From a virus: a DNA stretch of 26,367 nt. The translations under genes and the position numbers were made by a program. This document shows positions 1-26,367 of this stretch, piece by piece. The notes beneath the pieces were generated by a model that saw only the letters and a list, made by a program, of their open reading frames with translations, did no database searches and was not told the DNA's origin. The stretch is taken from positions 1 through 26,367 of IMG/VR virus record IMGVR_UViG_3300027754_000372; one strand, written 5' to 3'. The first letter of the stretch is position 1. Each line of letters starts with the position of its first letter.

Positions 1-453
1 GTTGAAGACAAACAACGTGTCGATGTACGCGACAGTGACTGCGCCGGCAAAGTCGGGGCTGGTGATTGCATCAAACGAGCCTGTTGGCTCGTGGTAGGTG
101 TAGCTCGGGCCATTGCAGGCAAAGAATATGGTGGCGCCGTTGTCCGCGATGGACACCGGGCCTGTGCCCGACACAGTGCCAAGCAGTTCAGGCGTTGCCG
201 TGGTGCTGGTGAGCCTGTAGACCTCAACGCCCGAGACGACATAGAAGTCCGACCCGTTGGTCTGGTGCGCCCACAAGCCCCGGATAGGCCCAGTGCCGAC
301 CGTCTGGAGAAACTCCAATCCTGGGGCGCGGTTCAAGAACCCCGCTTCCTTGCCGCCATCGGGGGTGGCTTCTGGGAAGAGGTTCACCATGCGATTGTTC
401 GCAGCGTTGATGCTGCGAGCAACGTAGGCTGAACCAAGGATGGGCGTGTGCAT
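1..453 (-). CDS. P22 gp10-like tail hub / packaged-DNA stabilisation protein (partial, 3' end outside window)
   Basis: An open minus-strand frame starts at ATG 453-451 and runs off the left edge without a stop, giving 151 residues. It begins MHTPILGSAYVARS, followed by INAANNRMVNLFPE and then APGLEFLQTVGTGPIRGLW. That text is typical of the N-terminus of phage proteins related to P22 gp10, which form the tail hub that plugs the portal/gp4 channel and keeps packaged DNA in the head. Full members are usually 450-700 residues, so most of the gene lies outside. Its ATG overlaps the stop of the preceding gene (TAATG), indicating translational coupling in the late operon. The gp4-like gene just upstream fits the P22 order. 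Family assignment is by recognition, not by a search. Confidence 0.72.
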   Translation of the reverse strand, partial: MHTPILGSAYVARSINAANNRMVNLFPEATPDGGKEAGFLNRAPGLEFLQTVGTGPIRGLWAHQTNGSDFYVVSGVEVYRLTSTTATPELLGTVSGTGPVSIADNGATIFFACNGPSYTYHEPTGSFDAITSPDFAGAVTVAYIDTLFVFN

Positions 454-1052
454 TACGCAGCAACGGCTTTGATAACAGCAAAATTAAAGACCGGCGTTTC
501 AGTGGTTGTGCCGCCCGTGGTGCGGAAAGTTAAGTTGAAACTCCCTGCCGCCACTGCGGTGACCATTAGGTCGTACAGATCAGTACCAGATTTTTGGCTT
601 AGAATAACCACATCAGTCGCTGCCACCGTGCTGTTGGTTACGGTAAATGTCGCTGCGGTAGTTGTCCCTGCTGCGCTGAACATTGTAACTGCGCCGGATG
701 TTTTGTTAAGCGTTACGCCTGTCGTGCGGCTAGTTAGCTGAGTTACTGCGCCCCCGGCGCCAGTTGCGTAACCAACGCCTGCCGTACCCGTTGAAACAAT
801 CGTGCCAGACGCGGTTAAGCTAGTCCCAGTGGCAGCGCCGATTACAGGCGTTACCATGACCATGCCAGTGCTAGTGCAAGCCGAAATAATTCCGCTGGCA
901 ACCGTTCCCAACGCAGGCGTTACCATCGTCGGGCTAGTGAACAACAATGTGGTGCTGATGCTCTTGGTTGTGCCAGATTGGACAAACGGAACAATGTCGG
1001 CGGCGTTAATGACGGTGGCAACGGGCAAGCCAGAAATGGCAACTGTGGTCAT
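453..1052 (-). CDS. Phage structural protein with beta-sandwich-like C-terminus, function unknown
   Basis: 199 residues starting at ATG 1052, two bases after the gp4-like stop, with an upstream AGGGA. The protein is very rich in Thr, Ala, Val and Gly and has almost no charged residues. The first 70 residues (TTVAISGLPVATVINAADIVP...SPTMVTPALGTVASGIIS) resemble the repetitive N-terminal segment of phage tail-fibre and decoration proteins. The rest (TAGVGYATGAGGAVTQLTS, then TFTVTNSTVAATDVVILS and FAVIKAVAA) looks like an all-beta domain common in environmental phage virion proteins. It lies between the gp4-like adaptor and gp10-like hub genes, so a tail-associated or head-decorating role is likely. 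The specific function is not known. Its C-terminal half resembles the 104-residue protein encoded at 2408-2722. Confidence 0.8.
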   Translation of the reverse strand: MTTVAISGLPVATVINAADIVPFVQSGTTKSISTTLLFTSPTMVTPALGTVASGIISACTSTGMVMVTPVIGAATGTSLTASGTIVSTGTAGVGYATGAGGAVTQLTSRTTGVTLNKTSGAVTMFSAAGTTTAATFTVTNSTVAATDVVILSQKSGTDLYDLMVTAVAAGSFNLTFRTTGGTTTETPVFNFAVIKAVAA

Positions 1053-1054
1053 GA

Positions 1055-1768
1055 TTAGTAGTTCCCTGCGAATATGTTGTAGCGTTGCCGAGTGCCCACA
1101 ATGCTGTACGGCAGCGACATGATGTCATCCGGGTTGTTGATGCGTTTCAAGTTGCGCTTGGATGTCATGGCGATCCGCGAGACTTGCGGCGATGGCTCGA
1201 CACCAAACTCAGCAGCGATCTCACAAGCCAGACAGTACCGGAACGCCCGCAGGTAGCCTGGCGGGAAGGACAATACGGTCGCCAGCGTGGCCGGTTGATC
1301 TAGCTCAGTTACCGAAACGAAGTGCCACTCCAGCACCTTGGTAGGCACCGGGTAGACGTACATCTCGATGTCAGGGTAATTCATGTTGATCCAAATCACC
1401 TGTGGGTAGGTGCTGGTCACAGTCTTTACCGCAATGCCGTTGTACTGCTGCTGGTTGATGATCTTAATGCCAAACGAGATGCCGTTTGCCGGGTCTTTGA
1501 AATAGGTCGAGTCATCCAGCAGGATGGGTCGGTTGCCAACAAAGTCGCCGGTTGGGCCAAGCGTGCGGCTGATAAAACCGGGAAGCCAACTGAACACCTG
1601 ATCCTGGGTGCTGAACACCGCCAAACGCTCGGTGCTCCACGAATCGATCATCTGATTCATGGCGGTAAGCGCGTCCTGCGACGTAGACGCGGATGGCGTC
1701 TCACCTTCAGCCAGTTGGCCAATCAGGCGCAGCGCCCCGTTGATCTGGTCCCCGGCGGTGGTACTCAT
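1055..1768 (-). CDS. P22 gp4-like head-tail adaptor / tail accessory factor
   Basis: 237 residues from ATG 1768. The N-terminus (GDQINGALRLIGQLAEGETP, then AMNQMIDSWSTERLAVF) is characteristic of the P22 gp4 adaptor family. These proteins bind under the portal dodecamer after packaging and form the platform for the tail hub. The helical start is followed by a mixed region containing PQVIWINMNYPDIEMYVYPVP and WHFVSVTELDQPATL, typical of the longer versions found outside enterobacterial phages (P22 gp4 itself has 166 residues). The start codon overlaps the stop of the 50-codon gene upstream (ATGA). Followed by the gp10-like gene two positions on, it keeps the P22 adaptor-hub order. Confidence 0.82.
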   Translation of the reverse strand: MSTTAGDQINGALRLIGQLAEGETPSASTSQDALTAMNQMIDSWSTERLAVFSTQDQVFSWLPGFISRTLGPTGDFVGNRPILLDDSTYFKDPANGISFGIKIINQQQYNGIAVKTVTSTYPQVIWINMNYPDIEMYVYPVPTKVLEWHFVSVTELDQPATLATVLSFPPGYLRAFRYCLACEIAAEFGVEPSPQVSRIAMTSKRNLKRINNPDDIMSLPYSIVGTRQRYNIFAGNY

Positions 1769-1917
1769 TCAGCAGGCTCCTTGCGGCGGCGGCGAAGCTC
1801 GTTCACCGGCTCGCCTGGAGTATACCGTACCCAGCCGTTCTTCTCATCTTGCTCGGCCTCAAGTTCCGCAATTGCGACCTTGGTGCCGTGTACAGGGTGC
1901 TTCAGATAGATTACCAC
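1765..1917 (-). CDS. Small conserved phage protein, 50 residues, GTG start
   Basis: An open frame starting at GTG 1917-1915 and ending with TGA 1767-1765, which overlaps the adaptor ATG (ATGA). The product reads MVIYLKHPVHGTKVAIAELE and then AEQDEKNGWVRYTPGEPVNE before a basic RRRRKEPAE tail. A good AGGGG Shine-Dalgarno lies about seven bases before the GTG. There is no ATG in the frame, so a start-codon-strict gene caller may miss it. Short proteins with this 'IYLKHPxHGxKVA...DExNGWxRY' pattern sit between coat and adaptor genes in many environmental podophages. Function unknown; possibly a small virion or assembly factor. Confidence 0.75.
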   Translation of the reverse strand: MVIYLKHPVHGTKVAIAELEAEQDEKNGWVRYTPGEPVNELRRRRKEPAE

Positions 1918-1937
1918 AGATCGCCCCTAGAATTTGT

Positions 1938-1966
1938 GCCCCCTACGCCTTGTGAGCGTAGGGGGC
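1938..1966 (-). terminator. Perfect 11-bp stem-loop inside late operon
   Basis: GCCCCCTACGC (1938-1948) and GCGTAGGGGGC (1956-1966) are perfectly complementary, with a 7-base loop. It lies in the 56-base gap after the 140-residue gene and just before the GTG-started small gene. On the minus strand it is followed by ACAAATTC, which lacks a real T tract. It may therefore be an attenuator, RNA-processing site or mRNA 3'-end stabiliser for the highly expressed coat/decoration genes rather than a strong intrinsic terminator. The function is inference; the structure is directly visible. Confidence 0.55.
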
Positions 1967-1973
1967 TATCGCT

Positions 1974-2396
1974 TTAAGCGATTCGGTACACAGTGTACGC
2001 AGCAGTGTCCGTTTTGCGGAACAAGAACTGCGCTGCGCCGCCAACGCCAGCAGCGCTGCCGGTGATAGCAACAACCAAGTTGCCAACCGCAGTGATGCCG
2101 GTGCCCACAACCACCGTGATCAACCCGGTCGAAGTACCCAAGTTGATGATCGTCAACTCAAACGTGCTGTTGACCTTTGAGTTGGTAAACACCGCGTCAA
2201 TCAAGGTAGCAGTCGGAAGCGTGTATGACGCCGCCGTGGTGGACGGGTTGCCCACCAAAATGCCGCCAGTAACTTGCGCAGCAGTCAGAGTCGCCGTGGC
2301 AGTCGCCGTCTGGGGCGCTGCTTGAACGCCCATGACGATTTCGTTGGTGTTGCCATCGGTGTATTGGTATCCACCACCTGAGTTAGGGAGAGCCAT
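1974..2396 (-). CDS. Putative virion decoration / structural protein
   Basis: 140 residues from ATG 2396, preceded by a strong AAAGGA seven bases upstream. The start MALPNSGGGYQYTDGNTNEI is a recognisable opening of a small structural protein found near coat genes of many environmental tailed phages. The middle (TATATATLTAAQVTGGILVG) and the remaining Thr/Val/Ala-rich text suggest an all-beta fold. No charged catalytic cluster, signal peptide or membrane segment is seen. Its position, two genes after the coat gene and ahead of a strong hairpin, suggests a protein made in high amounts, perhaps a capsid decoration protein. The exact role is not established. Confidence 0.8.
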   Translation of the reverse strand: MALPNSGGGYQYTDGNTNEIVMGVQAAPQTATATATLTAAQVTGGILVGNPSTTAASYTLPTATLIDAVFTNSKVNSTFELTIINLGTSTGLITVVVGTGITAVGNLVVAITGSAAGVGGAAQFLFRKTDTAAYTVYRIA

Positions 2397-2407
2397 GATA
2401 ATTTCCT

Positions 2408-2722
2408 TTAGATGTTGCCATCAGTAATAGTGCGATCAGGCCGCGACACTAGGACCAAGTAAACTTGGGCCGCAGTCGGGGTGATAGACGCCGCCGTGTT
2501 GTTGCTAAACGTGATCGCAAGGGTGTTTGCCGCAGAGACTCGGGAGCCAACAATGCCCAAACCAGCTTGCGTCGTGGGCTTGTTGACAAGAACCATGTCA
2601 CCGGGGAGAAGACCGTTAACCGTGAACGTCTGTTCTGCCGTCGTGTTGAGCACGATGAGAGCAGGCGACAAGGTTACGCTAATGACGGCCTGTTTAACCA
2701 GATTGCCAAGAACGTAACTCAT
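2408..2722 (-). CDS. Small structural protein directly after coat gene (possible decoration protein)
   Basis: 104 residues. The chosen start is ATG 2722-2720 (MSYVLGNLVKQAVISVTLSP), two bases after the coat stop; a longer reading would run back into the coat gene and is unlikely. The core (EQTFTVNGLLPGDMVLVNKP, then GLGIVGSRVSAANTLAITFS and AASITPTAAQVYLVLVSRP) is a small beta domain common in phage proteins encoded next to coat genes. It resembles the C-terminal half of the 199-residue protein at 453-1052: TFTV, then DMVLV or DVVIL, then a V.A...F.N-like stretch. Probably a virion surface protein; the role is inferred from position. Confidence 0.8.
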   Translation of the reverse strand: MSYVLGNLVKQAVISVTLSPALIVLNTTAEQTFTVNGLLPGDMVLVNKPTTQAGLGIVGSRVSAANTLAITFSNNTAASITPTAAQVYLVLVSRPDRTITDGNI

Positions 2723-2724
2723 GA

Positions 2725-3939
2725 TTAACCCCAGAGGCGCACGGCCATAGGTGCGCGGATGACGTTGAACCCGTACAGAACGTCGATACGACAAGGCATA
2801 CGGTCATTGTTGATGTCGTACTGGCGGACAATACGCAACGAAATGCCGTTGTGAACCTGGCGCGAAGCCATGTCCACACCCTGCGGCAGCAAGAGGTCAG
2901 CCGTAGCGAATGTGATTGCGTTCTTGTGGTAGATCAGATTCTGCGGGTACGCCGTAGAAGCCGAGCCAACGAACGTAACCGCAGCGTTATCTGCAGGGAA
3001 CGCATTGATTGTTGCCAGAGCGTTGGCAGACGTGTACATCGCGGGTGAGACCGCAATGCTAGTCCAAGAGCCGCTCGACGCCGTGTTGGCCGCTGTTACA
3101 ACGAACTGCTGCAAGCTGCCGGTAGACTGGCGGGTTTGCGGGTTGACGCTAAACACGTTGGCAACAGTGAACACATCACCGACAGTGACCGTGGCCGAAC
3201 CGGTGCCGCCGTCAATGCTGATGGTTGCCTGGCCCTCAGTACTAACCGCGCCATTGACAAGGATCGTGTCCGTCGTAGAACGTGACCCAGTGGTGTGGTT
3301 CACAATTGACTGCGACATGTTGACTTCGTCGTAGCCCAGAACACCAGTGCCCATCATGCCTGCCGTGAATTGGCGGGAAATGGTGCCGGTTGGGTTGAAG
3401 AAGCCTTTCATGCCTTCAACCAAGTTCGCGTTGGCAGCGGGGTTAACCGTAGCGTAGCGATCGTTCATCGGAGCAGCGTACTCATTCAACTTCTGGTTGC
3501 CTTGCAGCAGAACCAGCGAGGTGGACGGCGTGGTGCCAGGCGTGCCGACAGTCGAATAGATTGACTTGTAGGCGTTGGCAACATCGTTGTCGATGCTGGA
3601 GGCCAACTGCGAGATACGGGGTTTGAGAACCCGTTCCGCAAAATCGTCCAACTGCATGGTCAGTTCAGCAGATGTGAAGTTGACACCGATGTGCTTCTGG
3701 CTTGCGACCGTCAGCGTGGTGTACTGCTCGTTGTCATCCTGAACTTGCAGGGCGGCGCCATCGGTCACCAGAGCACGGTCGGGAAGACGAATGCGCAGGG
3801 TGGAGCCGATCTTTGCGCCTTCGACGGCAAACGAGTCGTCGTATTGGCGGTTGACGTTGCGGGTGAGCACCAGGTTGTTCTCGAGAATTTCGAGAGCCTT
3901 CCTGGTGATCATGTCAATGGTAAGAATGCTGTTAGACAC
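2725..3939 (-). CDS. Major capsid (coat) protein, P22 gp5-like
   Basis: 404 residues. The start is GTG 3939-3937 (MSNSILTIDMITRKALEILE), supported by TTAAGGA seven bases upstream; no ATG lies near. The N-terminal pattern (ITRKALEILENNLVLTRNVN, DDSFAVEGAKIGSTLRIRLP) and the C-terminal IRAPMAVRLWG match the P22 coat family, an HK97-fold shell protein of about 400-430 residues. The middle (around residues 225-300: TISIDGGTGSATVTVGDVFT) corresponds to the inserted beta domain seen in P22-like coats. The scaffold gene lies immediately upstream and decoration-type genes follow, as in P22-like head modules. GTG initiation for the most abundant protein is slightly unusual but has a strong ribosome site. 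Confidence 0.9.
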   Translation of the reverse strand: MSNSILTIDMITRKALEILENNLVLTRNVNRQYDDSFAVEGAKIGSTLRIRLPDRALVTDGAALQVQDDNEQYTTLTVASQKHIGVNFTSAELTMQLDDFAERVLKPRISQLASSIDNDVANAYKSIYSTVGTPGTTPSTSLVLLQGNQKLNEYAAPMNDRYATVNPAANANLVEGMKGFFNPTGTISRQFTAGMMGTGVLGYDEVNMSQSIVNHTTGSRSTTDTILVNGAVSTEGQATISIDGGTGSATVTVGDVFTVANVFSVNPQTRQSTGSLQQFVVTAANTASSGSWTSIAVSPAMYTSANALATINAFPADNAAVTFVGSASTAYPQNLIYHKNAITFATADLLLPQGVDMASRQVHNGISLRIVRQYDINNDRMPCRIDVLYGFNVIRAPMAVRLWG

Positions 3940-3957
3940 TTTGAGTCCTTAAAAAAG

Positions 3958-4689
3958 TTAGCGGAGGCGTGCTTCCATCTTCTTCACTTGTCTAGCGCGG
4001 TCGGCTGCGATCCATTCTGACGTGCTCATCGTTTTGATAGAGCGGGGGTCAGTTGTATCGTAAGCCGGCGATGCCTTGCCACTGGGCGTGACAGGTGTAA
4101 AAGGAGCGGGGGCACTAGAAGTCTTTTTGACCATCGGTTCCGAGGCCAGTTTGGCCTCGATACGTCCGATCTCTTTGGCTTGCACATAAGGCGCCAAGCG
4201 GGAAATACGATCTGCTTCTTTCGGGTTGGCACCGAGGTAGTAAGCTACATCAGGGCCAATATCCGACGATTGGATCGTCTGCGCCATCACGGTCGTGATC
4301 TTGAGGCTTGGATTGTACGCGACTTGTTCAAAATCATCGTACTTGTTCCGCGCCTCTTCTTCCCTGTCGTGATAAGCACCGAGAACTTCTGTCTGCTGGC
4401 GCTGCACATCCCGTTCGTAGAGCAACTGCTCGGCCTTCTTCATCGCCAATGCATCGGCGTAGGATTCAGTCGAGTCAAACTGCTCTGGTCGGGGATCAGC
4501 AGCGACAACGGGGGCAGTAACAACACGCTCTCGTTCCCACTTTCGTTGCTCGCGTGCGAGCCTCTTTCCTATCGCGGCGTCCAGTTCTTCTTGAGTGAAC
4601 GCCTTTACCGGCTGTGCTTCTACAGCTTCAGGTGCCGCCGTGGCTTCCTGTTCTGGCGCGGGATCTTCCGCTAGTACTTCTTCAGTCAT
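3958..4689 (-). CDS. Scaffolding protein
   Basis: 243 residues from ATG 4689, with AAGG upstream. The first 30 residues are acidic and Pro/Ala/Glu-rich (low complexity). The helical motif FTQEELDAAIGKRLAREQRK at residues 31-50 is widespread in phage scaffolding proteins. The remainder is highly charged and mostly helical, ending in a basic segment (SEWIAADRARQVKKMEARLR) like the coat-binding C-terminal helix-loop-helix of P22 gp8. Gene order (scaffold directly before coat) supports the call. The protein would build the procapsid interior and leave before or during packaging. Confidence 0.85.
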   Translation of the reverse strand: MTEEVLAEDPAPEQEATAAPEAVEAQPVKAFTQEELDAAIGKRLAREQRKWERERVVTAPVVAADPRPEQFDSTESYADALAMKKAEQLLYERDVQRQQTEVLGAYHDREEEARNKYDDFEQVAYNPSLKITTVMAQTIQSSDIGPDVAYYLGANPKEADRISRLAPYVQAKEIGRIEAKLASEPMVKKTSSAPAPFTPVTPSGKASPAYDTTDPRSIKTMSTSEWIAADRARQVKKMEARLR

Positions 4690-4709
4690 TGTGTGAACCT
4701 TACGATTCC

Positions 4710-4726
4710 CTGGTGAACCTCACCAG
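4710..4726. other. Short 7-bp stem-loop between coiled-coil and scaffold genes
   Basis: CTGGTGA (4710-4716) and TCACCAG (4720-4726) form a 7-bp stem with a 3-base loop in the 42-base gap between the coiled-coil gene and the scaffold gene. There is no T tract on either side. It may tune expression or mRNA decay, or be incidental. Confidence 0.3.
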
Positions 4727-4731
4727 TACGG

Positions 4732-5223
4732 TCATGCGTTGATTGCGGCAACTTTAGCTTGAAAAGTTGCAATGCGCGAGGCCAAAACACTTTGGGCCTC
4801 GGCAAGTTTTTCTTGCGCTTGCGTAAGTGTAGCCTCTCTAGCCGCCAGAGTTGCGGCCTGCGCATCTGCGGCCTTTACTTGAGCGGCAAGAACGCGGGCA
4901 TTTTCGCTGGCAGCAGCGGCCGCATCAGCGTCCCGTTTGTCCAAGTCCTTCTGTCGGGCGTCTTGCACTTGCTTCTTGGCGGCGGCGTCAGCCACGAGGT
5001 TACTTGCCGCCAGTTGGCTGGCTTGAGCATCGGCCTTGGTCGTGGCAAGCAGTTGTTTGGCGTCTTCACGCATCTTGGCGGCGTCTTCAACCGCCGTCAA
5101 AGCACCTTGGCGCACTGCAAGTTCATCCCGCAACGCCGCCATTGCCGCCAGGTCTTGCGGAAGTTGCTTGGTGAAATAGGTAACGTAGTCTACCGCCGCA
5201 GCGGAATCATTCTGGATGTTCAT
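4732..5223 (-). CDS. Alanine-rich coiled-coil protein, function unknown
   Basis: 163 residues from ATG 5223, with AAAGG about eight bases upstream. After a short N-terminus (MNIQNDSAAAVDYVTYFTKQ), almost the whole protein is a long, charged, Ala/Gln/Lys/Asp-rich helix (residues 25-160, e.g. DAAKMREDAKQLLATTKADA) with clear coiled-coil character. No signal peptide or membrane segment is seen, so a spanin role is not supported. It sits directly before the scaffold gene in the head module, which suggests an assembly or internal virion role. Function not recognised. Confidence 0.75.
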   Translation of the reverse strand: MNIQNDSAAAVDYVTYFTKQLPQDLAAMAALRDELAVRQGALTAVEDAAKMREDAKQLLATTKADAQASQLAASNLVADAAAKKQVQDARQKDLDKRDADAAAAASENARVLAAQVKAADAQAATLAAREATLTQAQEKLAEAQSVLASRIATFQAKVAAINA

Positions 5224-5233
5224 AGCAGCACCT

Positions 5234-5539
5234 TTAGACGTAGTAGCTGATGTTGATCTTGGCGCTGGCCACCTGTTCGATGAACTGGATTTGGCCTATA
5301 TCGCCATCGTACTGTAATGTCACGCCAGCCGCAAGGGGCATCCCCACCGAAGCGGTAGGCGCTATGCCATCATCACGCCAGCGAACAGCTTGCGTCTCGG
5401 GGGTGATGATAGCAATTGACGGGCGGCAACTCAGGCCGTTCAGGTCCGTAACAGGCACGGTCAGACTCGTAGCCGAGCTAAGAGTCGTAATTTGCTGGTA
5501 GCCCAACCGGCCGGTGATAGCCTTCAAATTCACTGCCAT
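5234..5539 (-). CDS. Small phage head-module protein, function unknown
   Basis: 101 residues from ATG 5539 (MAVNLKAITGRLGYQQITTL), preceded by GGAG. A longer open frame back to 5635 overlaps the upstream 856-residue gene and has no better start. The sequence contains VPVTDLNGLSCRPSIAIITP and AVRWRDDGIAPTASVGMPLAAG. This pattern (a residue value, 'R(W/Y)RDDG.APTA..G', then 'Y.G') is familiar from small phage virion proteins whose genes cluster near the portal or capsid. It is predicted soluble and mostly beta. The stop of the preceding gene is two bases upstream. Role inferred as structural only. Confidence 0.78.
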   Translation of the reverse strand: MAVNLKAITGRLGYQQITTLSSATSLTVPVTDLNGLSCRPSIAIITPETQAVRWRDDGIAPTASVGMPLAAGVTLQYDGDIGQIQFIEQVASAKINISYYV

Positions 5540-5540
5540 T

Positions 5541-8111
5541 TCAAAATCTCCAAGGTTGTGTGAAAGAACGCAAGCGTACTGTAACATCAGACGCTTGCTT
5601 AGGCGGGTTGACCACAATAACGGTAACGGCCCCAATAGAGCCGATAACTTGGACCCCAGTCGGTTGAGCTAACGATCCCGCAGTAATCGTAACTGTACCA
5701 ATTGAACCAGTAGCTTCAACCCCAGTCGGCTCAACCAGTGCGCCAGCAGTAACCGTAACTGTACCAATAGAACCAGTGGCCTGAACACCGGTAACGGGCA
5801 CTTGTAGGGTAAACCCCCAACCGGTGTTGTTGCCCGCATTTACGTTTGTTGTTGAAAGAGCATCCCAAGTAGCCCCGCCCGTAGCGTTTGAGTCCTGAAT
5901 TGTCAGGTACGTTACCGTATCGGTGCCACCTGCGTCAGAGATCGTTGCTTGAGTTCCTGGGGTAGTGCTGCCCAGGTACTTCATGGTTGTGCCTGTGGTG
6001 ACAAACGATCCTACGGTGCTGGTAACACCTGACTTCAGGTTTAGGGTGCCGCCTGTGAAAGTGAGCGCCCGTGTAGAACCTAGCGTCAAAGCATCAAGAC
6101 AGTTGATGGTTCCCGTACTACTAAAAGTTACCGGGAAATCCATTGTTTTGGTGTTGCTGGTAAGCGTTGTCGTCGCTGTTAGGCCAATCGTAGTAGTCAA
6201 CGTACCCGCAGCAAGCGTCATGCCCGCCGATAGTGTTAGATTGCCGTGTATATTACGAGTACCGTTGTTAAGTGTCCCGGCAAAACCAGTAAAATCTACG
6301 TTTTTAACCGTATCGCCTATAGTAATACTATCAGCGCCTGCCGTTACATTTACATTTATAGCGCCCGCAGTATTAGCGGCTATTGTTCTAGTGCCAACTG
6401 CGCCGGAATATGTAAAGTTAACGGTGGGTGTAGTTGTGAAGGTAAGCCCTGTGGCTGAAGTTGTGTTCCAGACCGCTACCCCGGCTCCGGTCATCTCTAA
6501 AGCTCCAGACCCTTGGGTAAGGGTTCTGGCGGTTCCGGTTGCGTTGGCCCCGTTAAAAGCAACAGCAGTTAAATTAAACCCGCCAAGGTTAAAAGTCCCA
6601 GCGGTTAAACCTACACCCCCTGAGCTAGTGGCGGTAAGCTCAACGGTTGTATTAGACTGTAACGTCAATGACCCAGTAGGGCAGTTGACAATAAAATTAT
6701 TAAGTTTAAGAACTACCCCAGCAGTATTAAGAGTGTTAGCTAATCCTTGCCCCGCAAAAGTGTATGAAGGTGAAGTACTACCCGTCGTTGTTAAAGTTGA
6801 ACAAAGCGTTACGTTACCATAAAATCGGGGATCATTATTCCCTAACGAAAGCGTCAACGCAGTTGTTCGCGTTGACATATCCAACGTACCAATATCCGGA
6901 TTGGTGTTCACTGTTATTATGTTACCGGCAGTCAGGCCCGCATCGTCAATAATAATACTGTCTTGCGCCAACGGAAAATTGTTTACCGCTACAGCACCGC
7001 CAGATGTCAAGGCCCAGGCTGTAGAAGTCCAGTTGCCACCACCAACAAGGTTCCAGTATTTCGTAGCCGCTGCGGTAAAGGTGATGTTGCTGTTGCCTAA
7101 GCAGTTACCAATGCGAGTGCCTGACCACGGTGAAGATGCACCCGCTGCCACGATGTCCCTGAAGTCCACATCGTTCAGAGTCGCTAGGGTAGCAACCGTC
7201 AGGGTGCGTTGGGTGCCTACAACGTCGCTTATAACACTTATACGGAACGGCGCTGTGTTTGTAGCACCAAGGGTCAAGGTGCCGTTGACAATTTGGTTAG
7301 CGCCAAGGGTGATGACTTTTTGTAGCGTTGTTGTGGTTACGTTGAGGTTGTTAAAAGTATTAGCGCCGGTAATTGAAACCGTGTTGATAGCTGCGGTAGC
7401 AGAGGTGAGGTTGACGTTGTAGAACGTCTGCCCGCCACCGCCAAATGTAAACGCTGCGTTAGAACAAGTTATTGTGGACGTGCCGGCATTGAACGTAAGA
7501 TTAGTAGCAGCTAGGCTAACTGGTCCAGTTCCAGAACAAATAATAGTAGAAGCGTTTAGATTTATTGCTCTTACGTTGGTAGTTGTTGTAGAAAGAAAAC
7601 TATTCAACGTCATTGCAAACCCGCCGGTATCAAACGTACCCGCAAGAATGGTGGGGGAAGCCCCGGCCGTAACAGTAAATGCGCTACCTAATGTCCAACC
7701 GCCGCCAACTCCGTTAAAGTTTACAGTCATTGCCCCCAACGTAATATTGTTGGTGGTAACTGTCTTGCCTGTAGTTGTGGCTAAAAAGTTTACAATAGCG
7801 CCGGAAGTAGTGGTAAAAACCACCCCAGTAGCAGCATTCAACCAACTACCATACACGTTGATGACTGACGTAGCGCCAGACGTTATAGTCACGTTGCCCA
7901 CAGCGGGGCCAGCAATGCTTACGTCAAGGCAGACGGCATTCGTGCCAATAGTTACCGCATAGGCTACGGCGTTTGACAGGTTGTCAAAGGTGGCCGTATC
8001 CGCAGAAGTAGGCGCACTGGCCCCGGCAACGCCACCAGATGTAGCCGCCCAATGGGTTGTAGTGGTGGCGTCCCAAGTACCAGCACCCCCTACCCAGAAT
8101 CTAGCTGCCAT
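5541..8111 (-). CDS. Large beta-helix-like virion protein with repeated modules
   Basis: 856 residues from ATG 8111. The composition is dominated by Thr, Ala, Gly, Asn and Val with regularly spaced short beta-strand phrases (e.g. GNVTITSGATSVINVYGSWL), typical of right-handed beta-helix or solenoid adhesins. A module beginning RFWVGGAGTWDATTTTHWAA (residues 4-45) recurs in diverged form at 351-392 (KYWNLVGGGNWTSTAWALTS). Near the C-terminus (774-837) three 20-22-residue repeats of the type TGVQATGSIGTVTVTAG occur, followed by a basic tail. The family is seen in phage tail/fibre or surface proteins. Here the gene lies between portal and scaffold genes, so head fibre, decoration or tailspike are all possible. 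No catalytic motif is recognised. Confidence 0.78.
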   Translation of the reverse strand: MAARFWVGGAGTWDATTTTHWAATSGGVAGASAPTSADTATFDNLSNAVAYAVTIGTNAVCLDVSIAGPAVGNVTITSGATSVINVYGSWLNAATGVVFTTTSGAIVNFLATTTGKTVTTNNITLGAMTVNFNGVGGGWTLGSAFTVTAGASPTILAGTFDTGGFAMTLNSFLSTTTTNVRAINLNASTIICSGTGPVSLAATNLTFNAGTSTITCSNAAFTFGGGGQTFYNVNLTSATAAINTVSITGANTFNNLNVTTTTLQKVITLGANQIVNGTLTLGATNTAPFRISVISDVVGTQRTLTVATLATLNDVDFRDIVAAGASSPWSGTRIGNCLGNSNITFTAAATKYWNLVGGGNWTSTAWALTSGGAVAVNNFPLAQDSIIIDDAGLTAGNIITVNTNPDIGTLDMSTRTTALTLSLGNNDPRFYGNVTLCSTLTTTGSTSPSYTFAGQGLANTLNTAGVVLKLNNFIVNCPTGSLTLQSNTTVELTATSSGGVGLTAGTFNLGGFNLTAVAFNGANATGTARTLTQGSGALEMTGAGVAVWNTTSATGLTFTTTPTVNFTYSGAVGTRTIAANTAGAINVNVTAGADSITIGDTVKNVDFTGFAGTLNNGTRNIHGNLTLSAGMTLAAGTLTTTIGLTATTTLTSNTKTMDFPVTFSSTGTINCLDALTLGSTRALTFTGGTLNLKSGVTSTVGSFVTTGTTMKYLGSTTPGTQATISDAGGTDTVTYLTIQDSNATGGATWDALSTTNVNAGNNTGWGFTLQVPVTGVQATGSIGTVTVTAGALVEPTGVEATGSIGTVTITAGSLAQPTGVQVIGSIGAVTVIVVNPPKQASDVTVRLRSFTQPWRF
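5601..5792 (-). repeat. Three tandem repeats of about 66 bp at the C-terminal end of the beta-helix gene
   Basis: The DNA encodes three consecutive units TGVQATGSIGTVTV.., TGVEATGSIGTVTI.. and TGVQVIGSIGAVTV.., of 22, 22 and 20 residues. The plus-strand text shows the recurrent phrase GTAACTGTACCAAT.GA. The last unit has diverged. Such repeats can expand or contract by slippage or recombination, altering the length of a surface protein. Confidence 0.75.
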
Positions 8112-8262
8112 CTGTCATCTCCAGCGCAGCGCACCACTGGGCGAACCTAGCTTCCTTCATTGCCGTCAACTCATCGTCCGACAAGCCATGATCGTCAGGA
8201 AGATGGATAGCATCCCGGAACATGCCGCCAGTTGGGGATGGGTATTCAAACGCAATGATCAT
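8101..8262 (-). CDS. Small protein of 53 residues, unknown function
   Basis: An open frame from ATG 8262-8260 to TAG 8103-8101, with a strong AGGGGG about six bases upstream. The product starts MIIAFEYPSPTGGMFRDAIH and continues LPDDHGLSDDELTAMKEARF before AQWCAALEMTDGS. It begins right after the stop of the 139-residue gene and overlaps the start of the 856-residue gene by 11 bases, the pattern of coupled translation. It is acidic and soluble, with a predicted C-terminal helix. Not recognised; a chaperone-like or assembly role for the large downstream protein is only a guess. Confidence 0.72.
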   Translation of the reverse strand: MIIAFEYPSPTGGMFRDAIHLPDDHGLSDDELTAMKEARFAQWCAALEMTDGS

Positions 8263-8280
8263 CCCAGCCCCCTGGAACGG

Positions 8281-8700
8281 TTAAGCGATGCGGATCAGCG
8301 CAGTAGCGGCAGCGGCAACCGGCATTTGGACAGTGAACGTGCCAGCCGTTGATGTCTTGTCAGCACCAAAATCCAGTACCGCAATGGCTGCGTTAGCCCG
8401 CGTACTGTCATAGATCAAAGCGCCCCTAGCGGTGATGGTCGCCGTGGTCCAGCTTGAGTCAGAAAACGTAATCCACGCCGTGGTGCCAGAAGAGCTAATA
8501 GCATTGCCGGCCAGCGTGTTGCCGCCCGCCGTGTAACCTGTGCCAACAACTTCATTTGTCGCAGAGTACACGGTAGTCGTAGCATCCAATGTCGCTGTGC
8601 TTGTGTACAGCGCAATTTTCATCGTGTCGGTCAACGGGGTGTAAGTGCCCGTCAAAAAACCAACTTTAGCGCTGGTACAAAAGGCTTGCGTGATTGCCAT
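8281..8700 (-). CDS. Conserved phage structural protein, function unknown
   Basis: 139 residues from ATG 8700, with AAAGG six bases upstream. It begins MAITQAFCTSAKVGFLTGTY and contains TMKIALYTSTATLDATTTVY, then NEVVGTGYTAGGNTL, ARGALIYDSTRANAAIAVLD and FGADKTSTAGTFTVQMP. This combination is common to a widespread family of small phage proteins encoded near portal or tail genes. It is probably all-beta. Its exact place in the virion has not been established to my knowledge. The neighbouring genes (portal, ferritin-like protein, beta-helix protein) support a virion-associated role. Confidence 0.82.
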   Translation of the reverse strand: MAITQAFCTSAKVGFLTGTYTPLTDTMKIALYTSTATLDATTTVYSATNEVVGTGYTAGGNTLAGNAISSSGTTAWITFSDSSWTTATITARGALIYDSTRANAAIAVLDFGADKTSTAGTFTVQMPVAAAATALIRIA

Positions 8701-8712
8701 GATATACCTTTG

Positions 8713-9075
8713 TTACGCCAAAAACTTCAGTTTGTACAGCGTCGTCAGGTACAACTCAACAATGTTGTCGATCAGTTGCTGTAGCGAGGAGTCAGTCTTG
8801 TCGCATACGTCATACCTGACCGACTCAATCTCATCAAGTTGTGCTTGCAAAAACTCAACGATGTTGGTTGTTTTCTTGGAAGACTGCAAAGTGATCCCGC
8901 CGATCAGGCCGTGCCGGCCCTGGTACGCCTCGGCAAAGGCGTCCGCAAGGTCAATGAGGCTGTCATAGAACGTGTTCAGCGCCATGTGCTTGCTGAAGCT
9001 GCGCGTGTTGAGGTGGACGCTGTGCGCCACATCCCGGCCCAAGAAGAGCAGGCCCATGAAATCTGCGGCTTTCAT
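8713..9075 (-). CDS. Ferritin/Dps-like helical protein (DUF5856-like)
   Basis: 120 residues from ATG 9075, whose ATGA overlaps the portal stop. The protein is all-helical with the spacing H18-x2-H21-x8-H30 followed by YDSLIDLADAFAEAYQG (D42, D45, E49). This resembles the start of Dps/ferritin-like four-helix proteins (H-N-..H..FD....D.iAE) and the phage family I know as DUF5856. The second half (FLQAQLDEIESVRYDVCDKT, then SLQQLIDNIVELYLTTLYKL) fits two more helices. Possible roles are metal or DNA binding, or protection of DNA in the head; none is demonstrated. Position directly after the portal gene is striking. Confidence 0.7.
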   Translation of the reverse strand: MKAADFMGLLFLGRDVAHSVHLNTRSFSKHMALNTFYDSLIDLADAFAEAYQGRHGLIGGITLQSSKKTTNIVEFLQAQLDEIESVRYDVCDKTDSSLQQLIDNIVELYLTTLYKLKFLA

Positions 9076-11207
9076 TCCATGCTCTCCTGTGGCATTTCAG
9101 CGCCCACATCCACATCCCGGCCAGGCATCTCGCCCACAAGGTCACCGCTGGTGATCATGCCGTGGACCGTCCCCAAGACTATTTCTTGAATCTGGTCAGG
9201 CGTCATGCCGGCCATCGTGGCGCTGATCCGCTTGGTCTCGGCATCGTAAGCCTTAACCTGGCTATCGAATTGCTTGACCTGCAAGTCCTGCGCTTCCATC
9301 GACCTCGACACGTTCTGGAGCATCTGGTGCATCTGCTCCATCTCCTGGCCCATCGCCTGCATCTGCTGCTGCGCGGCCTGGAGTGCCGGATCGTCATCAT
9401 CGGCCAGCAGTTTCGGGTCGATGGTCTTGGCAAACCGTTTGCTCATCTCCTGAGCACCCGGCCAGTCCATGTTCTTGATGAACAGGTCACCCGCCACACC
9501 CCACAATTGCGGGTTGCCCTGCAACAGTTGGCTCATGGCGTCCAGCGACTCTTGGCGCTTGGTCATGTAGCTCGGGCCAGTCGTCACGCACACATCGTAC
9601 TGGCCAACGCCGAGGTTGTAAATCTTCTTGATTACAATGCCCGCCTGGTCGATGATCTTGCGCACCGGCTGCGGCTGGTTTGGGTCGATCATCGCCGAAT
9701 CCGTCTCCCCATCGATGCCAATGATGCGGGCAATGCGCTGGGTGTCGTAGATTTTCGGGATCAGGTCCACAATCTGCCGAGTGGTGTACCGAATCGCCCG
9801 CGCCAGATTGTCGACGTAGTGGTAGGTGCCTGTGTCGCCCTGCTTTTCACGCGCCAGGATCGCTCGGCCAGAGCGTTCGTTGCTCGTAGCGCCCAAACTG
9901 GAGTCGTATTGACCCGTGGTGCTCTTGATGTCATCAGAAGCCCCCGCCTTGGCCTGTAGGAGCCCGCTGGAGGCCATTGGAGGCTGCGACCGTGCCGGTA
10001 GGGGCAGTACGCCGCCTGCGCCGTCTGTAACGTCAGGGTTGACCTCCAAATACGGCCAATTTGTCGTGTTTGCGGTCTTCCACTGGTTCTCATAGCCCTC
10101 AAACTGCCCGCCGTACCCGATAAACGGGGCTTTTGGCGCCAGTGCGAGCATCTCAGCCTCTTGGCTGACCCAGTAGTTGTACATGCGCTGGGCGTCTTTG
10201 GCGTTGCGGATCAGTCCAGAGACGTACAAGCGGCCGTCAACCTCAAATTCGTTGCCAACAACGCGGATAACAGGTATCGATTTGCCCGCCCAGTCGCGTT
10301 CTTCGATAAATTCAAAGCCGTTTGTCTTGCACCACTTGATCTGCTTCTGATCCACGATGCGCGTCTTGATGGGTTTCATGCCCATCTGCTTCATCTGCCG
10401 GTCTTCCGGCGAGTTCTCCATCGCCGACACGTTGCCGTGGTACAGGTGCATCGTTGCCGGCGTGTGCTCGGTGTAGAAGTACTCCGCAATGCGTACCGTC
10501 TTCTCACTGATCCACGGACTCAGGCTCTGGTCGCCTACGCCGCGCTGCATCATGGTCGATACCGGCGATGCGTCGGGGAATTGGCGCTCGTACTCGTCAG
10601 CCGTCAAGTCCTGGGTGATGAAGCACCACTCCGCATCCGACCCGCAAGGGTCTTGGATCGTTGGGTCCATGTACACGCTGAACGAGTTGCGCACCCGTGC
10701 GATACGGATGTCCTGCTCGAAGCTGTCGTCGTTGCAGTACTCGGTCAGGAGCCGGATGTAGCCCTCGCCGTAGGTCACCTGGTTCTCGCAGGCGGTGTCG
10801 TAGGCTACGTCAGCGTCCGAGATGTACTCGATGTGCCGCACGATGCCGTCGAATATCTCAGCGACCTCTACGTCAGCCTTGTCGTCCACCGGGATGACCT
10901 TGCCGCTGGGCCGGTTCTGCCGTTGGTCGTTGGTGACCTGCTTGACGTGCTGGGGCAGTTTGTTGATCGTCAGGCATGGCCTGGCGTTGATTGTCTGCCC
11001 TTGGACGCTGCCTCGCGTCGCCAGCACATCCGCCGGCCATTGCCACTGGTTGTCAGGGCTTCCTGCGGCGAAGCGCAGGTCGTCTAGCTCATCCTCGCGG
11101 GACTCGCTGTAGGCCGATACAGCCATCGTAAAGCGGCTACGCATGGTGTTCAGATCGTCGGCGTGGCCGCCGGCGACTGACTTAGCCGCTTTGATGTCAG
11201 AGTTCAT
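9072..11207 (-). CDS. Portal protein, P22 gp1-like
   Basis: 711 residues from ATG 11207 (ATGA overlap with the preceding stop). The N-terminal half has the P22-portal pattern: a polar helical start, then GQTINARPCLTINKLPQHVK, QVTNDQRQNRPSGKVIPVDD, CENQVTYGEGYIRLLTEYC and YMDPTIQDPCGSDAEWCFIT. The middle contains IPVIRVVGNEFEVDGRLYVS and YVTGPSYMTKRQESLD-type text (here VTTGPSYMTKRQESLDAMSQ), and the C-terminal part (about 620-685) is a Gln/Met-rich coiled coil as in P22 barrel regions. Length is close to P22 gp1 (725). It forms the dodecameric DNA channel at one vertex, the docking site of TerL and later gp4. TerL lies two small genes upstream. Confidence 0.9.
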   Translation of the reverse strand: MNSDIKAAKSVAGGHADDLNTMRSRFTMAVSAYSESREDELDDLRFAAGSPDNQWQWPADVLATRGSVQGQTINARPCLTINKLPQHVKQVTNDQRQNRPSGKVIPVDDKADVEVAEIFDGIVRHIEYISDADVAYDTACENQVTYGEGYIRLLTEYCNDDSFEQDIRIARVRNSFSVYMDPTIQDPCGSDAEWCFITQDLTADEYERQFPDASPVSTMMQRGVGDQSLSPWISEKTVRIAEYFYTEHTPATMHLYHGNVSAMENSPEDRQMKQMGMKPIKTRIVDQKQIKWCKTNGFEFIEERDWAGKSIPVIRVVGNEFEVDGRLYVSGLIRNAKDAQRMYNYWVSQEAEMLALAPKAPFIGYGGQFEGYENQWKTANTTNWPYLEVNPDVTDGAGGVLPLPARSQPPMASSGLLQAKAGASDDIKSTTGQYDSSLGATSNERSGRAILAREKQGDTGTYHYVDNLARAIRYTTRQIVDLIPKIYDTQRIARIIGIDGETDSAMIDPNQPQPVRKIIDQAGIVIKKIYNLGVGQYDVCVTTGPSYMTKRQESLDAMSQLLQGNPQLWGVAGDLFIKNMDWPGAQEMSKRFAKTIDPKLLADDDDPALQAAQQQMQAMGQEMEQMHQMLQNVSRSMEAQDLQVKQFDSQVKAYDAETKRISATMAGMTPDQIQEIVLGTVHGMITSGDLVGEMPGRDVDVGAEMPQESME

Positions 11208-11356
11208 TTCTTCTTGGCCGTTTTGGCAGATTCTTTGAACGCCTTGGCTGTTGGGGCGCTAGGTGTACCGGGCGTTCGCATCTTTTCTTTGCTACCAGCC
11301 GCAATGCGCTGTTGTTTAGCATGAATATTGGAATACAAGCCGGGTTTGGTTGCCAT
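11204..11356 (-). CDS. Small basic phage protein, 50 residues
   Basis: The start chosen is ATG 11356-11354 (MATKPGLYSNIHAKQQRIAA), one base after the stop of the 42-codon gene; the longer frame upstream overlaps that gene and is unlikely. It ends AKAFKESAKTAKKK. Basic, lysine-rich proteins with 'KPGLY.NIHAK..RI.AGS.E.MR.PG..GAPTA.AF' are common in phages (I associate them with DUF5872). The role is unknown; the high positive charge would allow nucleic-acid binding. The stop overlaps the portal start (ATGA), so it is translated together with the packaging genes. Confidence 0.75.
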   Translation of the reverse strand: MATKPGLYSNIHAKQQRIAAGSKEKMRTPGTPSAPTAKAFKESAKTAKKK

Positions 11357-11357
11357 G

Positions 11358-11486
11358 TTATTTGCGCGGTTTGGCTGCGAGGCGGCGTTGAACGGAGTAG
11401 GCAATCGCAACTGCCTGCTTGACCGGCTTGCCGGCCTTGACTTCAGTCTTGATGTTCTCTTTGAGCGTAGCGGACTTCTTCAGCAT
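11358..11486 (-). CDS. Small basic helical protein, 42 residues
   Basis: An open frame from ATG 11486-11484 to TAA 11360-11358. The product is MLKKSATLKENIKTEVKAGK followed by PVKQAVAIAYSVQRRLAAKP and RK. The pattern 'N(I/V)K.EVKAGKP.KQAVAIAYS..R' is a very common short motif in phage genomes. Its ATG overlaps the TerL stop (TGATG), so it is coupled to terminase translation. It is basic and helical with no membrane segment. Function unknown; it may bind DNA or assist packaging. Confidence 0.78.
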   Translation of the reverse strand: MLKKSATLKENIKTEVKAGKPVKQAVAIAYSVQRRLAAKPRK

Positions 11487-13024
11487 CACGATCCCATCCA
11501 GCTAGTTAGGACGCCTTGCGGCGCGTAGGTTCTGCGCGGAGTCTTGTCCGTGTACTCCCGATGCGCCACCGGGAACGCAAACGTCACCGCCAGTGCGTCG
11601 GCAGCGTCAGGACTGGCAAGACCTCTTGAGCGCATTTCCTTCTTGCCTTCTAAGAAGATTGTACCGCTAGAGTTAGGCTTCTTGGTTGGCCCCACTAGGT
11701 CTGCTTTGAGTTGCCGATCTTCAGGTATGGATGCGCTTCGCAGCCAGTCCTTCATCGTGCCCCACATCTCAGCCCGCTTGTTGCCCCACATCACCGAGTT
11801 CTTGGCCTTCCAGCCAAAGTTCACTCCGCGTACCTTATACCGTTGTTCGTTCAGTCTGTCAAGTATACCGTACCCTAGCCCACCTTCGTCAATCACCGTC
11901 AGCACCGGCTTGAACTCCTCGATGGCGTCGATCACCCGACCGACGATGGTCATAGTGTCCTCGCCTTTGAAGCGTTTGATACTGATGATGTCCCGACCCT
12001 GGCGTACCAGTATCACGGTGGAGTCCATCCCCCCTCGAGCGGGATCAATGCCCATGACGATGGGTGCGGTCATGTCCTTGTACTTGACCCGCTTCATGGC
12101 AGCGTCGACCACGCCAGGCATGATGAACTGGTCGTCCCCGCTCTTGGGGAACTCACCGTAGACCTCGACGCGAGCCTCATCGCTGTCCTCACCGTACTCG
12201 GCGATGATCTGGTTGTAGATCGACTTGTCGGTGCCCTCGACGTTGCGAGCGTCGATCTTGCGCGAATTCCAAAAGTCCCGTTTGCTGCCGTCAACCGCTT
12301 CGTAGAAGTACCCGGTGTTGCGCCGACCGTTGCTAAATGCAAACCAGAACCGATCCAAGATGTTCTCGGTGAAGAACCCCGCCGCCACGGACCAGATACT
12401 GTCTGGGATACCCGATGCCTCATCGAAGATCACCATCATGCCGTCCATATTGTGGACACCGGCGTAGGCGTCTGGGTTCTCTTCGCTCCAGAGCTTCCCC
12501 TCGGCTCCCCAGTACCGGGTGCCCTTCTGTAGGTCACGCTCGACCAGGTCCGTCAGCCATGTGGCCGGCACCATCTTCGTGGCCGATGGCTCCCACCAGT
12601 GCGAGTTGATCGACATGGTGGCCCACTTGGTCAGTTCACCCCAGGTGACCGTCCTCAACTGGGTCTCGCTGTTGGCGCTGACCACCACGCTTGACCCGAT
12701 CCGAGTTGACAGCATCCACATCACCAACCACGACACCAGCGCGCTCTTACCCACGCCCCGACCCGACGAGATCGCCCCGCGCATCGCCTCGATCAGTTCC
12801 GACGAGTCGATCCGGCCCTGGTTCAGCTTCAGAAAGTCCCGTATCTCGCGCAGCACCTCGCGCTGCCACTTACGCGGACCCTTGAACTTCTCCAGCGGGG
12901 TGTTCACCTGGCCCCACGGGAACGCAAACATGACGAAGTTCTCGGGGTCGTTTGCAATCTGCGGCGACCACAACTGGGTCATCAGTTGCTGCTCTTCTTC
13001 CGACGAGTACTTAGGCTTCTGCAT
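11486..13024 (-). CDS. Terminase large subunit (packaging ATPase and nuclease)
   Basis: 512 residues using ATG 13024-13022, which overlaps the TerS stop (TGATG); a TTG one codon earlier is a less likely start. The ATPase half shows Walker A SSGRGVGKS (residues 86-94) and Walker B MMVIFDEAS (D201, E202). The nuclease half shows GIDPARGGMD (D327), VLTVIDEGGLGYG (D379) and LASPDAADALA (D473/D476), the three acidic positions of the RNase H-like domain. Length and order are those of a complete TerL. It cuts concatemers and pumps DNA through the portal encoded two small genes downstream. The Sf6/P22-like neighbourhood suggests headful packaging, which is inference. Confidence 0.93.
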   Translation of the reverse strand: MQKPKYSSEEEQQLMTQLWSPQIANDPENFVMFAFPWGQVNTPLEKFKGPRKWQREVLREIRDFLKLNQGRIDSSELIEAMRGAISSGRGVGKSALVSWLVMWMLSTRIGSSVVVSANSETQLRTVTWGELTKWATMSINSHWWEPSATKMVPATWLTDLVERDLQKGTRYWGAEGKLWSEENPDAYAGVHNMDGMMVIFDEASGIPDSIWSVAAGFFTENILDRFWFAFSNGRRNTGYFYEAVDGSKRDFWNSRKIDARNVEGTDKSIYNQIIAEYGEDSDEARVEVYGEFPKSGDDQFIMPGVVDAAMKRVKYKDMTAPIVMGIDPARGGMDSTVILVRQGRDIISIKRFKGEDTMTIVGRVIDAIEEFKPVLTVIDEGGLGYGILDRLNEQRYKVRGVNFGWKAKNSVMWGNKRAEMWGTMKDWLRSASIPEDRQLKADLVGPTKKPNSSGTIFLEGKKEMRSRGLASPDAADALAVTFAFPVAHREYTDKTPRRTYAPQGVLTSWMGS

Positions 13025-13587
13025 CAACCGTTGTCCATCTCGATCACATCAATCACCTCGTTCTCGATCACTCTGGTCTTCGCCGCAGCTAGTGCGGATG
13101 TGATCGAGATCGTCCCGCCAAAGTCGATCTGCTTGGACTCACCGTAAGCCTTGCGATTGTCCGATGCCATCAGCCACTTGTAGGTGTTGACGATCAGCGT
13201 GGACCGCTGGACATCCTCGGTCGTGTTCTCTGCAATGGCGTGCTCGATGATCTTCCCAGCCCACGCTTCAGTCCTGATCTCCTTGGCCTCTTTGTACAAG
13301 ACCTGGCGCTGGGGGTCCTTCTTGATCCAGCGAAGGAACGCCCCTGAGTCGATCTCCCTGAAGTCGTCACCGATTGCAGCCTGGAGGGTCGAGCCGCCGT
13401 ACATCTTTTCCAAGATTCGGGGGAACACCGATTCGTACTGCATCAGTACGAGTTCGCGCATCGGCTTGCTACGAGCCGGGGGCGTGGGGTCAGGCGCAGA
13501 GAGCCAAGTGGGTAGTTCGAGGTTGCACTCAGGTGTGACAACTGCGCCTACGGATTGAGATTGATCTGTGTCCATAGTGCTGTGCAT
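13024..13587 (-). CDS. Terminase small subunit (Sf6-like)
   Basis: 187 residues if started at ATG 13587-13585 (MHSTMDTDQ); ATG 13575 (MDTDQ) or an upstream TTG at 13614 are alternatives, and none has a clear Shine-Dalgarno. After a Pro-rich, probably disordered first 50 residues comes a helical DNA-binding segment (YGGSTLQAAIGDDFREIDSG, then AFLRWIKKDPQRQVLYKEAK) that resembles the helix-turn-helix and oligomerisation part of Sf6-type TerS. The C-terminal part contains NRKAYGESKQIDFGGTISIT. It recognises the packaging start site and recruits TerL, whose gene follows with a TGATG overlap. As the first gene of the late operon it lies next to the noncoding control region. Confidence 0.8.
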   Translation of the reverse strand: MHSTMDTDQSQSVGAVVTPECNLELPTWLSAPDPTPPARSKPMRELVLMQYESVFPRILEKMYGGSTLQAAIGDDFREIDSGAFLRWIKKDPQRQVLYKEAKEIRTEAWAGKIIEHAIAENTTEDVQRSTLIVNTYKWLMASDNRKAYGESKQIDFGGTISITSALAAAKTRVIENEVIDVIEMDNG

Positions 13588-13750
13588 CTTACAGGGTGGA
13601 TGGCATTTTGGCAAGAACCATGGAATTCATGTTTTTGTGTTTTTGTGTGTCGTTAAAAAAATAAAAATGTTCGTGATGCCTTCGCCAGCGTGACCGGCCG
13701 GCGGCGGGCCCCCTCCCCCCGGCTCGGCGCGGCGCTGGCCAGCATGGCCA

Positions 13751-13766
13751 GGGTGCTCGAGCACCC
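13751..13766. repeat. 16-bp perfect palindrome
   Basis: GGGTGCTCGAGCACCC is its own reverse complement. Its right half forms the beginning of the first 16-bp tandem repeat. It could bind a dimeric regulator or form the edge of an iteron array. Confidence 0.6.
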
Positions 13767-13824
13767 AGCGGATCACGCACCCAGCGGATCACGCACCCAG
13801 CGGATCACCTGCACCCAGTGGCAC
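13761..13824 (+). repeat. Iteron-like tandem repeats, 16-bp period
   Basis: GCACCCAGCGGATCAC occurs three times without change at 13761-13776, 13777-13792 and 13793-13808. A degenerate fourth copy GCACCCAGTGGCAC follows at 13811-13824. Single half-copies (CACCCAGTGGGC at about 14154, CACCCAGTGAAC at about 14269) recur further right. The period is short for classical iterons but the exact conservation in noncoding DNA points to a protein-binding array. Confidence 0.75.
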
Positions 13825-13883
13825 TGAACCCTCCGGGTGTGCCTGGCACTGTCACACTGTCACACCCTGCCAGCCAGGGTGAA

Positions 13884-13934
13884 GGGTGCAGGGGTGTGAC
13901 AGATTGACAGGATCTCGAGAATCCGGGTTTTGCC
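13884..13934 (+). repeat. Left arm of long inverted repeat
   Basis: A 30-base block, GGGTGCAGGGG (13884-13894) continuing through TGTGACAGATTGACAGGAT (ends 13913), is followed after 13 unrelated bases by GTTTTGCC (13927-13934). The same bipartite pattern occurs in inverted orientation at 14108-14157, with only one base insertion. TTGACA inside the block is a perfect -35 hexamer, but the expected -10 position holds GTTTTG in both arms, so promoter function is doubtful. Confidence 0.75.
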
Positions 13935-14107
13935 AGGCTGTTTTGATGCTCTGGGAGCGTTCGAAGTGCTGGGTGCGACAAGTGGTCTCCGCAGGCGCGA
14001 GACTTCCAGAATGATGATTTTTGAAACAGCACTAGGAATCAGGAATTCCGAGAAACGTACCCCCCTCGGCTAAGGACATCTGTCACACCCCCTCGCATGA
14101 GCACTCG

Positions 14108-14157
14108 GGCAAAACATGGAACAGTGCCATCCTGTCAATCTGTCACACCCTGCACCC
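14108..14157 (-). repeat. Right arm of long inverted repeat
   Basis: GGCAAAAC (14108-14115), 13 variable bases, then ATCCTGTCAATCTGTCACA continuing to CCCTGCACCC (14129-14157). Read on the minus strand this is the left arm again, with one G missing, and the 13-base distance to GTTTTGCC is identical. The two arms face each other across 173 bases. Confidence 0.75.
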
Positions 14158-14219
14158 AGTGGGCAGCCTGTCGCGAGTGTGACAGACAGGCATACCCGCT
14201 GGGTGCTGAAATGTCATCA

Positions 14220-14238
14220 CTCGGGCAGACAACCCGAG
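14220..14238. other. Small dyad upstream of the first early gene
   Basis: CTCGGG (14220-14225) and CCCGAG (14233-14238) form a 6-bp stem with a 7-base loop in the leader of the first early gene. The phrase CACTCGGGCA containing its left half also occurs at 14102-14111. It may be an operator or leader hairpin; evidence is only the sequence symmetry. Confidence 0.35.
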
Positions 14239-14273
14239 CAACCCGTAACCCGTAACCCTGTAAGGATCACCCA

Positions 14274-14492
14274 GTGAACAAGACAGCAACAGTCCAAATG
14301 GATCAGCAACAACTCGATGGGCTGCTGGCAACACTGCCAGAGGGTGCGAGAGTCACTCGCACCGACAGCCAGATCATCGTGACAGCCAGGTCGAACAGGA
14401 CTGGTCAGCTGGTCAACCCGATAGTGGCAACCCGCACAGCTGATCGCGGCTGGACTGTCACTGCACTTTTCGGACTGATCAGAATGAAGTAA
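14274..14492 (+). CDS. Small early protein, 72 residues, unknown function
   Basis: Starts with GTG 14274 (MNKTATVQMDQQQLDGLLAT), preceded by TAAGGATCACCCA, a good ribosome site. The protein is soluble with an N-terminal helix and a probable beta part (ARVTRTDSQIIVTARSNRTG, then IVATRTADRGWTVTALFGLI). It is the first gene of the rightward early cluster, directly after the control region. The family is not recognised. Being first and small, it might be a regulator or host-takeover factor, but nothing in the sequence proves this. Confidence 0.65.
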   Translation: MNKTATVQMDQQQLDGLLATLPEGARVTRTDSQIIVTARSNRTGQLVNPIVATRTADRGWTVTALFGLIRMK

Positions 14493-14500
14493 AAACCTGG

Positions 14501-14523
14501 CACCTGGCACACCCTGCCAGGTG
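14501..14523 (+). other. 9-bp stem-loop CACCTGGCA / TGCCAGGTG after first early gene
   Basis: CACCTGGCA (14501-14509) and TGCCAGGTG (14515-14523) are perfectly complementary with a 5-base loop, eight bases after the stop. There is no T tract afterwards (CTTCACC). The identical stem recurs at 16254-16274, so it is a repeated module, perhaps an attenuator or RNA-stability element. Confidence 0.55.
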
Positions 14524-14554
14524 CTTCACCTGTACCCGTAATCGAAAGCACCCA

Positions 14555-14653
14555 ATGAACGATGACCAGCATAGCGACCTGTCAATTCTGATCCTTGCAG
14601 CCTGCACCCTGGCAGGCTGCTGGGCTGCAATCGTTTGCTTGTTCACCCTGTAA
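14555..14653 (+). CDS. Tiny membrane protein, 32 residues
   Basis: The open frame ATG 14555 to TAA 14653 encodes MNDDQHSDLSILILAACTLA followed by GCWAAIVCLFTL. An acidic N-terminus of about 8 residues precedes one hydrophobic segment (9-32). Upstream AATCGAAAGCACCCA gives only a weak ribosome site. The Thr-Leu-stop end is supplied by the CCCTGTAA junction motif, the same as in two other genes of the cluster. This supports its being a true gene of the array rather than chance. Possible role: membrane modulation, superinfection exclusion or lysis timing; all unproven. Confidence 0.5.
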   Translation: MNDDQHSDLSILILAACTLAGCWAAIVCLFTL

Positions 14654-14678
14654 CCCGTAACCTGTAATCGAGACCATC

Positions 14679-15002
14679 ATGGCCAAAAAACCCACTTTCC
14701 TGTTGGCACTGCGCAATTCTGACCCAGTGCCCACACCCTATACCCCATTGATGTTCACCCGTGGCACGCAAACCCATCGCCTGGCACTGGTGAAACGATT
14801 TGAGCAGTGGCAGGTGTGCGACATTGGCAGTGGTGCCCTTGTCTTGAGGGTCAAAGCATCGTGGAAAGGGATCCCTGTCGACTCGCTCGGGTTGACGATT
14901 GCACAGGCTCGAGCGTATGCCCTCGTCGGACTCGACACCCTGGTCGACAGAATCGGACTGTCGAAGTTCGAGTCGGTGCTGTCGAACCCTAAACCGTTCT
15001 AA
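14679..15002 (+). CDS. Early protein of 107 residues, unknown function
   Basis: ATG 14679 in the context TCGAGACCATCATGG, which is shared with the gene at 15551. The product starts MAKKPTFLLALRNSDPVPTP and contains MFTRGTQTHRLALVKRFEQW, QVCDIGSGALVLRVKASWKG and SLGLTIAQARAYALVGLDTL. It appears to be a soluble alpha/beta protein with one Cys; the middle has alternating beta-strands and the end is helical. No known domain recognised. It is followed at 11 bases by the next gene. Confidence 0.7.
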   Translation: MAKKPTFLLALRNSDPVPTPYTPLMFTRGTQTHRLALVKRFEQWQVCDIGSGALVLRVKASWKGIPVDSLGLTIAQARAYALVGLDTLVDRIGLSKFESVLSNPKPF

Positions 15003-15012
15003 GGATCACACC

Positions 15013-15240
15013 ATGCGTTCACTGCACACCATCGCTCGAGACATCCGCGCCGACTGGGTCAACCCGTACTTCGGTGCTATCCCGTACTTGTCAGCGATGC
15101 TCTCACTCGACAGCATCGGGGATAGGTTCGGGCATGACAATGCTCGAAGCATAGTGCTCTATTTCCTGTCGAATGCAGGCAGGTGGAAGGGTCCAGTCGC
15201 TCAGGCTGTCAAGCTTGAGCTACGCTCGATGCTCAAGTGA
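15013..15240 (+). CDS. Conserved small phage protein, 75 residues
   Basis: ATG 15013 preceded by TAAGGATCACACC; a longer frame from 14899 overlaps the previous gene and is not needed. The product (MRSLHTIARDIRADWVNPYF, LSAMLSLDSIGDRFGHDNAR, SIVLYFLSNAGRWKGPVAQA) matches a pattern seen repeatedly in actinobacterial and proteobacterial phages: 'LH.IAREI..DW......A.PYL.AM..L......YG.D.A..IVLYFL.NA..WRG..AR.IK.ELK'. Those genes lie in early regions. Function is unknown despite wide spread; probably a small helical protein. Confidence 0.8.
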   Translation: MRSLHTIARDIRADWVNPYFGAIPYLSAMLSLDSIGDRFGHDNARSIVLYFLSNAGRWKGPVAQAVKLELRSMLK

Positions 15241-15277
15241 TCAGTTGTCAACCCCGTAACCCGTAAAGGATCACACC

Positions 15278-15532
15278 ATGCTTGCCATCACCACTGTTTA
15301 CGTTCCGGCCACGAACACCCGTAACGCTCGCATTGTTGCCAGTACCTGCAATGGGCACAAAGTGAGTCAGCCTGTCGATTACGCACTCGGCGACATCGAA
15401 CGACACTTTGCTGTCGCTCAGGCACTGGTGCGCACTCAATTGAACCATGCCCCTAGTTCTGAAACCATGGTTTATGGTGGGACAGTGAAGGGCTATGTTT
15501 TTTGCTTTCCCGCATCGACAATCACCCTGTAA
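15278..15532 (+). CDS. Early protein of 84 residues, unknown function
   Basis: ATG 15278 with the context AAAGGATCACACC, nearly identical to that of the gene at 15013. The product (MLAITTVYVPATNTRNARIV, ASTCNGHKVSQPVDYALGDI, ERHFAVAQALVRTQLNHAPS) suggests a short beta-hairpin followed by a helix. Its 3' end ACC CTG TAA is part of the junction motif, giving the C-terminus ITL. Not recognised as a domain; resembles uncharacterised small phage proteins that modify or bind nucleotides only in general size. Confidence 0.7.
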   Translation: MLAITTVYVPATNTRNARIVASTCNGHKVSQPVDYALGDIERHFAVAQALVRTQLNHAPSSETMVYGGTVKGYVFCFPASTITL

Positions 15533-15550
15533 CCCGTAATCGAGACCATC

Positions 15551-16240
15551 ATGAAATTCCACTTCGTAGCAAAGAGTGCCAACAGCAAGACAGGTCCTAT
15601 CCCTGTCACCTATTCGGAGCGAAGCACCTGTCCACCCTCGTGCCCACACTATCGGTCGGACTGCTACGCTGAGGACTACCACACGAGGATGTCATGGGAC
15701 AAGGTGCCGATGAGGGGTGGCAGCATCGATGCCCTAGCTGCATCGATTGCAGCCCTGCCACCTGGCACGTTGTGGAGACACAACGTAGCGGGAGATCTGC
15801 CAGGTGAAGGTGAACAGGTCGACCCTGCACAGCTGGGTGAGATTGTCTGGGCAAACCGTGGCAGGTCTGGGTTCACTTACACACACAAGAAAAGTCCCGA
15901 TGCATTGTCATGGGCAAAGCACGCGACAGCATGGGGCTTTACAGTCAACTTGTCGGCTGATGATGCTGGCGAAGCAGACACCCTGGCAGCTACAGGTCAG
16001 CCGACAGTGTGCATCGTGCCCATGGATACACCCTCAAAGACCACCACACCTGCAGGTCGACCCATCATCGTCTGCCCTGCACAGACCCGTGATGATGTTA
16101 CCTGCCAGACCTGTGGACTGTGTGCTCGGGCTGACAGGACCGTAATCATCGGGTTTCGTGCCCATGGCACCAGAGCGAAGCTTGCAGATGCTAGGTCTCG
16201 TCGCGTGATCCCGATTGCTCGCTCTGCTGCTGTCGTTTGA
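15551..16240 (+). CDS. Cysteine-rich phage protein (DUF7227-like), probable metal-binding
   Basis: 229 residues from ATG 15551, same start context as 14679. Two cysteine groups are visible: C27-x3-C31-x6-C38 in STCPPSCPHYRSDCYAED, and C175 plus C185-x2-C188-x2-C191 in IIVCPAQTRDDVTCQTCGLC. Between them are RHNVAGDLPG (76-85), GFTYTHKK and GFTVNLSADDAGEAD. This combination is a recurring phage/plasmid family of unknown function, somewhat like the Gp37/Gp68 group with its 'CYAE' motif. Seven or eight conserved-looking Cys suggest Zn or Fe-S binding. It is the largest member of the junction-motif gene array. The name DUF7227 is from memory and should be verified. Confidence 0.7.
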   Translation: MKFHFVAKSANSKTGPIPVTYSERSTCPPSCPHYRSDCYAEDYHTRMSWDKVPMRGGSIDALAASIAALPPGTLWRHNVAGDLPGEGEQVDPAQLGEIVWANRGRSGFTYTHKKSPDALSWAKHATAWGFTVNLSADDAGEADTLAATGQPTVCIVPMDTPSKTTTPAGRPIIVCPAQTRDDVTCQTCGLCARADRTVIIGFRAHGTRAKLADARSRRVIPIARSAAVV

Positions 16241-16253
16241 ACCTGCACCCTAT

Positions 16254-16274
16254 CACCTGGCATGGTGCCAGGTG
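16254..16274 (+). other. Second copy of stem-loop CACCTGGCA / TGCCAGGTG
   Basis: CACCTGGCA (16254-16262) and TGCCAGGTG (16266-16274) pair perfectly with a 3-base loop, 14 bases after the stop of the Cys-rich gene. The stem is identical to that at 14501-14523 and both are followed by TTCACC after zero or one base. No T tract is present. Confidence 0.55.
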
Positions 16275-16294
16275 TTCACCCTCGAAGGATCCCC

Positions 16295-16453
16295 ATGACT
16301 GCTCCCATCGTTTCTTTGGTTTTCCTCACACCGAACAATGCTTGGGTGTTCCTGTTTGGTGACAGTCTGCTCAGACTGCCAGAGCACCCTATGTTTTTTG
16401 CCAGCAAGTCCGATGCACTGGCTGCAGCCAGTGCAGCCGGATTGACCCTGTAA
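16295..16453 (+). CDS. Small early protein, 52 residues
   Basis: Start ATG 16295 (MTAPIVSLVFLTPNNAWVFL) with CTCGAAGGAT upstream; the longer frame from 16262 starts inside the hairpin and is less likely. The product continues FGDSLLRLPEHPMFFASKSD and ends AALAAASAAGLTL-like (exact end SAAGLTL), where the last codons and stop are the junction motif. It looks like a small beta-sheet protein with a helical end. A similar 'FLTPNNAWVF..GDSLLRLP..P..F.SK..A..AA...GL' layout is known in uncharacterised phage proteins; function unknown. Confidence 0.68.
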   Translation: MTAPIVSLVFLTPNNAWVFLFGDSLLRLPEHPMFFASKSDALAAASAAGLTL

Positions 16454-16479
16454 CCCGTAACCCTCGAAGGATGATCCCC

Positions 16480-16698
16480 ATGACTGCTAACCTATTAAAC
16501 CTGGACCCTGTGGAATCGGAGCGTATCGCCTACGCTCAAGGGTTGCCTGTGGCTGCACTGTTGAATCGCATCATCGAACGGGACGAGAAACTCGAGCTAG
16601 CCTGGACCCTGTGCAGGGCTTATGAGACCTATGGCACCGATTGCGACGAGTTCACCGATGCTCTCAATGCTCTCAAAGGAGCATTCGACAATGAATGA
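16480..16698 (+). CDS. Small early helical protein, 72 residues
   Basis: Start chosen at ATG 16480 (MTANLLNLDPVESERIAYAQ), because GAAGGA then has eight bases of spacing and the context matches that of the gene at 16295. The alternative ATG at 16471 touches the Shine-Dalgarno. The product is acidic and helical (GLPVAALLNRIIERDEKLEL, AWTLCRAYETYGTDCDEFTD). Its stop lies inside the start of the next gene. No domain recognised. Confidence 0.68.
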   Translation: MTANLLNLDPVESERIAYAQGLPVAALLNRIIERDEKLELAWTLCRAYETYGTDCDEFTDALNALKGAFDNE

Positions 16699-16912
16699 AC
16701 CCTCGTTCATCGAGACCCTTAGGGGTCTTGCTGCCAGGCACAGTCTAGACAAGGTCCAGACTGCAGCCCTGATGGGGGTGTCAGTGTTCACCCTCAGGCA
16801 CTGGCAGGCAGGCACGCGAACCCCTACAGCATCGGCTGTGCGACTGCTGTCCGTCTTGTGCCTGCTCGAGACCCTGGCACCAGATCTGCTGGCAGCACTG
16901 GTGCCCGCATGA
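16691..16912 (+). CDS. Cro/XRE-like helix-turn-helix protein, 73 residues
   Basis: ATG 16691 overlaps the end of the previous gene by eight bases; a longer frame from 16622 would overlap it more. The segment DKVQTAALMGVSVFTLRHWQ AGTRTP (residues 20-45, quoted in two parts) has the classical helix-turn-helix pattern: A at position 5, G at 9, and a recognition helix V-x-TLRHWQ followed by G-x-R-xP. This is close to HigA or Cro-type regulators. It is probably a DNA-binding regulator of the early or late operon, and the six TGTCACAC sites or the inverted repeat at 13.9-14.2 kb are possible targets. The target link is inference. Confidence 0.78.
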   Translation: MNEPSFIETLRGLAARHSLDKVQTAALMGVSVFTLRHWQAGTRTPTASAVRLLSVLCLLETLAPDLLAALVPA

Positions 16913-16971
16913 TCACTGCCATCCTCGTCGGACTGCTGGCACTGCTGCTGGCAGCAGTGTTGGACCTGTAA
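16909..16971 (+). CDS. Very short hydrophobic peptide, 20 residues
   Basis: ATG 16909 overlaps the stop of the HTH gene (ATGA) and the frame ends in TAA 16971. The product MITAILVGLLALLLAAVLDL is entirely a membrane helix. Its stop is again part of the junction motif (CCTGTAACCCCTAA). The tight coupling and shared end favour a real gene, but at 20 codons it could be chance. It would be the last gene of the array, three bases from the convergent primase stop. Confidence 0.4.
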   Translation: MITAILVGLLALLLAAVLDL

Positions 16972-16974
16972 CCC

Positions 16975-19479
16975 CTAATCGTCGTTCCCGTAAGCCCCCT
17001 GTGCGCCATGCACTCGGGGCTTTTCTTTCGTGCTCAGTTTGTAGATCTCGTCAAGTTGACGCTGCTTCGCTGCAATGACCTGTGCCCTGTGCCCACTAAA
17101 CTGATGACGTAGCTGGGGATTGATTGCCCACTTGGCAAAATGCTGGTTTTCACGCGTGCCATCATCCATCCTGGCCACCCAGCCTGCCGATTCCAGGCCC
17201 TGCATGGCACCTAGAACCCACTGATCAGCAGTCCAGGCGGGTACACCCTCAAGTTGACGCCTGGCACCTCTTTTAACGTCCGACAGCGTAATGTCTGCCT
17301 GGTCGCAATAGTGCAGGATGTAATCCATCACCCATGCTTCAAAGGGTGATGTCCCTCCCACTTCACCGAATGCGTATCGGAAGGCCGGGATCAGATACCC
17401 TCGAATGAACCCGATTACCCTGTGGATCACACTGGCCGACACTGTCGGGTTGAACGGGTCTTCGATAACGTGGAACAGCAGTGCCAGCCTGCCAGCCGTT
17501 CCCTCAAGCTTGCCGAATGCTGTCATAAACGTGTTGCCAGCCTGCAGCAGTCGCTCGTCGGCTTTGCTCGACTCGTACCATGCTTGGAACCCCCTATAGG
17601 CGTCGAACGCATCGGGTGCCAGCCTGTAGGTCTGCACTGGCAGCGCGAAAATCAGCCGCAGGGTCTGTTCCCACGCTGCCGCACTCGTCAAGCACTCTGG
17701 AACAGGGTTGCCCAGCCGGGTACGGTCTGCCCGTAGAATCGCAGGGATGAATCGCTGGATCAGTCCATCGGCTGAAAGTGAGGCAATGCTTTGCCTGAAC
17801 ACTTGGGGCTGGATGTTCCCGTAGACTGACACTGCCAGGTTCTCGGCATGGATCGACCCAGCCCCGACACGGTCCATTTCATACCGTTCCGACTCGTAAC
17901 TGACCACCCACGCTGACCTATCCTCACCACTGGTCTTGTCGGTGAGTTTCTTCACCCAACTGTTCATTTCGTCCAAGTGGCACAGCAGGCCACGCGGTCG
18001 GTCGGCAGCCTGGCGTACCAGTTTCTGGGATGTGATGTCGGAAACCGTTATCTTCATGGGCACCGGCTGGGGTGGCAGATCTGGCACGCTGGGTGCCTGG
18101 TCTGCCCCAAGCATCGCGTCGGTGCTGGCGCTGAACTCGAGGAAGGACTTCTTGGCGCTGGCATATGCTGCTTCTTTGCCTTCCCAGTCGAGCAATGCCC
18201 GTTGATACCGGGGACGATCGTCTGCTTCGATGTTCTTCAATGGGGACAGCATCGGTCGACTGCCGGGTGACTTTTTGTCGGCCGGATCGCCGAGGGTCAT
18301 CAGCCAGAGCACTGGCGGCACCTTAAACCCTGGCATCAACTCGAGTCGGATCTGAGCATCGACCACACCACAGACTGCACTCAAACCAGCGAACAGGGGC
18401 ACCAGGGGATCACACCCTACGCTGTCGCTGATCTCGTTCGCTCGGGTTTGCAGGATGCTAGGGAACAGGGTCAGATCGATGTCGGGTGGCGCTGGCCGCA
18501 GCCCTGCCAGGATGGTCTTTGGGGCTGTCGGCACTTCCACTTTGCCAAAAAGTGACGCGGCATCGGGCATCGGTCGGGTCCATCCAGCTCGGCGGGCAAT
18601 GTGGAACAGTGTCCCCAATGTGACAGCAGTTGCTTTGTCGACCTTGAAGCTGGCCCACTGGGTGGCAATCTCGCGGTCGCCTGGGTACTTCCGCTCGCTC
18701 TGGACCGACCACTGTTGCCACAGATGGAACCCCTGGTCGAGTTGCTCGGTCTGGGTGCCTGCCCAGTGCAGCGCCATGCCGATGCTGATCCACTCGTCGC
18801 GTGGACAGTTTGGCGTAATGCACTCGATGGCGTTGTTGATCTCGTCCCAGGATGCATCCACACCTTCGCTGGTGCGGATCTGTCGAACCTTGTCCTTCTC
18901 GAGCATGTCCTGCCACAGATCAAGCAGTGGCTGGGGGATCGTCGGCAAGCGCATCCAGTTGCCGCAGCCTGCCCATCGGTACGGTTGCCGGGTGTCTGGG
19001 TGGATGCTAGGCGGCAGCACATCCTGCACAGTCAACCCGTTGGCCGTCGCGCATCGGAGTTCGTAAGTGGTCTCGCCGCCGACGATGATCTTCTTCGACG
19101 CCAGCGCTAGGCCGGCAGGCATCGCGTAGAGCAGCTTCCCGTGCCCCAGCCTGCCACTGTCGATGACCACCGCATCGGATGCGGCGTAGAGTTCCCCGAT
19201 GTTGATCCCCTGCAGGCCGAGCACCATCGCCGTCACATCCCAGTTGTCGATGTCGAGAGCCATCGTGCCACTGTAAGCGTGAGCTAGGCCAATGCCATAG
19301 CCTGGTGGCAGATCGCTCTGGGAGGTAAGTGCGTTGGGCTTGAGGTTCCATCCTGCTGTGCGCGGTCCCTTGGTCCCTGATGGGATGGGCACCAGGCTCC
19401 ACCCATGCCTGATGTACGCATCGACCGACGCCGGGTGCTGCTGCACCTGGTTGGGGACTGGGATCGCTTGTGCTGTCAT
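16975..19479 (-). CDS. Prim-Pol / PriCT-2 / DUF3987 primase-helicase
   Basis: 834 residues from ATG 19479 (MTAQAIPVPNQVQQ), with AAGG six bases upstream; the frame extends to 19578 but lacks a better start. The N-terminal 180 residues form a bifunctional primase-polymerase: MALDIDN (D76, D78), SGRLGHGKLLYAMP (H113 region) and LPPSIHPDTRQPYRW (H160). PriCT-2 follows at about 208-300 (WDEINNAIECITP...DEWISIGMALHWA). A DUF3987 helicase-like domain from about 335 has a Walker-A-like GDPADKKS (397-404) and Walker B LLCHLDE (D503, E504), with YGNIQPQV at 553-560. It would prime and unwind at the phage origin. It alone in the right arm runs on the minus strand. Confidence 0.88.
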   Translation of the reverse strand: MTAQAIPVPNQVQQHPASVDAYIRHGWSLVPIPSGTKGPRTAGWNLKPNALTSQSDLPPGYGIGLAHAYSGTMALDIDNWDVTAMVLGLQGINIGELYAASDAVVIDSGRLGHGKLLYAMPAGLALASKKIIVGGETTYELRCATANGLTVQDVLPPSIHPDTRQPYRWAGCGNWMRLPTIPQPLLDLWQDMLEKDKVRQIRTSEGVDASWDEINNAIECITPNCPRDEWISIGMALHWAGTQTEQLDQGFHLWQQWSVQSERKYPGDREIATQWASFKVDKATAVTLGTLFHIARRAGWTRPMPDAASLFGKVEVPTAPKTILAGLRPAPPDIDLTLFPSILQTRANEISDSVGCDPLVPLFAGLSAVCGVVDAQIRLELMPGFKVPPVLWLMTLGDPADKKSPGSRPMLSPLKNIEADDRPRYQRALLDWEGKEAAYASAKKSFLEFSASTDAMLGADQAPSVPDLPPQPVPMKITVSDITSQKLVRQAADRPRGLLCHLDEMNSWVKKLTDKTSGEDRSAWVVSYESERYEMDRVGAGSIHAENLAVSVYGNIQPQVFRQSIASLSADGLIQRFIPAILRADRTRLGNPVPECLTSAAAWEQTLRLIFALPVQTYRLAPDAFDAYRGFQAWYESSKADERLLQAGNTFMTAFGKLEGTAGRLALLFHVIEDPFNPTVSASVIHRVIGFIRGYLIPAFRYAFGEVGGTSPFEAWVMDYILHYCDQADITLSDVKRGARRQLEGVPAWTADQWVLGAMQGLESAGWVARMDDGTRENQHFAKWAINPQLRHQFSGHRAQVIAAKQRQLDEIYKLSTKEKPRVHGAQGAYGNDD
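16992..17028 (+). terminator. Intrinsic terminator of the early array, embedded in primase 3' coding end
   Basis: AAGCCCC (16992-16998) pairs with GGGGCTT (17016-17022). Inside, GTGC (17001-17004) pairs with GCAC (17010-17013) across a 2x2 mismatch. TTCTTT follows immediately. This is a convincing rho-independent terminator for plus-strand transcription arriving from the small-gene array, 20 bases after its last stop. The same bases encode the last residues of the oppositely oriented primase gene. Confidence 0.72.
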
Positions 19480-19507
19480 GGAGACCTTGAAATGTTTGCG
19501 TGAACCT

Positions 19508-19544
19508 GTTGCACATCGTACAGCAACCGTGATACGATGGCAAC
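19508..19544. promoter_or_regulatory. Dyad operator in the divergent primase/RHH promoter region
   Basis: GTTGCACATCGTA (19508-19520) and TACGATGGCAAC (19533-19544) form a 12-bp inverted repeat with one extra A in the left arm and a 12-base spacer. On the plus strand TTGCAC (19509-19514) and TACGAT (19533-19538), 18 bases apart, are a weak -35/-10 pair that the dyad overlaps exactly. The ribbon-helix-helix gene starts at 19563, so autoregulation, and repression of the divergent primase gene, is a natural reading. Confidence 0.6.
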
Positions 19545-19562
19545 CATCAAGCGAGGAATTCG

Positions 19563-19766
19563 ATGCCACCCACCCCACAATTCGATACGCACATGACCGT
19601 CAGGGTCGCTGCGCGTGTCCGTTCCGCGTTCCACCGCAAGGCAGAAAGGTACGGGAGACCGTCCGATGTCTTGCGGGAACTCATCGAGGCGTTTCTTGAT
19701 GATCGACTTGTTATCCAACCCAACCCCCGTAAGGAATCGTTATATGTCCCTCGAACTCAAGATTGA
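19563..19766 (+). CDS. Ribbon-helix-helix (Arc/CopG-like) regulator, 67 residues
   Basis: ATG 19563 with GAGGA about six bases upstream. The segment HMTVRVAARVRSAFHRKAER YG (residues 10-31) followed by RPSDVLRELIEAFLDDRL (32-49) has the layout of a ribbon-helix-helix domain: one beta-strand (TVRV), helix A, a turn with RPSDVLR, and helix B. The last 18 residues are polar. RHH proteins bind DNA as dimers through the paired strands and often control their own promoter; the dyad just upstream fits. Its end overlaps the next gene by 23 bases. Confidence 0.82.
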   Translation: MPPTPQFDTHMTVRVAARVRSAFHRKAERYGRPSDVLRELIEAFLDDRLVIQPNPRKESLYVPRTQD

Positions 19767-20175
19767 AGCTCTCACTGCCGCCGTCATCGCTCTGACTGAG
19801 CGGATGGGTAGCGTACCAGCACCAGCAGTGGAGGCTGCGCCATTCTGGCCAACGGTTGCGCAGGCAGTTGCGCAACCCCTTGCGCAACCCCTTGCGCAAC
19901 CCCTTGCACCTGCACCCGTAGCGGCGCCAGCCATGCCAGCCCCTCCCACCTTTGCAGCTGTCCCTGCTGCACCGGTCCCGGTGGCAACTGGCGCACCGTT
20001 TAGCGATGGCAAGGGCGTGATTGACTACGTCATGGCATCGTACAAGGCCCTCGGTCCGCAGAAGGGTGCGCAGATCCAGGGTGTGCTGACCGGTCTGGGG
20101 TACGCCAACATCAACGAGGTCAAGCCTGAGATGTACGGTGCCCTCTACGCTGGTGTGGAAGCACTCAAGGGTTGA
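19744..20175 (+). CDS. Protein with helix, Pro/Ala-rich linker and small C-terminal domain, unknown function
   Basis: 143 residues from ATG 19744 (MSLELKIEALTAAVIALTER), supported by TAAGGA. Residues 1-22 are a likely coiled-coil helix. Residues 23-85 are a flexible linker of Pro, Ala and Val, with AQPL three times, encoded by a perfect 12-bp tandem repeat. Residues 86-143 (FSDGKGVIDYVMASYKALGP, then IQGVLTGLGYANINEVKPEM) form a compact domain. The layout 'oligomerising helix, linker, domain' resembles small accessory replication proteins encoded before DUF2800 in related phages. Its function is unknown. Followed by the nuclease gene two bases later. Confidence 0.75.
   Translation: MSLELKIEALTAAVIALTERMGSVPAPAVEAAPFWPTVAQAVAQPLAQPLAQPLAPAPVAAPAMPAPPTFAAVPAAPVPVATGAPFSDGKGVIDYVMASYKALGPQKGAQIQGVLTGLGYANINEVKPEMYGALYAGVEALKG
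19870..19905 (+). repeat. Three perfect 12-bp tandem repeats in linker
   Basis: GCGCAACCCCTT is repeated at 19870-19881, 19882-19893 and 19894-19905, in frame, so it adds or removes Ala-Gln-Pro-Leu units. The identity at third codon positions suggests recent duplication by slippage. Confidence 0.85.
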
Positions 20176-20177
20176 CC

Positions 20178-21458
20178 ATGAGCACCCACGCGAACCTAAG
20201 CCCGTCTAAGCGGCATCGCTGGGGCTTGTGCCCCGGATCGATCCGTGAGGAGGCGAAGTACCCAGACGATCGGTCTGGTCCAGCCGCCATCGATGGCACC
20301 CACACCCACACCATGCTCGAGTTCTGCTTGAGCGGTCCGTGGGAGCCTGAAGAACTGGTCGGTCAGACCATGCAGGATGACGATGGCAAGTTTATTATTG
20401 ACATCGAGCGTGCCCAGCGGGTCAGGATTGCCACTGACTACGTCAAGCAGCGAGTTGCAGAGCAGCCAGGCTGCATGGTCAGCGCCGAGCAGCGGGTTAA
20501 CCCGCAACGCTTGATTGCTCGGGATGACATGAGCGGCACCGTGGACATCCAGATCTACGGCACCGATGTGCTCGAGATCGTGGACTACAAAGACGGCATG
20601 GGCGAAGTGCAGGCCGAGGGCAACGCGCAGCTTGAACTCTACGCTGTCGGTGCCTTGGCTGATGTGGGCGAACCGTATCCGTGGAAACGGGTACGCATGA
20701 CGATCATCCAGCCCAAGATGGCGCTGCGTGGACTGCCGGCGATCACATCGCATGAAGTTGACATCAGCGAGATCATGGCTATAGTTGACCGCCTGGTGAT
20801 TGAGGGTGCTGCTGTCGATGCACCGGACGCACCGCTGGTGCCGGGTGAGAGTCAATGTAAATTTTGCAAGGCGAAAGGCTCATGCGCCGCCCTTGCAAGT
20901 AACGTAATGAAGGAGATCGGAATCATGTTCCAGCCTACAGTAATGTCACTCGATGTGGCGCAGCAGAGCGCCAATAAAGATCCATCCACGATGGATGACG
21001 CCCAGATCTTGCAGATCATGGAGGCGGCACCGCTCATGCGCCAGTTGCTTGAGGGCGTGGAGACGGAAGCACTGCGCCGGCTGAAGTCTGGCCAGGCGAT
21101 CACTGGCCTGAAGCTTGTCAACGGTCGGGGTTCTCGCGCCTGGGCGTTTGAGGACGATGAGATCGCCGAGAAGTTGATCAAGATGGGCATCCCCAAGGGC
21201 AGCGTCTACGAGACCAAACTCGTAAGCCCAGCCAAGGCTGAGAAGCTGACCTGGGAGAAGCGCGACGGCACCAAAGTACAACTGACTGAGCGCCAACTCA
21301 AGCGCATGGAGCAGGAGTACGTCGTCAACATGGCCGGCAAACTCACCGTTGCAACCGAATCCGACAGCCGACCCGCTGTCGTAATGAACGCTGCGCCGTT
21401 GTTTAGCGCAGTCGAGGCAGCACCCGCTGCCGACGCCCTGCCCTCGTGGCTTTTGTAA
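20178..21458 (+). CDS. RecB-family Fe-S nuclease (DUF2800, Cas4-like)
   Basis: 426 residues from ATG 20178, AAGGG upstream. The N-terminus LSPSKRHRWGLCPGS is the hallmark of the DUF2800 family. RecB/PD-(D/E)xK motifs are visible: GTHTHTMLE (H44, E48), GTVDI (D123), EIVDYKDG (D136, K138) and QLELY (Q151, Y155). C18 together with C227-x2-C230-x5-C236 (CKFCKAKGSC) gives the four-cysteine iron-sulfur arrangement of AddB/Cas4/DNA2 nucleases. The C-terminal 190 residues are a helical extension. The gene stands with SSB, polymerase and helicase genes, so end processing or recombination during phage DNA replication is likely. Exact polarity is not predictable. Confidence 0.88.
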   Translation: MSTHANLSPSKRHRWGLCPGSIREEAKYPDDRSGPAAIDGTHTHTMLEFCLSGPWEPEELVGQTMQDDDGKFIIDIERAQRVRIATDYVKQRVAEQPGCMVSAEQRVNPQRLIARDDMSGTVDIQIYGTDVLEIVDYKDGMGEVQAEGNAQLELYAVGALADVGEPYPWKRVRMTIIQPKMALRGLPAITSHEVDISEIMAIVDRLVIEGAAVDAPDAPLVPGESQCKFCKAKGSCAALASNVMKEIGIMFQPTVMSLDVAQQSANKDPSTMDDAQILQIMEAAPLMRQLLEGVETEALRRLKSGQAITGLKLVNGRGSRAWAFEDDEIAEKLIKMGIPKGSVYETKLVSPAKAEKLTWEKRDGTKVQLTERQLKRMEQEYVVNMAGKLTVATESDSRPAVVMNAAPLFSAVEAAPAADALPSWLL

Positions 21459-21476
21459 TCAAACTGGAGTAATCAA

Positions 21477-22145
21477 ATGTCTGATGTTATTTTTCTCTCG
21501 GGTGTGCGCCTGTCGTTCCCCCACCTGGCCGAGCCGCAGCGCCAGATCAACGAGTTGACCGGCAAGGAGCGGATCTCGTACAACTGCGAGTTCATCATGC
21601 CGCAGGATCACGCCGGGTTTGGGCAGTTCATGGCTAAGTACGGTGCGATGTCGTTGGAGAAGTGGAAGGAGCACGCCAACACCGTCATGCAGATGATCCA
21701 GGGTGACCGCAAGACCCGCTGCTACGGTCGCGGCGAGGAGAAGGTCAACAAGAAGACTTTCCAGCCCTACGATGGCTACGCTGGCAATGTGTTCATCACT
21801 GCTGGCCGGGACTCGCAGCCCCAGGTGATCCAGGCCGATGGCCAGGCCATCGATCCGACCAACTCGATGGCTTACCAGCAACTGGCTCGCAAGATGTACG
21901 GTGGTTGCCGCGTCAACGCCGCCGTCAAGCCCTGGCTGCAAGACAATAAGCATGGTCGTGGCATCCGCTGCGACTTGATTGCTGTCCAGTTCGCTGCTGA
22001 TGACAAGCCATTCGGTGAGGGTGCTGTTGATGCGTCCAACTTGTTTGGCGCTGTGGCCGGTGCGCCTGCTGGCATGTTTTCCCCGACAGCCGCCATGCCT
22101 GCTGCTCCGTTTGCCGGCCTGCCGTCGTTCCTGACGGGTCAGTAA
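21477..22145 (+). CDS. Single-stranded DNA-binding protein (DUF2815)
   Basis: 222 residues from ATG 21477, with GGAG eight bases upstream. The sequence opening IFLSGVRLSFPHLAEPQ and the later YDGYAGNVFITAGRDSQPQV, MYGGCRVNAAVKPWLQDNKH and GIRCDLIAVQFAADDKPFGE are typical for DUF2815, the Enc34-type phage ssDNA-binding (OB-fold) proteins. The C-terminus is low complexity, rich in Ala, Pro and Phe, and ends PSFLTGQ; in SSBs such tails bind partner proteins. The neighbouring nuclease and polymerase genes support the role of coating ssDNA at the fork. Confidence 0.88.
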   Translation: MSDVIFLSGVRLSFPHLAEPQRQINELTGKERISYNCEFIMPQDHAGFGQFMAKYGAMSLEKWKEHANTVMQMIQGDRKTRCYGRGEEKVNKKTFQPYDGYAGNVFITAGRDSQPQVIQADGQAIDPTNSMAYQQLARKMYGGCRVNAAVKPWLQDNKHGRGIRCDLIAVQFAADDKPFGEGAVDASNLFGAVAGAPAGMFSPTAAMPAAPFAGLPSFLTGQ

Positions 22146-22146
22146 G

Positions 22147-23967
22147 TTGGACTACGTCTTCGACATCGAAACCTATCCCAACGTGTTCACGTTGGCGGTG
22201 GAACATGCGGAGGCGCCGTTGCGCTGGTCCTATGAGATCAGCGACCAGCGCAACGACAGCCGCGAGATCGTTGAGTTTCTCGCGTATTTGAAGAACACCA
22301 ACAGTCGCATGATCGGGTTCAACAACATCGGGTTCGACTACCCGGTGCTGCACATGCTACTTCGCATGGGCACATCCAATGCGCAGACTTTGTACGCAAA
22401 GGCGATGGCGATCATTGGTGCGGACGATGAGTCCCGGTGGACCCATTACGTCAAGCCCAGCGAGTGGTTCGTGCAGCAGATTGACCTGTTCAAGATCCAT
22501 CACTTCGACAACCATGCCAGGTCCACCAGTCTGAAGATGCTCGAGTTCAACATGCGCTCGAGCAGCGTCGAGGAGTTGCCGTTTAAGGTCGGCACCATGT
22601 TGACACCCGAGCAGATCAAGGTGCTCAAGCGGTACAACGCCTATGACGTTGACCAAACCAAGGCGTTCCTGCGCAAGTCGACGGACATGATCAGTTTTCG
22701 CGAGGAGTTGACTGCCAAGTATCAGCGCGACTTCATGAACCACAACGACACGAAGATCGGCAAGGACTTCTTCGTGATGAAGCTCGAGGAGGCCGGTGTG
22801 GACTGCTACGAGTTTGGGCCAGGCGGTCGCACACCCAGGCAGACCAAGCGCCCGGTGATCTCTCTGAAGGACGCCATCCTGCCGTGGATCACGTTCGAGA
22901 ACCTCGAGTTCACCAAGGTGCTCAAGTGGCTCAAGGAGCAGGACATCACCGAGACCAAGGGTGTGTTCAAGAACCTGGTTGCTTACGTCAAGGACTTTGA
23001 GTTTGTATTCGGACTGGGTGGCATCCACGGATCGATTGAGTCCGAGGTGGTTGAGTCTGATGATGAGTACGTCATCGTTGACCTGGATGTCACCTCGTAC
23101 TACCCAAACCTTGCCATCACCAACGGGTTCTACCCGGCGCATTTGGGCAAGGAGTTTGTCTCCATTTACAGCAAGCTGTTCGAGCAACGCAAGACCTACC
23201 CCAAGAAGTCGGCAGAGTCGGCCATGCTCAAACTGGCGCTTAACGGAGTCTACGGCGACAGCAACAACAAGTTCAGCGTGTTCTACGATCCGTTGTTCAC
23301 CATGAGCATCACGCTCAACGGTCAGTTGTTGCTGTGCATGTTGGCCGAGTCGCTGATGAAGATCCCCCTTCGCATCATCCAGGTGAACACCGATGGCCTG
23401 ACCGTGAGGGTCAGACGGACTGACAAGCACCTTGTCGATGCCGCTCGCACAGCCTGGCAGCAGAAGACCGGCCTGAACCTCGAGGAGGCGATCTACAAGA
23501 CCATGATGGTGCGCGATGTGAACAACTACATCGCCCACTACGAGGACGGGTCTGTGAAGCGCAAGGGTTGCTACGAGTGGGAGATGGAGTGGCACCAGAA
23601 CCACGGGGCACTGGTGGTTGCTAGGGTCACCGAGAAGGTGCTTACCGATGGCGTGTCCATCCGCAAGACGCTGCGTGAATGGCCGGACATCATGGACTTC
23701 ATGCTTCGCACCAAGGTGCCTCGCAACAGCTACCTGTCTTGGGGCAACGAGAAGATGCAGAACCTCACTCGGTACTACATTGCCAAGGGTGGCAAGCCTC
23801 TGATCAAGTGGATGCCACCACTCAAGGGCAACACCGAGTGGCGCCAGATCTCCATCGAGTCGGGCTGGAACGTGCAGCCTTGCAACGACATCAAGGATGC
23901 CGTGCTGCCGGTGGACTTCGAGTACTACATCAGAGAGATCGAGAAACTTACACTGGGGATTGCGTGA
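22147..23967 (+). CDS. Family-B-type DNA polymerase with 3'-5' exonuclease
   Basis: 606 residues. Start is TTG 22147, one base after the SSB gene; no ATG fits, and the exonuclease motif D6-I7-E8 begins right there. Exo II is FNNIGFDYP (N60, D64) and Exo III is YNAYD (Y163, D167). The polymerase half has motif A DLDVTSYYPNL (D314), motif B KLALNGVYGDS (K362, N366, Y369, G370) and motif C QVNTDGLTV (D416). These are B-family motifs, although the usual first Asp of DTD is Asn (N414). The protein is short compared with most B polymerases (750 or more). It would be the replicative polymerase. Stop overlaps the VRR-NUC start (TGATG). Confidence 0.88.
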   Translation: MDYVFDIETYPNVFTLAVEHAEAPLRWSYEISDQRNDSREIVEFLAYLKNTNSRMIGFNNIGFDYPVLHMLLRMGTSNAQTLYAKAMAIIGADDESRWTHYVKPSEWFVQQIDLFKIHHFDNHARSTSLKMLEFNMRSSSVEELPFKVGTMLTPEQIKVLKRYNAYDVDQTKAFLRKSTDMISFREELTAKYQRDFMNHNDTKIGKDFFVMKLEEAGVDCYEFGPGGRTPRQTKRPVISLKDAILPWITFENLEFTKVLKWLKEQDITETKGVFKNLVAYVKDFEFVFGLGGIHGSIESEVVESDDEYVIVDLDVTSYYPNLAITNGFYPAHLGKEFVSIYSKLFEQRKTYPKKSAESAMLKLALNGVYGDSNNKFSVFYDPLFTMSITLNGQLLLCMLAESLMKIPLRIIQVNTDGLTVRVRRTDKHLVDAARTAWQQKTGLNLEEAIYKTMMVRDVNNYIAHYEDGSVKRKGCYEWEMEWHQNHGALVVARVTEKVLTDGVSIRKTLREWPDIMDFMLRTKVPRNSYLSWGNEKMQNLTRYYIAKGGKPLIKWMPPLKGNTEWRQISIESGWNVQPCNDIKDAVLPVDFEYYIREIEKLTLGIA

Positions 23968-24257
23968 TGCTTGAGAAACAAATTGAAGCCAAGGTCTGCG
24001 ACTACGCTAAGGATCGCGGGTTGCTGGCCTATAAGTTCACCAGTCCGGCCCGAGCCGCTGTGCCTGACCGTCTGTTCGTGCTGCCCAACGGTCGCATGTT
24101 CTTCTGCGAGTTCAAACGCAGCGGGCAGAAGCCTACACCGGCACAGGACCGCGAGCACACCAGGCTGCGCGGACACAAGGTCAATGTCTGGGTCATTGAT
24201 GGGGTTATCGATGGGCTGCGCATGATTGACGAGATGATGGAATATGCTAACCCCTGA
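23967..24257 (+). CDS. VRR-NUC domain nuclease
   Basis: 96 residues from ATG 23967, overlapping the polymerase stop by one base. The motif set of VRR-NUC is visible: E3/E7 at the start (MLEKQIEAKVCDYAKDRGLL), VPDRLFV (D34), EFK (E48, K50) and Q60 followed by a helix and VNVWVIDGVI. This is a PD-(D/E)xK nuclease of standalone phage size, usually encoded beside an SNF2-type helicase, as here. It may act as a structure-specific or Holliday-junction-type nuclease in replication. The 3' end overlaps the helicase gene by 14 bases. Confidence 0.9.
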   Translation: MLEKQIEAKVCDYAKDRGLLAYKFTSPARAAVPDRLFVLPNGRMFFCEFKRSGQKPTPAQDREHTRLRGHKVNVWVIDGVIDGLRMIDEMMEYANP

Positions 24258-25650
24258 GATCCTGTTCGACTACCAGAAGAAGGCGGTCAACTTCCAATGC
24301 GTTCACCCCCACTCAATGTTGTGGCTGGACATGGGTCTGGGCAAGACCGTCGTCACCCTGACTGCCATGGCGCACCTGATCCGTACCGCGTTCCTGCGCG
24401 GCGTGATCATCGTTGCACCCATCCGGGTCATCCGACTGGTCTGGCGCCAAGAGGCTGCGAAGTGGAACCACACCAGTCACCTGAAGTTCAGCATGGTCAC
24501 AGGCACTAAGGATCAACGCACACGGGCGCTGCTGCGGCCTGCTGATGTGTACTTGATCAACTACGAGAACCTGGGCTGGCTGGCTGAGACGCTCCAGACC
24601 TACTTCGTCAAGAAGGACCGTCTGCTGCCGTTCAACGGGATTGTCTGGGATGAGATCAGCAAGATGAAGAACAGCGCGACCAACCGGGTCAAAGCGTTCC
24701 GCAAGATCGCTGACAAGTTCGACTGGACTACCGGCCTGACCGGCACCCCGGCCAGCAACGGATACAAGGATCTGCATGGTCAGTTCCTGGTGGTCGACAG
24801 GGGCGAGCGACTGGGCACATCGAAGACAGCGTTCCGCACCAGGTTCTACCGCAAGGTGGGACCGTACAAGGAACTGCCCTACGAGGACACCGAGGACACC
24901 ATCAAGAAGTTGATTGGCGACATCACACTCGAGATGAGCGCAGAGGACTACAACCCGCTGCCAGACCTGATGATCAACAACCTCGACATTGAGATGCCGG
25001 AGGATCTGCGGGCCAAGTACGACAAGTTGGAGCGCGAGTTCTTCTTGCAACTTGACAGTGGCAAAGAGGTCGAGGTGTTCAACCAGGCGGCGCTGACCAA
25101 CAAGTGTTTGCAGTTTGCCAACGGTGCCATGTACCCGATTGCCGGAATGCCGTTGTGGGAGCCGATCCATGACCTGAAGCTCGAGGCACTCGAGGAGATC
25201 CTAGACGAGGCTCAAGGCTCGCCTGTCCTGTGCTCGTATGCCTACAGGTCAGACGCCCAGCGCATCATGGATCGGTTCAAGCACCTGGACCCTATCAACT
25301 TGACCGAGTGCAAGAGCGAAGCGTCGTTGGTCGATGCCATGCACCGCTGGAAGACTGGTGACTGCTCTTTGATGATCGGTCACCCGGCATCGATGGGGCA
25401 CGGCATCGATGGTCTTCAGAGTACCGGGCACATCCTTGTTTGGTACGGGCTGAACTGGTCGCTGGATCTGTACGAGCAGTTCAACGCTCGAGTGCGCCGC
25501 CAGGGTCAGGGGGTGCCGGTGATCTGTCATCGCATCCTGATGCAAGACACACTCGACCAGGCACAAGCACAGGCTCTCGATATGAAGGCCACCACCCAGG
25601 CTGGGCTGCGCAACGCGGTCAAGCAGTACAGACAATCAAAGGGAGTTTGA
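24244..25650 (+). CDS. SNF2-like DEAD/H-box helicase
   Basis: 468 residues from ATG 24244. Motifs in order: FDYQKKAV (Q-motif region, 8-15), Walker A DMGLGKTV (29-36), Ia IIVAPIRVI (55-63), II VWDEISKMKN (D136, E137), III GLTGTPASN (164-172), V GHPASMGHGIDGLQ and VI QFNARVRRQGQ. It is thus a complete two-domain SF2/SNF2-family ATPase of the kind found in phage replication modules with DUF2800, DUF2815 and VRR-NUC. It likely translocates on dsDNA and works with the nuclease encoded immediately upstream. Motif II is DEIS rather than DEAH, normal for this group. Confidence 0.92.
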   Translation: MLTPEILFDYQKKAVNFQCVHPHSMLWLDMGLGKTVVTLTAMAHLIRTAFLRGVIIVAPIRVIRLVWRQEAAKWNHTSHLKFSMVTGTKDQRTRALLRPADVYLINYENLGWLAETLQTYFVKKDRLLPFNGIVWDEISKMKNSATNRVKAFRKIADKFDWTTGLTGTPASNGYKDLHGQFLVVDRGERLGTSKTAFRTRFYRKVGPYKELPYEDTEDTIKKLIGDITLEMSAEDYNPLPDLMINNLDIEMPEDLRAKYDKLEREFFLQLDSGKEVEVFNQAALTNKCLQFANGAMYPIAGMPLWEPIHDLKLEALEEILDEAQGSPVLCSYAYRSDAQRIMDRFKHLDPINLTECKSEASLVDAMHRWKTGDCSLMIGHPASMGHGIDGLQSTGHILVWYGLNWSLDLYEQFNARVRRQGQGVPVICHRILMQDTLDQAQAQALDMKATTQAGLRNAVKQYRQSKGV

Positions 25651-25851
25651 ATGAGAAAACCACCGAGCATCGGATGGTGGCCGACCGGGGGCCACAGCCT
25701 CAGTTGGTGGGACGGTAAGAACTGGTCCTGGCCGTGTCTTGACACGGACAGCATCCGGCAGGTGACGCGGTACAGCAGCAAGATCGACACCGCGAAGAAC
25801 GTCAAATGGTATCCACGGCCCGACAACTGGCCAGAAAGGTCGAAGACATGA
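25651..25851 (+). CDS. Tryptophan-rich small protein, 66 residues
   Basis: ATG 25651 directly after the helicase TGA, with AAGGGAG upstream. The product (MRKPPSIGWWPTGGHSLSWW, DGKNWSWPCLDTDSIRQVTR) has nine Trp in 66 residues and a 'WWDGKNWSWP'-type stretch. Small proteins with a 'WW.GKxWS' phrase of this sort occur in phage early regions; function unknown. Soluble, no membrane segment. ATGA overlap with the next gene shows coupled translation. Confidence 0.72.
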   Translation: MRKPPSIGWWPTGGHSLSWWDGKNWSWPCLDTDSIRQVTRYSSKIDTAKNVKWYPRPDNWPERSKT

Positions 25852-25961
25852 GCGATGACGAAGCCGACGATTTGCGCTACTACCGCGCAGCTTTCCGCAG
25901 CGCCTTGCTGTGGTCGGTGATTATTGTGGTGCTGATGGCGCTGATTGCGTGGTTGGTATGA
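25848..25961 (+). CDS. Small membrane protein, 37 residues
   Basis: The frame ATG 25848 to TGA 25961 encodes MSDDEADDLRYYRAAFRSAL followed by LWSVIIVVLMALIAWLV. An acidic cytoplasmic N-terminus and a single C-terminal membrane helix (about 20-37) are clear. ATGA overlaps on both sides connect it to its neighbours. AGAAAGG lies upstream of the start. Just ahead of the likely endolysin gene, an involvement in lysis or membrane remodelling is possible but unproven. Confidence 0.65.
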   Translation: MSDDEADDLRYYRAAFRSALLWSVIIVVLMALIAWLV

Positions 25962-26089
25962 GGCCGCTCGCATGGATGGTCCGCGAGGGCAAGGTCTGCA
26001 TTCTCATCACCCGGCGCAGGGCAGAGATGCAGTACTGGGCAGACCTTGGATGCACCGTGGTGCCGCTCTATGCGATGCCCCCTCTGTAA
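25958..26089 (+). CDS. Small protein of 43 residues, unknown function
   Basis: ATG 25958 overlaps the previous stop (ATGA); ends TAA 26089. The product is MRPLAWMVREGKVCILITRR followed by RAEMQYWADLGCTVVPLYAM and PPL. It has the alternating pattern of a short beta-alpha-beta unit and two Cys. No Shine-Dalgarno of its own, consistent with coupled translation. Its last codons overlap the zinc-ribbon gene. Not recognised. Confidence 0.58.
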   Translation: MRPLAWMVREGKVCILITRRRAEMQYWADLGCTVVPLYAMPPL

Positions 26090-26312
26090 CGCCCCAACAG
26101 AGACGCTGGACACGCGCCAGCAACCCAACAACACAACCCGAAGGAGAATGAAGTGCTACAACAATCATCGGTTCTGGACGGAGGAACGACCCGTCGGTTC
26201 CCCCGCACTCTCAACGAAGCATTCCCGACTGGCGCCGAGTACGGGTGCGCCATTACCTGCTACAGGAACCCCAACGTCGGGTTCTGGGCCGGTGCCTTGT
26301 GCCTGTTCCTAA
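26070..26312 (+). CDS. Zinc-ribbon protein, NrdR-N-terminus-like, with overlapped tail
   Basis: ATG 26070, overlapping the previous gene by 20 bases. The first 40 residues (MRCPLCNAPTETLDTRQQPN, NTTRRRMKCYNNHRFWTEER) match the NrdR-type zinc ribbon: C3-x2-C6, a RRR basic run, C29 and H33 (CYNNH) before RFWTEE. Such stand-alone ribbons are frequent in phages. The remaining 40 residues (SPALSTKHSRLAPSTGAPLP and onward) are low complexity and lie over the start of the next gene in another frame, so they may be poorly constrained. Likely DNA-binding; target unknown. Confidence 0.65.
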   Translation: MRCPLCNAPTETLDTRQQPNNTTRRRMKCYNNHRFWTEERPVGSPALSTKHSRLAPSTGAPLPATGTPTSGSGPVPCACS

Positions 26313-26341
26313 CCTTTGCAGTGGTGGCGTCATGGATTTGA
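26153..26341 (+). CDS. Small membrane-anchored protein, 62 residues, GTG start
   Basis: GTG 26153 preceded by AAGGAG at ideal spacing. The product starts MLQQSSVLDGGTTRRFPRTL and continues NEAFPTGAEYGCAITCYRNP. The phrase 'RRFPRTLNEAFP.GAEYGCAI' is a recurrent motif in small phage proteins I have seen from Burkholderiales hosts. It ends with one membrane helix (FWAGALCLFLTFAVVASWI). It overlaps the zinc-ribbon gene by 160 bases in a different frame, and its stop overlaps the following gene. Function unknown; position before the endolysin allows a holin-like guess, but one helix and this motif are not proof. Confidence 0.68.
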   Translation: MLQQSSVLDGGTTRRFPRTLNEAFPTGAEYGCAITCYRNPNVGFWAGALCLFLTFAVVASWI

Positions 26342-26367
26342 AGACTCAACTGATACGAGAAGAAGGC
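26332..26367 (+). CDS. Probable endolysin (lysozyme/muramidase), N-terminal 12 residues only
   Basis: ATG 26332 inside the end of the previous gene opens a frame reading MDLKTQLIREEG to the window edge. This resembles the first helix and catalytic-Glu region of T4-type lysozymes and related endolysins ('L...LIRHEG.RL..Y.D..G'); the Glu in 'REEG' would be the catalytic one. Only 12 codons are seen, so the assignment rests on a short match and on position after small membrane proteins. Confidence 0.42.
   Translation, partial: MDLKTQLIREEG

Follow-up and report, generated by a model that had tools for sequence, protein, structure and literature searches.

A tandem start-associated repeat at early gene junctions of a freshwater phage family looks like a reusable translation-start joint

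Why do unrelated small phage genes share one short repeat at their boundaries? The question is raised by the early region of IMG/VR record IMGVR_UViG_3300027754_000372, analysed here over its whole 26,367 nt (hereafter the window). A sequence-only reading had described a junction motif, CCC(T)GTAA, and offered two explanations: a cassette-like region in which genes are swapped by recombination at the repeats, or a processing or translation-control element at each junction. We propose that in one phage family the element probably acts at the RNA level as a start-associated junction leader and serves also as a joint for gene exchange.

The junction element in the window

The motif is real: CCCGTAA had 11 matches in the window versus 1.7 expected, all on the + strand and nearly all at early gene junctions. 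Four of five matches to CCCTGTAA fell within 14256-16453 (0.5 expected), and CCCTGTAACCCGTAA occurred three times. All seven boundaries credited with the motif were located, with three units before g1, one at g1/g2, three at g2/g3, two each at g4/g5, g5/g6 and g7/g8, and CCTGTAA CCCCTAA at the end of g10. However, g3/g4, g6/g7, g8/g9 and g9/g10 lack an array (the start context alone is retained at g3/g4 and g6/g7), and two CCCGTAA copies lie off-junction, at 15318 within g5 and at 16987 past the last gene. The three start contexts described earlier were recovered as the main ones, TCGAGACCATC-ATG, AAGGATCACACC-ATG and CCCTCGAAGGAT(GAT)CCCC-ATG, and the motif does write a C-terminal Thr-Leu (xCC-CTG-TAA) in three genes, g2 (FTL*), g5 (ITL*) and g7 (LTL*). 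Across the family this pattern is -Leu-stop (CTG TAA), with Ser, Thr or Pro before the Leu.

All features of the cluster lie on the + strand. Element 1 (14242..14263; CCCGTAA CCCGTAA CCCTGTAA) is followed by the Shine-Dalgarno sequence AAGGA and the GTG start of g1 (14274..14492; 72 aa, no family), a gene that four of five close relatives lack. A hairpin, GCACCTGGCA-cAccc-TGCCAGGTGC (14500..14524), resembles the inverted repeat of ESAS (see below) and also stands 5' of the motif in relatives L124, L007, L079 and L062. It lies just 5' of element 2 (14535..14541), whose single CCCGTAA precedes TCGAAAGCACCCA-ATG of g2 (14555..14653). The product of g2, a small membrane protein of 32 aa, ends in F-T-L, and its stop lies inside element 3 (14646..14667; CCCTGTAA CCCGTAA CCTGTAA), which leads through TCGAGACCATC-ATG into g3 (14679..15002; 107 aa, no family; missing from L126). 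The g3/g4 boundary (15000..15012) consists of a TAA stop and the context GGATCACACC only. In L124, which lacks the following g4 (15013..15240; 75 aa, phrog_13953; also missing from L126), a three-unit array lies directly 3' of the g3 stop.

Element 4 (15252..15266; CCCCGTAA CCCGTAA, then AGGATCACACC-ATG) leads g5 (15278..15532; 84 aa, weak phrog_3199), which ends in I-T-L with its stop in element 5 (15525..15539; CCCTGTAA CCCGTAA, then TCGAGACCATC-ATG of g6). In L007 and L062, which lack g5, the motif links g4 directly to g6 (15551..16240; 229 aa, DUF7227, PF23872). The second of the two upstream hairpins in the window, CACCTGGCATGGTGCCAGGTG (16254..16274), stands 5' of the start context of g7 (16295..16453; 52 aa); this context is CCCTCGAAGGATCCCC with no array, and g7 ends in L-T-L with its stop in element 6 (16446..16460; CCCTGTAA CCCGTAA, then CCCTCGAAGGATGATCCCC-ATG). 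Next come g8 (16480..16698, or from an alternative start at 16471; 72 aa, no family) and g9 (16691..16912; 73 aa), which has no motif 5' of it and encodes a helix-turn-helix protein (weak HTH_31; phrog_2104) whose counterpart in phage DSL-LC05 is annotated as 'repressor protein C'. The 20 aa hydrophobic peptide encoded by g10 (16909..16971) ends inside terminal element 7 (16965..16978; CCTGTAA CCCCTAA), which closes the early cluster and is kept in close relatives. Farther downstream, a lone unit CCCCGTAA (19725..19732) precedes the gene at 19744 (MSLELKIEALTAAV...). This single copy, already pointed out, is a true instance of the element, as homologues in relatives have the full two-unit form, CCCCTGTAACCCGTAA.

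Position, retention and gene exchange in relatives

We compared 82 loci that share the DUF7227 gene, with g6 as the anchor. Their early regions contained 135 clusters in the + orientation and none on the other strand, with one cluster elsewhere; 131 of the 135 were 5' of a start codon, nearly always at 9-20 nt. Exact 15-mers searched in IMG/VR (2.9 million viral contigs) preceded an ATG ORF in 144 of 151 cases. The previous gene's stop lay inside the first unit at 27 of 46 abutting junctions. Of 56 F0 orthologues, 50 had the element, in full or as a one-unit variant; the other six adjoin an upstream gene that was F10 where identified, and F10 itself bears the element. Several early and replication genes do not carry it. 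Start contexts were alike within a genome, different genes being 0.586 identical compared with 0.435±0.015 for shuffled labels.

Could such a block be a neutral by-product, a good start block that was copied and whose short repeat grew by slippage, with no function of its own? Tandem unit number does differ between close relatives, also at one and the same junction, and relatives without the element have amplified an unrelated repeated start block, GGAGATCAGACGAATG. Yet the element was retained in 65 of the 82 scored genomes with only five presence changes on the anchor tree, the same core leads at least 65 gene families, and its position is kept when the genes change. We consider a neutral origin very improbable. 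Within the window's close clade, the motif was neither scattered at random nor absent from relatives, the two outcomes named beforehand as contradicting the sequence-only reading.

That reading had predicted lasting motifs with changing gene content between them, and the comparison largely bore this out. Each of g1, g2, g3, g4, g5 and g7 is missing from some close relatives with the motif retained, and presence or absence changes exactly at element junctions. The homologues of g2 form F1, a membrane gene family in which the first unit of the element supplies the last codon and the stop; in other phages, about 20 unrelated genes follow F1, joined to it through the element. The F1 junctions of L021 and L038 are almost identical as far as the ATG, and one slot is occupied alternatively by F5(+F33), F38, F6, F11, F23 or F27. 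Because the block is nearly letter-identical across many junctions, both within a genome and between related genomes, it has also served as a joint for gene insertion, loss and exchange. Copies would most likely have recombined by a homologous or annealing route; a Gp2.5/annealing-type protein and a phage exonuclease are encoded in the window.

These exchanges invite the explanation that the element is a cassette joint first, with the repeats kept so that recombination swaps early accessory genes and any role in translation incidental. The whole-gene differences between close relatives, the multiply occupied slot, the homogenised contexts and the variable unit number at one junction all fit it. 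So does a pair of sister phages with the other repeated block, of which L148 differs from L180 by exactly two additional genes between blocks. However, gene turnover was equally high at early boundaries without the motif, and adjacency diversity was not higher at marked boundaries (both with a crude gene caller and non-independent genome pairs), so swapping does not need the motif, and a cassette-only model was rejected. Moreover, homology is already supplied by flanking conserved genes, the commonest marked junction across the wider family, F1 to F0, is stable, and selection on behalf of future exchange is difficult to sustain. We therefore regard a cassette-first origin as unlikely: exchange at the joint is better supported than recombination as its selected purpose, since unmarked boundaries also turn over. 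Of the two explanations first offered, swapping at the motif does occur, and translation control is favoured as the selected function because the element sits in the translation-initiation region and its RNA is predicted to be unstructured.

The leader RNA and its possible readers

By prediction, leaders with the element are strikingly free of structure, with an MFE of -4.9 compared with -8.2 for their own shuffles, -16.3 for random early windows and -15.8 for motif-less starts. A sigma-70-like promoter with an operator-like palindrome was found 7-29 nt 5' of the motif at 24 of 65 first junctions versus 2 of 88 later ones; from this promoter position, the element is predicted to be transcribed. 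Hairpins occurred at 8 of 37 F1 junctions compared with a 1.6% background (P 1e-7); most junctions have none, and hairpin sequences differ between genomes. In the early mRNA, each block would read as the previous gene's stop or an optional hairpin, two to five CCC(T)GTAA units, a Shine-Dalgarno sequence and the ATG. Such a block would keep each cistron's ribosome-landing region unstructured and isolated from the neighbouring cistron and, by setting the previous stop close to the next start, may support translation initiation or re-initiation. The element thus looks like a reusable translation-start joint.

The sequence of the unit, GTAACCCGTAAC, is conserved beyond what an unstructured spacer would call for, a hint that something specific reads it. 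The element might be a recognition site for a phage or host factor (an RNA-binding regulator, a processing enzyme or a stoperator-type DNA repressor) that controls the early cistrons jointly. Asymmetry, strict orientation, many copies, strict sequence and tandem units are consistent with this, as are the optional hairpin just 5' and the helix-turn-helix gene in the same operon. Against it, the early promoter already contains a separate palindromic candidate operator, unit number and unit spacing (6-8 nt) vary, and an Rfam search gave no family match, its one sub-threshold hit being on the opposite strand. The stoperators of L5-like (cluster A) mycobacteriophages are likewise numerous, oriented and asymmetric, and sit in short intergenic spaces, but they are bound on DNA by the immunity repressor and also occur in promoters (PMC9283540), whereas the element described here is found at the ribosome-binding site and contains stop codons; the L5-type 13-bp consensus GATGAGTGTCAAG was not enriched in the window (10 matches versus 8.1 expected by chance). 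We judge a recognition site rather improbable. Equally tentative is the idea of a family-wide cistron tag, read by one particular phage or host factor that would translate or protect early cistrons selectively. If it held, any gene landing behind the tag would at once come under phage-controlled expression, turning the early operon into a plug-in platform for expressing host-takeover or counter-defence genes.

Other candidates were rejected. Mimicry of 16S rRNA was suggested by L275, whose junctions match the 16S rRNA 3' end (GTAACCGTAxxGGAACC), but the mean score over 105 junctions equalled that of shuffles. As an all-frame stop cassette, 7-nt units can put three TAAs in three frames, but 6/7-nt arrays do not. 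A template-strand G-quadruplex is not conserved, the G runs of the reverse complement being 1-3 long in other lineages. The element is not itself a promoter, as the Shine-Dalgarno sequence lies within a few bases of the last unit and promoter-like sites are almost only 5' of the first copy. A host-derived repeat or prophage was dismissed since g6 relatives were not found in GTDB genomes. By eye, no resemblance to TRAP, Hfq or boxA sequences was apparent.

Comparison with known start-associated repeats

The claim that no described system has this motif stands for the motif sequence but not for the anatomy, which is shared with SAS (PMC3203893) and with repeats of Microbacterium phages (PMC7302621). 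SAS of cluster K mycobacteriophages is an asymmetric short repeat with 11-19 copies per genome in one orientation, directly 5' of the starts of many gene families; it sometimes includes the upstream gene's stop, has an inverted repeat directly 5' in about half of the cases (ESAS), and has been proposed to act in translation initiation (PMC3203893). The present element is likewise asymmetric, multicopy, in one orientation and directly 5' of starts. In contrast to SAS, GGGATAGGAGCCC, which contains the Shine-Dalgarno sequence, CCC(T)GTAA arrays precede a separate one, tandem units vary in number, hairpin sequences vary, gene exchange occurs at the element, and the phages are predicted to infect Pseudomonadota. 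The 13-bp SAS consensus GGGATAGGAGCCC had three matches at three mismatches versus six expected, and no relatedness to cluster K mycobacteriophages was found. By this comparison, the element is best read as analogous to SAS/ESAS but unrelated in sequence. In Microbacterium phages of clusters EC, EF, EG and EI, intergenic repeated motifs lie at or 14-30 bp 5' of starts and are common to phages otherwise little alike (PMC7302621); their sequences and hosts differ from ours, and they lack a tandem GTAA array.

Start-associated repeats have been known in actinobacteriophages for more than 10 years with no function given. SAS-like anatomy is now found in an unrelated, abundant freshwater phage family, whose hundreds of sequenced members make the element separable from the gene by comparison. 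The element stays fixed while genes change, its leaders are predicted to lack structure, and the slots that it marks hold interchangeable small early genes, so that direct tests of what such repeats do become feasible. With its sequence as a handle, early accessory genes, possibly counter-defence ones, can also be listed.

The nearest named relative is DSL-LC05 (OR003940), of the proposed family 'Luchaoviridae' (PMC10611076); among the other listed matches, phages of Pseudomonadota and cyanobacteria predominated. The DSL-LC05 paper does not contain the word 'repeat' (PMC10611076). Its unit lengths (6/7) and start contexts differ from those of the window and its DUF7227 gene is not led by the motif, but three early junctions of DSL-LC05 bear CTGTAACCCGTAACCGTAA or CCCGTAACCGTAA.

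Units at early gene junctions

The late operon and the primase gene of the window, an IMG/VR virus record of 26,367 bp, run leftward and the early/replication block rightward. Single or tandem CCC(T)GTAA units were found at gene boundaries between 14,242 and 16,993 on the + strand, and CCCGTAA occurred 11 times, always on the + strand, where 1.7 copies were expected by chance. The sequence-only reading of a motif-joined small-gene array held on recheck for its start contexts, coordinates and Thr-Leu protein ends, but among the early genes g1 to g10 the junctions g3/g4, g6/g7, g8/g9 and g9/g10 lack the array, and one CCCGTAA lies inside g5 and another after the last gene. Inspection of the sequence also revealed a terminator-like inverted repeat with a long loop (AGCCCC...GGGGCTTTTCTTTC, 16993-17029) right after the last unit, between the early cluster and the convergent primase gene.

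The nearest named phage, DSL-LC05 (OR003940; 67% nucleotide identity across the g6 region, 75% amino acid identity in DNA polymerase), for which the family 'Luchaoviridae' has been proposed (PMC10611076), carries the array at three early junctions, and IMG/VR holds many further family members. With the DUF7227 gene (g6) as anchor we compared 82 loci, in part chosen by the motif or by likeness to the anchor; 57 of the 82 carried clusters of at least two units. The early-region coding strand held 135 clusters, the opposite strand none and the remainder of the 534 kb one. With simple scripted gene calling, a start codon followed 131 of the 135, nearly always 9-20 nt away. In a motif-free count of the early regions of 86 non-redundant genomes, TAACCCGTAA and its frames were the commonest repeated 10-mers (51-52 genomes). 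A search for exact 15-mers across the whole collection returned at least 151 sites in the retrieved stretches, with an ATG reading frame after 144 of those listed. The element is present in 65 genomes and absent from 17, a phylogenetically conservative pattern that needs five changes on the anchor tree.

Position and gene content

The element marks a position rather than a gene: 25 protein families follow it in the anchored genomes and 65 across all loci. The element or a one-unit variant precedes 50 of 56 orthologues of family F0; the other six have coding sequence upstream, in the identified cases the end of F10, itself element-bearing. F1, a small membrane gene that is g2 in the window, terminates within the first unit (xCC CTG TAA, giving -Leu-stop) and is followed by the element and then, across different phages, by ~20 unrelated genes (a C-terminal signature gives 21 partner families, though in a few the upstream gene may not be F1). 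The slot behind F1 is filled by F5(+F33), F38, F6, F11, F23 or F27; the conserved F14 and the HTH gene lie downstream of it in most such loci. In pairs such as L021/L038 the sequences are near-identical as far as the ATG and unrelated beyond. Matches of some motif-led genes to phage families (TreK-like, DUF7222 or DUF7249) are consistent with early accessory genes.

Among five distinct relatives in the window's clade (g6 90-93% identical), the differences concern whole genes: g4 is missing from L124; g1 and g5 from L007; g1, g2 and g7 from L079; g1, g3, g4 and g7 from L126; and g1, g2, g5 and g7 from L062. Where g5 is lost, the end of g4 (CTCAAGTGATCA) directly joins the array and g6 start, and where g4 is lost, the g3 stop directly joins the array and g5. 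The comparisons show an oriented block at gene starts that stays put while genes change. Over genome pairs, which are not independent, gene order is variable at array-free early boundaries too, and the array is not the sole route of gene exchange.

Start contexts of one gene differ between relatives, and different genes of one genome have contexts in common. Mean identity was 0.586 within genomes, 0.472 between orthologues and 0.435±0.015 with genome labels shuffled, and the copies of one genome are therefore homogenised.

Another repeated start block, GGAGATCAGACGAATG, shows the same behaviour in some array-free relatives: two genes that L148 has in addition to those of L180 lie exactly between GGAGATCAGACGAATG blocks. 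In L148, L176, L180 and L154, all without the GTAA array, the repeated start block downstream of the DUF7227 gene reads GGAGATCAGACG(A)ATG and is present in up to five copies.

Leaders, promoters and a candidate operator

Predicted folding of the leaders was far weaker than that of random early windows, motif-free starts or shuffled versions of the same leaders; the RNA of the block is predicted to be unstructured. Often the last unit and the SD are merged (GTAAAGGA, GTAAGGA) or a unit-like SD follows (CCCTGGAGAA, CCCTTGAAAGG). In consensus searches, 8 of 37 F1 junctions (background 1.6%) had a hairpin at most a few nt upstream of the motif, with at least 7 bp of perfect stem, a sequence that varied from genome to genome and a loop that was often GNRA-like. 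Two hairpins of this kind lie in the window, at 14,500-14,524 and 16,254-16,274.

The same type of search found a sigma-70-like promoter 7-29 nt upstream of the first copy in many relatives (12/12 consensus match in five) and almost never one at later junctions, suggesting that a single early transcript carries the element both in its 5' leader and at its internal junctions. The window itself, including its late/early divergent control region, yielded no consensus promoter. That region contains a 43-nt inverted repeat (79%; 13892-13934 and 14108-14150) with TGTGACAGATTGACAGGAT.

The spacer of the relatives' promoter contains a palindrome (ACCCGCTGGGT/ACCCAGTGGGT), a separate candidate operator. 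Since it sits in this spacer, ACCCAGYGGGT / ACCCGCTGGGT is probably the early-promoter operator; it occurs in the window at 13761-13808 and 14154-14204, upstream of the first motif in many relatives, and in several early-region copies in as many as 39 of 86 genomes. A rival possibility is that the element itself has a specific reader (a repressor, RNA-binding or processing factor). The L5 stoperator consensus (PMC9283540) was not enriched in the window, and no Rfam family matched the element.

Proposed working and related repeats

We propose that at each early cistron the block would promote initiation or re-initiation and would insulate the cistron from the preceding one. Shared blocks could then act as homology for gene exchange, plausibly via the annealing protein and the exonuclease that the phage itself encodes. 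Besides a specific reader, the rivals to this proposal are a joint selected for recombination and a neutral by-product. The start-associated sequences (SAS/ESAS) of cluster K mycobacteriophages (PMC3203893) and the repeats described in Microbacterium phages (PMC7302621) have the same anatomy. However, sequence and lineage differ, and the element is therefore not a member of either group, although by analogy it resembles both in its working.

GTAA-rich spacers also precede ssb, in the window (TGTAATCAAACTGGAGTAATCAA-ATG, 21430-21477) and in relatives (CTGGAGTAACTGTA-ATG), and are perhaps degenerate units. The gene at 19744 contains 12-bp tandem copies of TTGCGCAACCCC (19856-19903) in its coding region, where they encode an Ala/Pro/Gln-rich linker.
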